From contig NZ_LT160638.1 of assembly GCF_900048895.1 (NCBI RefSeq), positions 1 to 64,000 on the forward strand: a stretch of DNA of 64,000 bases, in the 5' to 3' direction. Made by a program: the position numbers and the translations under genes. The notes under the pieces were generated by a model, which saw only the letters and a program-made list of their open reading frames with translations, did no database searches and was not told where the DNA came from. Below are positions 1 through 64,000 of the stretch, piece by piece (the first letter of the stretch is position 1; each line of letters begins with the position of its first letter). This DNA comes from Neglectibacter timonensis (GTDB taxonomy: Bacteria; Bacillota; Clostridia; Oscillospirales; Acutalibacteraceae).

Positions 1-136
1 AATAGGCCGAGGGCTTGACCATAGCTTTCTTTTAGGTCAGGCTTCTTTGAGACATTTTCTTCTGATTTTGTCTCCCCACTTCGATCTCTTTCTCGCTTCT
101 TCCTTTATTCAGTTTTTAGGGTATTCTCCCTTTTTT

Positions 137-168
137 AATCCCATCCATTCGGATGGGATTTTTTATTT
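137..168 (+). terminator. Rho-independent terminator of an upstream gene
   Basis: Exact 10-bp stem (137-146 with 151-160), loop ATTC, then a T-rich tract. It would end a transcript that enters from the left of the window. The gene it serves is not in the window. Confidence 0.8.
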
Positions 169-225
169 CCGCTCTATTACTTTATCTAGTAGGAATGAGA
201 AGCGCTGCAGTTTGAACTGGTTCGG

Positions 226-254
226 TTGTGCCGATTCCTAAATACTGGTATAAT
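226..254 (+). promoter_or_regulatory. SigA-type promoter, extended -10
   Basis: The -35 TTGTGC (226-231), a 17-bp spacer and -10 TATAAT (249-254) preceded by TGG form an extended -10 promoter. Transcription would begin near 261. This rules out the ATG at 253 as the start of the next gene and supports the GTG at 286. Confidence 0.7.
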
Positions 255-285
255 GTCTGAAATGCCTTTTGAGGAGGACTGTGAT

Positions 286-540
286 GTGGAGCAGAAAATG
301 GAGAGCCGTCATGAGACGGAGGAAGAGGTATTTCGTCATCAGGTTTCCAAAGACGGAAGGGTATTCCTCTATTGGAAAGGCAATTTGGTGAAGACCTTAT
401 CTGAAAAAGAAGGCTGCCGTTTTCTTGAGCGCTTGGATCAGGCTCAAGACGGGCAGCAGCGTCAGCTTGTTATGGCGAAGATCACAGGAAATTTTAAGAG
501 GGGCAATGAACGGGAGGGAAAGAACCGTGGTAGAGGATAA
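286..540 (+). CDS. Small hypothetical protein, 84 aa
   Basis: I do not recognise a named family. The start is taken as GTG at 286, with GAGGAGG at 271-277 placed 8 bases upstream and just after a good promoter. The protein is charged and soluble, with no signal peptide or membrane segment. Its middle reads like a small beta-sheet module (DGRVFLYWKGNLVKTL) followed by a helix. It overlaps the start of the downstream methyltransferase gene, so the two are probably translationally coupled. Function unknown. Confidence 0.6.
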   Translation: MEQKMESRHETEEEVFRHQVSKDGRVFLYWKGNLVKTLSEKEGCRFLERLDQAQDGQQRQLVMAKITGNFKRGNEREGKNRGRG

Positions 541-1354
541 TCGTGAAGTCTATGACTTCTATGAAAACGGAGCCGAAATAGGGCGTTTGGAGCGTGGCCT
601 TGGGATAGTAGAAGCCGCCCGCACGAAAGAGCTGCTGGGACGCTTTCTGACGCCTGGTATGAGCGTCTGTGATGTAGGCGGCGGGGTCGGCTATTATGCC
701 TCCTGGTTGGCTGGCCTTGGCCATCAGGTGACCCTCATAGAATTAGCCCCATCCGCAGTGGAATATGCCCGTCTGCATCAGCCTCATCCCTTCCGTGCCT
801 TATCAGGCGACGCCAGAAATCTTTCCTGCGTGGAAGGGGAAAGTGTAGACGCTGTTCTGCTCTTGGGACCTCTGTATCATCTGTTGGAAAAGGAGGATAG
901 ACTTCTTGCCTTGCGGGAAGCCTTCCGTGTGCTGAAGCCTGGCGGGTTGTTAGCTGCGGCCGGCATTTCAAAATTCAGTTCCGCTACTTGGGCCCTTTCC
1001 ACATATGGGGTGAGTAACAGGTATATAGATGATGAGGATTACTTTAACATGCTTCGGGAGGAATTGACTTCAGGAGAGCATCATAGGCCTGATAAGTTTG
1101 CTCCCAGGTTTCTTACCAGGGCCTATTTTCATACGCCCGAACAGCTGCTTCAGGAGATCGGAGAGGCCGGTTTCTGTAGGGCCGAACCATACGCAGTGGA
1201 AGGCTGTATCTGGTTTACGCCGGACTTGGAAGAAAAATGGAGCGATCCAGGACAGAGGAGACGGCTGCTGGAGCTGATCCGGCTGACGGAACGTCAGGAA
1301 TCCTTGCTGGGGATGAGTCCGCATTTCCTGGTATTTGCGGAAAAAGTTGCATGA
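506..1354 (+). CDS. Class I SAM-dependent methyltransferase
   Basis: A 282-aa protein with a Rossmann methyltransferase core. Motif I is VCDVGGGVG (glycine loop at about residues 54-62), the acidic end of strand beta-2 is LIEL near 80, and post-motif LRVLKPGG-type sequence (FRVLKPGGLL) follows. This fold transfers a methyl group from S-adenosylmethionine; the substrate cannot be read from sequence. The ATG at 506 has AGAGGGG close upstream. A GTG at 527 with GGGAGGG about 9 bases upstream is an equally good start and would shorten the protein by 7 residues. The gene overlaps the preceding small gene and shares its promoter. Confidence 0.85.
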   Translation: MNGRERTVVEDNREVYDFYENGAEIGRLERGLGIVEAARTKELLGRFLTPGMSVCDVGGGVGYYASWLAGLGHQVTLIELAPSAVEYARLHQPHPFRALSGDARNLSCVEGESVDAVLLLGPLYHLLEKEDRLLALREAFRVLKPGGLLAAAGISKFSSATWALSTYGVSNRYIDDEDYFNMLREELTSGEHHRPDKFAPRFLTRAYFHTPEQLLQEIGEAGFCRAEPYAVEGCIWFTPDLEEKWSDPGQRRRLLELIRLTERQESLLGMSPHFLVFAEKVA

Positions 1355-1439
1355 TCTATCAGAGGACTCTTGAAACGCTTCCTGCATCATGGTAAGATGA
1401 AAGAAACTGAAGATTACGACAGAGAAAGGGTGCCCTCTT

Positions 1440-1709
1440 ATGAAAAAGATTTGCTGTGTCACAGATCGTTTTCTCCACCAGGCTGACTGTAAACAACTGA
1501 CTTTGATGAAGATGCTTTTGTGCTGTATCGGTTTTTTCCTGGGCCTTTCTGCACCGAAAAAAGGCCGTGGCTTTTTGCGTTTTCTCTGCATAGGGATAGG
1601 CGCCATGTCAGCGATAGCCCTATATCCTGACTTTCGGGCGGTCAAGGAACAGGTAGAGATTACTGGCTGTGAGAAGCCGGTGAAAGAGGCATGTCAGGAG
1701 ACTGAGTAG
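1440..1709 (+). CDS. Small membrane protein, 89 aa
   Basis: The N-terminal half resembles, from memory, short clostridial membrane proteins often auto-named 'permease of phosphate ABC transporter': a charged start, then a hydrophobic stretch (about residues 23-38), a basic PKK loop and a second hydrophobic stretch (about 46-60). Nothing ties it to phosphate transport and that name is doubtful. AAAGGG lies about 9 bases before the ATG. The C-terminal tail is polar. It is followed by a good terminator. Whether the whole frame is translated is uncertain. Confidence 0.5.
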   Translation: MKKICCVTDRFLHQADCKQLTLMKMLLCCIGFFLGLSAPKKGRGFLRFLCIGIGAMSAIALYPDFRAVKEQVEITGCEKPVKEACQETE

Positions 1710-1751
1710 TTCTCATGCTGATCCTAAAAAGCTGTTAGAGACAAGAAACAG

Positions 1752-1799
1752 AGAGCGTCCTGAAGGCGGTAGACATCCGTTACTTCAGGGCGCTCTTTT
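1752..1799 (+). terminator. Rho-independent terminator
   Basis: A 13-bp stem with one G-U pair (1753-1765 with 1783-1795), followed by TTTT. It ends the plus-strand unit that contains the methyltransferase and the small membrane protein. Confidence 0.75.
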
Positions 1800-1888
1800 C
1801 TATTGTGTAAAAGTTCTGCCAGTCCGTCTTCCGTCTATTAGGAGGGCGGATGAGAGGAAAGCGAGGACGCCATCTTTCGGCAGCAAAA

Positions 1889-1926
1889 CGCCGCCGGAAG
1901 CTTCGGTACGAAAACTTCCGGCGGCG
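1889..1926 (-). terminator. Terminator of the O-acylation locus
   Basis: Exact 12-bp GC-rich stem (1889-1900 with 1915-1926), followed on the minus strand by a short TTTT. It lies just beyond the stop of the DHHW gene. Confidence 0.65.
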
Positions 1927-1949
1927 TTTAGAGAATCATGGCGGAAAGA

Positions 1950-3194
1950 TCAAAACTTCCCGGAAATACTGTCTACCAAATCGGCATTTCGGGTCATGGA
2001 GATGTTATTGAGCATAATCACATCCGTAGCACCTTTCTCCTTGGCAAGTGCCGCGATGTTGCCCTTATAGTAACGGTAGTCCACCACATAGATGTGCTGA
2101 TAGTGATTGACCAGGAAGGGAACAAAGGCGTTGCCAAAGGATTCCTTAACCACCACACAGGCGGAGCCATCGTTCAGGTCCTTATTCGTGATCTCCTCAT
2201 AAGGCTGATCGCCTGCAATGAAAATCAGATAAAGATTCTCCTTATCGTAATCTGTCCCGTCCTGAATCACCGGCCAGTCTGTTATGGTATCGTCATCTCC
2301 CGTGGTGTAATCCAGCGTTGCATTGGCTTTTGGGAGATAGGCTTCAACAGTATCCGGATTTGCGCTCAGGGCGTTGTCGTCTGCATAGAAGGAGCCTAAA
2401 AAGCCTGGATATTCCTTCTTTTCAAACTGTGTCAGAGGCACAGCCTCGATCCCCTTGCTCTTACAGAACTCTGCATAGGCATAATAGGCGCCCAGCTGTG
2501 TCCAGTGATGGTCCGTGCGGAAATAGATGTATTCGTTATTATGCAGCTTTAAGGCGTCAAAAATTGGCACGGTTTTTACATCGGGATTCTGCGCATTGAT
2601 GGAACCGTAAATGTAGTTGATTGCTTTTTTCTGGTCAGAAGTGTTGACATCCGCCAGGAAATCCTCAGGCAACAGAATATCCATACTGGTGGGGATTACC
2701 ATATCATAAAGGGTGGCTGAGCCCTTTAGCTCTGCACCGGCTTTGGCAACCATTGTGGTATATTGGTTGGCAGTTTCTTCCACAAAGCTGTAATACTCAT
2801 AGCCGCTGTCTCCCACACGGAGCATGGAGTCCAACTTTTCCACCTCTAGGCCTGAAACATCCTTTTCTTTAGGCGGCGTGGGCTCCGGTGTAGAGGCGGC
2901 AGAAACCTGGGAGGCCGGGTTGGACAGTTCAGACCCGGTACTGCCAGAAATCTGGGAAGCCGAAGAGGAAGCGCTGTTGCCGGAAGGCTCCTTCTTTCCT
3001 TTATTTCCACTTGTGAAGACTATAACGAGTACCACAATAAGCACCACAAGCAGCAGGCCCAACGCGATGAGAAAAATAGGGGGAGGTCCATTTTTTCTCC
3101 TGTTATTTCTGCTGTTCCTGCCTCCCCGCTGCGGGGGGCGCCGTCTCACCGGCGCTGCAGAGGATGCTCTGCGCGGAACGTAATCTCTTTCCAT
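1950..3194 (-). CDS. DHHW family protein, C-terminal (motif) half, membrane-anchored
   Basis: A 414-aa protein. A basic Arg/Pro-rich cytoplasmic start precedes one membrane helix (about residues 42-63) and a Ser/Pro-rich linker. The extracytoplasmic domain carries YFRTDHHWTQLGAYYAY, the hallmark of the DHHW family, which accompanies MBOAT acyltransferases and is thought to act like AlgJ/AlgX in O-acetylating surface polysaccharides. I chose the second ATG (3194) because GAGG sits 8 bases upstream; an ATG at 3200 is too close to it. The usual N-terminal region of the family is missing here and is encoded by the separate upstream gene (3265-3651). It is the last gene of the locus. Confidence 0.8.
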   Translation of the reverse strand: MERDYVPRRASSAAPVRRRPPQRGGRNSRNNRRKNGPPPIFLIALGLLLVVLIVVLVIVFTSGNKGKKEPSGNSASSSASQISGSTGSELSNPASQVSAASTPEPTPPKEKDVSGLEVEKLDSMLRVGDSGYEYYSFVEETANQYTTMVAKAGAELKGSATLYDMVIPTSMDILLPEDFLADVNTSDQKKAINYIYGSINAQNPDVKTVPIFDALKLHNNEYIYFRTDHHWTQLGAYYAYAEFCKSKGIEAVPLTQFEKKEYPGFLGSFYADDNALSANPDTVEAYLPKANATLDYTTGDDDTITDWPVIQDGTDYDKENLYLIFIAGDQPYEEITNKDLNDGSACVVVKESFGNAFVPFLVNHYQHIYVVDYRYYKGNIAALAKEKGATDVIMLNNISMTRNADLVDSISGKF

Positions 3195-3264
3195 AGTCAT
3201 AACCTCGTTTCTTTTCCATTCTCTATCAAATGCAGCCTCTCATGAGGACTTCTACCAACACAAG

Positions 3265-3651
3265 TCATTCCCCGCTGAAGAAGGTGTCGGGGATATCGTC
3301 TGCCGGGCCGACAGTGCCATGTATTTCTGTGGTTTTGATACCATAGGCTTTCCGTATGGTGTTATTGAGAGCTAAAAACTGTTCCCGAAAGGGAAAGGTA
3401 TCTGCAAACCAATCGTCAATGCCGCGGAAGTATTTACCGTTGAGCAAGGTGTTATCTCCATAAAATTCTCCGCTGGTAACGGGATTCATAGACAATTTAG
3501 GAAACTTTGTCAGCTCACGCTTTTCCACAGGGGAAAAGGTGGGGCGAAGAGGAAGAATCAGCGAAACGATCATGGCAAGAATCATCACACTGAAAAAAAG
3601 AGTAGCCTTCACTTTGGAACCCCGTTCAAATTGCTTTGCGTGCTTCATCAA
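3265..3651 (-). CDS. DHHW-type N-terminal half protein, 128 aa
   Basis: An N-terminal membrane helix (about residues 18-35) is followed by motifs typical of the first quarter of DHHW proteins: EKRELTKFPKLS, then GIDDWFADTFPFREQFLALN. The frame ends cleanly after a short Gly/Pro tail, with no catalytic DHHW segment. AAAGGAGG precedes the start. About 70 bp separate it from the gene for the other half. Both halves have their own anchor and ribosome site, so this looks like a stable split rather than recent damage, but a split by mutation cannot be excluded. Likely a partner of the MBOAT protein just upstream. Confidence 0.75.
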   Translation of the reverse strand: MMKHAKQFERGSKVKATLFFSVMILAMIVSLILPLRPTFSPVEKRELTKFPKLSMNPVTSGEFYGDNTLLNGKYFRGIDDWFADTFPFREQFLALNNTIRKAYGIKTTEIHGTVGPADDIPDTFFSGE

Positions 3652-3803
3652 ATTCCTCCTTTCAGTCTTTTTGAAAAAAGGCTGGCGAAAAACTTTCCTT
3701 CGCGCCGGCAGCTCTCTTGATATCGCGGGTTTTATGCCCGACCATTGGCGGCGATTAAAAGCAGGGGTGGTGAAAAATTTTCCTCGCGTTGTTGGCGCGG
3801 TTT

Positions 3804-5252
3804 TTAGAATTGCAGGTAAAGAAAGGGATTATAAGCGTCTCCCACCAGGAAGCTGATGGAGAGCAATAGGGCTGCGACGGGGAGAATCCATTCCAAGACG
3901 GTACCCACTGTGATGGAAACTGCTCCGGTAGAAGAACATACGCGGTGATAGAGGCCCCGGGCCAGAGGGGTACAGGCCACAACAGCAACAATCAGGAAAA
4001 ACAGGTAGTTAAGCAGGATATTTTTACTTTCGAAATTGAGAAAGGGGTTGCCGTTTAGTCCAAAAAGTCCTTTCACCACAGTCCAGGCCTGCGTAAAGTC
4101 CCGGAAATAGAAGAGAATCCAACCGAAGAAAACCACTACTAAGGTATACAGATGAGCAAAGAAGGCGGGGAGCCTCTGTAAACCGGGGATAATAAATTTT
4201 TCCAAAGCAAGAAAGAAGAAGTAGAATAGTCCCCAGCAGATAAAATTCCAGTCTGCGCCGTGCCACATACCGGTGAGTAGCCAAACCAGAAACAGATTCA
4301 ATGCGGTTCGGGCTTTTCCCTTCCGGTTTCCACCCAGGGGGATATAGACATAGTCCCGGAAAAAGCTGGAAAGGGACATATGCCATCTGCGCCAGAAATC
4401 CGTAACAGAGCGCGCCAGATAGGGGTAGTTGAAGTTTTCCTTGTACCGGAAGCCCACCATCAGGCCCATTCCGATGGCCATATCTGAATAGGCGGAGAAA
4501 TCCAGATAAATCTGCAGCATATAGGCAAAACAACCGATCCAGAGGCTGAGCGCCGGAGCGGTGCTCAAAACCTGCATGTTTTTCACCTGGTTTTCCACCA
4601 GACCGTCCATAATCGTGAGAGTTGCAAGCTTTCCGCAGACGTTTGCCAGCAGTACCTTTTTAGCGAGGCCGGAGGCAAAGCGGTTAATTCCATTGCGCAT
4701 GTCCTCCTGAGAGACATGACGGGAAAGAATTTGTTCAGAAACGTCCTTGTACCGGACAATGGGTCCGGCAATGCACTGATGAAACAAGGAGACATAGAGG
4801 AAAAGTTTTCTGAACTGCTTTTGTGCGGGAACTTCCTGCCGGTATACATCCACCATATAGGAGAGCAGCTGGAAGGTATAGAAGGAAATGCCGATTGGCA
4901 GAGCGATCTGAGGAATCACCTCAGGAAATCCTGTCAGCTTCTGCAGATTGGCTGTGAAAAACACACCATACTTGAAGAAAGAAAGCAGGCCCAGATCCAC
5001 AACGCAGCCCAGAATCAAAAAAGCCTTACTTTTTCGAGTGCCCCGATAACGGTAGATAAACTGAGAAATCAACCAGTCCGCAAAAGCCATGGTTAAAAGC
5101 AGAAGGATGAAGAAGGGTTCGCCCCAGGCGTAGAAGACGACGGAAAAAAGGATGAGCACCGTGTTTTTGGCTTCAATTCCCTTTGCAAAGGTATAGATAA
5201 TCATCTGAAGTGGAAAAAACACGCAGAGAAATACTAAAGATGAAAAAACCAC
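3804..5252 (-). CDS. MBOAT family O-acyltransferase (AlgI/DltB-like)
   Basis: A 482-aa polytopic membrane protein. It begins VFSSLVFLCVFFPLQ, the typical AlgI-like start, and contains DFWRRWHMSLSSFFRDYVYI, PLGGNRKGK and LTGMWHGADWNF, which hold the two conserved histidines of the MBOAT active site. Such proteins move acyl (usually acetyl) groups across the membrane to polysaccharide or teichoic acid. The start is GTG at 5252, with GAGGAGG 8 bases upstream; longer reading to 5303 lacks a ribosome site. The next two genes encode the halves of a DHHW partner. The polymer modified is unknown. Confidence 0.92.
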   Translation of the reverse strand: MVFSSLVFLCVFFPLQMIIYTFAKGIEAKNTVLILFSVVFYAWGEPFFILLLLTMAFADWLISQFIYRYRGTRKSKAFLILGCVVDLGLLSFFKYGVFFTANLQKLTGFPEVIPQIALPIGISFYTFQLLSYMVDVYRQEVPAQKQFRKLFLYVSLFHQCIAGPIVRYKDVSEQILSRHVSQEDMRNGINRFASGLAKKVLLANVCGKLATLTIMDGLVENQVKNMQVLSTAPALSLWIGCFAYMLQIYLDFSAYSDMAIGMGLMVGFRYKENFNYPYLARSVTDFWRRWHMSLSSFFRDYVYIPLGGNRKGKARTALNLFLVWLLTGMWHGADWNFICWGLFYFFFLALEKFIIPGLQRLPAFFAHLYTLVVVFFGWILFYFRDFTQAWTVVKGLFGLNGNPFLNFESKNILLNYLFFLIVAVVACTPLARGLYHRVCSSTGAVSITVGTVLEWILPVAALLLSISFLVGDAYNPFLYLQF

Positions 5253-5373
5253 GGGGTTATCCTCCTCAAAGAATGTCCTGGCAAAAAGGGAACGGTTTCC
5301 CAAAAGACAGGAAGCCGCACCGTGAAGAAAAGGCCCGCAAACTCTTCAGAGTCCAGAGCCCTTTTAAAGCTGG

Positions 5374-5982
5374 TTATTGCTGTTGGCCGCCGTTGTTCCC
5401 AGGCGGTGTGGGAGAAACCGGCGGGACAGGAGGCTGTTGGCCGGCCCAAGGCTGTTGCTGCGGCATACCGTAGGGAGGCGGAGGGTAACTGCCCTGCTGA
5501 GGAGGTATACCGCCAGGCCCTCCCTGGGGATTCTGTTGACCATAGGGAGGAGGATAGGATCCGGGAATGGGCGGTACAGGCCGGGGTTTTGTTTTCCCAT
5601 AGGCCTTATAAGCGATTTCTGCAAAGAGAGGCACATTGGCCTCTTCTTCCTTCATCACACGGAGAATGGCCAGAATGCTGAACACAATAGCGGCTGCGTA
5701 CACGAGGACGGACAGCAAAGAAGTGATGACGTTCAGCGCGCCGGAAAAGAAGAAATAACCCGGTATCAGGGAGTTAATCCAGGAAAAAAGCTTGCCAAGG
5801 AATACCACTACAGCAGACATTAAAAATGCCTGCAGAGTCTGGCGACCCAACCATTCATCCCGTTCTGCCAGTGTGACAAATCCGAAAAGCAGCGCACCCA
5901 AAAGTGGCATTTTCAGAATGACCAGGATAAACGCAAGGATGGCATAAAAAGAAAATACAATTCCAAATCTGCCCTTTTTCAT
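5374..5982 (-). CDS. Membrane protein with Pro/Gln-rich tail
   Basis: A 202-aa protein with about three or four membrane segments in residues 8-108 (including FGIVFSFYAILAFILVILK and ALNVITSLLSVLVYAAAIVF). A low-complexity tail of about 70 residues follows, rich in Pro, Gly, Gln and Tyr (repeats like PPPYG). GGGAGG precedes the ATG by 6 bases. It is not a family I can name. The tail resembles disordered tails of cell-envelope proteins. It lies about 120 bp upstream of the MBOAT gene on the same strand and may share its transcript. Confidence 0.65.
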   Translation of the reverse strand: MKKGRFGIVFSFYAILAFILVILKMPLLGALLFGFVTLAERDEWLGRQTLQAFLMSAVVVFLGKLFSWINSLIPGYFFFSGALNVITSLLSVLVYAAAIVFSILAILRVMKEEEANVPLFAEIAYKAYGKTKPRPVPPIPGSYPPPYGQQNPQGGPGGIPPQQGSYPPPPYGMPQQQPWAGQQPPVPPVSPTPPGNNGGQQQ

Positions 5983-6210
5983 ATCGATCCTCCCATTACA
6001 GACAAAATTAGTTTACAGAATTCGCTAATGTAATTAGTTTAAGGCATCAGAGCATTCAAGTCAAGGAAAATCCTCCAAAAAAAAGGAAAAAAGAGAGGAG
6101 GAAAAGCCAGTTGTTTCGTGAAAAATTGGTAAAAGGAAATCGTCAGGCGAAGCGGTTTAAAAGTATACGTTTTCTGTGTGATAAAAGACGGGTATTCGGT
6201 GTGCGAAAAT
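5983..6210. promoter_or_regulatory. Intergenic region with minus-strand promoter and direct repeat
   Basis: A minus-strand promoter with -35 TTGACT (6059-6064), a 17-bp spacer and -10 TAAACT (6036-6041) points at the proline-tailed membrane protein. The 10-mer AATTAGTTTA occurs twice (6006-6015 and 6032-6041), the second copy covering the -10, which could mark an operator. No gene was seen in the rest. Confidence 0.5.
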
Positions 6211-6242
6211 AAATAAAAAACAGCAGTCCATATGGACTGCTG
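6211..6242 (-). terminator. Terminator of 5S rRNA copy 1
   Basis: Exact palindromic stem (6221-6242), followed on the minus strand by a run of six T in an AT-rich tract (6211-6220). It lies 7 bp beyond the 5S gene. Confidence 0.85.
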
Positions 6243-6249
6243 TTTTAAA

Positions 6250-6366
<117 letters not shown>

Positions 6367-6396
6367 CTATTTACTGGCTCACGAGTCAGCTTTAAT

Positions 6397-6425
6397 ATAA
6401 TACCACACTGCTTTTTAAATTGCAA
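6397..6425 (-). promoter_or_regulatory. Promoter of 5S copy 1
   Basis: On the minus strand: -35 TTGCAA (6420-6425), a 17-bp spacer, TGG and -10 TATTAT (6397-6402). The start would fall about 25 bp before the mature 5S end. The leader and promoter are nearly identical to those of copy 2. Confidence 0.8.
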
Positions 6426-6529
6426 CCCCTTTTTGAAAAAAATTTCTCAACCTATGAAATCAGACAACAATTCACGGAATAGTAAGGTGGGCAAGGGGTA
6501 ATGCTGCAGGTAAGCGGCAGTCTTTCAAC

Positions 6530-6558
6530 AAAAAAACAGCAGTCCATATGGACCGCTG
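6530..6558 (-). terminator. Terminator of 5S copy 2
   Basis: Near-exact hairpin (6537-6558, one G-U or mismatch) with a minus-strand T-run (6530-6536). Almost the same sequence as the copy 1 terminator. Confidence 0.8.
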
Positions 6559-6565
6559 TTTTAAA

Positions 6566-6682
<117 letters not shown>

Positions 6683-6712
6683 CTATTTACTGGCTCACGA
6701 GTCAGCTTTGAT

Positions 6713-6741
6713 ATAATACCACATTGCTTTTCAAATTGCAA
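6713..6741 (-). promoter_or_regulatory. Promoter of 5S copy 2
   Basis: Minus strand: -35 TTGCAA (6736-6741), 17-bp spacer, TGG, -10 TATTAT (6713-6718). The region matches the copy 1 promoter almost base for base, which points to duplication of the whole unit. Confidence 0.8.
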
Positions 6742-6782
6742 CCCCTTTTTGAAAAAAAATTGGGAAGAAGGCGCTTGAAAAA

Positions 6783-6812
6783 TAAAAAAACAGCCGTCCT
6801 ATTGGACGACTG
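6783..6812 (-). terminator. Terminator of 5S copy 3
   Basis: Imperfect hairpin (6791-6812; arms CAGCCGTCC and GGACGACTG) with a minus-strand T-run (6783-6790). It is diverged from the other two terminators. Confidence 0.75.
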
Positions 6813-6817
6813 CTTAA

Positions 6818-6934
<117 letters not shown>

Positions 6935-6965
6935 CTGCGTTGCCGCCTCTCTCGACGACTTTTAC

Positions 6966-6994
6966 ATTTTACCACTGAGAATTCCAAAATGCAA
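6966..6994 (-). promoter_or_regulatory. Promoter of 5S copy 3
   Basis: Minus strand: -35 TTGCAT (6989-6994), 17-bp spacer, TGG, -10 TAAAAT (6966-6971). It has the same architecture as the other two 5S promoters with a different spacer sequence. Confidence 0.75.
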
Positions 6995-7148
6995 GCATTT
7001 TTTTAAAATTAAGTAAAAAACAGATAAAAACACAAAATATTGGATAGGAATGAGTTTTAGGTCAGAATCTAGTGGGGAAGATTTGTCATTTTATGACCGG
7101 AAAACGCCTGTCAAAAAGCTGGCGCTTCCCGAATCGGTGGTAAGCACA

Positions 7149-7859
7149 CTACCAGCTGTCCAGTCCTGCACGCTGTAAAGCGCCCAACACCTTTGCTTTC
7201 AAGTCCGGGAATTTCAATTCCAGTGCTTGGATCAACTCAGCCGTATCCCTACGGGCGGTGACGCCGTCAGCCGGGCAGTTGCTCTTTACTATGGGGAGCT
7301 CCATCCTCAGGGAAGCGTTGCGGATTTCTCTCTCTTCACAAAACAGAAGGGGACGAATCAGCGTGATGTTTTTTCTGGAAAGATAGCTTTTAGGGGAGAA
7401 ACAACCAAGCTTCCCGCCGTAGAACAGATTCATCAGGAAGGTTTGAACGGCATCGTCGTAATGATGACCCAGAGCCAGTTTGTTCAATCCCTCTTCCACA
7501 CAGAGATTGTGCAGGATTCCCCTGCGCATGCGGGAACAGAGGCTGCAGGGATTTTGTTCTTTCCGTTCTTCGAAAATAAGAGAACCCAAATTTGTCTTTC
7601 TAATAATATAAGGTACAGACAGGGAATCGCAGAGAGAGGAAACTGCGGAAAAATCGGTCGCTTTACCTCCAAAACAGGGATCCGCCGTGATGGCTGTTAT
7701 CGTGAAGCGCTTGGGGTAATAGCGGGAAAGTTCCGCCAGGGCACAGAGAAGAAAGAGGGAATCCTTCCCTCCTGAAACGCCCACAGCGATGCGGTCCCCC
7801 TCCTCGATCATCTGGTATTTTTCAACGGCAGCTCTCACATGGCCGATCAGCTTTTTCAT
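7149..7859 (-). CDS. TtcA-like PP-loop ATPase (tRNA thiolation type)
   Basis: A 236-aa enzyme with the PP-loop SGGKDSLFL near residues 32-40, the ATP-pyrophosphate signature that adenylates tRNA bases, and a PCSLCSRMRRG segment whose CxxC is typical of TtcA-like proteins that hold an iron-sulfur cluster. GHHYDDAVQTFLMNL is the second conserved block. TtcA makes 2-thiocytidine in tRNA; this clostridial branch may act on another base. The start at 7859 (MKKLIGHVR) has AGGTG 7 bases upstream; a longer reading to 7910 lacks support. It follows the glycosylase gene by about 70 bp. Confidence 0.85.
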   Translation of the reverse strand: MKKLIGHVRAAVEKYQMIEEGDRIAVGVSGGKDSLFLLCALAELSRYYPKRFTITAITADPCFGGKATDFSAVSSLCDSLSVPYIIRKTNLGSLIFEERKEQNPCSLCSRMRRGILHNLCVEEGLNKLALGHHYDDAVQTFLMNLFYGGKLGCFSPKSYLSRKNITLIRPLLFCEEREIRNASLRMELPIVKSNCPADGVTARRDTAELIQALELKFPDLKAKVLGALQRAGLDSW

Positions 7860-7930
7860 AAAGACACCTGCTTTCTTTCTCGGGTCTGTTCTGTAGAACC
7901 GGTGTAACAAGAAGGGATAAGCACGCTGGC

Positions 7931-8776
7931 TCAGCCTGCTTCAGAACAGGCCTGAAAGAGCTCCGGGTGCATACGGCTGTAGTGAAACAGATACTGCTGG
8001 GCCAGGCCTGCATCTTCACCGAAATCCTCGGCGGAATAATCAGGAAGCAATATTGCCATAGCCCGCTTCATCCAGACGTCCATGGGAAAGCAATCCGTTT
8101 TGTGATATCCGTAGAGGAGCGTGCATTCCGCAACCTTGGGGCCGACTCCCAGAATTTTTTGCAGCTCGATCCGTCCGAAGCCGGCGGATTCCCGGGAGAT
8201 CTCTTCCAGAGAGATCTCCCCGCCCGCCACCTTTTTGGCAGCGTCCAGAAGGTACTTTGCCCGGAAACCTGCTCTCAAGGGGGCTAGGTCTTCCAGGCAA
8301 CGGGAGGCCAAAGCCTCCGGCGTCGGAAAGGAAAAGAAGGAGGAACCCGGAATCGGGCTGCCGAACGCCTGGCAGAACCGTTCAATAATTCCCTTGATCC
8401 GGGGAATATTGTTGTTTTGGGAGATAAGGAAGGAACACAGTGCCTCCCAGGAATCCTGCCGCAGGATCCGGATACCTGGGGCGTAGGAGGAAGCTTCTGC
8501 AAGGATGGGACTTATCGCTGAAAGCCGCCGCCTTTTTTCCTCATAATCGGCATCCAGGTCGAAATAACCGCGCCAGACGGCTTCAAATTCCTCCTCTGAA
8601 CAAAAAAGGAGGATAGAATCCTTAGTCTGGCGCAGTTTCAAAGCCCGGCCGAAAGCAGCTCCTTCCCACATACAAGCATCTTCTTCATGAGAAAGCTCCC
8701 GCCAACGGAATGCCTGGCCGCAGTCCAGGGTCTGGCGCAGGTCGAAGCAACGAGGGAGCACCACCCGCTCTCTCAT
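7931..8776 (-). CDS. 8-oxoguanine DNA glycosylase/AP lyase (OGG type)
   Basis: A 281-aa HhH-GPD enzyme of base excision repair. The start resembles OGG1 (FDLRQTLDCGQAFRW). The helix-hairpin-helix LGVGPKVAECTLLYG holds the catalytic Lys (as Lys249 in human OGG1), and PMDVWMKRAM holds the catalytic Asp. LISQNNNIPRIKGIIERFC is the conserved DNA-binding helix. Such enzymes excise oxidised guanine and nick the strand. The ATG overlaps the stop of the DUF6062 gene by 4 bp (ATGA), so the two are co-translated. Confidence 0.9.
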   Translation of the reverse strand: MRERVVLPRCFDLRQTLDCGQAFRWRELSHEEDACMWEGAAFGRALKLRQTKDSILLFCSEEEFEAVWRGYFDLDADYEEKRRRLSAISPILAEASSYAPGIRILRQDSWEALCSFLISQNNNIPRIKGIIERFCQAFGSPIPGSSFFSFPTPEALASRCLEDLAPLRAGFRAKYLLDAAKKVAGGEISLEEISRESAGFGRIELQKILGVGPKVAECTLLYGYHKTDCFPMDVWMKRAMAILLPDYSAEDFGEDAGLAQQYLFHYSRMHPELFQACSEAG

Positions 8777-9480
8777 CGGTTTTTTTCATCCGCCTTTTGG
8801 CGGTCTTCCGGTTCACGGGAGGTGAGATAGCGGATGGAGCGTTCGATGGCGTCCCTGGAATTACCCCAGTCCCCGCCCGCATTTCGGTAGTCGAACATGC
8901 GGCAGAAATGGGTTACATCGTGGCAGAGCGTGTCAAGGTATGCCTTTGCCAACCTTGAGGTTTCCGCCTCAAAGGGATTGTAATTTTTTTTGGGGAGTTT
9001 TTGGGCAGCTTCCAGAACCATGGTGTAGTGGGGCATACAAATATATTCCTGCTGGGCATAGAGCTGCCTGAAATCTTCGTCGTTTTGCCAGAGCTTCAGC
9101 ATGCTCTCCAGCAGGTGGCCGATATTTTTTTCCAGGCTGTCGCAGACAAAACAGCTCTTTTCCCTGCTGTGCAGGCCCGCCAGCAGCTTTTTCGCCGGCG
9201 TCCTGCCCTGCGGAAAGGCCTCCTCCCGCACCTTGTCCAACAGGCTTTCCAAAATTAAGGCTACTGAAAGCCTGCTGCCCCGGGCCAAAATTTGGTTGAA
9301 ATGCTCTTCGCAGAAACCAAGCCGGTTTGTCTCTACCCGAACGTCCGGCTCCATCATGGCGGCCCCTGTGATATAGGTGGCCATCCGATCTTCAAGCATA
9401 TCCCGCATCCTGCAGAAGGGACAGCCGTCTTTCGGCAGAAAAACATCGTGAATCGGGATAGAACACAAATCTTCGCGCAT
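8773..9480 (-). CDS. DUF6062 family protein
   Basis: A 235-aa soluble protein of a family I know only as DUF6062 in Firmicutes. It has spaced Cys/His pairs: CPFCRM near the start, LGFCEEH, CFVCDSL and YICMPHYTM. They look like paired metal or iron-sulfur ligands, which is an inference. The start at 9480 is backed by GGAGG about 8 bases upstream; the longer frame to 9564 starts inside an inverted repeat. It heads an operon with the OGG glycosylase and probably the TtcA-like gene. Function unknown. Confidence 0.75.
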   Translation of the reverse strand: MREDLCSIPIHDVFLPKDGCPFCRMRDMLEDRMATYITGAAMMEPDVRVETNRLGFCEEHFNQILARGSRLSVALILESLLDKVREEAFPQGRTPAKKLLAGLHSREKSCFVCDSLEKNIGHLLESMLKLWQNDEDFRQLYAQQEYICMPHYTMVLEAAQKLPKKNYNPFEAETSRLAKAYLDTLCHDVTHFCRMFDYRNAGGDWGNSRDAIERSIRYLTSREPEDRQKADEKNR

Positions 9481-9504
9481 GTCAAGTCCTCCAAATTGTA
9501 TTCG

Positions 9505-9533
9505 AAATGCATATTTCGTATAAATATGCATTT
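9505..9533. promoter_or_regulatory. 12-bp inverted repeat, candidate operator
   Basis: Exact inverted repeat AAATGCATATTT-N5-AAATATGCATTT lies 25 bp before the DUF6062 start. It overlaps the likely -35 area of a weak minus-strand promoter (-10 TACAAT at 9495-9500). It is therefore well placed as a repressor site. The regulator is not known. Confidence 0.5.
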
Positions 9534-9540
9534 TGGAAAA

Positions 9541-10124
9541 AGGGCGGATCCACAGGTGTTTCACGTGTGGAAAACCCTGTGGAAGCCGTGGAAAAGTTAT
9601 GATTTGAGCCTAGTATATCACAAAACCGGCAAAAAGGACAGTGTTTTTCAATTTTATGAAACCTTTTATGCAGGCATGTTCCAGCCGGGAGAAATGAATG
9701 TTAAATTTCTGTGGAGAAAGAAATGTGAAAGATTTATGCTTGACAAGACGACCACAAAATCTGGCTGGACTGTTTGAAAAAGTCACAAGAGATGGGCTTG
9801 TAGGGAGAACATCTGTTTTTTCGTTGATAATGCTTTTGGGGAAAATAGGAAGCTGGCGTTTACATAAGAAAAACGGGATGTTATAATTGTGGAAATCGGA
9901 AAGGCGCGTGGGACAAGGAGTTTTTAACATTTTCAACCGAGTTTTCAACAGCAGAGGGTTCAAAAGGAATCTGTCTTATGTAAACCGGTGGAAAACCCGA
10001 GGTTTGGGGAAAATAAGAATGGAATAAATTTCCATAAAATGAATGAAAATTTATTTTTACCAATTTGGGATGCGAATTCTGCCGCGGCCTGTAAGAGAAG
10101 GTCGGAACAGCTCAGTATTTTTAT
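9541..10124. other. Long intergenic region with motif cluster and inverted repeats
   Basis: No convincing gene is present. The region holds several TGTGGAAA-like words (within 9545-9595 and near 9710, 9888 and 9987), a plus-strand promoter at 9859-9887, and a 12-bp inverted pair GTTTACATAAGA/TCTTATGTAAAC (9858-9869 and 9974-9985). It may encode a small RNA or a long leader. Confidence 0.4.
9859..9887 (+). promoter_or_regulatory. Strong SigA-type promoter without an adjacent gene
   Basis: -35 TTTACA (9859-9864), exactly 17 bp, -10 TATAAT (9882-9887). The nearest gene start is 327 bp downstream and has its own promoter. The -35 lies inside one arm of a 12-bp inverted repeat. Confidence 0.65.
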
Positions 10125-10153
10125 TTGAGATTTAAGCGAGGATGTGCTACAAT
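10125..10153 (+). promoter_or_regulatory. Promoter of the rlmB-like operon
   Basis: -35 TTGAGA (10125-10130), 17-bp spacer ending TGTGC, -10 TACAAT (10148-10153). The start would lie near 10160, giving a leader of about 55 nt. Confidence 0.7.
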
Positions 10154-10214
10154 AAACCATATTATGGCTTGATGCTGCAGCTATTGTAAATAAAAGAAGG
10201 ATGCGTGCCTGGTT

Positions 10215-11018
10215 TTGGAAAAAAAGAAGGATAGCAAAAGTCCCGTGAGGGACGATACTGATTCCCGCAGCAACGATTTGATCGCCGGAAGAAACGCCGT
10301 TTCAGAAGCGCTGCGCGCAGGCAGGTCCATTGACCGCCTCTATGTGCAGCGCGGAGAAAAGAACGGCAGCTTGCTCACCCTGATTGCAAAGGCAAAGGCG
10401 GCGGGAGCCGCTGTCAAGGAGACGGATTCCCGGAAGCTTGACCAGCTCTGCGGCGGCGCGGTGCACCAGGGAGTAGTGGCGGTGGCCGCCGTTAAGGAAT
10501 ATGCTCAGGTGGAAGACATTTTTGCACTGGCGGCAGACAGGGGGGAGCCGCCCTTCCTGATCGTCTGCGACGAGCTGGAGGATCCCCACAATCTGGGTGC
10601 TGTGATCCGCACGGCGGAGTGTGCGGGAGCCCACGGGGTGATCATACCCAAGCGGCGCAGCGTGGGGCTGACCTATGCGGTGGGGAAGGCCTCGGCGGGC
10701 GCGGTGGAGCATCTGCCGGTGGCAAGGGTGCAGAATCTTCCCTCCCTGTTGGACGAGCTCAAAGAAAAGGGCGTGTGGGTCTATGCCGCAGATATGGATG
10801 GAACGCCGTGGTGCGAGACTGATTTTACCGGTCCTGTGGCGCTGGTAATCGGTTCCGAGGGCAGCGGCGTCGGCAGACTGGTCAAGGAAAAGTCAGATTT
10901 TGTGATCTCGCTTCCCATGAAGGGCAGGATCAATTCACTCAATGCCTCTGTGGCCGCAGGAATCCTCTGTTATGAGGTCTCCCGCCAGAGGAGCGGACTA
11001 AAAGCAGTCAATCCGTAA
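10215..11018 (+). CDS. rlmB: TrmH/SPOUT rRNA methyltransferase (RlmB type)
   Basis: A 267-aa protein. The N-terminal substrate-binding domain contains IAGRNAVSEALRAG. The SPOUT knot domain has DPHNLGAVIRTAECAGAHGV (motif 1), LVIGSEGSGVGRLVKEKSD (motif 2) and SLNASVAAGILCYE (motif 3), which form the knotted SAM site. RlmB 2'-O-methylates G2251 of 23S rRNA; paralogues act on other RNA sites, so the exact target is inferred. The start is uncertain: TTG at 10215 lies 14 bases after AGAAGG, whereas an out-of-frame ATG sits at 10201. The next gene follows 15 bp later with a strong ribosome site. Confidence 0.88.
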   Translation: MEKKKDSKSPVRDDTDSRSNDLIAGRNAVSEALRAGRSIDRLYVQRGEKNGSLLTLIAKAKAAGAAVKETDSRKLDQLCGGAVHQGVVAVAAVKEYAQVEDIFALAADRGEPPFLIVCDELEDPHNLGAVIRTAECAGAHGVIIPKRRSVGLTYAVGKASAGAVEHLPVARVQNLPSLLDELKEKGVWVYAADMDGTPWCETDFTGPVALVIGSEGSGVGRLVKEKSDFVISLPMKGRINSLNASVAAGILCYEVSRQRSGLKAVNP

Positions 11019-11033
11019 AGGAGGAAATCCGAT

Positions 11034-14027
11034 ATGGGAGAAGGAAACCATCAGGAATTCTCATTGGAAGATATCTTGGAAGAACAGAGGCGTCAGCGGG
11101 CCAAGCAGTCCGTAGAGGAGCCGCCGGAGGAGCTTCCCCAAGAGGCGCCGCCGGAGGCTGAGCAGGAGCCTGCTCAGCAAAGGCAAGATCAAAACCCGCA
11201 GCATGGGGGAACAGAGCCTGCGGAGGAGGCGGAAGATTTAAACGCCTTTGCCACAGGCCGGGTCTCTGTGCCGGGAGTTTCCCAGGAAATGCAGGAGCCT
11301 GCAGGGGAAGGGGACGGAAAAAAGAAAAAGAAAAAAAAGAAGGGCGGCCTTTTTGGAAGAAAAAAGCGCGCCCCTGATTTCGACGAAGGCGAGGACATGT
11401 ATTACGGCATACAGCTTAAGCCTTTGGACGAATACCGAAAGGGCTTTGATCCTGTCACCGGGGAATTTACTTTGGGGGAGGACAGCTTCAAGGCGCTGTT
11501 TGACGACTCCAAGCAGGCCATTGACGACGAAGTAGAGGCCAATTTCCAAAAACTGCAGAAGGAGCGCCGCCGCCGTGTGGCCGAAGCGGTGCAGACGGCA
11601 GGCGTGGATGAAGAGCAGATCGCCGACGAGCTGGGCATTGTAGCTCCCATGCCGGTCACTGCGTTTGCCGCCGATCCCTATGCAAAGCAGCATGGAATCG
11701 ACGTGGAAGGGGCCGGCTCCTCCAAGGAGGAACTTCCGGAGTTCCAGCGGGCTATGCTGGAAACTTCCGGCGACAAAACCATGGAGATCAAACTGAACGT
11801 CCTCAATGACACGGTGGAAATTCAGCGGGTGAAGGAAATGCCCGCGGTGAGCGAGGAATCGGTCAATAAGATTCTCAGCTCTGCTGTGGAGAAGGAAGAA
11901 GAGCTTCCCACAGAGCAGGCACTGCCGGATGAGCAGGAAACGCCTCAGGCGGAGGAGCTTCCCCCTGTTCCGGACCAACCAGTTCCGGAACGGCAGCCGG
12001 ATGCGGAGCCGGCCGCCGCCAGCCAGGAGACAGTGATTGTGGGGCGTCCTCTGGGGGAAATTCCCCAGGTGGCCAGTATTTACGAGTACCGCTCCAGGGG
12101 AATTCCCACCCATATCATCAACGCAGACGTCATTCAGAGTGCGCTGCTTTCCGAATCGGAAGAACTGCGCAGGACTGCGGAGGAGTTGGAGAGCAAGAGG
12201 GTCCCCCGCAAGCGTGTCAGAAACAAAAAGCTGGAAGAAGAGCATGTGGAAGCGGAGCCTGTGCCGGAAGTCCAGACCGAGGAATCCATCGACGACTATA
12301 CCGGTCCGGAAGATGCCAAATCCATTTCTCACGAGCTGCGGGGCGATATGCGCGAACTGACGCTGCGCATGCTGATTACCGGTGTCTGTACGGTGCTGCT
12401 TACCATTGTCAACCTAATCTTCGGCGGGAAGTTTTCCAGTACCGCGGTAGGGGATTTGGGATCCGCTCCCTACGTGTATCTGATAGTAACCCTGGTGTTT
12501 CTCGGGGTATCTATCGGTATCTGTTACCGCACGATCGGCAACGGCCTCCGGGCGCTGTTTTCCTTCAATGCCAATTCGGACAGTGCGGCGGCGGTGGCAT
12601 CTGTGGCGGTGCTGGTACAGACAGTCTTCTCCCTGTTCTTCAGTTCTGATTTGGCCGAAGGCAAGCTCCATCTCTACGCGGTGGTGCTCTCCGCCATCCT
12701 TTTTGTGAACGCGGCGGGCAAGCAGACGATGCTGCGGCGTATCCACAGCAATTTCAGGTTCGTCACCTCCCGGGAGCAGAAGTACAGCGTACGTACGTTT
12801 GACGATTACAATACCTCCTTGAAAATGACCAAGGATTGCGTGGCGGAAAAGCCGCTTATTGCCTATCAGTGCAAAACCGGGTTTTTAAAGCGTTTCCTGG
12901 AACTCTCCTATAATCCGGATCCTGCTGAGACGGCGTCTCAGTTCCTGGCGCCGATTGGGCTGATCGCTTCCCTGGTGCTGTGCATTGCCTGTTTGCTAGT
13001 CACCAGAAGCGTGCCTACAGCGCTCAGCGCTTTGGCGGCTGCCTGCTGTACCTGCGTGGCGGTGGCGAATATGCTGGCCGTCAACCTGCCTATCAGCCGC
13101 CTGTGCAAGACGGCCCGCAGGGCCGGGGCCATGGTGGTAGGCTATGAAGGCGTGGAGGAGCTGAGCAATGTCAACGCGGTACTGGTGGATGCGGAGGAGC
13201 TCTTCCCCTTGGGCACCGTTGTGTTAAACGGAATCCGCACCTTTGGCGGGCGGACTTCTGCAGAGGAGGCCATCATGGCGGCCTCCGCCCTGATGAAGGA
13301 AGCCGGCGGCCCCTTAAGCGGAGTGTTTGAGCAGGTGATCAGCGAGAATGAGGAAGCTCTTCCCGAAGTGGAAAACATCAGCTATGAGGACGAGCACGGC
13401 ATTACAGGCCGTGTCAACGGCAGGCGAATCTATATCGGCAACCGTGCCCTGCTGGTGAACCACCAGATTGAGGCTCCGGCACGGGAGGAGGAAACTCAGT
13501 ACTCTTCTGGAAATAAGCAGGTGGTATATCTGGCGGTGGACAACGCCCTGGCCGCCATGCTGGTGCTCACCTATACGGCGGACCGCCGCCGTAAAAACGA
13601 GCTGCAGCGGCTGGAAGACAGCGGCGTAAGTGTTGTGATCCGCACCAATGATATGAATGTGACGCCCCAGCTCGTCTCCCGTCTGTTTGGCGTGGACGCC
13701 GCTTCGGTAGGCGTGCTGGGTAGCCAGCTCAGCGAGGTAGGCAGGAAGCTGATGTCCGGTTCCATCCCCCGTGCGGACGCCAAGGTTGCCACAAAAGGCC
13801 GGGTGGAATCTCTGATGAGCGTGGTATCTGCCTGTGTGCATGAACGGAGAAGCATGGGGTTGATCGTAGCCCTGCAAAATGCCGCCGTGATTTTGGGGTT
13901 TGTGCTGGTAGCTTTCCTCAGCTGTTTTGGCGGCATGAAACAGCTGACCTCTTTCGTGCTCTTCGTGTTCGAATTGTTCTGGCTGTTGGTGATTCTGCTG
14001 CTGCCTAAGCTGCGCAGGCCTTACTGA
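11034..14027 (+). CDS. P1B-type ATPase-like membrane protein lacking catalytic motifs
   Basis: A 997-aa protein. Residues 1 to about 440 are cytoplasmic, acidic and Pro/Glu-rich, with an eight-Lys tract near 100. The rest follows the P1B metal-pump plan: four membrane helices (about 446-562), two (637-684), a large cytoplasmic domain, two more (943-991). The metal-site CPC is Cys-Thr-Cys (672-674). The phosphorylation motif DKTGT is Asp719-Ala-Glu-Glu-Leu. TGD is Thr-Asn-Asp (871-873), and no GDGxND hinge is visible. An N-domain-like stretch (GRVNGRRIYIGNRALL) remains. It therefore should not pump by the normal cycle. AAAGGAGG precedes the ATG; it is coupled to the rlmB-like gene. A scaffold or sensor role is a guess. 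Confidence 0.75.
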   Translation: MGEGNHQEFSLEDILEEQRRQRAKQSVEEPPEELPQEAPPEAEQEPAQQRQDQNPQHGGTEPAEEAEDLNAFATGRVSVPGVSQEMQEPAGEGDGKKKKKKKKGGLFGRKKRAPDFDEGEDMYYGIQLKPLDEYRKGFDPVTGEFTLGEDSFKALFDDSKQAIDDEVEANFQKLQKERRRRVAEAVQTAGVDEEQIADELGIVAPMPVTAFAADPYAKQHGIDVEGAGSSKEELPEFQRAMLETSGDKTMEIKLNVLNDTVEIQRVKEMPAVSEESVNKILSSAVEKEEELPTEQALPDEQETPQAEELPPVPDQPVPERQPDAEPAAASQETVIVGRPLGEIPQVASIYEYRSRGIPTHIINADVIQSALLSESEELRRTAEELESKRVPRKRVRNKKLEEEHVEAEPVPEVQTEESIDDYTGPEDAKSISHELRGDMRELTLRMLITGVCTVLLTIVNLIFGGKFSSTAVGDLGSAPYVYLIVTLVFLGVSIGICYRTIGNGLRALFSFNANSDSAAAVASVAVLVQTVFSLFFSSDLAEGKLHLYAVVLSAILFVNAAGKQTMLRRIHSNFRFVTSREQKYSVRTFDDYNTSLKMTKDCVAEKPLIAYQCKTGFLKRFLELSYNPDPAETASQFLAPIGLIASLVLCIACLLVTRSVPTALSALAAACCTCVAVANMLAVNLPISRLCKTARRAGAMVVGYEGVEELSNVNAVLVDAEELFPLGTVVLNGIRTFGGRTSAEEAIMAASALMKEAGGPLSGVFEQVISENEEALPEVENISYEDEHGITGRVNGRRIYIGNRALLVNHQIEAPAREEETQYSSGNKQVVYLAVDNALAAMLVLTYTADRRRKNELQRLEDSGVSVVIRTNDMNVTPQLVSRLFGVDAASVGVLGSQLSEVGRKLMSGSIPRADAKVATKGRVESLMSVVSACVHERRSMGLIVALQNAAVILGFVLVAFLSCFGGMKQLTSFVLFVFELFWLLVILLLPKLRRPY

Positions 14028-14046
14028 CAGAATGCAAATCGGTTAA

Positions 14047-14084
14047 AAATGCCGGTCCCGGCTATTGGGGCCGGCATTTCTATT
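14047..14084 (+). terminator. Rho-independent terminator
   Basis: Stem AAATGCCGG (14047-14055) with CCGGCATTT (14071-14079), extended by three more pairs, then a short T-rich stretch. It ends the rlmB/P-ATPase-like operon. Confidence 0.65.
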
Positions 14085-14287
14085 TCCGGAAAGGAAAGCT
14101 GCCCTGGCAGCGGGCGGCGGAAGGAAACACCGGTTATTCCATCCCTCTCCGCAGGTTTCCGGCAGAATTCCCTTTTCTGCTTGAAATCAAACAGCCGCTT
14201 CACTAGGGAAATCTGTAAATATTTGTACATTATATCTAAAAAAGAACTTTTGGAAACGGAATATTCATATAATTCTCGGAAAAACCA

Positions 14288-14316
14288 TTGCGTTTCTTCA
14301 GATAATGAGATATAAT
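14288..14316 (+). promoter_or_regulatory. Promoter of the EF-G-like gene
   Basis: -35 TTGCGT (14288-14293), 17 bp, -10 TATAAT (14311-14316). Transcription begins near 14323, leaving a leader of about 95 nt and excluding the upstream in-frame ATG at 14322. Confidence 0.75.
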
Positions 14317-14417
14317 GAACCATGCCTCGTGATCTTTGGTTGTCTTATACAGTCAAGTACATGACCGGCAGCGGCCAAGGGCCGCAAAATTGTGGTTGTG
14401 GAAGGAGCGATTCGGTT

Positions 14418-16490
14418 ATGAATCCCTATCAGGCAAAATCTATTATCAATCTCGCTGTGGCGGGCCACGGCGGTTCGGGAAAGACTTCACTCGCCGAGGC
14501 GATGCTCTATCTCGCCGGAGCTTCCGACCGGCGCGGCAAAGTGGATGACGGAAATACCGTGTGCGACTACGACCCTGAAGAGGTTCGCAGGAGAACGTCG
14601 ATCTCGGCGGCGGTAGCGCCTGTCGAGTGGAAAAATAAGAAGATCAACCTGCTGGACGCGCCCGGCCTGTTTGACTTTGAGGGCGGCCTCTGTGAGGCGA
14701 TGCGGGCTGCGGATACGGTACTTATTGTAATCTCCGGCAAAAACGGCATTGCCGTGGGAACGGAGAAGGCCTTTGAGGCCGCATCCAAGCGGGATTTGGC
14801 GAAGATTTTCTTTGTCAACGGCCTGTGCGATGAGAGCGCCCGGTTTTATCGCGTATTTGAGGATTTAAAAGCCCAGTTCGGTCCTTCCGTCTGTCCGGTG
14901 GTGGTTCCCTTTATTCAGGACGGTCAGGCCAATATCTATATCAATTTGCTGGAATACAAGGCGTACGATTATTCCGGCGGCAAGCCGGTGCCCGTTCCCA
15001 TGCCCGATATGGGAGACCGGCTTGAGGGCCTGCGCACCGCTATCTATGAGGCTGTGGCGGAGACGGACGACGCCCTGTTTGAAAAATATTTTGCAGGCGA
15101 AGAATTCACCCCGGAAGAGGTGATTGTGGGTGTCAGCAAGGGTGTGAAATCGGGTGCGATCACCCCTGTGTTCTGCGGCGACGCCATGCTCATGCGCGGT
15201 ATGGAGCAGTTCCTGGACGGCCTTGCCTGGCTTGCTCCCTCTGCGGAGGAAAAGGCCGGGGAAGTGGGTCTGGATGTGGACGGCAATCCGGTGGAGCTTC
15301 AGGTAAACGAAGGGGCTTCCCCCGCGGCGATAGTCTTCAAAACCGTGGCCGATCCCTTTATTGGAAAGCTCTCTTATGTAAAGGTTATTTCAGGAAAAAT
15401 TTCCACGGAATCCCAGCTTGTTAACATGCGTACCGGAAATACCGAACGCATTGGCAAAACCGTAATGATGTGCGGCAAAAAGCAGGAGGATGTGAAATAT
15501 ATCGGCGCTGGGGATATCGGTGCCATTCCGAAGCTCACTTCCACCAATACAGGCGATACTCTTTGTTCCCCGGCGCACAAGGTGGTGCTTGACGGCGTAG
15601 AGTACCCCAATCCCACCCTTTCCATGGCCATTGTGCCCAAGAATAAAGGGGAAGAGGATAAAGTGGCCCAGGGCATGCTCCGTCTCTCCGAGGAGGATCC
15701 CACTCTGAAATTTACCACCAATCACGAAACCCATGAGATGGTGCTCAGCGGACTGGGCGAGCAGCATCTGGATGTGGCGGTTTCTAAGCTCAAGGCAAAG
15801 TTTGGCGTGGATATCACGCTGAAAAAGCCAAAGGTTCCCTATCGGGAGACCATTCGCAAAAAGGTGCAGGTGCAGGGGCGGCATAAGAAGCAGACCGGCG
15901 GCCACGGCCAGTTCGGTGATGTGTGGATTGAGTTTTCTCCCTGTGACAGCGACGGATTGGAATTCGGCGAACGTGTGGTGGGCGGTTCGGTGCCCAAGGG
16001 CTTCTTCCCCGCAGTGGAAAAAGGCCTGCGGGAATGCATCCTGAAAGGTCCGTTGGCGGGCTATCCGGTGGTCGGGCTTTCCGCTGTGCTCTACGACGGT
16101 TCCTATCATCCGGTGGACTCCTCCGAAATGTCCTTCAAGATGGCCGCCACTTTAGCGTATAAAGCGGGCATGCCCCAGGCGAATCCTGTGCTGCTGGAGC
16201 CTATCGGCCTGCTGCAGGCCACGGTGCCGGACGCCAACATGGGCGATATTATGGGCGAGGTCAACAAACGCCGGGGCCGCGTGCTGGGAATGAATCCCGC
16301 AGGAGAGGGAAAACAGACTGTGGAGGCCGAGGTGCCCATGGCAGAGATGCATGACTTCTGCACCTACGTCCGCCAGGTAACCCAGGGCCGGGGCAGCTTC
16401 ACCTTTACTTTTGAGCGCTATGAGGAGGCTCCCTCCAATGTGGCCCAGAAGGTCATCGAGGAGGCTAAGGCTGAGAACGGAGACGACTGA
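14418..16490 (+). CDS. Elongation factor G paralogue (EF-G-like GTPase)
   Basis: A 690-aa translational GTPase with G1 AGHGGSGKTS, a switch-II DAPG (DTPG in most), and the domain II to V pattern of EF-G, including GQFGDVWIEF and the C-terminal GRVLGMNP segment. The guanine-specificity motif G4, normally NKxD, reads VNGLCDES, so the Lys is lost. It resembles the EF-G-like (FusA2) branch more than canonical FusA, which usually lies in the rpsL-rpsG-tuf operon, absent here. The start at 14418 has GAAGGAG about 10 bases upstream. Role in translocation, ribosome recycling or a specialised process is not decided by sequence. Confidence 0.85.
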   Translation: MNPYQAKSIINLAVAGHGGSGKTSLAEAMLYLAGASDRRGKVDDGNTVCDYDPEEVRRRTSISAAVAPVEWKNKKINLLDAPGLFDFEGGLCEAMRAADTVLIVISGKNGIAVGTEKAFEAASKRDLAKIFFVNGLCDESARFYRVFEDLKAQFGPSVCPVVVPFIQDGQANIYINLLEYKAYDYSGGKPVPVPMPDMGDRLEGLRTAIYEAVAETDDALFEKYFAGEEFTPEEVIVGVSKGVKSGAITPVFCGDAMLMRGMEQFLDGLAWLAPSAEEKAGEVGLDVDGNPVELQVNEGASPAAIVFKTVADPFIGKLSYVKVISGKISTESQLVNMRTGNTERIGKTVMMCGKKQEDVKYIGAGDIGAIPKLTSTNTGDTLCSPAHKVVLDGVEYPNPTLSMAIVPKNKGEEDKVAQGMLRLSEEDPTLKFTTNHETHEMVLSGLGEQHLDVAVSKLKAKFGVDITLKKPKVPYRETIRKKVQVQGRHKKQTGGHGQFGDVWIEFSPCDSDGLEFGERVVGGSVPKGFFPAVEKGLRECILKGPLAGYPVVGLSAVLYDGSYHPVDSSEMSFKMAATLAYKAGMPQANPVLLEPIGLLQATVPDANMGDIMGEVNKRRGRVLGMNPAGEGKQTVEAEVPMAEMHDFCTYVRQVTQGRGSFTFTFERYEEAPSNVAQKVIEEAKAENGDD

Positions 16491-16510
16491 GAAATCATAC
16501 AGATAGAAAA

Positions 16511-16541
16511 GAGCCTTCCCGCTTTCTTCGCGGGAAGGCTC
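16511..16541. terminator. Bidirectional terminator between convergent genes
   Basis: Exact 12-bp GC-rich stem (16511-16522 with 16530-16541), with an A-run to the left and a short T-run to the right. It lies between the EF-G-like gene and the converging transglutaminase-like gene. Confidence 0.85.
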
Positions 16542-16561
16542 TTTCGGCTGCTGGAGGTTTT

Positions 16562-17518
16562 TCACCGGTCTCGTACCGTTCCGTTTCTTCTTTCCGCCGC
16601 CGCAAGCAGCGGGAGATTGTCCCGATCACCCACCAACGGGCTGTTGAGAATACGGAACTTTGGAGTGGATTCCCACAGGGAGATGAGTTTCTGCAGGTTT
16701 TCATCCGGTTCCAGCAACAACTCGGCCAGCCGGTCCAGTTCACGGAATTGGGCTTCTGTGAGAGAGTCGAATTTTTCATCGAGATAGCAGGGCTGAAACC
16801 GGTAGGAGATTTCCTGGTTCATCAAAGCGTGAAAATCGTAAAACAGATACCGGATCACCGCTTTTAGGGAGCAGGTTCCCAGTCCGTCGGCGTAGAGATA
16901 TTGGGAACCGTCCGTCTTTCCAGAACGGATGTTCAGCCAGGCCCTTGCCGCCCAATCAAACTGCCCTTCATGCAGATCATATTGGTTCAGGCCCATGGCC
17001 TTTTCGTCGTAAAAGCCGTCTGCATCCAGGGTAATCCACCGCTGCAGTTCCTCGCACCACACCTGGTTGATCCAGTGGTCCAAACTTTTGCCGGGTACGA
17101 AATAAGGGGCGAATCCTGCCCTGCTCCGGCATGGGATTCCCTTTGCCTTGCAGACGGCGGAGAACAGTACCGACAGATAACGGCAGGTGAGCACAAGTTT
17201 CTCCTCTCCCCGCCGGTCCGGTACAAACCCCCGGGGGTCCAGGCGGAAGAGTTCTGCCGTCATGGCGGGCGCGGGGGGGGAGATATCGTCCTCGCAGCGC
17301 ATGCGGGACCACGGGGAGAAGGGGAGATCGCCGTAGCGCAGATCAGCGGTAGCAAAGGGGTTGCCGTCGCGCAGTGTCACCCGGTGAAGAATTTGGCCGC
17401 AGAGCAGGCTGCCCAGTGTTCGGAGGTCGTCGGGCAAGCTGCGGAAGTAGTCCCGATATGGTCCGGCGCAGGTATAGGTTCCCACGGCGCGGAAATGGTT
17501 GCGTACAAAGTCTGTCAT
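16562..17518 (-). CDS. Transglutaminase-like (papain-fold) protein
   Basis: A 318-aa cytoplasmic protein. The triad expected for the fold is visible: Cys in VLTCRYLSVLFSAVCKAKGI, His in SLDHWINQVWCEE and Asp in WITLDADGFYD. Members act as cysteine proteases or amidases, or catalyse cross-linking; the substrate is unknown. It lies 17 bp after an AraC-type regulator gene, which may share its operon. The start at 17518 has only a weak GGGG-type ribosome site. Confidence 0.78.
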   Translation of the reverse strand: MTDFVRNHFRAVGTYTCAGPYRDYFRSLPDDLRTLGSLLCGQILHRVTLRDGNPFATADLRYGDLPFSPWSRMRCEDDISPPAPAMTAELFRLDPRGFVPDRRGEEKLVLTCRYLSVLFSAVCKAKGIPCRSRAGFAPYFVPGKSLDHWINQVWCEELQRWITLDADGFYDEKAMGLNQYDLHEGQFDWAARAWLNIRSGKTDGSQYLYADGLGTCSLKAVIRYLFYDFHALMNQEISYRFQPCYLDEKFDSLTEAQFRELDRLAELLLEPDENLQKLISLWESTPKFRILNSPLVGDRDNLPLLAAAERRNGTVRDR

Positions 17519-17535
17519 GGATCAGCAGCCCCTTT

Positions 17536-18378
17536 TTACCGTTTTTTCTCCTTCACCGGAATCCAGATTTCGCTGGCATATTCAGGGGAATCCGTGTCCC
17601 CCTCCGTGTAGTATTCTATATCGCAGTCAGGCAGAAGCTCGTAACCGGACTGAGGCAGCCATTCGCTGTAAATCCGGTCCCACAGCTGTTGGATAGCGCG
17701 GGGCATAGCGCCCCGGCAGGGAAAGACAGCCCAGGTATGCGCTGGAATTTCCAACTCTGCAAAGCCTACCGGAACGCCGGCTGACAGGCGGGATTCAGCG
17801 CCGATGCAGTAGGACCAGGCGGATCCGTTTTCCTCCGGCTGCAGGCAGATGCCGAACTCCCCGGGAACCTGGTCCATCAGGCCGGAGCTTCGGTATTCGC
17901 TCCAAAACGCGGGGATTCCCTCCTTGCTGTTCTCGTTAGTGAACTGTTTTATTTTTCCCACAATCGGGATTGCGGGCTTTTCCTCAATCCGGTATTCCAT
18001 GGCAATTCCACCTTCCAAAGTGATTTTAACCGCAAGGCGTGGAAAGGACTTGAGCAGGGTTCCGGGAGCTCTCGCCCGGGAAGGAGCCGCCCCGTGAAAG
18101 CGCTGGAAGGCTTTGGAGAAGCTTTCCGGCGTCTCATAGCCGTATTTGAGCGCCGTGTCCAACACCTTTGCACCCCGCAGCAGGTCCTGCCCAGCTAGGG
18201 AAAGCCTGCGGCTGCGCAGGTATTCTGAAACTGTGAGTCCCGTCATCAGGGAGAAGGCACGCTGAAAATGAAAGGCCGACAGGCCAACGTGCGAGGCTGC
18301 CTCGGTCCCGGAAATTTCTCCGGTAAGGTGTTCCTCCAAATAGTCGATGGCCTGGTTCAGAAGCTGTGTCCATTCCAT
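17536..18378 (-). CDS. AraC family regulator with GyrI-like ligand domain
   Basis: A 280-aa protein. The N-terminal two helix-turn-helix motifs (about residues 8-105; ISGTEAASHVGLSAFHFQRAF and VLDTALKYGYETPESFSKAF) bind DNA. The C-terminal effector domain (about 125-278) matches the GyrI/Rob type, which senses small, often toxic, molecules. AAGGAGG lies 7 bases before the ATG. It likely regulates its own operon with the transglutaminase-like gene. Confidence 0.9.
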   Translation of the reverse strand: MEWTQLLNQAIDYLEEHLTGEISGTEAASHVGLSAFHFQRAFSLMTGLTVSEYLRSRRLSLAGQDLLRGAKVLDTALKYGYETPESFSKAFQRFHGAAPSRARAPGTLLKSFPRLAVKITLEGGIAMEYRIEEKPAIPIVGKIKQFTNENSKEGIPAFWSEYRSSGLMDQVPGEFGICLQPEENGSAWSYCIGAESRLSAGVPVGFAELEIPAHTWAVFPCRGAMPRAIQQLWDRIYSEWLPQSGYELLPDCDIEYYTEGDTDSPEYASEIWIPVKEKKR

Positions 18379-18891
18379 ACGGGTTCCTCCTTTTTTCTTG
18401 CGGTAGCTTTATTATACTCTCATTTATTTCGTCCGTCCGGTGATTTTGTGCGCGGTTTTGTCAGATTTTTATTTTGGATGCCAGACGCCGGCTCGTCAGA
18501 TAAAGGGTAAGGTAAAAATGTCTGAAGTTAAAACATCCTTTTGAAAACAGATGAAAAGTTTTGTTTCGCGGAGTAGATGGGAAGCTGAAACGGAACAGGC
18601 TGACTAGAAGAGGATGTTCTTTCAGAGGCATGATGACGGCAGTGCAGAGGCTTTGGGAATGGACGGAGCTGAGGAAAGAACAGGAAAAACAATGCCGGTA
18701 TTTGAGAAAACACCTTCCCAATTCGTCCGGTTATGGTATAATGAAAAATAACCTGAGACGCGTGCGGTGGGCTGAAGAACCGAAGAGGTTGAGATGCGCG
18801 GCTTGCCCACCGCAGGTGCGGTAGAATAGCCGCAGAAGCTTACAGCGTGCCCATCGCAGGTGGGGCAGCGGAAAAGGGAGGAGTTAGGAAA
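18379..18891. promoter_or_regulatory. Intergenic region with promoter and repeated leader motif before GH42
   Basis: An extended -10 promoter (TGG TATAAT, -10 at 18737-18742; the -35 is weak) points at the beta-galactosidase gene. The leader contains a 21-nt motif twice (18804-18824 and 18848-18868; 3 mismatches, 44-nt period) starting TGCCCAYCGCAGGTG. The first copy can pair with GGTGGGC at 18766-18772. This suggests a structured leader. A weak 64-codon frame from 18630 is not supported by a ribosome site. Confidence 0.45.
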
Positions 18892-20919
18892 ATGAAACTG
18901 AACTTGCCGGAGGGAATCCATCTGCTTCACGGAGCGGACTACAACCCAGACCAATGGCTGGACCGGCCCGATATCCTGAAACGGGACATCGAACTGATGA
19001 AAGAGGCCCATATGAACTGTGTTTCTGTGGGAATTTTTGCCTGGGCCAGGCTGGAACCAAAGGAGGGCGTTTACGAGTTCGATTGGCTGGAGCAGATCAT
19101 AGAAGAGCTCTATCAGAACGGAATCTACACGATTCTTGCCACTCCATCCGGCGCGAAACCCCTGTGGATGAGTGAGAAATACGAGGAAATCCGCCGTATG
19201 TCAGACCATATGGTGCGGGACTGGAGCGGAGAGCGCCACAATCACTGTTACACCTCCCCCTATTACCGGGAAAAGGTGCGCCAGATAGATGGAGCTCTTG
19301 CCAGGCGGTTTGGGAAGCATCCCGGCGTCATCCTGTGGCACCTGTCCAATGAATACGGAGGCGTCTGCTGGTGCCCCTTGTGCCAGAAAGCCTTTCGGGG
19401 CTGGCTGCAGAAGAAATACGGTACGCTGGAGCAGCTGAACCAGCAGTGGTGGACAACCTTCTGGAGCCATACCTATACCAGCTGGGAACAAATCCACGCG
19501 CCGGTGGCCAATGGGGAACGGGGTACCCACGGCCTTTGGCTGGATTGGAAGCGTTTCACCACAGATCAGGTGGTGGATTTCATGCGGGAAGAGAGTAAGG
19601 CGGTACGTGCAGAAGCTCCTGAGCTGCCTGTCACCACCAATTTCATGAATTACTTCACGGAATATAACTATTTCAAATTCAAGAACGACCTGGATATCGT
19701 TTCCTGGGACAGCTATCCCCAATGGAAGGCAGGGGATAACGGGGATCAGGCAGTTTCTTTTGCCCTTTGGCATGATGTGATGCGCTCCCTCAAAAAGCAG
19801 CCCTTCCTGCTGATGGAGAGCACGCCCAGCGCCACAAACTGGTCTCCGGTGTCCCGGCTGAAGCGCCCCGGCATGCATTTGGCGGCAAGCATGCAGGCCG
19901 TGGCGCACGGCTCGGATTCCGTGCAGTACTTTCAGTTCCGCAAGAGCCGGGGCGCCTCGGAAAAATTCCATGGCGCCGTGGTAGATCATTACGGCGGCAG
20001 CGATACCCGGGAATTCCGGGATGTGGAAGCCTTGGGACGCAGGCTGCTGGAGATCGGCGAGGTGCAGGGTTCCAATGTCAAAGCGGAGGCCGCCCTGGTG
20101 TTGGACGTGGAAAACCTGTGGGCCATAGAGGGTGCAGCCGGACCGCGCAACTGCGGCATGCACTATCTGGAAACGCTGCAGGCGCATTACAAGGCGCTGT
20201 GGAAGATGGGCGTGCCGGTGGACGTAGTGGACGAGGAATGTGAGCTTTCCGGCTATAAGCTGGTGATCGCCCCCATGCTGTACCTGCTGAGAGCCGGATT
20301 TGAGCAGAAGCTCCGGGATTTTGTGGAGCAGGGCGGCACGCTGGTGGGCACTTATCACACGGGCCTGGTCAACGAGAATGACCTCTGTTACCTGGGCGGC
20401 TGGCCCGGCGCGGGGCTCATGGATCTGTTTGGCGTCTGGCATGAGACCACGGATGCCCTGTATGACGGCGAGAAGAACAGTATTCTCATGGAAGATGGAA
20501 GGCGATATGAAACCAGTGAGCTCAGCGCGCTGATTCATCTGAAGGGAGCCAGGACCCTGGGAACGTACGGGGAGGATTTCTATCAGGGAGAGCCCGCTTT
20601 CACGGTAAATGAGTTCGGAAGGGGAAAGGCTTATTATCTGGCTGCCAGGGCGGACGAAGATTTTTACCGGGATCTGTACCGCGGGTTGGTGAAAGAACTG
20701 GAAGTGAAGCATGCGGCGGCGGATGAACTTCCCGAAGGCGTGGAGGCCTGTCTCAGGGAGACGGAGGAGCGCCGGTACCTGTTCCTGCAGAATTTCTCCG
20801 GCAGGGAAGCGGAAGTGAAGCTTACCGGAGCCTGGGAAAGAGTGGATACCGGAGAGCCCGTCAAACAGGCTGTTTTGACAGGCTATGATGCTCTCACCCT
20901 GCGCAGCTCGTCAAAATAA
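18892..20919 (+). CDS. Beta-galactosidase, GH42 family
   Basis: A 675-aa intracellular enzyme with no signal peptide. The GH42 TIM barrel begins HGADYNPDQWLDRPDI. The acid/base Glu is Glu154 in WHLSNEYGG; the nucleophile is Glu309 in LLMESTPS. A Cys cluster (CWCPLCQKAF) right after the acid/base is the zinc site known in GH42. The trimerisation and beta domains follow. It should hydrolyse terminal beta-galactosides, perhaps plant galactans or galacto-oligosaccharides. GGAGG precedes the chosen ATG. It is a single gene with its own promoter. Confidence 0.95.
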   Translation: MKLNLPEGIHLLHGADYNPDQWLDRPDILKRDIELMKEAHMNCVSVGIFAWARLEPKEGVYEFDWLEQIIEELYQNGIYTILATPSGAKPLWMSEKYEEIRRMSDHMVRDWSGERHNHCYTSPYYREKVRQIDGALARRFGKHPGVILWHLSNEYGGVCWCPLCQKAFRGWLQKKYGTLEQLNQQWWTTFWSHTYTSWEQIHAPVANGERGTHGLWLDWKRFTTDQVVDFMREESKAVRAEAPELPVTTNFMNYFTEYNYFKFKNDLDIVSWDSYPQWKAGDNGDQAVSFALWHDVMRSLKKQPFLLMESTPSATNWSPVSRLKRPGMHLAASMQAVAHGSDSVQYFQFRKSRGASEKFHGAVVDHYGGSDTREFRDVEALGRRLLEIGEVQGSNVKAEAALVLDVENLWAIEGAAGPRNCGMHYLETLQAHYKALWKMGVPVDVVDEECELSGYKLVIAPMLYLLRAGFEQKLRDFVEQGGTLVGTYHTGLVNENDLCYLGGWPGAGLMDLFGVWHETTDALYDGEKNSILMEDGRRYETSELSALIHLKGARTLGTYGEDFYQGEPAFTVNEFGRGKAYYLAARADEDFYRDLYRGLVKELEVKHAAADELPEGVEACLRETEERRYLFLQNFSGREAEVKLTGAWERVDTGEPVKQAVLTGYDALTLRSSSK

Positions 20920-21094
20920 GCGTTTTTTCAGAACCTAAAATTGGTCAGTCCGCGCAAAATCGAAAAAAGGTACGTTTTTTGTAGAATTGTACGTTTTTTT
21001 GTGCTACTATTTAGTAGCTGAAAGGGACTGCTGGACGGCGGTCCTGACAACAATATTATATGGACTTCGCCCGGATTTCCGGAACGGCAGTTGA

Positions 21095-21133
21095 GACTCA
21101 GCAGGCTTTTAGATTTGGAAAGCCTGCTGAGTC
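21095..21133 (+). promoter_or_regulatory. 15-bp perfect hairpin in the prs leader
   Basis: Exact stem GACTCAGCAGGCTTT (21095-21109) with its complement (21119-21133), loop 9 nt. It lies 65 bp before the PRPP synthetase start and has only a modest T-run 3' of it. Candidate attenuator or RNA-stability element. The preceding 20920-21094 holds repeated TACGTTTTTT words and a weak TACTAT -10. Confidence 0.5.
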
Positions 21134-21197
21134 ATGCGGCTTTTCTTGGGTATGGACGGAAGGGTCCTGGAACGGAACAGAAAGGAATGGCAACTGT

Positions 21198-22376
21198 ATG
21201 GATCAATCGGCTCAGTTTTTTTTCAGCCCCGAGAACAGAGTGGCACCGTTAGGCATCATCGCTCTGGAAGGGGCGAGGGAACTTTCCGCCAAGATCGAAG
21301 CGCACTTGCTCCGCTGGGCACACGAGGCCGGCATGGAAGTAGACACATTTACCATCGGTAACTCCTGTCCCCGCTTTTCCTCAGGCGACGGAAAGGGAAT
21401 GATCAATTCCACAGTGCGTGGATATGATCTGTTCTTCGTCGTAGATGTGGGAAACTACAGCTGTACCTACAATTATTTCGGTCAGGAGAACCACATGTCT
21501 CCCGACGACCATTTCCAGGACCTGAAGCGGCTGATTCAGGCGGCCAGCGGTAAGGCCCACCGAATCAACGTGATTATGCCCCTGCTCTACGGAGGCAGGC
21601 AGCACCGCAGAAGCTACCGGGAATCCCTGGACTGTGCCTTTGCCCTGCAGGAGCTGCAGAACATGGGCGTCTCCAATGTGCTGACCTTTGACGCCCACGA
21701 CCCAAGAGTGCAGAACGCTGTTCCCCTCATGGGCTTCGATAACCTGATGCCCAGTTACCAGGTACTCAAGAAAATGTTCCGCAGTTTCCCGGACCTCTCC
21801 ACAGACCGGGAGGATTTCATGGTCGTCAGCCCGGACGAGGGCGCGCTCGACCGCAACATGTACTACGCCTCTGTTTTGGGGGTGGAGCTGGGCATGTTCT
21901 ATAAGCGCCGGGATTATTCCCGTGTGGTGGACGGCCGCAATCCCATCATCGCCCATGAATATTTGGGTTCTGACGTAGCGGGCAAGGATGCCTTTATTTC
22001 GGATGACATCATCTCCTCCGGGGAATCTATGCTGGACATCGCTTATAATCTGAAGGCTCGCAACGCAAAACGCATCTTCACCTATGCCACCTATGCCATT
22101 TTTACCAATGGACTTGCTTCCTTTGACAAGGCATATCAGGAGGGCTTTATTGACGGTGTGTTCGGTTCCAACCTGACATATCTCTCGGAGGAGCTGAAGA
22201 ACCGTCCCTGGTTCTATGAGGTGGATGTATCCAAGTACATCGCCTATTTTATCAGCGCACTGAATCACGATATGTCCATCAGCGCGCTGATCGATTCTCA
22301 CAAAAAGATCGACACCCTGCTGGAGAAGCGGAAGGAAGAGCGCAGCAAGTATCAGGATACGCAGCTGAGCTTCTGA
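21198..22376 (+). CDS. prs: Ribose-phosphate pyrophosphokinase (PRPP synthetase), long form
   Basis: A 392-aa enzyme making 5-phosphoribosyl 1-pyrophosphate from ribose 5-phosphate and ATP, for purine, pyrimidine, His, Trp and NAD synthesis. It shows NVLTFDAHDPR (metal/ribose site), VVSPDEGALDRN and the PRPP loop FISDDIISSGESML, where the classical DDIIDTGGT is altered. It is about 80 residues longer than Escherichia coli Prs and belongs to a diverged branch that I associate with Firmicutes. The start at 21198 follows AAAGGA by 11 bases; upstream in-frame sequence contains the leader hairpin and is non-coding. Confidence 0.88.
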   Translation: MDQSAQFFFSPENRVAPLGIIALEGARELSAKIEAHLLRWAHEAGMEVDTFTIGNSCPRFSSGDGKGMINSTVRGYDLFFVVDVGNYSCTYNYFGQENHMSPDDHFQDLKRLIQAASGKAHRINVIMPLLYGGRQHRRSYRESLDCAFALQELQNMGVSNVLTFDAHDPRVQNAVPLMGFDNLMPSYQVLKKMFRSFPDLSTDREDFMVVSPDEGALDRNMYYASVLGVELGMFYKRRDYSRVVDGRNPIIAHEYLGSDVAGKDAFISDDIISSGESMLDIAYNLKARNAKRIFTYATYAIFTNGLASFDKAYQEGFIDGVFGSNLTYLSEELKNRPWFYEVDVSKYIAYFISALNHDMSISALIDSHKKIDTLLEKRKEERSKYQDTQLSF

Positions 22377-22386
22377 TGAAAAACAG

Positions 22387-22415
22387 TTTACAAATGCCCG
22401 TTTGGGGCATATAAT
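22387..22415 (+). promoter_or_regulatory. Promoter of the cysE-cysS operon
   Basis: -35 TTTACA (22387-22392), 17 bp, -10 TATAAT (22410-22415). The spacer itself is an inverted repeat (ATGCCC/GGGCAT), which may be chance, a terminator stem for prs or an operator. Transcription would begin near 22422, directly before the T-box leader. Confidence 0.75.
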
Positions 22416-22421
22416 GTTGGT

Positions 22422-22648
22422 AATGCAGAGAAGGAAAGAAGTACCTGGGGGGAAAGCATCCAGAGAAAAGGGGCCATGGGCTGAAAGCCCCTTTTGTGAG
22501 TATTCCCGGGGAAATGCGTTCCGGAGCAGGCAGGGGGAGAATCCCTGCCCGGCGGGGGCCGTTAAAGCCTGGAATAAGTGACAAAGCGAAGTGGAACCGC
22601 GGTATGTATCGCCTTCGCAGACGAAATCCGTCTGCGAAGGCGATTTTT
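22422..22648 (+). ncRNA. T-box leader, probably Cys-specific
   Basis: The leader carries the conserved T-box sequence GTGGAACCGCGG (22591-22602), which pairs with the NCCA end of uncharged tRNA, and a terminator with a 14-bp stem (22610-22623 and 22629-22642) plus TTTTT. A UGC Cys codon at 22515-22517 sits on the 3' side of the long stem I, as expected for a specifier. It should permit transcription of cysE and cysS when charged tRNA-Cys is low. The specifier position is read by eye. Confidence 0.88.
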
Positions 22649-22667
22649 CGTGAGGAGTTGATGTGAA

Positions 22668-23330
22668 TTGTTTCAAAGGCTGAAAGAGGATTTGGACGCG
22701 GTGATGGAACGTGACCCCGCAGCCCGTTCGCGGCTGGAGGTGTTTTTTCTCTATTCCGGGTTCAAGGCCGTACGGGCCCACCGCAGGGCCAATTGGTTTT
22801 ACCGCCGCAACTTAAAATTTATCGCCCGGTTTATCTCCCAGCATTCCCGAAAGAAGACGGGAATTGAAATTCACCCCGCGGCAAAGATCGGTAAGGGGCT
22901 TTTCATCGACCACGGCATGGGCGTGGTCATCGGTGAAACCACGGAGATCGGCGACCACTGCACCCTGTACCAAAACGTGACGCTGGGCGGCACGGGAAAG
23001 GATCACGGGAAGCGGCACCCCACCCTGGGAAACAACGTGCTGGTGGGTGCAGGAGCCAAGGTGCTGGGGCCGTTCAAGGTGGGGGACAACGCCCGGGTGG
23101 CTGCAGGCGCGGTGGTGCTGGACGAGGTGCCGCCGGACGCCACGGCGGTGGGCGTGCCCGCCAGGGTAGTGAGGATCGGCGGTCAGAAAGTGAGCAACTG
23201 CAACGAGCAGCTTGACCAAATCCACATGGCAGACCCGGTGTCCATGGAGCTGTGCCGTCTGCGGGGCGAGCTGGAGCGGCTGCAAAACCAGGTCAATGAG
23301 ATGGAGAGCAGGGGAAAAACGCCGGAATAA
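22668..23330 (+). CDS. cysE: Serine O-acetyltransferase
   Basis: A 220-aa left-handed beta-helix hexapeptide-repeat enzyme making O-acetylserine from serine and acetyl-CoA, the first step of cysteine synthesis. Signatures are GIEIHPAAKIGKGLFIDHGM, VVIGETTEIGD, GGTGKDHGKRHPT and the repeated V-GAGAKVLG type turns. Start is TTG at 22668, with GAGGAG 10 bases upstream; a nearer ATG reads into a stop at once. The C-terminal 30 residues form a short coiled coil (LRGELERLQNQVNEME). Controlled by the T-box just upstream. Confidence 0.93.
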   Translation: MFQRLKEDLDAVMERDPAARSRLEVFFLYSGFKAVRAHRRANWFYRRNLKFIARFISQHSRKKTGIEIHPAAKIGKGLFIDHGMGVVIGETTEIGDHCTLYQNVTLGGTGKDHGKRHPTLGNNVLVGAGAKVLGPFKVGDNARVAAGAVVLDEVPPDATAVGVPARVVRIGGQKVSNCNEQLDQIHMADPVSMELCRLRGELERLQNQVNEMESRGKTPE

Positions 23331-23449
23331 AGCCAGAGGGAATCAAGAGAATCTCCCAGGTAAGCGCCGGGCTATTTGGCGGAATTTGTTCAAAGGTGAT
23401 CCAGGTACGGAGATCAAATTCAGTATGGAGCAGGAAAGGAAGAGAAAAT

Positions 23450-24871
23450 ATGGAACTTTACAATACGCTGACCCAAAGGAAAGAACCCTTTGTCCCCCAT
23501 GAACCCGGAAAGGTGCGTATGTACACCTGCGGGCCCACGGTCTATCATTTTGCCCATATCGGCAATCTGCGCAGTTATATCATGGAGGATGTGCTGGAAA
23601 AGTTCCTGCGCTACGAGGGCTATGAGGTGGACCGGGTGATGAATATCACTGACGTGGGGCATCTTGCCAGCGATTCCGATACCGGAGAGGATAAAATGCT
23701 TGCGGGGGCGAAACGGGAGCACAAGTCCGTGCTGGAAATCGCCAAGTTCTATACCGACGCTTTTTTTGCCGACTGCGAAAAGCTCCAAATCCGCAAGCCG
23801 GATACGGTTGTGCCCGCCACCACTTGTGTGGATGATTTCATCCGGATGATCTCCGTGCTGCTGGAAAAGGGATATGCCTACCTGGCGGGAGGGAATGTGT
23901 ACTTCGACACCTCCAGGCTGGAAAACTACTATGTTTTCGGCAACCAGAGCAGCGATGATTTGGCTGTGGGCGTCCGGGACAGCGTGGAGGAGGACGAGAA
24001 CAAGCGCAGCAAGACCGACTTCGTTCTCTGGTTCACCAAATCCAAGTTTGAAGACCAGGAGCTCAAATGGGAGAGCCCCTGGGGATATGGCTACCCCGGG
24101 TGGCATATTGAATGCTCCAGCATCAGTGTGAAGCATCTGGGCGAATACCTAGATATCCATTGCGGCGGCATCGACAACGCGTTTCCCCACCACACCAATG
24201 AAATCGCCCAGAGCGAGGCCTATTTGGGCCATCCCTGGTGCAGATACTGGTTCCATGTGCTGCATCTCAATGACCAGCGGGGAAAAATGAGCAAGTCAAA
24301 GGGAGGATTCCTCACCGTGTCTCTGCTGGAGGAAAAGGGGTACGATCCCCTGATGTACCGCATGTTCTGCCTGCAGTCCCACTACCGCAAGCCCCTGGTG
24401 TTTTCCTTTGAGACGCTGGACAATACCGCCCAGGCCTACAAAAAGCTGGTTGCCCGGGTGGCGGCGCTGAAGGAGGAGGGGGAACCGGATTTGGAGACGG
24501 CAAAGCCCTTCCGGAAACAGTTTTCCGAGGCGCTGGGGAACGACCTGAATACCTCTCTGGGGATTACGGTACTCTATGACGTGCTGAAGTCGGAACTCAG
24601 CGACGCCACCAAGCGTTATCTGCTGGCGGATTTTGATACGGTACTCTCCCTGGGCCTGCTGGAAGCGGCGCAGCGGGAAAAGGGGAAAACCGGGCAGGCT
24701 GCGGTTTCCGATTCCGAGGCCGCAGAGATTGAAAGCCTGATTGCAAAGCGGGCTGAGGCGCGGAAGAACAAGGATTGGGCAGCGGCAGACGCGATCCGTG
24801 ATGAGCTGCAGGCGCGGCACGTTGTGCTGAAGGATACGCCGGGCGGTGTGGAATGGCATATTGAGGCCTGA
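23450..24871 (+). CDS. cysS: Cysteinyl-tRNA synthetase
   Basis: A 473-aa class I aminoacyl-tRNA synthetase. YTCGPTVYHFAHIGNLRSY holds the zinc Cys and the HIGH-like motif; GWHIECSSIS and HCGGIDNAFPHH supply the other zinc ligands; GKMSKSKGG is the KMSKS loop. The C-terminal helical anticodon domain follows. AAAGGA precedes the ATG at 23450. Co-transcribed with cysE behind the T-box, so charging and supply of cysteine respond together. Confidence 0.96.
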   Translation: MELYNTLTQRKEPFVPHEPGKVRMYTCGPTVYHFAHIGNLRSYIMEDVLEKFLRYEGYEVDRVMNITDVGHLASDSDTGEDKMLAGAKREHKSVLEIAKFYTDAFFADCEKLQIRKPDTVVPATTCVDDFIRMISVLLEKGYAYLAGGNVYFDTSRLENYYVFGNQSSDDLAVGVRDSVEEDENKRSKTDFVLWFTKSKFEDQELKWESPWGYGYPGWHIECSSISVKHLGEYLDIHCGGIDNAFPHHTNEIAQSEAYLGHPWCRYWFHVLHLNDQRGKMSKSKGGFLTVSLLEEKGYDPLMYRMFCLQSHYRKPLVFSFETLDNTAQAYKKLVARVAALKEEGEPDLETAKPFRKQFSEALGNDLNTSLGITVLYDVLKSELSDATKRYLLADFDTVLSLGLLEAAQREKGKTGQAAVSDSEAAEIESLIAKRAEARKNKDWAAADAIRDELQARHVVLKDTPGGVEWHIEA

Positions 24872-24873
24872 AC

Positions 24874-24930
24874 TTGACTTCCCGCCCAAATCAGTGTATG
24901 GTGGTATCATGGAAGAAAATCCATGATACC
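24874..24930 (+). promoter_or_regulatory. Possible promoter and hairpin before the M28 peptidase gene
   Basis: TTGACT (24874-24879), 17 bp, TATGGT (24897-24902) resembles a promoter with a poor -10. An exact 10-bp hairpin (24903-24912 with 24921-24930) follows at once and may be the cysS terminator, though its T-tract is weak. Confidence 0.4.
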
Positions 24931-25005
24931 ATTGTTGCTTTGGGCCGCGTTCGGAGGCATCCTGCCCCGCAGGCCCTGATTCAGGATGATTGGAGGAAAT
25001 GTAAC

Positions 25006-26280
25006 ATGCAGATGAATGGGGAAAGAGAACTGGAACTGCTGAAAAAAATTGGGTTTACCCGGGTCGCCGGTTCGGAGGAGGAATACCGGGCTGCAGAAAT
25101 CCTGAAGGCCGAGTGTGAGGCAATCGGGGTTCCCGCCGTCATCGAGCCCTTTGAAATCGAGGATGCGGTGATCAAAACGGCAAAGTTGGAAATTTTAGAG
25201 CCGTTTTGCCAGGAATATGCAGTCACCGGCTATAAATGCGCGGAGAATACCCCGGCTGAAGGACTGGCTGCGGAGTTTCTCTATGTGGAGAACGCCACCG
25301 AGGTCGATCTCAGAGAGGCGAGAGGAAAAATTGTGCTGGTCAACGGCTTTCTGCGGGTTCCCCTGTTTCAAAAGCTGATGAAAGCCGGCGTTGCCGGAAT
25401 CATCACTATGGAAGGCGAGCTGCGGGACAGGCCGGAGGAGACAGACCTTTCCACCCGGAAGCTGCGCCGCACGCTCCGGGCCTTTGGAAACGTGCCCATG
25501 GTGCACGTCCGGGTAAAGGACGCTATGGATTTTGTGGCCAGGGGAGCGGCAAAGGCCAGGATCGTACTGGACAATGAGACTGTGGAGCGGACTTCCCACA
25601 ACGTGATTGCGACGGTGCTGGGTACGGAAAAACCGGAAGAGGTGGTCTCCTTTGGGGCGCACTACGATTCGGTGGACTACTCCACCGGCGTGTACGACAA
25701 CGGCGCCGGATCTGTAATCAACATGGAAATCCTGCGGTATTTCCGGGAGAATCCGCCCAGGCGCACGGTAAAATTTATGTGGTACGGTTCGGAGGAGATT
25801 GGCCTGGAGGGCAGCTGGGCCTATGTGAAATCCCACCAGGAGCAGCTGAGGGATCATCTGCTGATGATCAATGTAGATGTGGGCGGCCCCGTGCTGGGCG
25901 TGGACAAAATCGTCGTGACCGCAGAGGACAAGCTCGCTTTTTACCTGGAATATTTCACCAAAATCCACGGGTATTCCGCCGAGGTGCGGCAGGGAATCTA
26001 TTCCAGCGATTCCATTCCCTTTGCGGACAGCGGTGTGCCTGCCGTCAACTTCAGCAGGGACGGAGCGCCGGGAGCGGCCTACATCCACAACCGGTTTGAC
26101 ACTCTGGATTTTCTCTGCGCCCAGGCGCTGGAGAAGACCACCGCCCATGTGCTGGCCTTTGGAGAAACGGTTATCAACGCAGCCGTATTCCCGGTAGAGC
26201 GGAAGATTCCTCAGAACATTGCCGAAGAGGTGGAAAAGTACCTGTATAAGAAGGAGCTTTCCGAAGCCCAGGCGGAATAA
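25006..26280 (+). CDS. M28 family zinc aminopeptidase
   Basis: A 424-aa protein with no signal peptide. A PA domain is inserted at about residues 75-165. The di-zinc site is visible: GAHYDSVDYS (His, Asp), YDNGAGSVIN (bridging Asp), YGSEEIGLEG (catalytic Glu and ligand), NVDVGG (Asp) and YIHNRFDTLD (His). It probably trims N-terminal residues from peptides inside the cell. GGAGG lies about 9 bases before the ATG at 25006. Confidence 0.9.
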   Translation: MQMNGERELELLKKIGFTRVAGSEEEYRAAEILKAECEAIGVPAVIEPFEIEDAVIKTAKLEILEPFCQEYAVTGYKCAENTPAEGLAAEFLYVENATEVDLREARGKIVLVNGFLRVPLFQKLMKAGVAGIITMEGELRDRPEETDLSTRKLRRTLRAFGNVPMVHVRVKDAMDFVARGAAKARIVLDNETVERTSHNVIATVLGTEKPEEVVSFGAHYDSVDYSTGVYDNGAGSVINMEILRYFRENPPRRTVKFMWYGSEEIGLEGSWAYVKSHQEQLRDHLLMINVDVGGPVLGVDKIVVTAEDKLAFYLEYFTKIHGYSAEVRQGIYSSDSIPFADSGVPAVNFSRDGAPGAAYIHNRFDTLDFLCAQALEKTTAHVLAFGETVINAAVFPVERKIPQNIAEEVEKYLYKKELSEAQAE

Positions 26281-26313
26281 AAGCGCCGCGCAGCCCTTCT
26301 GCAAAAAGAATAC

Positions 26314-26342
26314 TTGACATTTTAAAGGGGATGCTCTATTCT
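26314..26342 (+). promoter_or_regulatory. Promoter of the ABC-F leader
   Basis: Consensus -35 TTGACA (26314-26319), 17 bp, -10 TATTCT (26337-26342). It gives a 5' leader of about 275 nt before the ABC-F gene. Confidence 0.7.
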
Positions 26343-26374
26343 AGATAATAAGATTGCGAAAGAGGAGTGGAAGG

Positions 26375-26386
26375 ATGTTAGTATAA
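26375..26386 (+). CDS. Three-codon upstream ORF (Met-Leu-Val) in the ABC-F leader
   Basis: GAGGAG (26362-26367), a 7-base gap and ATG-TTA-GTA-TAA form a minimal reading frame about 25 nt from the expected transcript start. Its ribosome site is among the best in this region. The frame lies upstream of terminator-like hairpins, so ribosome stalling here could control read-through. The role is an inference from the architecture. Confidence 0.5.
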   Translation: MLV

Positions 26387-26525
26387 GTCTTGGAACAAGC
26401 AAAAGAAAAACATCTTTCGGGCATTGCGCCGTGTTTTCCGGCAGCTGTGTCCGCGGGTCTTTTCTTGTTGCCGGTTTTCAGACTTGATATGCTACCATCC
26501 GGGTTTCACTTGTTTTAGGGGGATG

Positions 26526-26548
26526 CTGCGCCTGTTTGCGCAGTTTTT
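26526..26548 (+). terminator. Attenuator-like terminator in the ABC-F leader
   Basis: Stem CTGCGC (26526-26531) with GCGCAG (26538-26543), 6-nt loop and TTTTT. It lies inside the leader, about 80 bp before the start codon, so transcription must pass it to express the ABC-F gene. The 3' arm can also pair with TTGCGC at 26424-26429. Confidence 0.7.
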
Positions 26549-26571
26549 CACAGGATGTGTTTGTCTTGTCA

Positions 26572-26605
26572 GGGCCTGATCCGGCATTGCCGGATCAGGC
26601 CCTTT
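26572..26605 (+). terminator. Second strong hairpin before the ABC-F gene
   Basis: Exact 14-bp GC-rich stem (26572-26585 with 26589-26602) with a 3-nt loop and a short TTT. It ends 10 bases before the AGGAGG ribosome site. It may be a second terminator or a block to ribosome entry. Confidence 0.6.
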
Positions 26606-26623
26606 GTATTGCAGGAGGAATGT

Positions 26624-28174
26624 ATGCTTCAAATAAAAGATTTAACGGTATCCATGAAAAAGGACCTGCGCGGTATCCTGAAGGACTTTACCTTTTCCCT
26701 GAATTCTGGAGACAAGGCCGCCGTGATCGGGGAAGAGGGAAACGGAAAATCCACGCTGCTGAAACTGATCTATGACGAGCGGCTGGTGGAAAGCTATGCG
26801 GAACACAGCGGAGCCATACAAAAGGACGGGATGATCCTGGCCTATCTTTCCCAGGAGCTTTCTGCGGAGGAGAAGGAAAAAACCGCCTATGAATTCTGCT
26901 GTGAGGAACCAGCTTTTACGGAGAGCTCTCCGGGAGAACTGGCTTCGGCCTCCAAAAAGCTTGGGTTCCCGCTGGAGCTTTTCTATTCCGACCGCAGGAT
27001 GAAAACCTTTTCCGGCGGGGAGAAGGTCAAGCTGCGCATGGCCATGCTGCTGCTGCGCAGGCCTGACTGCTACCTGCTGGACGAACCCTCCAACGATATT
27101 GACATTGAAACGCTGGAATGGCTGGAACAGTTTATCCGGGAGTGTCCGGCGCCGGTGCTCTACGTCTCCCACGATGAAACGCTGCTGGAAAACACCGCCA
27201 ACGTGATTGTGCACATCGAGCAGCTTCGCAGGAAGACGCTGCCCCGTTATACGGTGGCCCGGATGGGCTACCGGCAGTATCTGGAGGAACGGCTGAACAA
27301 ATTTTCCCACCAGGAGCAAGTGGCGAAAAAGGAGAGGGAGGAAGCGCGCAAACAGCAGGAGCGTTTCCGCCAGATCTACCAGAAGGTAGAGCATCAGCAG
27401 GCCTCTGTCTCCCGGCAGGACCCGCACAGCGGGCGGCTGCTGAAGAAGAAGATGAAAGCGGTAAAATCCCTGGAACACAGGTTGGAGAGGGAAAACGAGG
27501 AGATGACCGAATTTCCGGACGCCGAAGATGCTATTCTGGTGGGATTCGGAGAAAATACAGGACTGCCCGCAGGAAAAACCGTGCTGGAGTTGGCGCTTCC
27601 CCGCCTGGAGACAGAGGACGGGGTGCTGGCGGAACAGGTGAACCTGACGGTGCGCGGCCCGGAGCATCTGTGCATCATCGGGAAAAACGGCACCGGGAAA
27701 ACCACCCTGCTGCGCAGGATTGCGGCGGAGCTGCTGCCCCGGAAGGATATCCGGGCGGCGTATATGCCTCAGGACTACAGTGAGACGGTGGACGGGAGCC
27801 TGACCCCAGTGGAATTTTTGGCCAAAAGCTGGGAGAAAGCTGAGCTCACCCGGGTAAAGACCTACCTGGGCAGCATGAAGTATACCCCGGAGGAATGCGG
27901 ACACAGCGTTGCGGAGCTTTCCGGCGGCCAGAAAGCAAAACTGTTTTTTCTCAAAATGATTTTGGACGGAAATAATGTGCTGATTCTGGATGAGCCCACC
28001 CGAAATTTCAGCCCTCTCTCCGGCCCGGTTATCCGGGGCATCCTGCGGGAGTTTAAGGGCTGTATCATCAGCGTTTCCCACGACAGGAAATATATTGGGG
28101 AAGCCTGTAAGACACTGTATGAGCTGAGAAAAGAAGGGCTTATCAAAACAGATAACCCCTATGAAACTCCCTGA
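26624..28174 (+). CDS. ABC-F family ATPase (ribosome-protection type)
   Basis: A 516-aa protein with two ATPase cassettes and no membrane domain. Cassette 1 has GEEGNGKST, a FSGGEKVKLRMAML signature and YLLDEPSND. Cassette 2 has GKNGTGKTT, LSGGQKAKLFFLKM and LILDEPTRN. The charged linker (about 215-300; KKEREEARKQQERFRQIYQ) is the arm that enters the ribosomal E site and reaches towards the peptidyl-transferase centre. The second Walker B context, DEPTRNFSPLS, recalls clostridial drug-resistance ABC-Fs such as the Lsa/CplR type. Lincosamide, streptogramin or pleuromutilin protection is thus likely but unproven. Its leader looks like a ribosome-sensing attenuator. Confidence 0.85.
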   Translation: MLQIKDLTVSMKKDLRGILKDFTFSLNSGDKAAVIGEEGNGKSTLLKLIYDERLVESYAEHSGAIQKDGMILAYLSQELSAEEKEKTAYEFCCEEPAFTESSPGELASASKKLGFPLELFYSDRRMKTFSGGEKVKLRMAMLLLRRPDCYLLDEPSNDIDIETLEWLEQFIRECPAPVLYVSHDETLLENTANVIVHIEQLRRKTLPRYTVARMGYRQYLEERLNKFSHQEQVAKKEREEARKQQERFRQIYQKVEHQQASVSRQDPHSGRLLKKKMKAVKSLEHRLERENEEMTEFPDAEDAILVGFGENTGLPAGKTVLELALPRLETEDGVLAEQVNLTVRGPEHLCIIGKNGTGKTTLLRRIAAELLPRKDIRAAYMPQDYSETVDGSLTPVEFLAKSWEKAELTRVKTYLGSMKYTPEECGHSVAELSGGQKAKLFFLKMILDGNNVLILDEPTRNFSPLSGPVIRGILREFKGCIISVSHDRKYIGEACKTLYELRKEGLIKTDNPYETP

Positions 28175-28208
28175 ATGACGAAGGGAAAGGCGAAAAGGAG
28201 GAAGATCA

Positions 28209-29105
28209 ATGAGCGTTCAGATCAGAAGTTACCGGCCGGAAGCCGGGAATACCGGTGACCGGCAGAGAGTCTGTGAATTTTTGGCGCGCATCAACCGGGA
28301 GAAAATGACGGCTCCCCATTATCTTTGGGCCAGGTGGGAGTGGCAGTTCGGCCCCTATATGAACAGGGAGCATCAATCCCACATGGGCGTAGCGGAGGAG
28401 GATGGGGAGATCGTGGGCCTCGCCCTCTATGAAAGCGACATTGGAGAGGTGTATTTCTGCCTGGACGAAAGATATGGGTCCCTGAAAGAAACGCTGCTCG
28501 TCTATGCCGTTGAGAACATGCAGAAAGAGGGAAAGCTGAAAGTCCTTCTGCGGGACGGGGATCTGGAATTCCAGCAGGCCGCGGTGCAGATGGGGTTTCA
28601 GGCGACGGTGGAAAGAGAACCCGTAGCGCGCATCGACTGCAGAAACTTGGAATACAGCCTGCCTGAGGGATACTCGGTGATGAGCTTTGACGAGGCCAGC
28701 TTTGATCCGCAGAAATATTATGATGCAATCTGGAGGGGCTTTAACAATCAGCGCCAGAGAAACGCAGTGGAATTGGAAGATACAAAGCGGCGGCCCGGAT
28801 TCCAGGCCCGTCATTGGAACGACGCCCTGCGCGTTTTAATTGTCGCCCCCAATGGGGAGTATGCCGCCCATTGCGGCATGTGGTATCTTCCCGGGGACGA
28901 GTATGCCTATGTGGAGCCGGTCTTTACCCTGCCGGAATACAGAAGGATGGGCCTGGGAAAAGCGGCGGTGCTGGAAGGGGTGAAACGCTGCAAAGATTTG
29001 GGTGCGCGCTGCGCTTATGTGGGGTCTGACCAACAGTTTTATTACAGCATCGGCTTTTATCCCTACGAGAATGAAACCTGGTGGGTTTGGAGGAAAAGAA
29101 TATGA
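28209..29105 (+). CDS. Tandem-domain GNAT acetyltransferase
   Basis: A 298-aa protein with a degenerate N-terminal GNAT-like half (about 1-140) and a C-terminal half holding the acetyl-CoA loop VFTLPEYRRMGLGKAAVLEG near residues 240-260, followed by FYYSIGF. It should acetylate an amine, with unknown substrate. AAGGAGG precedes the ATG. Its stop overlaps the ATG of the next GNAT gene (ATGA). Confidence 0.85.
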   Translation: MSVQIRSYRPEAGNTGDRQRVCEFLARINREKMTAPHYLWARWEWQFGPYMNREHQSHMGVAEEDGEIVGLALYESDIGEVYFCLDERYGSLKETLLVYAVENMQKEGKLKVLLRDGDLEFQQAAVQMGFQATVEREPVARIDCRNLEYSLPEGYSVMSFDEASFDPQKYYDAIWRGFNNQRQRNAVELEDTKRRPGFQARHWNDALRVLIVAPNGEYAAHCGMWYLPGDEYAYVEPVFTLPEYRRMGLGKAAVLEGVKRCKDLGARCAYVGSDQQFYYSIGFYPYENETWWVWRKRI

Positions 29106-29545
29106 CGGTTTGTGAAAACGCTTTGACGCCGGAGGAATTCCGGCGCCTGTTCACGTCGGTAGGCTGGGAGGCTCCCGGCCTGGATCAGATAAGCTGTGCG
29201 CTGAAGAACAGCTGGAAGGTATTCAGCCTTTGGGAAGACGGCATACCCGTAGGCATGGCCCGGCTATTGGGGGATGGAGGCATGTCCTTTTATCTCAAGG
29301 ATTTTGCCATCCTGCCGGAGTGGCAGGGAAAAGGCTTGGGAAAGCTGCTGATGGAGCACATCCTACACAGCCTGCGCAAAGAACTTCCGCCGGGATGGGC
29401 TGTGAGTTTGGAACTGATCAGCGCACAGGGAAAAGAAGGTTTTTATGAGAGGATGGGATTTGACCTGCGGCCCAGCGAAGACGACGGGGCAGGAATGTTT
29501 CAAATGGTAGCAGCGGACAGAAACATTTGTTCGGAAAATTTTTAA
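29102..29545 (+). CDS. GNAT acetyltransferase
   Basis: A 147-aa single-domain GNAT. The acetyl-CoA loop is FAILPEWQGKGLGKLLMEHI; EGFYERMGFDLRP is the usual C-terminal motif. It starts within the stop of the preceding GNAT gene, with GGAGG in that gene's end. The two are co-translated. Substrate unknown. Confidence 0.87.
   Translation: MTVCENALTPEEFRRLFTSVGWEAPGLDQISCALKNSWKVFSLWEDGIPVGMARLLGDGGMSFYLKDFAILPEWQGKGLGKLLMEHILHSLRKELPPGWAVSLELISAQGKEGFYERMGFDLRPSEDDGAGMFQMVAADRNICSENF
29521..29532. promoter_or_regulatory. SOS-box-like site upstream of recA
   Basis: AAACATTTGTTC differs by one base from the Gram-positive LexA consensus GAAC-N4-GTTC. It lies 20 bp before the recA -35, overlapping the end of the GNAT gene. 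The position is a little far upstream for direct promoter occlusion. Confidence 0.45.
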
Positions 29546-29551
29546 AATCCA

Positions 29552-29580
29552 TTGCTTTTGCGGTAATTTTCTTTTATAAT
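29552..29580 (+). promoter_or_regulatory. recA promoter
   Basis: -35 TTGCTT (29552-29557), 17 bp, -10 TATAAT (29575-29580), about 37 bp before the recA start. Confidence 0.75.
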
Positions 29581-29617
29581 GAGAGAAAAGTGAGACAAAT
29601 TACAGGAGGATATCGGC

Positions 29618-30799
29618 ATGGCGGAAAAGAATAAGGCGCCCATCAGCACAAAGGCCAGCGGCGGCGGGGCGGACGACAAGGCAAAAGCCCTGGATACTGC
29701 GCTGGCGCAGATTAAGAAGCAGTTTGGCGAGGGTGCGGTGATGCGTTTGGGACAGAATTCCGCGCTCAACGTAGAGGCCATTTCCACTGGTTCCCTGTCG
29801 CTGGACTTGGCGCTGGGCATCGGCGGCCTGCCCCGGGGCAGAATCGTGGAGATTTATGGGCCGGAATCCTCTGGTAAGACCACCCTGGCCCTGCACTGCA
29901 TCGCAGAGGGGCAGAAGCAAGGGGGCAATGCTGCCTTTATCGACGTGGAGCACGCCCTGGATCCGGTCTACGCGGGAAACCTTGGTGTGGATGTGGAATC
30001 CCTTCTGGTGTCTCAGCCGGATACCGGCGAGCAGGCGCTGGAAATTACAGAGGCGCTGGTGCGCTCCAACGCCATCGACGTGATTGTGGTGGACTCTGTG
30101 GCGGCCCTGGTGCCCCGGGCTGAAATAGAGGGGGAAATGGGAGACAGCCATGTGGGCTTGCAGGCAAGGCTGATGAGCCAGGCGCTGCGGAAGCTGGCGG
30201 GCGCCATATCCAAGTCAAACTGCGTGGCCATCTTTATCAACCAACTGCGGGAAAAGGTGGGCATTGTCTACGGCAACCCGGAGGTCACCCCCGGCGGCCG
30301 CGCCCTGAAGTTCTATTCCTCCGTGCGTATCGACGTGCGCAAGGCGGAGGTGATTAAAAGCGGCACTGACGTTATCGGCAGCCGCACAAAGGCCAAGGTG
30401 GTCAAGAATAAGATTGCTCCCCCCTTCCGGGTGGCGGAGTTCGACGTGCTGTACGGCCGGGGTATTTCCAAGATGGGAGAGCTGCTGGATCTGGCTGTAA
30501 AGCTGGATATCATCCAGAAGAGCGGTGCCTGGTTCTCTTACAATGGGGACCGTCTGGGCCAGGGCCGCGACAATTCCCGGGATTTCCTGGGGGCCAACCC
30601 AGCACTGGCGGAGGAAATCGAGGTGAAAGTACGCGCCAATGTGGATAAACTCTACGATAAAATACCCAGCCGCACGCCGGACCGGGCTGTAGCCACGCCG
30701 GTGGAGCTTCCCGCCGCCCCTGTGGAAGCAGCCAAGCCGGCGGAGGCGCCTAAGGCGGCTTCCGCAAAGCTGGATATTGATATCACGGTGGACGATTGA
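29618..30799 (+). CDS. recA: Recombinase RecA
   Basis: A 393-aa RecA: homologous recombination and SOS co-protease. Walker A is [14 protein letters not shown], Walker [21 protein letters not shown], loop 1 and loop 2 follow ([39 protein letters not shown]). The C-terminal tail is unusually Ala/Pro-rich (about 345-385) before the acidic end, longer than the E. coli tail. AGGAGG precedes the ATG. recX overlaps its stop by one base. Confidence 0.97.
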
Positions 30800-31425
30800 T
30801 GGAATTGACAGCGGCTGAGCCCCGGCGCAAGGGGCTGACCCAGCTGTTTCTCGATGGGGAGGCCGCCGTTCGGGTAGATACGGAAACTTTCCTGCGCTCC
30901 GGCCTGAAGCCGGGCGACCTGCTGACGGATGAGGAACTGCATTCGCTGCTGCAGGCGTCGGACGCCCGCAGGGCCAGGGAGAAGGCGCTCTATCTGCTGG
31001 AGCACCGCAGCCATTCCAAACGGGAGCTGACGGAGAAGATTGCCCGTACCGCCGCGTCCCGGGAAGCTGCGGAGGCCGCTGCGGATCATATGGAGGAGCT
31101 GGGCCTGCTCAACGACGAATCCTTTGCCCGGGATTATGCCCGGGAGCTCTTTTCGAGAAAAAAATTTGGTTCCCGCCGTGTCCGCATGGAGCTTTCCCTC
31201 AAGGGCATCGACAGCGCCCTCATTGACGAGCTGCTGGCCGAGTATGCGGACGAGGAGGCGGAGACAGAAAATGTGCTCTCCGTGCTTCAGCGGAGATACG
31301 GCGGCTGGGAAGAAGATGAAAAAATCAGGCGCAGAGCGGTAGCCGCCCTGCAGCGGCTGGGCTATTCCTATGAGCAGATCCGAAGAGCCATGTCGCTTTC
31401 CGGAGAGGAAGAACAGGGCCTGTGA
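30799..31425 (+). CDS. recX: RecA regulator RecX
   Basis: A 208-aa RecX with the tandem three-helix repeats that bind RecA filaments: LYLLEHRSHSKRELTEKI, LGLLNDESFARDYARELF and a C-terminal repeat ending LGYSYEQIRRAMS. It modulates RecA filament growth. Its ATG overlaps the recA TGA (TGATG), the usual coupled order. Confidence 0.9.
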   Translation: MELTAAEPRRKGLTQLFLDGEAAVRVDTETFLRSGLKPGDLLTDEELHSLLQASDARRAREKALYLLEHRSHSKRELTEKIARTAASREAAEAAADHMEELGLLNDESFARDYARELFSRKKFGSRRVRMELSLKGIDSALIDELLAEYADEEAETENVLSVLQRRYGGWEEDEKIRRRAVAALQRLGYSYEQIRRAMSLSGEEEQGL

Positions 31426-31439
31426 CAAGAAAAAAAGAA

Positions 31440-31469
31440 AGCGCTTCCATCCAGAAGGATGGAAGCGCT
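31440..31469. terminator. Terminator between recX and a converging gene
   Basis: Exact 13-bp stem (31440-31452 with 31457-31469) with loop AGAA. An A-run to the left and a T-containing stretch to the right let it serve both strands. Confidence 0.85.
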
Positions 31470-31478
31470 CGTCTTTCA

Positions 31479-31841
31479 TCAGCGGAAAACTGCGCCGTCC
31501 GGAATGGAGGCGAAGCCGGGAAGTTTTGGGGAAGCCTTTGCATCGAAGGTGAGAAATTCCCCATTCAGCCGGAACACATAAATTCCGCTGTCACCCTCCG
31601 CCTTTAGGAGGAGGGAATCGTCCTGTACCTCATAGGCGCCGCAGAGGATTTGGCTGCTGAGCACGGAATAGGAGAACTGGAATTGTCCGTCCTCCTGAAA
31701 CTGCAGGGTGGGCTTTACAGGCTCTTCCGAGGCGGTATACGCATAGGTCCGCAGCTCCGGCCCTGCGGATTTGTCCGCCGCACAGCCGGTGAGAAGAAGC
31801 GAGGCTGTCAGCAGGAAGAGGGAAAAATAGGACTTCTTCAT
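31479..31841 (-). CDS. Small lipoprotein, 120 aa
   Basis: Signal peptide with lipobox LLLTGC (Cys near residue 20), then a beta-rich domain of about 95 residues with alternating LQFQEDGQFQFSYS and IYVFRLNGEFLTF strands, suggesting a small beta-barrel or sandwich. I do not recognise the family. ATG at 31841 has GGAGG 7 bases upstream; an ATG at 31844 is too close. Monocistronic by position. Confidence 0.7.
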   Translation of the reverse strand: MKKSYFSLFLLTASLLLTGCAADKSAGPELRTYAYTASEEPVKPTLQFQEDGQFQFSYSVLSSQILCGAYEVQDDSLLLKAEGDSGIYVFRLNGEFLTFDAKASPKLPGFASIPDGAVFR

Positions 31842-31861
31842 CATAACACCTCCTAATAGGG

Positions 31862-32053
31862 CTATCGTTGAAATTCCTGCATCAGACGGTCAAAATCGTT
31901 CTGAAACAGAACGCCATGCATCCCGCTTCACAGGCGCCGCGGACGTTTACAGGCATATCGTCTAGAAAGAGACATTCCCCGGCGGTCAGCCCGTGCTTTT
32001 CCAGCAGATACCGACAGCACGGTTCCCATATCCAGCACAATGTTTTTAAACAT
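31862..32053 (-). pseudogene. HAD-superfamily hydrolase, decayed remnant
   Basis: Three reading frames hold fragments of one HAD gene. At 32053 the minus strand reads MFKNIVLDMGTVL, the typical N-terminus with the nucleophile Asp. About 40 bases on, another frame gives YLLEKHGLTAGECLFLDDMP and NVRGACEAG, the C-terminal motif IV region. A further one-base shift gives MHGVLFQNDFDRLMQEFQR and stop at 31862. Some 140 internal codons are missing. This is an internal deletion plus frameshifts, not a short gene. Confidence 0.75.
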
Positions 32054-32298
32054 GAGGCGGCGTCTCTTTCTTTGTAACAAGCTATATCCATTATATCACT
32101 TTTTAATTTATCAATGCTATAAGAATTACGACAGCAGCCAATTCGAAGTAAGCTTCAATTCGTGGATCGTAAAATCAGAAAGCCAATCATTTCTTTCCAG
32201 GCCTTCGGGACGAGGATCGACCTGGCAAGAAAGCAAAATGTGGTTCGTAGGGAGAGGAACAGTTCTCGTCAAACTTGTAAATAAATGAGGTGGTGTCA
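32054..32298. other. Short intergenic region
   Basis: AT-rich towards its left end. I see no convincing promoter pair or gene. A short inverted motif GAAG-taa-GCTTC near 32145 is probably chance. Confidence 0.3.
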
Positions 32299-32475
32299 AT
32301 GAAGGAAAAGGGAAAGCACATTGGGCTTTGGATAGATCAAGAAACACACTACAAATTTCGTTATGTGGCGAAGAGCGAAGGCAGAAGCGGAAATGGCGAA
32401 ATTCTATACCTGATTCGCAGGGAAATAGAAAATTTTGAGAAGGAACACGGAAAAATTGAAATAATTGAAGAATAG
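32299..32475 (+). CDS. Arc-like ribbon-helix-helix protein, 58 aa
   Basis: A short protein of the Arc/MetJ fold: an N-terminal strand GLWIDQETHYKF, helix YVAKSEGRSGNGEI with the turn GRSGN, and helix LYLIRREIENFEKEHG. Such dimers bind operator DNA through the paired strands. GAGGTG lies 7 bases before the ATG. No toxin gene adjoins it, so an antitoxin role is not supported; free-standing regulators of this size are common in clostridia. Confidence 0.78.
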   Translation: MKEKGKHIGLWIDQETHYKFRYVAKSEGRSGNGEILYLIRREIENFEKEHGKIEIIEE

Positions 32476-32572
32476 TTCGGTTGGAATCGCATTTGTCCGC
32501 TGCGGAGGAAGACCAGGGTACATCCAAATTTTGAAAATGGCGGACAAAATGTTTCTCTCTTTTATCAGCGCA

Positions 32573-32606
32573 AAATCCCATTCTGGCAGCAGGATGGGAT
32601 TTTTTG
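32573..32606 (+). terminator. Rho-independent terminator
   Basis: Stem of 13 bp with one G-U pair (32573-32585 with 32590-32602), loop GCAG, then TTTT. It ends the ribbon-helix-helix unit. Confidence 0.75.
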
Positions 32607-32685
32607 TTTCGATAAAGCAAGACGGAAAGCGCTGAACACATAGGCTCTTAAAAAGAACCTATTTTTGTATGCCGCAGCAATTTAC

Positions 32686-32714
32686 TTGACAAGGGGGCGG
32701 CGGGGAATTATAAT
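32686..32714 (+). promoter_or_regulatory. Consensus promoter of potABCD
   Basis: TTGACA (32686-32691), 17 bp, TATAAT (32709-32714): a full SigA consensus. Leader length about 85 nt. Confidence 0.85.
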
Positions 32715-32765
32715 CTAAAAAATGGAATCTATACCAAAACAGTGTACTTTATCTGAAACGGCAAT

Positions 32766-32786
32766 TTCCGGCGCTGTAAGCCGGAA
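32766..32786 (+). promoter_or_regulatory. Hairpin in the potA leader
   Basis: TTCCGGC (32766-32772) pairs exactly with GCCGGAA (32780-32786), loop 7 nt. It sits 20 bases before the potA start, just before the ribosome site, and could affect translation. No known polyamine-sensing element is recognised. Confidence 0.4.
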
Positions 32787-32806
32787 CGATGGGAAGAGAG
32801 AAGAGC

Positions 32807-33898
32807 ATGAGCAAGACAGTGTTAGAGCTGCAGGAGATTACAAAAAGCTTTTCCGGTACGCCGGTTTTAAACGGAATCAGCCTGAAAGCAGAGCAGGGGG
32901 AATTCATCACGCTGCTGGGTTCCTCCGGCTGCGGGAAGACCACTACCCTGCGGATTATCGCGGGGCTGGAGACGCCGGATTCCGGCAGGGTGCTGCTGTC
33001 CGGCAAAGATATGACGGACACGGAGCCCAACAAGCGGGACGTGAATACCGTATTTCAGAACTATGCCCTGTTCCCTCATATGAACGTGGAGCAGAATATC
33101 GGTTACAGCCTGAAAATACGTAAGCGGCCCAAGACAGAGATCCGGGGGGAGGTGCAGAAAATGCTTTCCCTGGTACAGCTCACGGGCTATGAAAAGCGTA
33201 TGCCCTCCGAGCTTTCCGGCGGACAGCGCCAGCGGGTGGCCATTGCCCGTTCCCTCATTAACCGGCCTCAGCTGCTGCTGCTGGACGAACCTCTGGGCGC
33301 GCTGGACCTGCAGCTGCGCAGGCAGATGCAGCAGGAGCTCAAGCGCCTGCAGAAAAAGCTGGGCATCACGTTTATCTATATCACCCACGACCAGGAAGAG
33401 GCCCTGAACATGTCGGACCGCATCGCGGTGATGATGGACGGCCGCTTCCAGCAGCTGGGTACGCCCTCGGAAGTATACGATTCTCCCAAAACCGCCTATG
33501 TGGCGCGGTTTGTAGGGTCGGCAAATATCGTATACGGCGCCGTGGAGTGCGTGGAGGGGGAGCTGGTCCGGTTTACCAGCACGGACGGCTCCGGCGTTTT
33601 CCATTGCCGCGGCAACCGGTTCGAGCCCGGAAGGCCCGTCACGCTGGCGGTTCGTGGAGAGCAGGCAGTGCTTACCAAGGAATTTGAGAAGGGTAGCAGG
33701 GGGCTTTTCGGCACCGTGAAGGAAAAAAGTTTTGCCGGAGGTATGCTGCGCATTGCCGTCTCCCTGCATAACGACCTGGAATTCATCTGCAGCCGTCACG
33801 GCATCGATTCCGAGCTTGTGCCGGGAGACAGGGTGCGCATCTCCTGGGAACCCCAGAACGCGTGCCCGGTGGACCTGGACGGGGAGGAGCGGATATGA
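32807..33898 (+). CDS. potA: Spermidine/putrescine importer ATPase
   Basis: A 363-aa ABC ATPase. Walker A GSSGCGKTT, Q-loop NYALFPHM, signature LSGGQRQRVAIARS, Walker B LLLLDEPLGALD, H-loop YITHDQEEAL. The C-terminal TOBE domain (about 235-360) is regulatory. It drives polyamine uptake with PotB, PotC and PotD. The ATG at 32807 was chosen to match family starts; an in-frame ATG lies at 32789. It overlaps potB by 4 bp. Confidence 0.93.
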   Translation: MSKTVLELQEITKSFSGTPVLNGISLKAEQGEFITLLGSSGCGKTTTLRIIAGLETPDSGRVLLSGKDMTDTEPNKRDVNTVFQNYALFPHMNVEQNIGYSLKIRKRPKTEIRGEVQKMLSLVQLTGYEKRMPSELSGGQRQRVAIARSLINRPQLLLLDEPLGALDLQLRRQMQQELKRLQKKLGITFIYITHDQEEALNMSDRIAVMMDGRFQQLGTPSEVYDSPKTAYVARFVGSANIVYGAVECVEGELVRFTSTDGSGVFHCRGNRFEPGRPVTLAVRGEQAVLTKEFEKGSRGLFGTVKEKSFAGGMLRIAVSLHNDLEFICSRHGIDSELVPGDRVRISWEPQNACPVDLDGEERI

Positions 33899-34770
33899 GC
33901 GGAAACAGGGAGAAAAAGAAGAGGCGGCTGCGGGGCGAGGCGCTGACGGTGCTGCCCCTGTATGTGTTTACCCTGCTGTTTGTGCTGGGCCCCATCGTCT
34001 ATATGATAGTGCTCAGCTTTCTCACCCGGGCGGAAACCTGGGGGGTGCTGCCTGAATTCACTTTGCAGAATTATAAAAATATAGCGGAGCCTGTCTATCT
34101 GGAAACCTTCTGGGAATCCATCAAGCTTGCCCTCACCAGCACCGTGCTGGTGATACTCATCGGCTATCCCTTCGGTTACTTTATGGCGAAGCTCACCGCA
34201 AAATGGAAAAAGCGCACCATGATGCTGCTGATGATCCCCTTCTGGACCAGTTCTTTAATCCGGTTGTACGGGTGGATCATTATTTTCCGGGCGGGCGGCA
34301 TTTTGGATAAGCTCCTGATGGCCCTGCACGTGACGGAAAAGTCCGTGAAGATTCTGTACACCTATCCCGCGGTGGTGGTGGGCATGGTCTACGCCCTGCT
34401 GCCTTTCATGATTTTTGCGGTGTATTCCAGCGCGGAAAAGCTGGATTTCAGCCTGGTGGAGGCCGCCAGGGATTTGGGGGCGTCCCCCATGAAAGCCTTT
34501 CTTACGGTGTCCCTGAAGCTCACCCTGCCGGGGCTGCTTTCCGGTGTGGTGCTCACTTTTGTGCCCTCCATGGGCCTGTTCTTCATCGCCGATATCCTGG
34601 GCGGAAATAAGGTGGTGCTGGTGGGAAATCTGATTCAGGAGCAGCTGATGAAAACCCATAACTGGCCCTTTGCGGCGGCGCTCTCCGTGGCGCTGCTGGC
34701 GCTGACCAGTCTCTTTATGTTCCTCTACCGGAAGCTTTCCGGCGTCAAGGATCTGGAAGGCCTGGTATAA
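33895..34770 (+). CDS. potB: Spermidine/putrescine importer permease PotB
   Basis: A 291-aa permease with a basic N-terminus and six membrane helices. The EAA coupling motif is VEAARDLGASPMKAFLTVSLKLTLPG, which contacts PotA. The ATG overlaps the potA stop (ATGA), with GGAGG upstream. Second gene of the complete potABCD operon. Confidence 0.93.
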   Translation: MSGNREKKKRRLRGEALTVLPLYVFTLLFVLGPIVYMIVLSFLTRAETWGVLPEFTLQNYKNIAEPVYLETFWESIKLALTSTVLVILIGYPFGYFMAKLTAKWKKRTMMLLMIPFWTSSLIRLYGWIIIFRAGGILDKLLMALHVTEKSVKILYTYPAVVVGMVYALLPFMIFAVYSSAEKLDFSLVEAARDLGASPMKAFLTVSLKLTLPGLLSGVVLTFVPSMGLFFIADILGGNKVVLVGNLIQEQLMKTHNWPFAAALSVALLALTSLFMFLYRKLSGVKDLEGLV

Positions 34771-34798
34771 GCGGAAGATTTGAAAGGGGGATAGGAGC

Positions 34799-35611
34799 AT
34801 GAAAAACCGTACCAAGCTGCCCAACGTTTATTTGGGCGTTTTGCTCTTTCTGATGTATGTTCCCATTTTTTTGGTTATCCTGTATTCCTTCAATGAAAGT
34901 AAGCTCAGCTCTGTTTGGTCCGGGTTTTCTCTCAAATGGTATACAGAACTGTTCCGGGACAGGGCGATCTTTGAAGCTCTGGGCAATACCCTGATTTTGG
35001 GGGTAATCAGCAGCTTGAGCGCCGGGGTGATCGGCACGCTGGGCGCGTTCGGCATGACAAAGGTGAATTTTAAGACCAAATCTGCGGTAGAATATGTTTC
35101 GACCCTGCCTATTATGATTCCGGAAATCATTCTGGGAATGGTATTCATGGCGTTCTTTTCCCTGTTGGGTCTGCCCTTCGGCATGACCACCCTCATTCTG
35201 GCCCACACCGCTTTCTGCATTCCCTATGTCTATATGCTGGTGAAGGCGAGGCTGGTTGGCATGGACAAAAGTCTGGCTGAGGCTGCGCTGGATTTGGGTG
35301 CTTCCCCGCTGCGGGTGTTCTTCGATATCACGCTGCCCCTGCTGCTGCCCGCTATTGTTTCCGGCATGCTTCTGGCATTTGCCATGAGCATTGACGATGT
35401 GATCATCAGCGTGTTCGTCACAGGGGTGAATACCAACACGCTGCCTCTGAAAATTTACACCCAGCTGAAAACCGGCGTGACCCCAAAAATCAACGCCCTC
35501 TGTACCCTGATGTTCGCGGCGACGCTCCTGTTGTGCGGCTTTGCCGCGTTTCTGGGAAGGACGCCGAAGCATAAAAAGCAGGAACCGGAAAGCGGCCGCG
35601 CAGGCAGGTAA
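34799..35611 (+). CDS. potC: Spermidine/putrescine importer permease PotC
   Basis: A 270-aa six-helix permease with EAA motif EAALDLGASPLRVFFDITLPLLLP and the family segment SIDDVIISVFVTG. It pairs with PotB to form the channel. AAGGGGG/AGGAG sites precede the ATG. About 95 bp separate it from potD. Confidence 0.93.
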   Translation: MKNRTKLPNVYLGVLLFLMYVPIFLVILYSFNESKLSSVWSGFSLKWYTELFRDRAIFEALGNTLILGVISSLSAGVIGTLGAFGMTKVNFKTKSAVEYVSTLPIMIPEIILGMVFMAFFSLLGLPFGMTTLILAHTAFCIPYVYMLVKARLVGMDKSLAEAALDLGASPLRVFFDITLPLLLPAIVSGMLLAFAMSIDDVIISVFVTGVNTNTLPLKIYTQLKTGVTPKINALCTLMFAATLLLCGFAAFLGRTPKHKKQEPESGRAGR

Positions 35612-35706
35612 GCCTGACGGCCCAAGCCGCCTGCAGGCGTTTTCGGGCAGTTTCCCAAAACGTCTGCTATCCAAAGTGATCTCGTAGAAAGGAAGGATGG
35701 AACACA

Positions 35707-36819
35707 ATGAAACGGAATAAAATGATATCCCTGGTTTTGTCGGCTGTTTTGCTGCTGGCGGTTCTGGCAGGCTGCGGCGAGGCAGAATCCAGCTCAAAGG
35801 GCGGGGAGGTTTCCAGCGCTGTTCAGACGGAGGACACCTCTTTGAAGGGCAGCACCCTGAATCTGTTCACCTGGGAGGGCATGTTCCCTCAGGAAGTGCT
35901 GGACGGGTTTACCGAAGAGACCGGCGTCAAAATCAACTACGTGAATTTCGATTTTGACGAAACCATGCTGGCCAAACTGGAAGCGGCCGGCGGCGGTGAT
36001 TACGACCTGGTGATCGCGGATGATTATATCATCGAAACAGCCATTTCGGAAGACCTGGTGCAAAAGCTGGATCCCTCAAAGCTCAGCAATTACAAGAGCA
36101 TCAATCCCGTCTATCAGGGCCAGTTCTTTGATCCTGAGGACGAGTACACCGTACCTTACGGGGCGGGCGTGCAGACCATCGTTTACGATCCCAGCCTGGT
36201 GGATCTGGAGATCACCGGTTACGCGGACCTGTGGGACAAGAGCCTGGAGGACAGCGTGGGTATTATCGCCAGCAGTAGGGTTATCGATGGCATGGCGCTG
36301 AAGGTGCTGGGGGAGAGCTATAATACGGAGGATATTTCCAAGATCGAGGCGGCGGGCCAAAAGCTGCTGGAGCTGGCGCCCAACATCCGTCTGATCAAGG
36401 ACGACAACACTCAGGACGACCTGCTCTCCGGGGAGATCAGCGCAGCCGTGATGTACACCTCCCAGGTGACCATGGCGAAAATGCAGAATCCGGAGCTCAA
36501 GGTGGTGTTCCCCAAAGAGGGCATCGGTTTTGGTATCATGGCGCAGTTTATCCCTTCCAATGCGCCAAACGCGGAGGCTGCCTACCTGTTTATGGATTAT
36601 ATCCTCAGGCCGGAAATCTCCGCGAAGTGCTATGAGTTTTTGGGCTATTACTGCACCAACAAAGATGCCGATGCCCTGATCTCCGAGGAGTATCGGGAGT
36701 TTCTGACCCTGCCGGAGGATTTCAAGGCGGAGAAGATGGAGATGATCGAGAACATCTCCGCCGAGGCGCTGGAGGCCCATGAAAAGGTTTGGACAGCTTT
36801 CAAATCTGCCTGTGAATAA
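35707..36819 (+). CDS. potD: Spermidine/putrescine-binding lipoprotein PotD
   Basis: A 370-aa lipoprotein with lipobox VLAGCG and a Ser-rich linker, then the type-2 periplasmic-binding fold. LNLFTWEGMFPQEVLDGFTE and FDETMLAKLEAAGGGDYDLVIADDY resemble PotD/PotF. It captures polyamine outside the membrane for PotBC. AAGGAAGG precedes the start. Last gene before a terminator. Confidence 0.93.
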   Translation: MKRNKMISLVLSAVLLLAVLAGCGEAESSSKGGEVSSAVQTEDTSLKGSTLNLFTWEGMFPQEVLDGFTEETGVKINYVNFDFDETMLAKLEAAGGGDYDLVIADDYIIETAISEDLVQKLDPSKLSNYKSINPVYQGQFFDPEDEYTVPYGAGVQTIVYDPSLVDLEITGYADLWDKSLEDSVGIIASSRVIDGMALKVLGESYNTEDISKIEAAGQKLLELAPNIRLIKDDNTQDDLLSGEISAAVMYTSQVTMAKMQNPELKVVFPKEGIGFGIMAQFIPSNAPNAEAAYLFMDYILRPEISAKCYEFLGYYCTNKDADALISEEYREFLTLPEDFKAEKMEMIENISAEALEAHEKVWTAFKSACE

Positions 36820-36921
36820 CCGTAGAGAAATGAAAAAGGGGGCGCCGCAAAGCTGACACCCAACAAGCAAGTATTGAGGGAATATTCAGATTGGGCAGTC
36901 GGCAAGCGGAATCTGGCAACA

Positions 36922-36966
36922 AAAAGACGGGCCTATCGGCGGTAAGCTGGTAGCCCGTCTTTTGCA
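36922..36966 (+). terminator. Terminator of potABCD
   Basis: Exact 11-bp stem AAAAGACGGGC (36922-36932) with its complement (36953-36963), ending in TTTT. Confidence 0.8.
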
Positions 36967-37403
36967 TTGAGAGGGTCACGACATTTTAAACGGCAGGAAA
37001 AAGGGCTGTGCTTACGGGGCGTAAAGCCACAAACGCAGGACTGGTTTCATAGGCAGACAGGGCCTATATGAAAATTCCGTCTTCCGTCCCACGCAGGACG
37101 TCGGGACGTTTTGTCCCGAACTTGTAGTCACACTTTCGTAAAAATAGCAGGACAGAAGGCGACCGGTCAGGCTGAAAGGAACGGGTTTGCCGGCATTGAC
37201 CGCCGCACTCCGTCCCGCTGAATGGATAGACAAGGCGGCCAGGCCCTCAGAGTGTCTAGCCGCTGTCCTCTTGGTTTTGCGGCGGTTCTCCTCTAAAAAT
37301 TGGAATGGACGAGAAAGTCATTTTAGGGTCTTCCTACCTTAATGGACTATCAGCAAAGACTGGTCGGCTGACTTTGCTATCTCCCTGACAAACTGGAATT
37401 TAT
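36967..37403. other. Non-coding stretch, probable relic of a mobile element
   Basis: No supported gene. A small exact hairpin CGGGAC/GTCCCG lies at 37102-37118. Short frames here lack ribosome sites. Because the next 700 bp carry an AT-rich acquired gene and a recombinase fragment, this is probably the worn edge of an inserted element. Confidence 0.35.
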
Positions 37404-37961
37404 CTAATGCTTTTTGTATGTGTATACATCAACAGTTACAATTTCTTGACCGCCCCAATTTTTTTCTTGCACAGTAAAATCCTCTTTTACAAAGCCATTA
37501 TTTAATAGCACTTTTGATGAATATAAATTTTCTGGCATAACAAATGCTTGAAGTGTTGTAATATTAACTTTATTTACTAAATATTCAACCATCAATTTCA
37601 AAACGTTTGTTGCGATTTTCTTATTCCAATAATCCTCATTTAGACGATAACCCACTGTTATTTTATTTTCTCTCTTTTTGTAGTCGAACATTTCTGCTAA
37701 ACCTACAAGCCTATTAGGATTGTCTTTTAAATAAATTCCTGCAATGATATACTTTTTCTTTTCAAACTCTTTTCCGCCAAGATTTTTGATTGCAGTCTCT
37801 AATGCTTTGTTACTTTTCTTATGTAAAAACGGCGATATATACTTATAAACATTATCATTGTTACTTATTTCTGACAACGCTGCAACGTCATTTAATTCCA
37901 TTTTCTTTATTATAATTTTTTCATTTTCCAAATATGGAAATGCACCAAATAATTCTGCCAT
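37404..37961 (-). CDS. AT-rich GNAT acetyltransferase (RimJ/RimL-like), acquired
   Basis: A 185-aa GNAT. KIIIKKMELNDVAALSEI is the typical start, YRLNEDYWNKKIATNVLKLM the acetyl-CoA region and ENLYSSKVLLNNGFVKE the C-terminal motif. It most resembles ribosomal-protein-type N-acetyltransferases, but the substrate is unknown. Base and codon use are strongly AT-rich (Ile ATA/ATT, Lys AAA, Asn AAT), unlike all neighbours. GAGG lies 7 bases before the ATG. Together with the recombinase remnant next to it, this suggests recent arrival by a mobile element. Confidence 0.82.
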   Translation of the reverse strand: MAELFGAFPYLENEKIIIKKMELNDVAALSEISNNDNVYKYISPFLHKKSNKALETAIKNLGGKEFEKKKYIIAGIYLKDNPNRLVGLAEMFDYKKRENKITVGYRLNEDYWNKKIATNVLKLMVEYLVNKVNITTLQAFVMPENLYSSKVLLNNGFVKEDFTVQEKNWGGQEIVTVDVYTYKKH

Positions 37962-37986
37962 TATGACCTCACCATAGCAACTTATA

Positions 37987-38142
37987 ATTTATCCATACGC
38001 CCTGGACAAGAGCGCCGAGAAGCGTGTTCAGCAGGTGGAAATCAGCTATAACTACGTTGGTGTGCTTGAACTGCCGGACAGCAACAAAACAAACAGCGGC
38101 GTAGCCAAAACTGATTATACCGCTTGCTGTGACAATACTTCT
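37987..38142 (+). pseudogene. C-terminal remnant of a large serine recombinase
   Basis: In one frame this reads IYPYALDKSAEKRVQQVEI then SYNYVGVLELP, which resembles the C-terminal end of serine site-specific recombinases with DUF4368 in clostridial mobile elements. There is no start, catalytic domain or upstream coding sequence. The frame stays open into 38211. I rely on recall of the family tail, so the call is tentative. Confidence 0.45.
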
Positions 38143-38174
38143 TTATTGCGGCGTCCCCTTTTTCATCGGCCCGT

Positions 38175-39149
38175 TCAAAGTCTGCGTACAGAATCTCTGT
38201 GCAGCAGATAGGCCGGCAGCTTTGTGTGACGGGGGCTTTCGATATCTCCCCGGATCATGCCTAAAATGCTGTCCACTGCGCCGTTGACAACATCTTCCTC
38301 TGAATGGGTTACCACCGTGATGCCCAGGGCTTTCGTCCAAGCGGTATCGTCATACACGATCAGGCTGATATCTTCCGGCACCCGGAGCCCCAATTTGGTG
38401 ATGGCACTGTAGGCGGGGAGTCCGAACATCTCCGCCACGGCAATCACGGCGGTGGGCTGCCAGCGCTGAATGAGCTCCATCACCTGCTCTGCGGAAACGC
38501 CCACAGGCAGAGGCGTTACCGGGATTTCCGGTTTTGCAATGCCGGCGGCCCGATAAGCGTCGAAGCAGCCGCGAATCCGATTTCTGTCGTCAGAGACGAT
38601 GAGAATCCGGCGGTGCCCATTTTCCAGGAGGCAGCTGGTAGCCTCTTCCATGCCGGCCACATCGTTGTAATAGAGAGAGCTGACCTGGGGATACAGCTTG
38701 CTGTGCAGCTGCAGGAACCGGCAGTCCTGCTCTGTCTGAAAAAGCTCTGCCAGCTGAGGGTCGCTGCGGTTTTTGATGGGGGAGAACACGATGCATTCCA
38801 CACGGTAGGAGAGGAAAAACTGAATGGATTCCCGGACCAGATGGCCGTATTTGGTGTCCGGCGCCATCATGGTGTGGTAGCCGTACTGTTCTCTCAGCAC
38901 ATCGCTGATGCGGGAGATGGTCTGGATATAGAAGGGGTTCTGGGGGTCGGGATCCAGAAATGCAACCGTATGATTGTTCTGTTTTTTTAAAACGCTTGCC
39001 GCAAGACTGGGGGTGTAGCCCAGCCGGCGGGCGCAGTCCATCACAAGCTTTCTGGTCTTTTCCGAGACGATTGCCTCCCCCCGGAAGACCCGGGAAACCG
39101 TGGCTGGAGAGACCCCGGCCAGTTGGGCGACGTCCTTGCTGGTGGACAT
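38175..39149 (-). CDS. LacI family transcriptional regulator
   Basis: A 324-aa repressor. The N-terminal helix-turn-helix is SKDVAQLAGVSPATVSRVFRG, the hinge helix LAASVLKK, and the rest a periplasmic-binding-type sugar domain (about 60-324). ATG at 39149 gives the usual family start; a GTG at 39161 is too close to the ribosome site. It is divergent from the GH32-like operon and shares with it a region containing palindromes, so it likely represses that operon and itself. Confidence 0.93.
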   Translation of the reverse strand: MSTSKDVAQLAGVSPATVSRVFRGEAIVSEKTRKLVMDCARRLGYTPSLAASVLKKQNNHTVAFLDPDPQNPFYIQTISRISDVLREQYGYHTMMAPDTKYGHLVRESIQFFLSYRVECIVFSPIKNRSDPQLAELFQTEQDCRFLQLHSKLYPQVSSLYYNDVAGMEEATSCLLENGHRRILIVSDDRNRIRGCFDAYRAAGIAKPEIPVTPLPVGVSAEQVMELIQRWQPTAVIAVAEMFGLPAYSAITKLGLRVPEDISLIVYDDTAWTKALGITVVTHSEEDVVNGAVDSILGMIRGDIESPRHTKLPAYLLHRDSVRRL

Positions 39150-39174
39150 GGAGGAGATCACTTCCTTTTCTCAA

Positions 39175-39203
39175 ATATAAAAAAGTAAAAAAACACTTGA
39201 CAA
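39175..39203 (-). promoter_or_regulatory. Promoter of the LacI regulator gene
   Basis: Minus strand: -35 TTGTCA (39198-39203), 17 bp, -10 TTATAT (39175-39180). The -35 lies inside the operator-like repeat at 39198-39214, which would allow autoregulation. Confidence 0.55.
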
Positions 39204-39225
39204 GCAGCTTGTCACTGTATATAAT
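39197..39225 (+). promoter_or_regulatory. Consensus promoter of the GH32-like operon with operator
   Basis: TTGACA (39197-39202), 17 bp, TATAAT (39220-39225). The inverted repeat TGACAAG-CAG-CTTGTCA (39198-39214) covers the -35 and half the spacer, an ideal place for repression. The start would be near 39232, giving a 255-nt leader. Confidence 0.8.
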
Positions 39226-39320
39226 GACCACATAAACAAAAATGACAACGAAATCATTATACTTTTTGCTGATCATTTTTCTTTTGATTTTTTTAATTCA
39301 GGAAAAAGTGCAGCAAGATT

Positions 39321-39341
39321 TAGCACAAACAAGTTGTGCTA
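39321..39341. promoter_or_regulatory. Inverted repeat, candidate second regulator site
   Basis: TAGCACAA-ACAAG-TTGTGCTA, exact 8-bp arms. It is not the same sequence as the LacI-like palindromes and may bind another regulator or form an RNA hairpin in the leader. Confidence 0.45.
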
Positions 39342-39356
39342 TTTATTTTAGCAGAG

Positions 39357-39374
39357 TTTGACAACGTTGTCAAA
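39357..39374. promoter_or_regulatory. 18-bp perfect palindrome, LacI-type operator
   Basis: TTTGACAACGTTGTCAAA is an exact palindrome with the central CG typical of LacI-family operators, and it shares TTGACAA/TTGTCAA with the repeat at 39198-39214. It lies 145 bp downstream of the first site, a spacing that would allow looping or a roadblock. Confidence 0.75.
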
Positions 39375-39383
39375 TGGAGCTCA

Positions 39384-39451
39384 GACCGGCCTTCCCGCCG
39401 GTCAAAAGAGGGGATATCCCCTCTTTTATGTGCTTGTACAAGCACATAAAA
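39384..39451 (+). promoter_or_regulatory. Three adjoining perfect hairpins in the GH32-like operon leader
   Basis: Hairpin A: GACCGGC/GCCGGTC (39384-39403). Hairpin B: a 24-bp perfect palindrome (39404-39427) with a GAGGGG stem ending in TTTT. Hairpin C: a 28-bp perfect palindrome (39424-39451) with stem centre TGCTTGTACAAGCA. B and C share the TTTT at 39424-39427, so they compete. C ends 16 bases before the AAAGGAGGAG ribosome site. Confidence 0.7.
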
Positions 39452-39486
39452 AGAATCTGCCGGCAAAAAAAGGAGGAGCGATTGCG

Positions 39487-40905
39487 ATGGGACTGTTTTA
39501 TAAGCCGAAAAACGCTACGGTGGGAGATGTGATTCCTTTCTATGATGAGGGAAAGTGGAGGCCCTTTTATCTCAAGGGAAACAGGGCCTACTTTGGAGAC
39601 GACCGGACCTCCGGCTGGACCATGCTCACCACGGAGGACCATCTGCAGTTTACCGAACAGCCTACGGGAATCCGTGGAGGCACCGGGTCTGTACTCAAGG
39701 TGGAGGGGACTTATCACCTGTTTTACTGCACTTTTCAGCAGAACCCCAAGCGGGAGACAATCCGACATGCCGTGAGCAGGGACCTTTCCTCCTGGGAGAC
39801 GCTGGAGGAGGACAGTTTTACTCCGGACGGCGTGCTTTATGACCTGACCGACTGGCGCGACCCCTTTGTTTTTTGGAACGAGGCTGAGAGGGAATGGTGG
39901 ATGCTTGTGGCGGCAAAGGAGATGGGGAAAACGGCGCGCCGTGGCTGCACCGGACTCTGTGCTTCCAAAGATCTGCACCATTGGGAGCTGCGGGAGCCCT
40001 TCTATGCGCCCCATCTCCACACCAGCGCCCATGAATGCCCGGATCTGTTCCGCATGGGGGACTGGTACTATCTGATCTATTCTCAGTATACAGACCGGTT
40101 TCAAACCTATTACCGCATGAGCCGCTCTCTTGCCGGGCCGTGGATTGCCCCGGAGACTGACAGCTTCGACACCCGGTGCTTCTATGCGGCGAAAACCGGG
40201 ACGGACGGCAGGGACCGGTATCTCTACGGCTGGAACCCCACACGGTATTACGATATGTGGAAGTTTAATCCGCCCATCTATCCCGGGAAGGATTACGGCT
40301 CCTATGATTGGGGAGATACGCTGATTGTACATAAATTGGTGCAGAACCAGGACGGCACGCTGGGCGTCACGGTCCCTGAGGCTGTGGATCACGCGCTCAC
40401 CGTCCACAATGAAACGCCCCTGGTTCCCCAAAACGGTTCCTGGACCGTAGGGCCTGATTCGGCGGAAACGCAAAACCCCTTTGGCTACAGCTCCCTGCTC
40501 TTTGAAAACCGGGTGCCGGAGCTCTGTAAACTGGAACTGGAACTGACCTTTTCGGAATCTGTGCAGGAGCTGGGCGTGGCACTTCAGGTAGACGAGGAGT
40601 TCGGCAAGGGATATTACCTGAGCCTGCAGCCCCACCGGGGAAGGCTGGAATTCAAATCCGCACTGCGCATGTACGACGAGGGCGGCTGGACCTTTCCCTT
40701 TGATGTGGAGTTGGAGCGTCCCGCACGGTTGGAACCCAATATTCCCCACACCCTGAAGGTATTTGTGCAGGATAGTATCCTGTTGGCCTATCTGGATGGA
40801 CAGGTGGCGCTGGATGCCAGGATGTGCGACTACACGCACCGGTTCTTCGGGCTGTTTGCCTCCGACGGAACGGCGAAATTTCACAAGATCAAGCTGTTGA
40901 CCTGA
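39487..40905 (+). CDS. GH32-like glycosidase (five-blade propeller plus beta-sandwich), first copy
   Basis: A 472-aa protein without a signal peptide. The propeller holds WRDPFVFW (Asp125, the RDP transition-state acid of GH32) and HECPDLF (Glu183 of the EC acid/base motif). The usual nucleophile motif WMNDPNG is replaced by IPFYDEGKW (Asp20 or Glu21). A C-terminal sandwich (about 340-470) follows. By context it is an intracellular enzyme acting on imported oligosaccharides, fructan-type if GH32 specificity holds. AAAGGAGGAG precedes the ATG. A paralogue follows 56 bp later. Confidence 0.8.
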   Translation: MGLFYKPKNATVGDVIPFYDEGKWRPFYLKGNRAYFGDDRTSGWTMLTTEDHLQFTEQPTGIRGGTGSVLKVEGTYHLFYCTFQQNPKRETIRHAVSRDLSSWETLEEDSFTPDGVLYDLTDWRDPFVFWNEAEREWWMLVAAKEMGKTARRGCTGLCASKDLHHWELREPFYAPHLHTSAHECPDLFRMGDWYYLIYSQYTDRFQTYYRMSRSLAGPWIAPETDSFDTRCFYAAKTGTDGRDRYLYGWNPTRYYDMWKFNPPIYPGKDYGSYDWGDTLIVHKLVQNQDGTLGVTVPEAVDHALTVHNETPLVPQNGSWTVGPDSAETQNPFGYSSLLFENRVPELCKLELELTFSESVQELGVALQVDEEFGKGYYLSLQPHRGRLEFKSALRMYDEGGWTFPFDVELERPARLEPNIPHTLKVFVQDSILLAYLDGQVALDARMCDYTHRFFGLFASDGTAKFHKIKLLT

Positions 40906-40961
40906 AGCCGGCCTCACGCCGGATCCTATGAAAATATTCCGTTAAGAAAGGAAAGATTTCT

Positions 40962-42389
40962 ATGCAGCTGTTTTACCGGCCTGGAAAGGCTGTTTTGGGG
41001 GACATGATTCCCTTTTATGACGAGGGGAAATGGAAGCCATTCTATCTGAAAAACACCCGGGGCAACGACGGCCCTGACTGTGAGGGCGGCTGGCACATGC
41101 TCACCACTGAGGATCACGTGCATTTCACGGAGCACCCTACCCATATCAAGGGAGGCACGGGTTCCGTACTCAAAGTGGATGAGGTTTACCACATGTTCTA
41201 CTGCACCTTTCTCGACAACCCCCGCAGGCAGTTTATCCGGCACGCGGTGAGTACGGACCTGGACGTCTGGACGCCCATCGAAGAAGAGGTGCTGCCGGCG
41301 GATGGGGAGATCTACGACCCTGCTGAATGGCGCGATCCCTTCGTGTTTTGGAATGAGGAAGAGGGGCAGTGGTGGATGATTATGGCTTCCTCCGTATTGG
41401 GAAAAACTGAACGCCGGGCCTGTGTAGGGCTTTGTGTTTCCCAAGATCTGCATCACTGGGAATACCGGCGACCCCTCTACGCGCCCATGGCGGCGGCAGG
41501 AGCCTGCGAGTGTCCCGACCTGTTCCGGATGGGGGATTGGTACTATCTGGTCTATTCCAATTACTGCGACCGGTTCCAGACCATGTACCGCATGAGCCGC
41601 TCCCTTTCCGGCCCCTGGATCAGGCCGGAGCAGGATACCTTTGATTCCCGGGCCTACTATGCAGCCAAGACGGGGACGGATGGAAAGCACCGGTATATCT
41701 ATGGCTGGAATCCCACAAAGGAACTGCCCAAAAAGAATTTCAACCCAGCGAACAGGATCAGCCAGGACTGCTGCTCCTGGGATTGGGGCGGCAATCTGGT
41801 GGTCCACCGGGTGCTTCAGAACCCGGACGGGACTCTCCGGGTGGTTCCCGAGGAGCATGTGGACGCGGCGCTGAAGACAGAGCACAGGATCGAAGCCGAA
41901 CCGGTGCTGGGAAGCTGTGAAATCTCTCCCTGGGAGATCCGTATCAACGGGGACTGCGGGTTTGGCGGGGTGCTTCTGAACCCGGTGCCCCGGCAGTGCA
42001 AGCTGGAGGGCGAACTGAGTTTTTCCCCCGGAACAAGGCGGTTCGGCATTGCCCTGCAGATGGATGAAAATTTCGATGTGGGGTATTATCTGACGCTGGA
42101 ACCGGGCCGGAACAGGCTGGAATATGTCTCCGGCATCCGGTTCCTGGGAGACGACGGGCAGGGCGGGAAGATGTTCCCCTATGCGGTGGAGATGGAACGG
42201 CCGTTCCAACTGCAGCCGGACACCTTCTATCCCTTCAAAATTTTTGTGGAGGACAGCGTCCTGGTGGTCTATTTGGGAAACGAGATTGCCATGAACGCCA
42301 GAATGTACGACCATGCCGGGCGCAGGTTCGGACTCTTTGCCATTAACGGCCGGGCTGAATTTAGAAATGTGAAGCTTTACACGGAATGA
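40962..42389 (+). CDS. GH32-like glycosidase, second copy
   Basis: A 475-aa paralogue of the preceding gene, alike along its whole length, with the same IPFYDEGKW start motif (Asp20), WRDPFVFW (Asp125) and CECPDLF acid/base segment. The sandwich domain is at the C-terminus. The two probably arose by tandem duplication and then diverged, so they may act on different linkages. AAAGGAAAG precedes the ATG. The ABC importer genes follow in the same operon. Confidence 0.8.
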   Translation: MQLFYRPGKAVLGDMIPFYDEGKWKPFYLKNTRGNDGPDCEGGWHMLTTEDHVHFTEHPTHIKGGTGSVLKVDEVYHMFYCTFLDNPRRQFIRHAVSTDLDVWTPIEEEVLPADGEIYDPAEWRDPFVFWNEEEGQWWMIMASSVLGKTERRACVGLCVSQDLHHWEYRRPLYAPMAAAGACECPDLFRMGDWYYLVYSNYCDRFQTMYRMSRSLSGPWIRPEQDTFDSRAYYAAKTGTDGKHRYIYGWNPTKELPKKNFNPANRISQDCCSWDWGGNLVVHRVLQNPDGTLRVVPEEHVDAALKTEHRIEAEPVLGSCEISPWEIRINGDCGFGGVLLNPVPRQCKLEGELSFSPGTRRFGIALQMDENFDVGYYLTLEPGRNRLEYVSGIRFLGDDGQGGKMFPYAVEMERPFQLQPDTFYPFKIFVEDSVLVVYLGNEIAMNARMYDHAGRRFGLFAINGRAEFRNVKLYTE

Positions 42390-42456
42390 TGGGTAGAAAT
42401 TAAATTTTTTTCAGAGGGAAAAGGGTGCAAGGCCATAACAAAAGGGGGCTATCACG

Positions 42457-43383
42457 ATGAAAGTAAAGTCGGGAAGAAGAGGAACAGCAAGAAGGGTGTT
42501 GGAAAAATGGCAGCTCTATGTATTGCTGCTGCCCGCCCTTTTATGGCTGGCGGTATTCGCCTACTATCCCATGTACGGCCTGCTCATTGCCTTTAAAGAC
42601 TACAAAGGCAGGATGGGAATTCTGGGCAGCCCCTGGGCGGCCCCGCTCTTTAAGCATTTTGAAACCTTTTTCAGCACCAGCATTGCGGTAAACGCCATCT
42701 GGAACACGGTGATTGTCAGCCTGCTGACCCTGGCGGTGGGATTCCCCATCCCCATCATCTTCGCCCTGCTGCTCAATCAGATCCGGCACGCTAAGCTGCG
42801 CAAGACAATTCAGACGATCTCCTACGCGCCCTATTTTCTCTCCACCGTCATCATTGTCAGCTTGATTTCCATGCTGTTCTCCGCGAACGGGCTGATCAAC
42901 GGGATCATCACCGATCTGGGCGGAAGCGAGGTGTTTTTCACCAGCCTGCCGGAATGGTTCCGGCCCCTGTACGTGGGGTCATCGGTCTGGCAGAGCATGG
43001 GCTTCAACGCCATCATCTTCATCGCCGCCCTGGTAGGCATCAGCCCGGATTATTATGAGGCTGCCATCATGGACGGGGCCACCAGGTTTCAGAGAATCCT
43101 GCGGATTGATATCCCTCTGATCCTGCCCACCATCATCCTGATGCTGATTCTCAATGTGGGGAACATCATGAACGTGGGGTATGAAAAGGCCTTCCTGATG
43201 CAGAACAATATGAACACGACCGTCAGCGAGCTGATTTCCACCTATGTGTACAAAGTGGGCCTGCAGCAGGCCCAGTACAGCTTTGCCACGGCTGTGGGCC
43301 TGTTCAACTCCGTCGTCAACTTCATTCTGCTGGTGACTGTCAACTTCATCTCAAAGAGGTTCAGCGACATCAGCGTATTTTGA
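42457..43383 (+). CDS. ABC sugar importer permease (LplB type)
   Basis: A 308-aa six-helix permease. YYPMYGLLIAFKDYK and the EAA loop YYEAAIMDGATRFQRILRIDIPL are typical of the LplB branch that imports oligosaccharides. AAAGGGGG precedes the ATG. It forms the channel with the next gene. The operon has no ATPase gene, so a shared MsmX-type ATPase elsewhere is expected. Confidence 0.9.
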   Translation: MKVKSGRRGTARRVLEKWQLYVLLLPALLWLAVFAYYPMYGLLIAFKDYKGRMGILGSPWAAPLFKHFETFFSTSIAVNAIWNTVIVSLLTLAVGFPIPIIFALLLNQIRHAKLRKTIQTISYAPYFLSTVIIVSLISMLFSANGLINGIITDLGGSEVFFTSLPEWFRPLYVGSSVWQSMGFNAIIFIAALVGISPDYYEAAIMDGATRFQRILRIDIPLILPTIILMLILNVGNIMNVGYEKAFLMQNNMNTTVSELISTYVYKVGLQQAQYSFATAVGLFNSVVNFILLVTVNFISKRFSDISVF

Positions 43384-43399
43384 AAAGGGGGGAAGCGCA

Positions 43400-44308
43400 G
43401 TGAAAGAACATATCCGCAGGAAAGGGCCCATCCGCCAATCGGCGGGAGACCGGGCGTTCAACATTGTCAACGCCGTTGTCATGACCCTGATCACGGTTGT
43501 GATCGTCTATCCACTTTACTATGTGCTGCTGGCCTCCATTACGGATCCGGTGATCGTCAATTCAGGCAAGCTGCTGTTTTACCCGGAATCCCCCTATTTT
43601 GAGGGATATGCGAGGGCCTTTGACTATGCGCCCCTGTGGACCGGATACGGCAATACCCTGAAATATACGGTGGTGGGAACCGCCGTTGCCCTGCTCTGCA
43701 CCATCCCGGCGGGGTATGCGCTCTCCCGGATGGATTTGCCGGGCCGACGCGTCATCATGTTCCTGTTCACCTTTACCATGTTTTTCAGCGGCGGTATCAT
43801 CCCGCTGTATCTGGTCATCAAGAGCCTGCACATGTACGACACCATCTGGGCCATCGTGCTGCCGGTGGCGGTCTCCGCCTACAACCTGATTGTATGCCGC
43901 TCCTTCTTTGACACCGGAATCCCCACGGAAATGCTGGAAGCCGCCCGTATCGACGGCTGTACAGATTTCAAATTCTTCTTCCGCATTGTGATTCCGCTCT
44001 CCTCCACCATCATCGCCGTGATGTGCCTGTTCTATGCTACGGCCCTGTGGAACATGTTTTTCAATCCCCTGATGTTCCTGTCCGGGAAGGAGAATATGCC
44101 CCTGCAGGTGGTGCTGCGGGATTTGGTACTCATGAACCAGGCAACCTCCATGACCAACAACGCGGAGGAAATCGCCATGCGTCAGAAACTGGTGGAGCAG
44201 CTTAAATACTGTATCGTCGTGCTTGCCGCTGCGCCGCTGCTGATCGTCTACCCCTTCCTGCAGAAATATTTTGCCAAGGGCGTGATGGTGGGCGCGGTAA
44301 AGGGCTGA
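43400..44308 (+). CDS. ABC sugar importer permease (YtcP type)
   Basis: A 302-aa six-helix permease starting at GTG 43400, with AAGGGGGG upstream. The EAA loop is EMLEAARIDGCTDFKFFFRIVIPL, and the end VMVGAVKG is characteristic of the YtcP branch. It pairs with the LplB-type permease 17 bp upstream. Confidence 0.9.
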   Translation: MKEHIRRKGPIRQSAGDRAFNIVNAVVMTLITVVIVYPLYYVLLASITDPVIVNSGKLLFYPESPYFEGYARAFDYAPLWTGYGNTLKYTVVGTAVALLCTIPAGYALSRMDLPGRRVIMFLFTFTMFFSGGIIPLYLVIKSLHMYDTIWAIVLPVAVSAYNLIVCRSFFDTGIPTEMLEAARIDGCTDFKFFFRIVIPLSSTIIAVMCLFYATALWNMFFNPLMFLSGKENMPLQVVLRDLVLMNQATSMTNNAEEIAMRQKLVEQLKYCIVVLAAAPLLIVYPFLQKYFAKGVMVGAVKG

Positions 44309-44348
44309 GCACAGAAGATAGATTAAAATATGATTGGAGGAAATCGAA

Positions 44349-46175
44349 ATGAAAAAGAGAGCACTGTCCCTTCTGCTGGTACTCAGCCTGCTCGCGGCCC
44401 TGATTGGCTGCGGGACAAAAGAGGCAGGGGAGAGCAAAGCAAGCTCCGGAGGGACCTCAAAGCCGGGAAGCGAATCCTCTGCGTCAGCCGCGGTGGATGA
44501 GAGCAAGTATCCCGGGCTTACCGACCAGGAGAAGGAAGCTGTGGAGCTGGGGCTTTTGAACCTGGACGGCACCATGCCCATCATTCCGGATCCCGACGCT
44601 TTCGAGGAAAAGTACGGAAAAATCAGCATGTTTGTCCACTACACGGGCGGACGCACCCGTCCGGTAACGGAGCTGGAGATTGTGAAGATTTGGGAAGAGC
44701 TTACCGGAATCCGTTTTGAGTGGGAGGACGTCCCCTATGACGGCGTTGCGGAGAAGATTAACCTGATGCTCTCCGCGGGAGGGGATGACCTGCCGGACTG
44801 CTTCTATAACTTTGTGGACGGACAGTCCAGCACCTTTGTCATTCAGTACTCCGACCAGGACGTGTTTATCCCTACGGAAGAGCTCATCGACAACTATATG
44901 CCCAAATACAAGGAGCTGCTGGAGAGCAAGGAAGAGTACCGCCTGGAGGCCACGGCGCCTGACGGACATATCTATGGTTTCCCCTATATTGAGGAGATGT
45001 TCGGCCTAGTGCTTACCCCCGGCCCCTTTGAAATCAATGCCGACTGGCTCAAGCAGGTGGGCAAGGAGATGCCCACTACGGTGGATGAATGGGTGGACTG
45101 TCTCAAAGCATTCCGCGACGCTGGAGACCTGAATGGCAACGGCAAGGATGACGAAGTGCCCTTGGCAACGCAGTTCGGCCTGCATGACACCTTTGGCTCC
45201 AACGACCTGTTCTACCGTTTTACCGGCTGCTTCGGCTTAGCGGATTCCTACTGCGGCGGCAACAAGTATGCGGATCACCTTTGCCTTGACAAGGACGGCA
45301 AGGTCGTCTTCTCCGCCATGGACGAGGCTTTCCGCAAGACCGCGGAATTCTTCAACATGTTGTGGAACGAAAAGCTGATCTGGAACGGCTCCTTTGAGGC
45401 TGACACCAGCCTTTCCTTTGAGAATTCCCTGCTCAAAGAAGATGTAGCTACAGTGGGCTCCTTCAGCACCTGGGGCGGAAAAGCCTCCATCTCCAACATA
45501 GACGTGCGCAACCAGTACGACAGCCTGCCCCGCCTGAAGGGCGAGAGCGGCAGCACCGGGTTCCGCCTGAACTATTCCGAGCTGCAGGATACTTCCAATA
45601 CGGCGATCACCACCAACTGCAAATTCCCCCATGCCATTGCCCTCTGGGTAGAGGCTATCGCCGCGGATCCCAAGCTTTCGATCATGTCCAACTGGGGCAC
45701 GCCCGGCGCGGTCTTTATTGAAGAGGAGGACGGCTACCTGACAAAACCCAAGGATGAAAACGGGAACCATATCCCTCAGGGCGAATTTGCAGACGGGAAG
45801 AACTCTCCCCGCGAAAACACCACCCCCTGCCGCGGTTCCTTTATCATTAAGGACGCTTATTTTGACACAGTGGCCGATTACGACGCCCCCACGCTTCTGG
45901 AAGGTCAGAAAAAGGGCGGTAAGGAAGAAATCCTTGAAGAGTATGCCGATACCGTTCTGCCCCGTGTGCTGACCACAGTGGAAGAATCCTCCCGCCTGTC
46001 TCAGATTCAGCCCACAATTTCCGATATTGTGGACCGCTATGTGGCGGATTGGACCATCAACGGCGTGACGGATGAATCCTGGGAGGCTTACAGGAATGAG
46101 CTTACGGCCGCCGGTGTCGAAGAGCTGATTCAAATTTGGCAGACTGCCGTAGACCGGGCAGCCTCCAACAAGTGA
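44349..46175 (+). CDS. Sugar-binding lipoprotein (LipO-like), 608 aa
   Basis: Signal peptide with lipobox ALIGCG, a Ser/Gly-rich linker, then a large two-domain binding protein of the long LipO type that serves LplB/YtcP permeases. DLNGNGKDDEVPL near residue 262 is the calcium-binding-like turn common in this branch. GGAGG lies 8 bases before the ATG. It captures the oligosaccharide hydrolysed by the GH32-like pair. Last gene of the operon. Confidence 0.9.
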   Translation: MKKRALSLLLVLSLLAALIGCGTKEAGESKASSGGTSKPGSESSASAAVDESKYPGLTDQEKEAVELGLLNLDGTMPIIPDPDAFEEKYGKISMFVHYTGGRTRPVTELEIVKIWEELTGIRFEWEDVPYDGVAEKINLMLSAGGDDLPDCFYNFVDGQSSTFVIQYSDQDVFIPTEELIDNYMPKYKELLESKEEYRLEATAPDGHIYGFPYIEEMFGLVLTPGPFEINADWLKQVGKEMPTTVDEWVDCLKAFRDAGDLNGNGKDDEVPLATQFGLHDTFGSNDLFYRFTGCFGLADSYCGGNKYADHLCLDKDGKVVFSAMDEAFRKTAEFFNMLWNEKLIWNGSFEADTSLSFENSLLKEDVATVGSFSTWGGKASISNIDVRNQYDSLPRLKGESGSTGFRLNYSELQDTSNTAITTNCKFPHAIALWVEAIAADPKLSIMSNWGTPGAVFIEEEDGYLTKPKDENGNHIPQGEFADGKNSPRENTTPCRGSFIIKDAYFDTVADYDAPTLLEGQKKGGKEEILEEYADTVLPRVLTTVEESSRLSQIQPTISDIVDRYVADWTINGVTDESWEAYRNELTAAGVEELIQIWQTAVDRAASNK

Positions 46176-46238
46176 GGAAACCCGAACGCCTGCCGGCAGA
46201 ATCTTTTACATGCACTGCCATAGTATTTAGAAATACGG

Positions 46239-46273
46239 AAAGCCCTGCGTTTCAAGGAAGCGCAGGGCTTTTT
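46239..46273 (+). terminator. Terminator of the GH32-like operon
   Basis: Exact 9-bp stem (46241-46249 with 46261-46269), loop of 11 nt, then TTTT. Good Rho-independent terminator. Confidence 0.85.
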
Positions 46274-46728
46274 CCATTCCATTTTCCCCCATTCCCGTCA
46301 GACTGCCCAAGGCCATGGCCGCCTGCCGGAAACGGCTGGGAGCCCTCGCGCCTGTGAGCGAATCGGCCTGTCGGCAAACAGCCTGCCGGAGGCGGAAGAA
46401 GATTTTTCAGCGGTGAACAAAATATATGTTGCATTTTCTTGTCAAAAGATATAATTTTTTAAATAAATATTGACAAAATATAGAGATAATGATATTTTAT
46501 TATTAAAATAGTTTACAAAAAAGCGTACCGCAATTGTGGAGGCAATATTATACGAATAAGTATTGCGAAAGTGCCAATTTGATACGGCAAACTGAAAATA
46601 TAGTCTAAAAGGATAGATACTACATCTGAATTTTATTCAAATGCGCTGGCATACAGAAGTTATACCCGTTTTTATGGCGGCGTCAAAATCCAATTATTAT
46701 CGGTTCACTTTAAAGGAGGGAGGCTGCG
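46274..46728. promoter_or_regulatory. AT-rich intergenic region with promoter
   Basis: A promoter TTGACA (46470-46475), 17 bp, TATTTT (46493-46498) points at the second importer operon and leaves a leader of about 220 nt. An inverted pair GCAATA/TATTGC lies at 46542-46566. No gene was found. The left part (46290-46430) is GC-rich and appears empty. Confidence 0.5.
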
Positions 46729-48012
46729 ATGAGAAAAAGACGAGTTTTATCCCTCACTCTGGCAATCCTGCTGTCACTCTGCCTTTCAGGGTGTGAAAAC
46801 GACGGGAAGGAGCGTGACGGCGGGGTAAAAGAGATAACAGAGCTCACCGTCTGCATGGATTCCAGTTCGGAACTCGTTGACTGGGCAAATTTTTTCAGCG
46901 ACCTCCAGAGGGCCTGCAGGGGGCGGAACCTGCCTGTAAAACTGAAGGCGGTTACCTTCCCGGAAAGCGCGGCGGAACGGGAGTCTAAAATCAGCGCCGT
47001 GCAAACGGAAATTATGGCCGGAAAAGGTCCGGATCTGTTTTTTGTATCCTGTTACGATCCGCTTCTGTATCCTCCGCAGCAGCAGCTTTTTATGGAGCCT
47101 GAACGGGTCATGCAGGCAGGCGTTTTCCTCCGGTTGGACGAGCTGCTTGAGCAGAGCCGTACGTTGGATTTGAGCCAATGCAACGAAACGGTTATGGAGG
47201 CAGGCAGGAGGGAAGAGGGCCGCTTCCTTTTGCCGGTCAGCTACGAAATCCCCCTGGTAATTTTGGACGGCTCCATGCTGAAGGACACAGAATCTGCACA
47301 AATGACGGCGCAAGACGCCGTGGACAGCGGAGACGAGCTGGTGGGGCAGGCGTTTCGGTCCACGGTATTTGCGAGCTGCTCCGCTATGTTCGGAAAGCTG
47401 GCCGATTATGACGCGGGAAAGCTTTTGATTTCCCAGGAGGAGCTTTCGAAAGGGATGAAGCTGCTGTGCAGTATGCCGGAAGAGAGCGGCTTCACATCGG
47501 GGCTTTTGGCCTACGGCACAGCCAACTATGCCTTTTCGGCCCAGGCTTTTCTGCGGGAAAACGCGGCGCCGGTCTGTATGGCGGTTTGCAACAATACTGG
47601 GGGCGTAACGGCAACCGTCACACAATTCGCCGCAATTAACAGCAACACGGACAACCCGGAGACGGCGTTTTCCGTGCTGGAAGCTTTGCTGAGCGAGGAA
47701 CTGCAGGGCGCCGGAAGCTGGAGGTTCGGCAGTACCGGGATAGGGCTGTCGGTGAATGACAGCCTTATGCAGGACATGATGAATCAACATCCATATGCCG
47801 GCGCGGAGGGCTTTGATGACCGGCAGGTGACCGCAGAGGAAGCCGGGAAAATACAAAAAATTTGCAGTATGGTGAATGCTGTAAACTTTAAAACAGAACT
47901 GGACGGTGATCTCTATGCCTTGTATCTTGCCTGCAGGGGCAGGCCGGATTCGGAGATAGAGGCCGAGGTGAAAGAGGCATACCGTAAAATGCTTATGAAG
48001 GTGGCGGAATGA
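46729..48012 (+). CDS. Sugar-binding lipoprotein of a second ABC importer
   Basis: A 427-aa lipoprotein (lipobox CLSGCE) with the family 1 extracellular-binding fold: IMAGKGPDLFFVSCYDP is the common ligand-site block. AAAGGAGGGAGG precedes the ATG. It overlaps the next permease gene by 4 bp. The ligand is unknown. It differs clearly from the LipO-type protein of the previous operon. Confidence 0.85.
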   Translation: MRKRRVLSLTLAILLSLCLSGCENDGKERDGGVKEITELTVCMDSSSELVDWANFFSDLQRACRGRNLPVKLKAVTFPESAAERESKISAVQTEIMAGKGPDLFFVSCYDPLLYPPQQQLFMEPERVMQAGVFLRLDELLEQSRTLDLSQCNETVMEAGRREEGRFLLPVSYEIPLVILDGSMLKDTESAQMTAQDAVDSGDELVGQAFRSTVFASCSAMFGKLADYDAGKLLISQEELSKGMKLLCSMPEESGFTSGLLAYGTANYAFSAQAFLRENAAPVCMAVCNNTGGVTATVTQFAAINSNTDNPETAFSVLEALLSEELQGAGSWRFGSTGIGLSVNDSLMQDMMNQHPYAGAEGFDDRQVTAEEAGKIQKICSMVNAVNFKTELDGDLYALYLACRGRPDSEIEAEVKEAYRKMLMKVAE

Positions 48013-48866
48013 AACGGGGGAAAATAGGGCCGATTATGATAGCGCCCATCCTGATGGGAAGCCTGGTGTTTTACATCCTTCCCTTTTTTCTGGTAATTCA
48101 GCTTTCGTTTTCCCAGGGCTACGGGCGAAGCAGAGCCTTTGTAGGGCTTTTGCAGTACCGAAAGCTTTTTGAAAACAGCATGTTTCTGCTTGCTTTTCAA
48201 AACACATTAAGGTTTCTCGGCATCGGTCTGCCGCTGATACTGGCGGTTTCCTACCTGTTGTCTTTCCTGCTGAAAAGCTGTGCTGGCAGGAGACGGATGA
48301 TGCAGGCCGCCCTTTTGCTGCCCTATATCATGCCGGTGGCGGGAACCGTGATGCTGGTACAATTCCTCTTCTCACAGGAGGGCCTTATGAACCGGGCTTT
48401 GTATACGCTGGGGCTGCCTGTTGCGGACTGGCTCCATTCCGCTTACGCCTTTCCCATAGCGCTGGGGCTATACCTGTGGAAAAACATGGGCTACAGCACC
48501 CTCCTCCTGCTGGCTGGCCTCGCTGCAATTCCAGCGGAACAGTACGATGCCGCAGAATTGGACGGAGCGTCGTCCGTCAAAAAATTCTGTTATATCACCA
48601 CGCCCCAAATGTGGCATTCGCTGTTCATCGCCACTGTCTTTTCCGTTATGAATGCCTTTAAATGCTTTCGGGAAATATTCCTCATTGGCGGGGAACATCC
48701 CGATGAAAGCGTCTATATGCTGCAACATTTCATCAACAACAGCTTTCAAAATCTCAACTACTCCAAACTTGCAGTAGCGTCAGTCCTGTTCTATCTGCTC
48801 GTTACCGTTTTTTTCGGTGCGTTTTACCTATGGATTGAGCGAAAGGGTGCAGCAAAGGAGGGCTGA
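48009..48866 (+). CDS. ABC sugar importer permease (MalF type)
   Basis: A 285-aa permease with six helices and EAA loop EQYDAAELDGASSVKKFCYITTPQM. The ATG overlaps the stop of the binding-protein gene (ATGA). It pairs with the MalG-type permease 2 bp downstream. Confidence 0.9.
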   Translation: MKRGKIGPIMIAPILMGSLVFYILPFFLVIQLSFSQGYGRSRAFVGLLQYRKLFENSMFLLAFQNTLRFLGIGLPLILAVSYLLSFLLKSCAGRRRMMQAALLLPYIMPVAGTVMLVQFLFSQEGLMNRALYTLGLPVADWLHSAYAFPIALGLYLWKNMGYSTLLLLAGLAAIPAEQYDAAELDGASSVKKFCYITTPQMWHSLFIATVFSVMNAFKCFREIFLIGGEHPDESVYMLQHFINNSFQNLNYSKLAVASVLFYLLVTVFFGAFYLWIERKGAAKEG

Positions 48867-48868
48867 AG

Positions 48869-49651
48869 ATGGGAAGGAACAAACTGCAGCTTCTCAAAAG
48901 AGGCGCTGTTGGGCTCGTGGGCGTTACGGCAATCCTGCCGTTTTGCTATCTGCTGGTGACTGGCGTTTGGAAGCCGTCCAGCGGATTCACGGTTCAAGGC
49001 TATTATGAGGCCTTTTTGGCTTCTCCCAAGTATCTTCTGCGCTTCTGGAAAAGCCTGGGGCTGTGCCTATGCATTGTTGTCGGGCAGCTGCTTGTATCCA
49101 TATTCGGAGGCTTTGGATTTGCGAAGTGCCGTTTCAAGGGGAGAAGCTTCCTTTTCTTTCTGCTGTTGAGCATCATGATACTGCCGCTGCAGGTAACTCT
49201 TGTACCCAATTATATGGTTTTGGAAGGAATGCGCCTGATTGATACGGATTGGGCGCTGTTGCTTCCGGCGATCTTTGCGCCGCTGGGAACCTTTATCATG
49301 ACGCAAAGCCTGAAAGCGGTTCCCGATGAGATGATAGAAGCGGCAGAGCTGGATGGAGCCAATGTGCTGAAAACACTGTTTTATGTGCTCGTTCCCATGA
49401 GCAGAAGCGGCTGTGCCTGTGTGCTGCTGCTCTCTTTTATGGATGGATGGAATATGGTGGAACAGCCGATTGCCTATTTGAAGGATTTTGAGCAGTATCC
49501 GCTGATTGTGGCTCTTTCCTACGTTCCGCCGCAAGATAATATGGTGCAGCTTGCATGCTGTGTTATGGTGCTTTTGCCTCCGCTTTTTCTATTTCTGCAT
49601 TTCACGCAGGAGCTGGCGGAGGGGATCGCTTTAGCGGGGATGAAGGGATGA
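48869..49651 (+). CDS. ABC sugar importer permease (MalG type)
   Basis: A 260-aa permease with EAA loop DEMIEAAELDGANVLKTLFYVLVP. GGAGG precedes the ATG. Its stop overlaps the next gene's ATG. No ATPase is encoded in this operon. Confidence 0.9.
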   Translation: MGRNKLQLLKRGAVGLVGVTAILPFCYLLVTGVWKPSSGFTVQGYYEAFLASPKYLLRFWKSLGLCLCIVVGQLLVSIFGGFGFAKCRFKGRSFLFFLLLSIMILPLQVTLVPNYMVLEGMRLIDTDWALLLPAIFAPLGTFIMTQSLKAVPDEMIEAAELDGANVLKTLFYVLVPMSRSGCACVLLLSFMDGWNMVEQPIAYLKDFEQYPLIVALSYVPPQDNMVQLACCVMVLLPPLFLFLHFTQELAEGIALAGMKG

Positions 49652-50760
49652 AAAGAATAACCTGTATTTCCGGACTTGCAGTCATGCTGTTGATTTCCTG
49701 TACCATCATTTCTTTTTTTATAGAGCGTCAAATGCTGCCGCAGGCGATCCTCGCAGAGTCCAGGCCGGTGGAGGGTGAGCATGAAAAGATACTGCTGCCG
49801 AGCCCTGCGGTGAAAGAGGATGGGGGAGGAACTTATGTACTCATGGCAGAGACAGGAGATAATTGGGAAGAAGGGCTGCGGGTAAAGCGCATTCCAGCGG
49901 ATCGCCTGGAGCGAAAGGGAGACCTGGTGGTGACAAACGCTGCGGGCAAAGGGCGGTATGTGGTCTATGCCACCAAACCGCTTTCGGATGGGCAGGAGAT
50001 AGGCGGGGAAAGTCTGGGCGGAACCAGAAGGGACCGGTATCTTGTGGTTCCAAATTCTGAAGCACAGCTGCCGGAAACCGCTGGGGCGGGAGGCTTTGCA
50101 CTCTTGGAGAAAGAAGAGGGCTTTTTTCTGTTGGCTGATGACAGCTCTTCCCGCCCGTTTATGGAGGAAAGGACCCAGGAATTGATTTTTGGCGAGAGAC
50201 TAGAGAATGTGCGGGTATTTAGTCTTCAGGATGCAGAGTACTTTTTCAGTTGCCTGCCCCTGCTTGCCGCCGCAGCCTTTTTGGCGTTTCTGCCGGGAGT
50301 GCTGTGGTGTGCCGCCTGCCGGGTGCTTTCCTGCGGCAAAAAAGGGATAGCCTTCTGTATCGGCGCTTTCGTTTCGGCGCTTGCCTGCTTTTGTGCGCTT
50401 CCCCTGTTGCTGGGTTCTGCCAGTCTGCCGTCGTCCCTGCTTCCGGAAGACAATCTCTTTGACCTTGCCCATTACGGCCATGAGTTTTCTGTCATTTTCG
50501 CCTGTCTTGGGGAATCGTCCTTGTCGGAGACAGGAGAGTTCCTCCATGGATGCCAAAAAAGCAGCTGCCTTGCAGGGATGATCCTTGTATGCGGATTCTT
50601 ATTGTCAGCGGGGCTTGTTGCTTTTGAACGAATCAAATTCCCCCGCTGCCGACCTCCGGGAGCTCCTGTTCGGGAACGGATACTTCTTCTCCGTCCAGGG
50701 AGCGCCAGAGGCTGCCGGGGTCCAGCGGACGGCGCAGCTTATAGAAACCGGCGCCGGTGA
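49648..50760 (+). CDS. Membrane protein of the second importer operon, 3' end doubtful
   Basis: A frame of 370 aa beginning in the preceding stop (ATGA). One N-terminal membrane helix, an extracytoplasmic domain of about 170 residues with beta-rich sequence (GRYVVYATKPLSDGQEIGG), then three helices (about 200-225, 235-260, 310-330). I do not recognise it. The last 42 codons (50633-50760) run antisense to a lipoprotein gene and become Arg/Pro/Gly-rich. They look like accidental coding, as if the original end was lost in a rearrangement. A role in the importer is only inferred from coupling. Confidence 0.6.
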   Translation: MKRITCISGLAVMLLISCTIISFFIERQMLPQAILAESRPVEGEHEKILLPSPAVKEDGGGTYVLMAETGDNWEEGLRVKRIPADRLERKGDLVVTNAAGKGRYVVYATKPLSDGQEIGGESLGGTRRDRYLVVPNSEAQLPETAGAGGFALLEKEEGFFLLADDSSSRPFMEERTQELIFGERLENVRVFSLQDAEYFFSCLPLLAAAAFLAFLPGVLWCAACRVLSCGKKGIAFCIGAFVSALACFCALPLLLGSASLPSSLLPEDNLFDLAHYGHEFSVIFACLGESSLSETGEFLHGCQKSSCLAGMILVCGFLLSAGLVAFERIKFPRCRPPGAPVRERILLLRPGSARGCRGPADGAAYRNRRR

Positions 50761-51100
50761 GAAGCAGGTCGCCGTTTGCGCCGAGATGCACGGTCTCCGA
50801 GGAGCCGTCCGCCCGGGAAAAGCGCAGGTACAGGCCGATGCCGCCGCAGGGTACGTCGTCGTTGGAGGCAGCCCGCTGAATTTTCAATTGTTTCAGCTGT
50901 GAGGAAGCGAGGCGGATGAGTTCCGGATCCCGGGTCTCTTTTTTCCAGGCGTCTGCGGGCACGCCTCCGGTATACGCTTCCAGAAGCACCATTCCCCCCG
51001 CATCCCAATCCAGTTCGGGAATGCCGCTGCCGCTGCATCCGGCGGGGATCCAAACCAGCGCCATCAGGGCGAGAACCGTTTGAACAAGTTTTTTTACCAT
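50633..51100 (-). CDS. Small lipoprotein, 155 aa
   Basis: Signal peptide with lipobox WIPAGC (Cys near 22), then a beta-rich domain including GGIGLYLRFSRADGSSETVHL and GDLLLTGAGFYKLR. I do not recognise the family. AAAGGAGG lies 8 bases before the ATG and inside the 3' arm of an 18-bp hairpin. It is the third gene after a sigma factor and another lipoprotein, so it may belong to an envelope-stress circuit. Its end overlaps the convergent membrane-protein frame. Confidence 0.72.
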   Translation of the reverse strand: MVKKLVQTVLALMALVWIPAGCSGSGIPELDWDAGGMVLLEAYTGGVPADAWKKETRDPELIRLASSQLKQLKIQRAASNDDVPCGGIGLYLRFSRADGSSETVHLGANGDLLLTGAGFYKLRRPLDPGSLWRSLDGEEVSVPEQELPEVGSGGI

Positions 51101-51102
51101 AG

Positions 51103-51147
51103 AAAGAGCCTCCTTTCTGCTCTATAGATGCAGAAAGGAGGCTCTTT
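51103..51147. promoter_or_regulatory. 18-bp perfect stem enclosing a ribosome site
   Basis: 51103-51120 pairs exactly with 51130-51147, loop 9 nt. On the minus strand the 3' arm contains AAAGGAGG, the ribosome site of the 155-aa lipoprotein, so folding would block its translation. On the plus strand the stem is followed by TTTTGTT and would act as a terminator. Confidence 0.75.
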
Positions 51148-51205
51148 TGTTGGCGGTTTCATTTATTTGCCGCAAATTTTTCTGTGGTTCAGACGGATGA
51201 CGACG

Positions 51206-51766
51206 TTACTCCGCCGCCTGATCGGAAAAGGTAATGGTCACTGCAATACCCAAATCACAGCTGACATCCCGAAAATTCTCTATGCCTTCCGTTTTCAGAG
51301 CAGATTGACTGCTTCCCCATTTTACCCATAAAGGGATTTCCCGGTTCAGCTCAATCCGGGTGGGGGAGGTCAGGCGGCTGGAAGCGGCTGTCTGCGCCGC
51401 CGAGAAATCTACGGGGCAGGGATAACTGGACTTGGTATAACCGCTGCCCTCTGTCTGATAGAGATCACAGGCGTACTCATTGAGCCTGAGGCCCAGCCGG
51501 GTTGATTTCCCGTTCATGGCGCCGGATACCTTCCCGGCGCTTGCCCACTCTCCATCGGTGCAGCTCCAGAGATCAATGGAAACCGATTGAACCGTGTCGT
51601 CCGTCCGGTAGTCGAAGAACATGAGCTCATCGGAAAAAAGGTCAAGGACTTCCTGGGTTTCCTCTGAAAAGCCGCTTACGGAGATGGACATGGTATCCTT
51701 CTGGTTTCCGCAGGCTGTGAGGGAAAGCAGGAGGATTAGGAGCAAGGGCAGAATCCGTTTTTTCAT
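51206..51766 (-). CDS. Lipoprotein, 186 aa
   Basis: Signal peptide with lipobox SLTACG, then about 165 residues rich in Ser and Thr with beta-strand character (VQSVSIDLWSC, IPLWVKWGSSQSAL). I do not recognise the family. AAAGGAAG precedes the ATG. It lies 20 bp downstream of the sigma-factor gene and is likely co-transcribed. A role as sensor or anti-sigma partner is possible but unproven. Confidence 0.72.
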   Translation of the reverse strand: MKKRILPLLLILLLSLTACGNQKDTMSISVSGFSEETQEVLDLFSDELMFFDYRTDDTVQSVSIDLWSCTDGEWASAGKVSGAMNGKSTRLGLRLNEYACDLYQTEGSGYTKSSYPCPVDFSAAQTAASSRLTSPTRIELNREIPLWVKWGSSQSALKTEGIENFRDVSCDLGIAVTITFSDQAAE

Positions 51767-51786
51767 GGAAGGGGTCTTCCTTTCTC

Positions 51787-52554
51787 TTATTTTATCGGTT
51801 TGTCTGCGGCGTCCACCGCAGATTTTCTGCGTTTTCGGACAGTACGCAGAAGGGGGAGGAAAAGAATCAGAAACAACAGGGCGGGCAGGGCGAAACAGAA
51901 AAAGGGAAAAATCTCCAGGGAAGCGGGCGCAAGAGGCGCGGCGGAACCCTCCGCACCGGCTGCGGGCTCTCGAAGAAGGGAGGGCACGGAAGCCAGGGAC
52001 AAGGCCAAAAAGAGAAAAAATGCCGCCAGGTCTCCCCAGAGCAGCCGAAGGCTGTGAACGGCGGCGTGATATTTCCAGCGCACAGTCCCGGCGGGCAAGT
52101 GCAGAGATTCGGCAATTTCCCGGTGTGTGAAGCCGCCCAGAATCTTGAGGGTGACAATCTCCCGGGAAATCCCGTCCAGAGGCTGTACAAGCTTCCGGTA
52201 TGCCTCCAAATCCAGGAGTTGATCCAGCTCAGAGCGGGGATCGGGAATATCCGCCCAGAATTCAGGGCTGGCAGAAGATTCCCGGTTCTTTTTGCGCAGG
52301 ATGCCCAGCGCCTCGTTTTTGGTTATCACGTAAAGCCAGGTGTTCTCCCCGGAGGCGGGGAAAGCGTCCATCGGCAGAAGAAGCAGCTTAGTCATAACCG
52401 TTTGGGCGGCATCCTTGCCGTCTTCTTCATTTTTCAGAATGGAAAGAGCCACAGCAAACACGCGGTGGAAATAACAGCGGTAAAGTTCCTCAAAGGCTGC
52501 GCCGTCGCCGTCTTTGACACGGCTCAGCAGGGTAGCGAGCTTGGATGGGTTCAA
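51787..52554 (-). CDS. ECF-like sigma factor with C-terminal membrane segments
   Basis: A 255-aa protein. Region 2 (about residues 15-88; FEELYRCYFHRVFAVALSIL, NTWLYVITKNEALGILRKK) and region 4 (about 118-168; LKILGGFTHREIAESLHLP, GTVRWKYHAAVHSL) are those of a group 4 sigma factor. The last 85 residues add two hydrophobic segments (about 176-195 and 215-238) and a basic tail, so the factor should be membrane-bound. The TTG start has AAAGGAG 8 bases upstream. Two lipoprotein genes follow on the same strand. Confidence 0.82.
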   Translation of the reverse strand: MNPSKLATLLSRVKDGDGAAFEELYRCYFHRVFAVALSILKNEEDGKDAAQTVMTKLLLLPMDAFPASGENTWLYVITKNEALGILRKKNRESSASPEFWADIPDPRSELDQLLDLEAYRKLVQPLDGISREIVTLKILGGFTHREIAESLHLPAGTVRWKYHAAVHSLRLLWGDLAAFFLFLALSLASVPSLLREPAAGAEGSAAPLAPASLEIFPFFCFALPALLFLILFLPLLRTVRKRRKSAVDAADKPIK

Positions 52555-52593
52555 AAAGAGGACTCCTTTCCGCAGTAACTGGCCAAATACCGG

Positions 52594-53463
52594 TCAGACC
52601 CCGGCGGCGCCGGCGTGTACTGCGAGCACCACACGGTCCAGGCCGGCCCAGTCCTGGCAGACACGTATGTTTTCCAAAGGATGGGCAGAAAAAATAGTGC
52701 ATACCTGTTCCGCCTGCGTTTCACCGATCTCCACAGCCAGAAGACCGCCCGGTTTCAGCAAAGGGACCCAATGCTCAGCAATGGCCCGATAGAAGAGGAG
52801 GCCGTCCTCGCCGCCGTCCAGGGCCATGGCGGGCTCCCGGAGGACCTCCGGCTGGAGCTGGGAAAGCTCTTCCCGCTCAATATAGGGAGGGTTGGAGGCA
52901 ATGAAATCCAAAGCGCCGTGGGAGAATCGTAGAGTGGTGTCCGGGAGCAGGACGTCCGCCTTCTGTACCTGGACATGATACTGCGGGTAGGCATCCAGGT
53001 TTCTTTTCAGAAAAGAGAGGGCAGTTGGAGAGAGCTCCAGACAGAGCGCCTCTGTGTCCGGAAGCAGGGAGCACAGGCCCAAAGCCACAGCGCCGGTGCC
53101 GGCACACAAATCCAGGCCTCGGGGGGCAGGGACGCCCCGGAGCCCCGCTGCCAGTTCCTCCACGAGAACGGCGGTGTCCTCCCTGGGAATCAGAACCCCT
53201 TCTCCCACCTGCAGCGTCAGGCCCATGAACTCCCATTGGCCCAGCAGATATTGAAGGGGCCGCCGGGCAGCCCGCTCTTTGACGGCGCGGCAAAAGGCGG
53301 CCGCAGCTTCTGATGGGGGCGTCCTGTTCCCATACAGTGCGATCCCGGCCCGGTCCAGGCCAAAGAAATGGGCGCTGAGTTCTCCCGCGTCGAAGTCTGG
53401 AGAATCAAGCCCCGCGTCTTCCAATATACGCCGTGCCTGACGGTACAGCTCCTGTACCGTCAC
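52594..53463 (-). CDS. prmC: Release factor glutamine methyltransferase PrmC
   Basis: A 289-aa enzyme that methylates the GGQ Gln of release factors 1 and 2. The helical N-terminal domain is followed by PLQYLLGQWEFMGL, the SAM site LDLCAGTGAVALGL and the catalytic NPPY (FIASNPPYIEREEL). GTG start overlaps the yqhQ stop (GTGA), an order seen in many Firmicutes near prfA. Confidence 0.94.
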   Translation of the reverse strand: MTVQELYRQARRILEDAGLDSPDFDAGELSAHFFGLDRAGIALYGNRTPPSEAAAAFCRAVKERAARRPLQYLLGQWEFMGLTLQVGEGVLIPREDTAVLVEELAAGLRGVPAPRGLDLCAGTGAVALGLCSLLPDTEALCLELSPTALSFLKRNLDAYPQYHVQVQKADVLLPDTTLRFSHGALDFIASNPPYIEREELSQLQPEVLREPAMALDGGEDGLLFYRAIAEHWVPLLKPGGLLAVEIGETQAEQVCTIFSAHPLENIRVCQDWAGLDRVVLAVHAGAAGV

Positions 53464-54398
53464 CGGATGAGATCCTCGCCGTTTTCAGGGATGACGGCCT
53501 CCATGGCGGCAATGGCCGCCTCAATCATCTTGTCGTCCGGCTCTTTTACCGTGATGCGCTGTACCCACAGGCCCGGCGCCGTGATGATACGGGACAGGAG
53601 ATTGTCGTGGCGGGCGCAGGCCTTTTGGAGCTCATAGCCGATATTCATAATCACCGGGATGCACAGCAGCTTGGCAAAGGTGCGAAGAAAGGGGTTGGAA
53701 AAGGGGATGAAAAAGCCCACGATGACGCCCAGCAGCAGCATGAGAATCAGAAAGCTGGTTCCGCAGCGGGGATGAAAGCGGCCCTGCAGCCGCACATTTT
53801 CCACAGTAAGGGGCAGGTCGTTTTCATAACAGAAAATGGTCTTGTGCTCCGCGCCATGATATTGAAAGGTACGTTTGATATCGGGGACCAAGGAGACCAG
53901 CAGCACATAGCCGAGAAAGATGGCGATGCGCAGCACCCCTTCGAAGAGGGACCGCCAGCCGGAGATATCGGAGGCAACGGCGTCCTGAAGCAGGTTAAAA
54001 AGCACAGTGGGCAGGAAGAAGAACAGTAAAATGGCCAGCCCGACGCCCAGAATGGAGCCGACGGTCATAATGACGCCGGTGAGCTTGTCCCCCAGATGCT
54101 CTGTAAGCCATTTGTCCACACCGGTCAATTCCTCTTCCTCTTCGCCGTCTGTCAGTTTGTCGGCGGACAGGGAAAGTGCCTTATAGCCCAGGCGGAAGGA
54201 ATCGATGAGGGAAAAAATGCCGCGGATAAAAGGCTTGCCCAACAGGGGATATTTCTTGGTAAGCCGCTGCTCTTCAATGTCCTCTGTGGTGATCGTCCCG
54301 TTTTCATCGCAGAACGCAGCGGCGGTGCGGGTAGGACCCACCATCATGATGCCCTCCATCAGGGCCTGACCGCCGATCGTCGTAATTTTCTTTGCCAT
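53460..54398 (-). CDS. yqhQ: YqhQ-like DUF1385 membrane protein
   Basis: A 312-aa protein beginning GGQALMEGIMMVGP, the DUF1385 signature. It has about four or five membrane helices, YHGAEHKTIFCYE and a conserved RFHPRCGTSF block that suggests metal or cofactor binding. Function is not established. Coupled to prmC by overlap. It lies 7 bp after the histidine-kinase gene. Confidence 0.88.
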   Translation of the reverse strand: MAKKITTIGGQALMEGIMMVGPTRTAAAFCDENGTITTEDIEEQRLTKKYPLLGKPFIRGIFSLIDSFRLGYKALSLSADKLTDGEEEEELTGVDKWLTEHLGDKLTGVIMTVGSILGVGLAILLFFFLPTVLFNLLQDAVASDISGWRSLFEGVLRIAIFLGYVLLVSLVPDIKRTFQYHGAEHKTIFCYENDLPLTVENVRLQGRFHPRCGTSFLILMLLLGVIVGFFIPFSNPFLRTFAKLLCIPVIMNIGYELQKACARHDNLLSRIITAPGLWVQRITVKEPDDKMIEAAIAAMEAVIPENGEDLIR

Positions 54399-54405
54399 TC
54401 GCTTC

Positions 54406-55875
54406 TTAGTTCCTTTCCTGTATTTGTTTCAAAATTTCCTGGGTTTTCACCAGGCTTGGTTTTTCCTCCAGGGTTCGGCAGGTGGGCAGAGAGATGGTGA
54501 CTGTGGTACCCACGCCTTCCCGGCTCTCCACAGTGAGGCTGCCGCCGTGCAGCACGGAAATTTCATCCGCAACGGCCAGGCCGATGCCGGAACCCCGTAC
54601 CAGTTGGTTTGCCTTATAGAATTTCTTCTTCACATTGGGCAGGTGCTCTGCCGGAATGCCGCAGCCGGTATCACGGATTACCACCTGAATGAAGCCGTCT
54701 GCTTCCTTGGGGGAAACGGTAATCGTACCGCCCTCCCCGGTATATTTCAAAGCATTGTCAATGATGTTGACAAATACCTGCCGCAGCCTATCTACGTCGC
54801 CGTAGACAGGGGACAAAACTGTGTTTTCCTCATAGTTCAGCTGCTTGTGCTCCGTGCGCGCACGGTCCGTAAACATATAGACCGCTTCATCCAATTCAGC
54901 CAGAATGTCGATTTTTGAAACCATCAGCCGCAGGCGGCCGCTCTGCAGACGGGAGAAGTCCAGCAGTTCTTCAACCAGGCCGGAAAGTCGCTCCGACTCC
55001 CGGATAATCACGGATATGCCCTTTTCCGCGGTTACGGGATCTGCGCCGTCGTGCAGGGTTTCGGCCCAGCCCTTGATGGCGGTAAGCGGGGTGCGCAGCT
55101 CATGGGATACGGAGGAGATGAAATCATTCTTCATGCGCTCGGTGGCGCCCAGCTCAGAGGCCATGTCGTTGATGGCTTCGCAGAGCTGGCCGATCTCGTC
55201 GTCCTTGCTCTTTTCAATGCGCACCTCAAAATCGCCCTGTGCAATCTGTTTGGCGGTAGCGCTCATCTGGCGGATGGGCGTCACAATGGAACGGATGAAA
55301 TACATGCCGGAAAAGGTGATCAGCAGCATAATAAAAAGCCCTACCGCCACCAGGGTGAGAATGACAACAGTGGTCTGCTGGTCCGCCCGGTCCATGGATA
55401 CCATATACCGGATGGAGCCGATCAGGCTGCCGGAGGAATCCCGCACCACGCGGGTGATGGCCATCACCTTTTCCCCTGTGTTCAGCCTGCCGATCCATTT
55501 GCCGGAATTGTTTTCGCTCTTCAGGGCCACGTTGTAATCCGGCATGGACTGAGTCTGGTCCGGCGCAAAGCCGGTGGAGGTGATGTATACCTTGCCGTTC
55601 TTGCTGAGAGCCATAATCTCTATCTTGTTCTTATCCCGGAAATTTTCAATGTAGTCCCGTGTGATGGCGGTAAATTCCGAGGCGTTGTGCCCGCCGGAAC
55701 TGCCGGAGAGCATGTTCAGCAGCTCATCCACACGGCCTGTCAGCACCAGTTCGATACCGTTATAGGCAGAGCTCTGTACCATCAGGGACAGAGTGACGAT
55801 GGAAACAGTGAGGATGACAAAAACGATGCCGATGGTGTTGATGAACCAACGGCGGGAAATTCCTTTTCGGATCAC
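54406..55875 (-). CDS. HAMP sensor histidine kinase
   Basis: A 489-aa kinase. Membrane helix 1 (about 12-34), an extracytoplasmic sensor domain (about 35-163), helix 2 (about 165-188), a HAMP domain, then the phospho-acceptor SSVSHELRTPLTAIKGW and the ATPase N, G1 and G2 boxes (NIIDNALKYTGEGG, IRDTGCGIPAEHL, GSGIGLAVA). GTG at 55875 has AAAGGAGG 7 bases upstream. It pairs with the response regulator 110 bp upstream. Confidence 0.92.
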   Translation of the reverse strand: MIRKGISRRWFINTIGIVFVILTVSIVTLSLMVQSSAYNGIELVLTGRVDELLNMLSGSSGGHNASEFTAITRDYIENFRDKNKIEIMALSKNGKVYITSTGFAPDQTQSMPDYNVALKSENNSGKWIGRLNTGEKVMAITRVVRDSSGSLIGSIRYMVSMDRADQQTTVVILTLVAVGLFIMLLITFSGMYFIRSIVTPIRQMSATAKQIAQGDFEVRIEKSKDDEIGQLCEAINDMASELGATERMKNDFISSVSHELRTPLTAIKGWAETLHDGADPVTAEKGISVIIRESERLSGLVEELLDFSRLQSGRLRLMVSKIDILAELDEAVYMFTDRARTEHKQLNYEENTVLSPVYGDVDRLRQVFVNIIDNALKYTGEGGTITVSPKEADGFIQVVIRDTGCGIPAEHLPNVKKKFYKANQLVRGSGIGLAVADEISVLHGGSLTVESREGVGTTVTISLPTCRTLEEKPSLVKTQEILKQIQERN

Positions 55876-55985
55876 GGACAGGCCTCCTTTCCGCCGGATA
55901 GTGCCAGCCTGCATGCAGCTGCTTGAAAAAGGGGACGGTACAGAACGCCGGGCAAACGCCGGCCCACGATTTGCTCAGTGGCTGC

Positions 55986-56690
55986 CTAGACTTCCCAGCG
56001 GTAGCCGAGCCCCCAGACCGTGACGATATGCCGGGGGTTGGAGGGCTCATCCTCCACTTTCATGCGCAGACGGCGGATATTGACATCCACGATTTTTTCC
56101 TCCCCCACATACCCCGCGCCCCAGACGTGCTTCAGGATATCGCCCCTGCTCAGGGCTACGCCGGGGTTTGAAAAGAAATATTCCATGATCTGAAACTCCA
56201 CCTGGGTGAGCTCCACAAGTTTTCCGGACTTCAGGAAGGAACGGTTGCGCAGGTTGAGGGCAAACTCGCCGGAGAGCAGCTCATCCCGGAGATTGTTCTC
56301 GCTCTTCTCCGCAGCCAAAGCCACCCGCCGGTACACCGCGTCCACCCGGGCCACCAGCTCAGAAGGAGAGAAGGGCTTGGTCACATAGTCGTCTGCGCCC
56401 ATCATCAGACCGCTGACCTTGTCCATCTCCTGGGTTCTGGCGCTGAGGAGGATGATTCCGATAGAACTGTTTTTCCTGCGCAGTTCCTTGCATACGGCCA
56501 GGCCGTCCATGGCGCCGGGCATCATGATGTCCAGTACGGCCACGTCAAAATCACCGTTCTCCCGCTCGTAGAGCGCCATGGCTTCGTCGCCGCTGGCTGC
56601 CTCGAAGGCGTGATAGCCGGCCCGCTCCAAATTAATGACCACAAATTCCCGGATGTTCTGTTCGTCTTCTGCAACCAATATTTTTTTCAT
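55986..56690 (-). CDS. OmpR family response regulator
   Basis: A 234-aa regulator. The receiver domain has the acidic pocket AEDEQ, phospho-acceptor Asp in VAVLDIMMPG and Lys in YVTKPFSP. The winged-helix DNA-binding domain includes LTQVEFQIMEYFFSNPG and VDVNIRRLRMKVE. Cognate partner of the downstream kinase. ATG at 56690 follows AAAGGAC. The upstream gene encodes an FG-GAP lipoprotein that could be its sensor partner or target. Confidence 0.93.
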   Translation of the reverse strand: MKKILVAEDEQNIREFVVINLERAGYHAFEAASGDEAMALYERENGDFDVAVLDIMMPGAMDGLAVCKELRRKNSSIGIILLSARTQEMDKVSGLMMGADDYVTKPFSPSELVARVDAVYRRVALAAEKSENNLRDELLSGEFALNLRNRSFLKSGKLVELTQVEFQIMEYFFSNPGVALSRGDILKHVWGAGYVGEEKIVDVNIRRLRMKVEDEPSNPRHIVTVWGLGYRWEV

Positions 56691-56723
56691 TGTATCGTCC
56701 TTTCCGGCCGACTGCGGCACAGA

Positions 56724-58100
56724 TTATTCCGAAATCAGTCTGAAATTCTGTTTGACCCGGTCAATGGCGTAAGAATATTTGGCGTCTGAAGTGAGTACCT
56801 GGATGCCGTAAACCAGGTCGCTCTGCAATGCCAGCAGTTCGTATCCGCTGGTCTGGCCGCGGCTGTCCCAGGCGGACTGGGTGAATACCCGGATGCTGAA
56901 CAGCGGAGCGCCCAAAAGCGGCATTTCCCCATCCTTGCCCGGAATAACTTCGGTGTAGGTAACGGTGCGTTTCGCCACATCGTTTGATGCGGAAATTTTT
57001 CCCTTGAGTCCGTAGGGAAGTTCAAACCAGTAGTTTTCCACGGGGTTCATTAGGGCGCTCAAAACGGAACGAGCCCCGTCCTTTTCGTCATAGACGCTCC
57101 AGGCCACCAGAAAACTGGTGAAATCCGGAGTGACAGAGTCGGCTATCCCAGGCAGAAGCGTTGTGACGGGAATCTCCACAACGCCGTCCCCGTTGATGTC
57201 CCTTGAGAGAAATGGGGCGGCGGCGGGCCGGGAAAAAGGATTTTGATAGGTTTCGGAATTGACACCTGAAGGCAGGTTTACCAGCCTCCCCCGGACTGGG
57301 TCGATCACGAAGATCTGGGTGGTCATGCTGCCGTCCGCCTTGACGCCGTCCAGAACGATGCCGCTGAGCTCGGGATACAGCCTGCCAAAGGTGACGGCTG
57401 AATAACTGGTGATGGAATTGTCCGCATCCGCAGAGAAAATTTCCTGAATGGCGCCGTCCCGGTAGGCATAGACCCGCCCCTTCGCGGGGAGCGCTTCACC
57501 GCCCTCCTCGGTTGGAGCTACATATTTGTCGGCGGTGAACAGCTCGTCCACCCCGTCATCGTCAAAATCCGTCACGGTCATCTCGCCGTAGGAACCGAGA
57601 GTGTACTCGGTGATATCCCCGGCGTCGTCGTAAAGATAGGCGCAGACCTGTGCAGTGCGGCCCGTCACCCCGGAGGTGCTGCCCCAGCCGATCAGCACGT
57701 CGGACCGGCCGTCCCCGTTCAAATCCCCGAAGCAGACACGGTCCACCTGTGTTGCCGGATTTCGGGCGGTGAAGACGGTTTTCCAGACGTCTTCCTCCGA
57801 TTTCACCAGAAACTGTACCTCTACGCTGTCGTCCTCCAGGGCACAGAAGCCGATGGCGTCTTCCCGGCCGTCTCCGGTGAAATCCCGCATGATAATGGCC
57901 GAGCGGTATTCACCGGACTTGGGGTAAATGAAAGTGATGTCCTGGCGGCTTCCCTGCAGAAGCTTATGAATGCTCTGCTGGTCTATGTTGGATTTGGGTG
58001 GGGACATGAGCGCCTGTGCGTCGAACATGACAAAGCTGCAGCCTGAAAGCACAGCGCACAGAAACAGTGCGGCAAGCAGCGCGGATATCCTTTTGAGCAC
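56724..58100 (-). CDS. FG-GAP/VCBS-repeat lipoprotein
   Basis: A 458-aa lipoprotein (lipobox VLSGCS). Four DxDxDG-type calcium loops lie in FG-GAP-like propeller repeats: DFTGDGREDAIGF, DLNGDGRSDVLIG, DFDDDGVDELF and DINGDGVVEIP. This suggests a calcium-stabilised beta-propeller outside the membrane. GTG start with GGGGGAG 5 bases upstream. It precedes the two-component genes by 33 bp, so it probably belongs to their operon. Function unknown. Confidence 0.82.
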   Translation of the reverse strand: MLKRISALLAALFLCAVLSGCSFVMFDAQALMSPPKSNIDQQSIHKLLQGSRQDITFIYPKSGEYRSAIIMRDFTGDGREDAIGFCALEDDSVEVQFLVKSEEDVWKTVFTARNPATQVDRVCFGDLNGDGRSDVLIGWGSTSGVTGRTAQVCAYLYDDAGDITEYTLGSYGEMTVTDFDDDGVDELFTADKYVAPTEEGGEALPAKGRVYAYRDGAIQEIFSADADNSITSYSAVTFGRLYPELSGIVLDGVKADGSMTTQIFVIDPVRGRLVNLPSGVNSETYQNPFSRPAAAPFLSRDINGDGVVEIPVTTLLPGIADSVTPDFTSFLVAWSVYDEKDGARSVLSALMNPVENYWFELPYGLKGKISASNDVAKRTVTYTEVIPGKDGEMPLLGAPLFSIRVFTQSAWDSRGQTSGYELLALQSDLVYGIQVLTSDAKYSYAIDRVKQNFRLISE

Positions 58101-58298
58101 AGAACTCCCCCTTTTTTATTTGCAGGTTTCAGCCAGAAGCACGGGAAATATCTACGAAACAGTATAGCATATTCCCGGCTAAAAATCATTAACAACTTCT
58201 CAAACTTTCTTTTGAGCCGGGCGGCTGTCTGAAGAAGGAAATATACGCGCCGCAGGAAAGGCTTAAAAACTCTGGGAGAAGGGAGAAAATACACGGCC

Positions 58299-58327
58299 TT
58301 GACAAGGCGGGAAGGGAAGGTTAGAAT
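58299..58327 (+). promoter_or_regulatory. Promoter of rsmE
   Basis: TTGACA (58299-58304), 17 bp, TAGAAT (58322-58327), about 38 bp before the rsmE start. Confidence 0.75.
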
Positions 58328-58365
58328 ACCAGAGAAAAGCATCAGAAAACGGGAGGGGGCGCAGG

Positions 58366-59100
58366 ATGCCGCGTTTTTTTGTGAAGGGGAAACCTTCAGG
58401 AGAATATTGGATCGGCGGAGAGGATGGGCGGCATATTACCCGTTCGCTGCGGATGAAGCCGGGAGAGCGCCTCACGCTTTGCGACGGAGGGGGTTACGAT
58501 TATCTCTGTACTCTTCTGCACTGCGGCGAGGAGGGGGCGCTTGTCACGGTGGAAGAAAGCCGGAAGACGGCCAGCGAGCCGGAGACCAGGGTGACCGTGT
58601 GTCAATGCCTGCCCAAATCGGATAAACTGGAGACTGTGGTGCAGAAGGCGGTGGAGTTGGGAGCCTGGGAGATCCAGCCGGTAGAGAGTTCCCGCTGTGT
58701 GGTGAAGCTGGACGGCAGAACGGCGGAAAAAAAAGTGGCCCGTCTGCAGAAGATAGCGCTGGAAGCGGCCAAACAGAGCGGAAGGGGGATTGTCCCCCAA
58801 GTGCTGCAGCCGGTTCCGCTGCGCAGGGCGTTGGAGAACGCCGCCCGGGAGGGAGAGCTTCTTTTTTTCTATGAAGAAGGCACGGAAAGCCTTCGGGAAG
58901 CACTGAAAAATACAGGGGAAAGGCTGTTCCTCTTTGTGGGCCCAGAGGGCGGCTTTTCTCGGGAGGAAGCGGAGCTGGCGGCCTCTTTTGGGGCAAAGCT
59001 GCTGACGCTCGGCCCGCGTATCCTGCGTACGGAAACGGCGCCTGTAGCGGCGCTCGCAGCGATATTTTACGAGAAGGGCGACATGGAAATTTCCAGGTGA
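58366..59100 (+). CDS. rsmE: 16S rRNA m3U1498 methyltransferase
   Basis: A 244-aa SPOUT enzyme. The N-terminal PUA-like domain starts MPRFFV. Motifs LPKSDKLETVVQKAVELGAW, FVGPEGGFSREEAELA and LGPRILRTETAPVAAL form the knotted SAM site that methylates N3 of U1498 in 16S rRNA. A GGGAGGGGG ribosome site precedes the ATG. Confidence 0.95.
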   Translation: MPRFFVKGKPSGEYWIGGEDGRHITRSLRMKPGERLTLCDGGGYDYLCTLLHCGEEGALVTVEESRKTASEPETRVTVCQCLPKSDKLETVVQKAVELGAWEIQPVESSRCVVKLDGRTAEKKVARLQKIALEAAKQSGRGIVPQVLQPVPLRRALENAAREGELLFFYEEGTESLREALKNTGERLFLFVGPEGGFSREEAELAASFGAKLLTLGPRILRTETAPVAALAAIFYEKGDMEISR

Positions 59101-59169
59101 GCGCGGGATCATCCTTTATGATGACCAAGACGGGGCGCAGAGTGGAAACAGGAAAGGTGGAGCGTAGGA

Positions 59170-59898
59170 ATGAGGAAAAATGTACTCATAACGGGGGCTT
59201 CCGGTGGGATCGGTTCCGCGCTGGCGCTGGCGTTTGCAGAGAGAGGCTACGGAGTGGCAATGCAGTATCACAGCAGGGAACAGGCGGCCCGGGAAACTGC
59301 GGAGCGGATCTGCTCTGGGGGAGGCACGGCGGAGATCTTCAGTGCGGACATCTCCCGTGAGGATGAGGTGGAAGCCCTGTTTGACGCGGCGGAAAGCAGG
59401 CTGGGATTTCTGGGGGTGCTGGTGAATAACGCCGCCATCTCCCAGAAGGGGCTTTTTACAGACCTCACGCTGGAGGAGTGGAACCGAATTTTTGCGGTCA
59501 ACTGCACAGGCGCGTTTCTCTGTTCCCGCCGGGTTTTGCCGGAAATGATCCGCAGAAAAGAGGGCTGCATTCTCAATATCAGCTCCATGTGGGGACAGGT
59601 AGGGGCTTCCTGCGAGGCGGCCTATTCCGCCTCGAAAGCGGCGCTGATCGGCCTGACCCAGGCCCTGGCCAAGGAAGAGGGGCCTTCGGGAATCCGGGTG
59701 AATTGTATTGCTCCCGGCGTGATAGGCACGGCGATGAACGCAGACCTCAGTGAAGAGGACTGGGCGGCGCTCAGGGAGGAAACGCCTCTTGGACGTATCG
59801 GAACGCCCGAAGAGGTAGCACAGGCGGCCTTGCTGCTGGCGGAGAACCGCTTCATTACCGGTCAAACGCTGGGTGTCAACGGAGGGTTTGTCATTTGA
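59170..59898 (+). CDS. SDR reductase, YmfI-like
   Basis: A 242-aa short-chain dehydrogenase. TGASGGIGSALA binds NAD(P)H; VLVNNAAISQKG, the Ser of NISSMWGQVGA, and AYSASKAALIG (Tyr and Lys) form the active site. It resembles FabG, but the SMWGQVGASCEAAYS stretch recalls the YmfI branch described as the reductase acting on 5-aminopentanone-modified EF-P. Which of the two it is cannot be settled from sequence alone. A true fabG is found later in the window. The stop codon lies inside a terminator stem. Confidence 0.8.
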   Translation: MRKNVLITGASGGIGSALALAFAERGYGVAMQYHSREQAARETAERICSGGGTAEIFSADISREDEVEALFDAAESRLGFLGVLVNNAAISQKGLFTDLTLEEWNRIFAVNCTGAFLCSRRVLPEMIRRKEGCILNISSMWGQVGASCEAAYSASKAALIGLTQALAKEEGPSGIRVNCIAPGVIGTAMNADLSEEDWAALREETPLGRIGTPEEVAQAALLLAENRFITGQTLGVNGGFVI

Positions 59899-59911
59899 CA
59901 AATCCTCCCTT
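59881..59911 (+). terminator. Terminator overlapping the SDR stop codon
   Basis: Stem of 13 bp with one G-U pair (59881-59893 with 59896-59908) and a 2-nt loop, then a weak T-rich stretch. Confidence 0.6.
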
Positions 59912-60093
59912 ATCTTATAAAATAATAGGGTTAGAATTTTCCCGGAAGAAGTCTCTGAAAACCCGGTCGAACCAGACGGAAGAGCGTCGAAACGAAACGA
60001 AGCGTGACTGCAGTTTCAGCGGCGGCTCTGCCGGAGCCTTCATGAGTTCGGGATTTTTCGATCACATTAAGACGGAAAGAGGAACAAACAACC

Positions 60094-61050
60094 ATGAGCT
60101 TTCAGATATTGGGCACGGGCAGCTTTACGCCGGAAAGGGTGGTGGAAAACGAAGAGCTTTCCAATTATGTGGAGACCTCGGATGAATGGATCACCAAGCG
60201 AATCGGCGTGAAACAGAGGCATGTCTGCACGACGGAAACCACGGCGGATATGGGGGAGCAGGCAGCAAGAAGGGCGTTGGAAAATGCCGGTGTGAGGGCG
60301 GAGGAGCTGGATCTCATTATCGGCGCCACTATCAGCGCCGACACCATCTCTCCGGGGCTTGCGGGAATGGTGCAGAACCGTATCGGCGCGCACTGCCCCG
60401 CGTTCGACATCAACGTGGCCTGTCCGGGTTTTTTGTTCGCTTTGGATACGGCGGCAGGTTTCTTTGAGAGAAAGACAGTGAAAAAGGTTTTGGTGGTCAG
60501 TTCGGAACGCATGAGCGGACTAGTGGATTGGACAGACCGGGGAACCTGCTGCATTTTCGGCGACGGCTCTGGCGCGGCGGTGCTGGGCGAGGGTGACAGC
60601 TACCTGGCTTCTGAGCTGCACACCAAGGGAGGCGAGGATGTGATCGCCATTCCCACCTGGTGGAACAATTCCCCGTTCTATCAAAAGGAACTGAGAAAAA
60701 ATTGTGTCTTTATGCAGGGCCAGGAGACTTATAAATTTGCCGTTACGGCCATGCCTGCGGACATCAAGGCAGTGTTGGAGAAGGCGGGGCTCCGGGGCGA
60801 AGACGTTTCCATTGTCATTCCCCACCAGGCCAATTACCGCATCATCAATGAAGCGAGAAAGCGCCTGCCTGAAATCGACCCCGAAAAATTCTGCGTCAAC
60901 ATTGACCGGTACGGCAATACGTCGGCAGCCAGCGTGCCCATTCTGCTGGACGAGATGAACCGGGCGGGAAAGCTCCGGCGGGGTGATATTGTGGTACTAG
61001 CGGCTTTTGGCGGCGGGCTTTCCAACGCCGCCTGTGTACTCCGCTGGTAA
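60094..61050 (+). CDS. fabH: 3-oxoacyl-ACP synthase III
   Basis: A 318-aa enzyme that condenses acetyl-CoA (or another starter) with malonyl-ACP to begin fatty-acid synthesis. The catalytic triad is Cys110 (NVACPGFLFAL), His244 (IPHQANYRI) and Asn275 (RYGNTSAAS). The residue after the Cys is Pro, where Ser or Ala is usual. AAAGAGG lies about 11 bases before the ATG. First gene of the fatty-acid operon; a 185-bp gap upstream has only a weak promoter and no FapR-type palindrome that I can see. Confidence 0.94.
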   Translation: MSFQILGTGSFTPERVVENEELSNYVETSDEWITKRIGVKQRHVCTTETTADMGEQAARRALENAGVRAEELDLIIGATISADTISPGLAGMVQNRIGAHCPAFDINVACPGFLFALDTAAGFFERKTVKKVLVVSSERMSGLVDWTDRGTCCIFGDGSGAAVLGEGDSYLASELHTKGGEDVIAIPTWWNNSPFYQKELRKNCVFMQGQETYKFAVTAMPADIKAVLEKAGLRGEDVSIVIPHQANYRIINEARKRLPEIDPEKFCVNIDRYGNTSAASVPILLDEMNRAGKLRRGDIVVLAAFGGGLSNAACVLRW

Positions 61051-61076
61051 GCGGCTGAGAAAGGATGAACTGAATT

Positions 61077-62021
61077 ATGATAAAAACGCCTCTATGCGAC
61101 CTTTTGGGCATTGAATATCCCATCTTCCAGGGAGGGATGGCCTGGATTTCGGACGGCAAGCTGGCGGCTGCCGTGTCCAACGGAGGAGGCCTGGGGATTA
61201 TCTCCGCCATGAATGCCGATGCCGAATATCTCAAAAAGCAGATAGACCTGGCCAGAAGCCTGACGGACAAGCCTTTCGGCGTCAACATCATGCTGATGTC
61301 CCCCTTTGCCGAAGAGGTGGCAAAGCTGACGGCGGAGGAAAAGGTTTCCGTGGTTACAACCGGAGCGGGAAATCCTTCCCGTTTTATGCCCATGTGGCTG
61401 GAGGCGGGCATCAAGGTGATTCCCGTGGTGGCCTCTGTGGGAATGGCGAAGCTGGTGACAAAAGCGGGCGCCGCGGCGGTGATCGCCGAGGGCGGAGAAT
61501 CCGGAGGGCATGTGGGGGATCTCACTACCATGGTGCTGGTGCCCCAGGTGTGCAACGCCACGGATCTGCCGGTTTTAGCAGCGGGCGGCATCGGAGACGG
61601 CCGGGGCGTTGCGGCGGCTTTCCTGCTGGGCGCCGTGGGCGTGCAGGTGGGAACCCGGTTTCTGGTGGCCGAGGAATGCGGCGTTCACCCCAACTATAAG
61701 AAAAAGGTGCTGAAAGCCAACGATATTGCTACGATGGTCACCGGCAAACGGCTGGGGCATCCGGTGAGGCAGATCAAAAACCAATTCGCCAAGGAGTATG
61801 CCAAGGCGGAATACAGTTCAATTTCCGATGAGGAGCTGGAAAAGCTGGGCGGCGGCGCGCTGTACCGTGCGGCTGTGGAGGGGGACGAAAAGACCGGCGA
61901 TTTTCTGGCAGGCCAGATTTCCGGCATGATCCATAAGGAACAGCCTGCGGCAGAGATCATCCGGGAGATGTTTGAGGGTGCGGAGGAAGTCCTGAAAGGA
62001 GCGGGAAAATGGGTAAAATAG
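61077..62021 (+). CDS. fabK: Enoyl-ACP reductase II (FMN-dependent)
   Basis: A 314-aa TIM-barrel flavoprotein. GIEYPIFQGGMAWI starts the barrel; GAGNPS, EGGESGGHVG and GVQVGTRFLVAEECG form the FMN and substrate site. FabK does the last reduction of the elongation cycle and replaces FabI, typically giving triclosan tolerance. No acpP gene lies between fabH and fabK, where it often occurs. Confidence 0.94.
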   Translation: MIKTPLCDLLGIEYPIFQGGMAWISDGKLAAAVSNGGGLGIISAMNADAEYLKKQIDLARSLTDKPFGVNIMLMSPFAEEVAKLTAEEKVSVVTTGAGNPSRFMPMWLEAGIKVIPVVASVGMAKLVTKAGAAAVIAEGGESGGHVGDLTTMVLVPQVCNATDLPVLAAGGIGDGRGVAAAFLLGAVGVQVGTRFLVAEECGVHPNYKKKVLKANDIATMVTGKRLGHPVRQIKNQFAKEYAKAEYSSISDEELEKLGGGALYRAAVEGDEKTGDFLAGQISGMIHKEQPAAEIIREMFEGAEEVLKGAGKWVK

Positions 62022-62920
62022 CTTTCGTTTTCTCCGGCCAGGGCGCGCAATACGGCGGTATGGGAAAGTCCCTGTTTGAGGCGAGCGGCGCTGCCAGACA
62101 GGTCTTTGAAACAGCGGACTCCATTCGTCCTGGCACCTCGTTGCAGTGCTTTGAGGGAACCACGGAGGAGCTTTCCATTACCAGAAATACGCAGCCCTGC
62201 CTGTACTGCGTGGACCTTGCTGCTGCCAGGGCGCTGGAAGAGGCTGGGATTCATGCTGATTTTGCCGCAGGCTTTTCTCTGGGAGAGATTGCCGCGCTGA
62301 CCTTTTCCGGCATCTTTACCGGGACAGAGGGATTTTCCTTTGTCTGTGCGCGTGCGGAAGCCATGCAGGAAGCTGCGGAACAGAATCCGGGCGCTATGGC
62401 CGCCGTTCTGAAACTGCCGAACGGGCAGGTGGAGCAGCTGTGCGGTGAGTTTTCGCAGGTGTGGCCTGTGAACTATAACTGTCCCGGCCAGCTGGTTGTG
62501 GCGGGAGAAAAAGAAGAGCTGGGGGCCTTCCGGCAGAGGGTGGCTGAAGCCGGAGGCAAAGCGGTCCCACTGGCTGTGAGCGGCGGCTTCCACTCCCCGT
62601 TTATGGCGAGCGCCGCGGAGAAGCTTGAGAAGAAGCTGGAAAGCGTTTCTTTTGGAACCCCGAGGATTCCGGTATTCGCAAACTTTAACGCACAGCCCTA
62701 TGGGGAGAATGCGGGCGAGCTGATCGTCCGGCAGGTGAAGAGCCCGGTACGCTGGCAGGAGACGGTGGAAGCCCTGGCAGCTCAGGGAGCAGATACTTTT
62801 CTGGAATGCGGCGCGGGGAAAACCCTGTGCGGCCTGATCAAAAAGACTGTCAAGGGAGCGAGAGTTTTCCAGGTGGAAAATGCGGAAACCCTGCAGGCGG
62901 CTGTGGAAGCGCTGCTGTAA
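62009..62920 (+). CDS. fabD: Malonyl-CoA:ACP transacylase
   Basis: A 303-aa enzyme. FVFSGQGAQYGGMG is the start motif; catalytic Ser90 lies in GFSLGEIAAL and His194 in GGFHSPFM. It loads malonate onto ACP. AAAGGAG precedes the ATG, which overlaps the end of fabK by 13 bp. Confidence 0.95.
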   Translation: MGKIAFVFSGQGAQYGGMGKSLFEASGAARQVFETADSIRPGTSLQCFEGTTEELSITRNTQPCLYCVDLAAARALEEAGIHADFAAGFSLGEIAALTFSGIFTGTEGFSFVCARAEAMQEAAEQNPGAMAAVLKLPNGQVEQLCGEFSQVWPVNYNCPGQLVVAGEKEELGAFRQRVAEAGGKAVPLAVSGGFHSPFMASAAEKLEKKLESVSFGTPRIPVFANFNAQPYGENAGELIVRQVKSPVRWQETVEALAAQGADTFLECGAGKTLCGLIKKTVKGARVFQVENAETLQAAVEALL

Positions 62921-62976
62921 GGAAATAACAGAAATTAGCCGCGGCCCCGGAAAACGGGGCGGACAGGAGGTTTATT

Positions 62977-63714
62977 ATGAAGCTGGAAGGAAGGCTGGCG
63001 CTGGTTACCGGCGCGTCTCAGGGCCTTGGAAAGTCCATTGCTCTGAAGCTGGCGGAAAACGGTGCGGATATCGCAGTGATCTATGTAGGGGACGAGGCGC
63101 CTGCGCTGGAAGTCTGCCGTGAGATCGAAGCCATGGGCCGCAGGGCAAAAGCCTATTTCTGCGACGTGCGGGATGAGAAGGCTGTGGAGGAAACGGTGAA
63201 GGCAGTGTCCAGGGATTTGGGCAAGGCGGACATCCTGGTGAATAACGCCGGTGTGACGCGGGACGGGCTGATGCTTACCATGAAGGATGAGGACTATGAT
63301 TTGGTGCTGGATATCAACCTGAAGGGCGCCTTCCATATGATCCGCGCCTGCTACCGCGATTTCATGAGGAAAAGATACGGGAAGATTATCAATATCAGCT
63401 CCATTGCGGGCTTGGTGGGAAATATCGGCCAGGTCAACTATGCTGCCTCCAAAGCGGGACTGATCGGCCTTTCCAAATCGGTGGCCAAGGAGTTGGGCAG
63501 CAGAGGAGTCTGCTGCAACTGTATCGCCCCCGGCTTTATCGAAACGGCGATGACCAAGGATATCAAGGAGGATAATCCCCTCCTGCAGCAGGTGCCCATG
63601 AAGAAGATGGGCAAACCCGAGGATGTGGCCAATGTAGCGCTGTTCCTGGCCTCTCCGGAGTCCGATTATATCACGGGAGAGACAATCCGGGTGGACGGCG
63701 GACTTGCAATCTGA
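62977..63714 (+). CDS. fabG: 3-oxoacyl-ACP reductase
   Basis: A 245-aa SDR enzyme that reduces 3-oxoacyl-ACP with NADPH. TGASQGLGKSIA binds the cofactor, ILVNNAGVTRDGLM is the FabG signature, and Ser (NISSIAGLVGN), Tyr and Lys (NYAASKAGLIG) are catalytic. CAGGAGG precedes the ATG. Its place in the cluster makes the assignment firm. Confidence 0.95.
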   Translation: MKLEGRLALVTGASQGLGKSIALKLAENGADIAVIYVGDEAPALEVCREIEAMGRRAKAYFCDVRDEKAVEETVKAVSRDLGKADILVNNAGVTRDGLMLTMKDEDYDLVLDINLKGAFHMIRACYRDFMRKRYGKIINISSIAGLVGNIGQVNYAASKAGLIGLSKSVAKELGSRGVCCNCIAPGFIETAMTKDIKEDNPLLQQVPMKKMGKPEDVANVALFLASPESDYITGETIRVDGGLAI

Positions 63715-63873
63715 TTTTTAGAGGTTGGAGGCTGGACGTTGGATTTTAGATAAGAGCTTAAGGCTCTTGGTTAATAGAGAACGACTGACAGCTGGTAAAG
63801 ACGTCGGGAAATCGGTGTGCGGAAGCGCAGGATTGTCCCGCGGATGAAAAGTCTTTGGAAGGATGGTTTCAAT
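63715..63873 (+). other. Gap between fabG and fabF
   Basis: About 160 bp with a small hairpin AAGAGC/GCTCTT (63751-63767) and no gene. A short T-run is absent, so this is not a clear terminator. fabF is probably in the same transcript. Confidence 0.35.
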
Positions 63874-64000
63874 TTGAATCGAGTAGTTATCACAGGGATG
63901 GGAGCTGTCACGCCGGTAGGAAATGACGTTTCTGCTTTCTGGGAAAGCCTGAAAACCGGAAAGTGCGGAATCGGCCCCATCACAAAATTTGATACCGCTG
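63874..64000 (+). CDS. fabF: 3-oxoacyl-ACP synthase II, 5' part (cut by window end)
   Basis: From a TTG at 63874 the frame reads NRVVITGMGAVTPVGNDV, the unmistakable N-terminus of FabF, and stays open to the last base. GGAAGG lies 11 bases upstream. FabF elongates acyl chains. The catalytic Cys-His-His triad lies beyond the window. Confidence 0.9.
   Translation, partial: MNRVVITGMGAVTPVGNDVSAFWESLKTGKCGIGPITKFDTA

Follow-up and report, generated by a model that had tools for sequence, protein, structure and literature searches.

How can an intact gene be maintained for a protein that resembles a metal pump and carries none of the motifs that power one? This question is posed by an open reading frame in the window (the whole stretch of 64,000 nucleotides analysed here, from a gut bacterium), whose product consists of a 427-residue acidic head and a 570-residue core. 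An aspartyl-phosphate cycle is what defines the P-type ATPases, a textbook family, and the main point of the initial annotation was that this protein keeps the fold of a P1B pump without its energy-coupling motifs. The analysis supports this point. The gene is intact and has a strong ribosome-binding site, as had been claimed; its parts and neighbours are the following.

10215–11018, plus strand: rlmB, 23S rRNA G2251 2'-O-methyltransferase, the upstream neighbour (TIGR00186, 242 bits, cut-off 160)
11019–11024, plus strand: AGGAGG ribosome-binding site, read directly, in the 15-nt gap from the rlmB stop codon (11016–11018) to the ATG
11034–14027, plus strand: predicted pseudo-P1B-ATPase gene, 997 amino acids, ATG start (open reading frame, NCBIfam, PDB and profile comparison)
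11034–12314, plus strand: cytoplasmic head, residues 1–427, acidic (98 Asp/Glu, 52 Lys/Arg), with conserved islands
11058–11084, plus strand: head motif FSLEDILEE, residues 9–17, recurring across the order
11319–11342, plus strand: poly-Lys run of the head, starting at residue 96
11400–11423, plus strand: conserved head island YYGIQLKP, residues 123–130
12348–12734, plus strand: transmembrane helices 1–4, residues 439–567 (hydropathy)
12735–12926, plus strand: shortened A-domain loop, TGES stretch deleted (alignment, spacing)
12927–13097, plus strand: transmembrane helices 5 and 6, residues 632–688 (hydropathy)
13056–13064, plus strand: CPC columns, here Val-Ala-Val, residues 675–677 (alignment to pumps)
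13098–13814, plus strand: extent of the modelled P/N loop, in which GxG retains its second Gly and GN its Gly
13188–13202, plus strand: DKTGT position, here DAEEL, residues 719–723 (alignment)
13644–13652, plus strand: TGD position, here TND, residues 871–873 (alignment)
13848–14018, plus strand: last two transmembrane helices, residues 939–995; the preceding GDGxND stretch is deleted
14418–16490, plus strand: EF-G paralogue, downstream (NF009381, 860 bits, cut-off 583); the mechanical frame begins at 14322 and the family match at its residue 33

Kinship with P1B pumps

The window protein matches the NCBIfam model for heavy-metal P-type ATPases (TIGR01525) at E 1.2e-16, with a score of 60.7 bits that lies below the curated cut-off of 346.25, and the copper ATPase of PDB entry 3rfu at E 1.8e-14. 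A Pfam search with the same protein (E up to 10) returned no P-type match, and PF00122 was found in 1/46 relatives (E 0.0091); no Pfam model of the family's own was found, and its NCBIfam matches are sub-threshold only. With hhalign, an alignment of 46 relatives, all of the own bacterial family, was compared with nine true pumps, taken from this genome and from other orders; the two groups are related with 99.8% probability and E 5e-28, and the aligned region begins at the first helix and extends beyond TGD. The own genome contains six E1-E2 ATPase matches besides the window gene. A search of it for a second copy found none; the two further matches, both weak, lie in other pump genes.

Hydropathy reveals eight hydrophobic segments in a 4+2+2 arrangement, both in the window protein and in the family average, which bears out the P1B layout first proposed; an extra hydrophobic peak at residues 829–847 sits in the N domain. 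The assignment of the membrane part is based on alignment and hydropathy, the AlphaFold model of the full core being poor (pLDDT 43). The P/N loop is better defined. Its AlphaFold2 model, built from twelve close sequences, has a pLDDT of 79.4 and a pTM of 0.73, with two good models among five (pLDDT 79, 70, 36, 35 and 32). When this model is compared with known structures by Foldseek, copper and zinc P1B ATPases come out on top (4bbj, E 6.7e-12; 3rfu, 9.5e-12). The query-normalised TM-scores are moderate, 0.33–0.56 among the 50 matches listed, and the target-normalised score is at most 0.80, for single N domains, among the matches listed. The expected structural match to P-type ATPases is thereby obtained for the P/N loop; for the membrane part it was not confirmed by fold, the model there being poor.

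The spacing of the motif positions is that of a pump as well: 43 residues separate the CPC and DKTGT positions (43 in pumps), and 154 separate DKTGT from TGD (153 in pumps). The protein is thus like the copper P1B ATPases (CopA; PDB codes 3rfu, 4bbj and 3a1c) in homology, helix arrangement, P/N fold and motif spacing.

Loss of the catalytic motifs

CopA-type pumps have CPC, DKTGT, TGES and GDGxND, whereas the window protein is without all four. The motif count covers 78 distinct relatives, aligned with nine true pumps for reference; two true pumps (L158 and L159), two broken or cut loci (L154 and L157) and two duplicates (L050 and L016) were excluded. All 78 are alike in lacking the energy-coupling motifs. 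The TGES and GDGxND columns are empty, that is, deleted, in 78/78. The Lys of DKTGT occurs in 0/78, so that Asp and Lys are never found together, and neither DKTGT nor GDGxND is kept in a single relative, which answers in the affirmative whether the altered motifs are common to homologues across species. In place of DKTGT a new signature has arisen, with D in 52, A/S/D in 73, any residue, D/E in 72, L/I/V in 77, F/Y in 77 and P in 59 of the 78 sequences.

In the window protein, numbering and alignment agree on Asp-Ala-Glu-Glu-Leu (719–723) for DKTGT and on Thr-Asn-Asp (871–873) for TGD, both as annotated. The absence of a visible GDGxND is also correct, the stretch being deleted: TGD to M7 measures 78 residues against 109 in pumps (31 shorter). 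The A loop has 90 residues against 155 (65 shorter), so of the recognisable A- and N-domain sequence initially described, the N-domain fold is sound and the A domain survives only in part, without TGES. The Cys-Thr-Cys at residues 672–674, taken for the metal-binding CPC, is present, but the CPC columns fall on the next three residues, Val-Ala-Val. The motifs were lost by defined deletions, with the CPC–DKTGT–TGD spacing unchanged.

It follows with high confidence that these proteins would not transport through a phosphoenzyme cycle. An active P-type pump with re-invented catalytic residues might be sought in the Asp at the phosphorylation position (52/78) and in the Asp of TGD (76/78). We consider it extremely improbable, since the phosphorylation Asp is not universal, two catalytic stretches are missing altogether, and the Lys of LPQDK, like that of DKTGT, is practically absent (1/78). 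Homology, together with a catalytic loss common to members and maintained under selection, identifies the protein as a P-type pseudo-ATPase, a pseudoenzyme predicted to lack catalysis.

What, then, might the conserved loop be for? As a nucleotide or metabolite sensor, the P/N loop would bind a ligand and signal to the membrane core or the head without hydrolysis. The retained N-domain fold, the second Gly of GxG and the Gly of GN (each invariant, 78/78), the TGD Asp and the presence of nucleotide-bound CopA domains among the top fold matches all speak for such a role. In P1B pumps a Glu and a His contact the nucleotide; here they are replaced, the Glu being found in 0/78 and the His of SEHP in 1/78, and we regard a sensor as rather unlikely. 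A metal or membrane sensor had been suggested initially, and its metal part is weakened because the Cys pair of CPC is absent in 78/78 (any Cys there, 1/78).

A passive channel, or a regulatory subunit of another transporter, would use the helix bundle to gate ions or to bind a partner transporter. The eight-helix layout and the Pro at the CPC position (59/78) would suit it. Against it, the M7 Asn, like the Cys pair, is found in 0/78, and the M8 Met column holds Met in 5/78. This explanation is less probable than the sensor.

The nearest precedent is human TMEM94 (ERMA), a disputed pseudo-P-type protein. It is eukaryotic and the window family bacterial, and the comparison is made independently of any P1B kinship of TMEM94. 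One structural paper (PMC12134183) argues against P-type catalysis by TMEM94: it reports that the protein lacks TGES, that nucleotide was not seen at the Asp proposed to be phosphorylated and that the protein did not cycle under the conditions used. The paper nevertheless reports micromolar affinity for AMPPCP, which lends the sensor some support. On that account, a P-type layout and the absence of TGES are common to TMEM94 and the window protein. Another paper (PMC13322241) calls TMEM94 the ER Mg2+ ATPase.

Distribution, selection and gene neighbourhood

The spread of the family through the sampled order, which we take to be the GTDB order Oscillospirales, goes far beyond the single gene of the initial annotation. 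A profile search matches 226/245 genomes at 1e-30 and 223 below 1e-35, once per genome except in three genomes with two; 223/245 is the safer figure, as three matches above 1e-35 are near the reach of true pumps (best 2.2e-31 in the phylum sample and 3.2e-33 in the class sample described below). In the own family 186/200 genomes match at 1e-5, a count that may include genuine pumps among its weakest matches. Among the 14 family genomes without a match, the profile finds nothing in nine and only true pumps or another decayed pump in five; incomplete assemblies may account for some of them.

Outside the order, a class sample (291 genomes, E ≤1e-30) contained no pseudo-pump, its seven other-order matches being true pumps that all carry DKTGT, TGES and GDGxND. 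A phylum sample (299 genomes, E ≤1e-25) gave 54 places in 52 other-order genomes, covering the P/N part only. The 26 places that were read comprise 25 true pumps, one near-canonical decayed pump (L211) and no pseudo-pump, and the remaining 28 all lie within positions 201–486 of 571, like true pumps. Behind 30 rlmB genes of other orders no core was found in flanks of up to 1.5 kb (two below 600 nt), in which a very long head could conceal one. Two scans of viral contigs yielded no relatives. Phage records gave ten unannotated matches, the best over 94% of the core with 35% identity (E 4e-81), and three, from Staphylococcus and Enterococcus records, spanning the P/N part only; all ten are probably bacterial DNA or true pumps. 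MT835952.1 and others are unannotated fecal 'Bacteriophage sp.' records that encode relatives of the window protein. Among the open-licence papers listed on inactive or pseudo P-type ATPases we found no description of the protein.

A tree of 87 sequences parts the pseudo-pumps from the nine pumps with moderate support (0.795), consistent with a catalytic loss that happened once in the order. Pairwise dN/dS between the window gene and 11 relatives is 0.06–0.28 where computable, and 0.09–0.26 for the head alone, with dS near saturation in these comparisons. Such low values point to purifying selection, as had been surmised from the intact frame.

These data bear on whether the gene is simply a decaying pump, a pseudogene or local mutant. 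Its motifs are lost, 2/82 loci are broken or cut (L154 and L157), and other decayed pumps exist (L196 and L211). The low dN/dS, the presence across the order and the new signature common to members contradict it, and with motif loss in 78/78 relatives we reject a local mutation or pseudogene. One of the other decayed pumps (L196, 388–2661, plus strand) is a separately decayed P1B pump in a genome of about 1.0 Mb from the same family. By eye, its CPC, DKTGT, TGES and GDGxND are all altered, as in the window protein, yet the stretches are present, whereas the window family has TGES and GDGxND deleted; its 3.6-kb locus, which extends just 387 nt upstream of the frame, has no rlmB match. The other (L211, 250–2700, plus strand), from another phylum lineage, is a near-canonical copper-type pump in which Gln replaces the Asp of DKTGT and GDGxND is altered.

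The neighbourhood was compared in 82 loci, of which one (L013) is cut by a contig end and two (L017 and L050) represent a single locus that was retrieved twice. On the same strand, rlmB lies upstream in every locus that could be tested (81/81), including 30 that belong to 23 further families of the order; its distance was measured to the start of the open frame and not to the start codon. In L154, where the match is split over two frames, rlmB lies 1094 nt upstream of the second, and the first begins beside it. The pseudo-pump gene is apparently cotranscribed with rlmB. Downstream, the order is looser. The next clear gene in the window is the EF-G paralogue; EF-G-like genes, which group together in one single-linkage cluster, occur within the eight nearest frames in 23/82 loci, and in 14 loci (one fetched twice) such a gene is the immediate downstream neighbour and has the same orientation. 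Across the 82 loci no transporter gene keeps a constant position, and an ABC-ATPase-like cluster (by eye) occurs seven times in 6/82 loci at scattered positions, which speaks further against a subunit of another transporter.

Several other neighbours were noted. Directly after the pseudo-pump, a ribulose-phosphate 3-epimerase-like gene (by eye) occurs in eight family loci (L063–L066, L069–L071 and L073) and a rubrerythrin-like gene (by eye) in three loci (L079, L083 and L085). In the other orders, 11/30 rlmB loci continue with a frame containing a VDGYNIIN-type sequence, presumably as in the Rae1/YacP nuclease. The NYN_YacP (Rae1-type) domain occurs in 17/59 genomes of the order, always in open frames of 861–1334 residues, apparently fused to a larger protein that by eye is a candidate EF-G/TetM-like one.

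The acidic head and a possible role

A long motif-bearing head is found in most pseudo-pump members, unlike copper P1B ATPases. The head had been described as long, acidic and disordered-looking, with a poly-Lys tract; the acidity and the Lys run are there, but it is not mere filler, given its conserved islands and low dN/dS. An alignment of 20 own-family heads contains the islands YYGxQLKP and IPxHIINADxLQSALxSE. Across members, 45 to 1087 residues of open frame precede the core, and these lengths, counted from the frame start, are upper bounds; the minimum of 45 is that of L142. Because some members have little or no head, the core must work without it. Family f10 of the order (G265, G232, G405 and others) is almost headless, with open frames of about 541–596 residues, which suggests that the core by itself is the minimal unit.

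A FSLDDILAE-like motif is present in 35/78 heads, 23/49 from the own family and 12/29 from other families; this set differs slightly from that of the motif counts (L013 out, L157 in). The strict pattern, [FYIL][STDN][LVI][DEN][DEK][IL][IL].[EQDS] within the first 130 residues, was composed after inspection of the heads, and in 200 shuffles it matched 0.04 heads on average and one at most. That it occurs in many families favours a genuine linear motif.

We favour, with moderate confidence, a dead pump that was fixed in the order and acts as a membrane scaffold or receptor instead of a pump; a scaffold had also been among the roles first suggested. Docking would take place on a platform formed by the eight helices and the P/N piece. 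The variable acidic head would serve as a flexible tail, with short motifs to bind a partner in the cytoplasm: the FSLDDILAE-like one near its start and, in the own family, also the YYGxQLKP and IPxHIINADxLQSALxSE islands. A ribosome- or translation-related partner is our first guess because of the rlmB linkage and the frequent EF-G paralogue nearby; it is the weakest step, and we hold it to be doubtful. The linkage to rlmB may reflect a gene order that was inherited, and not function, and the strict head motif is found in fewer than half of the heads. In its complete form the proposal is that throughout this order a copper pump became a fixed membrane platform without catalysis, made with RlmB, whose docking-motif tail ties the ribosome or a translation factor to the membrane, and as a whole this is speculative.

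If this complete proposal is right, the protein is a bacterial pseudo-pump whose role is a core one and lies outside transport. A family without the cycle that is linked to rlmB and has roughly one copy per genome in almost all members of the order that were sampled would mean that the P-type fold is useful beyond transport. An unannotated near-core gene thereby gains a name and a test, and homology-based annotation of such a pseudo-pump as a metal transporter calls for caution.

The head motif was also considered as a general tag and rejected. The own genome gives one match. In 79 genomes of the order there are 29 matches in 24 genomes, against five in a reversed control. Of 28 motif loci that were read, ten hold the core in the same fragment and four more (L239, L240 and, probably, L242 and L246) resemble pseudo-pump heads cut by the fragment. 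The other 14 are different frames, among which a single conserved gene accounts for four, each from a separate genome of one family.
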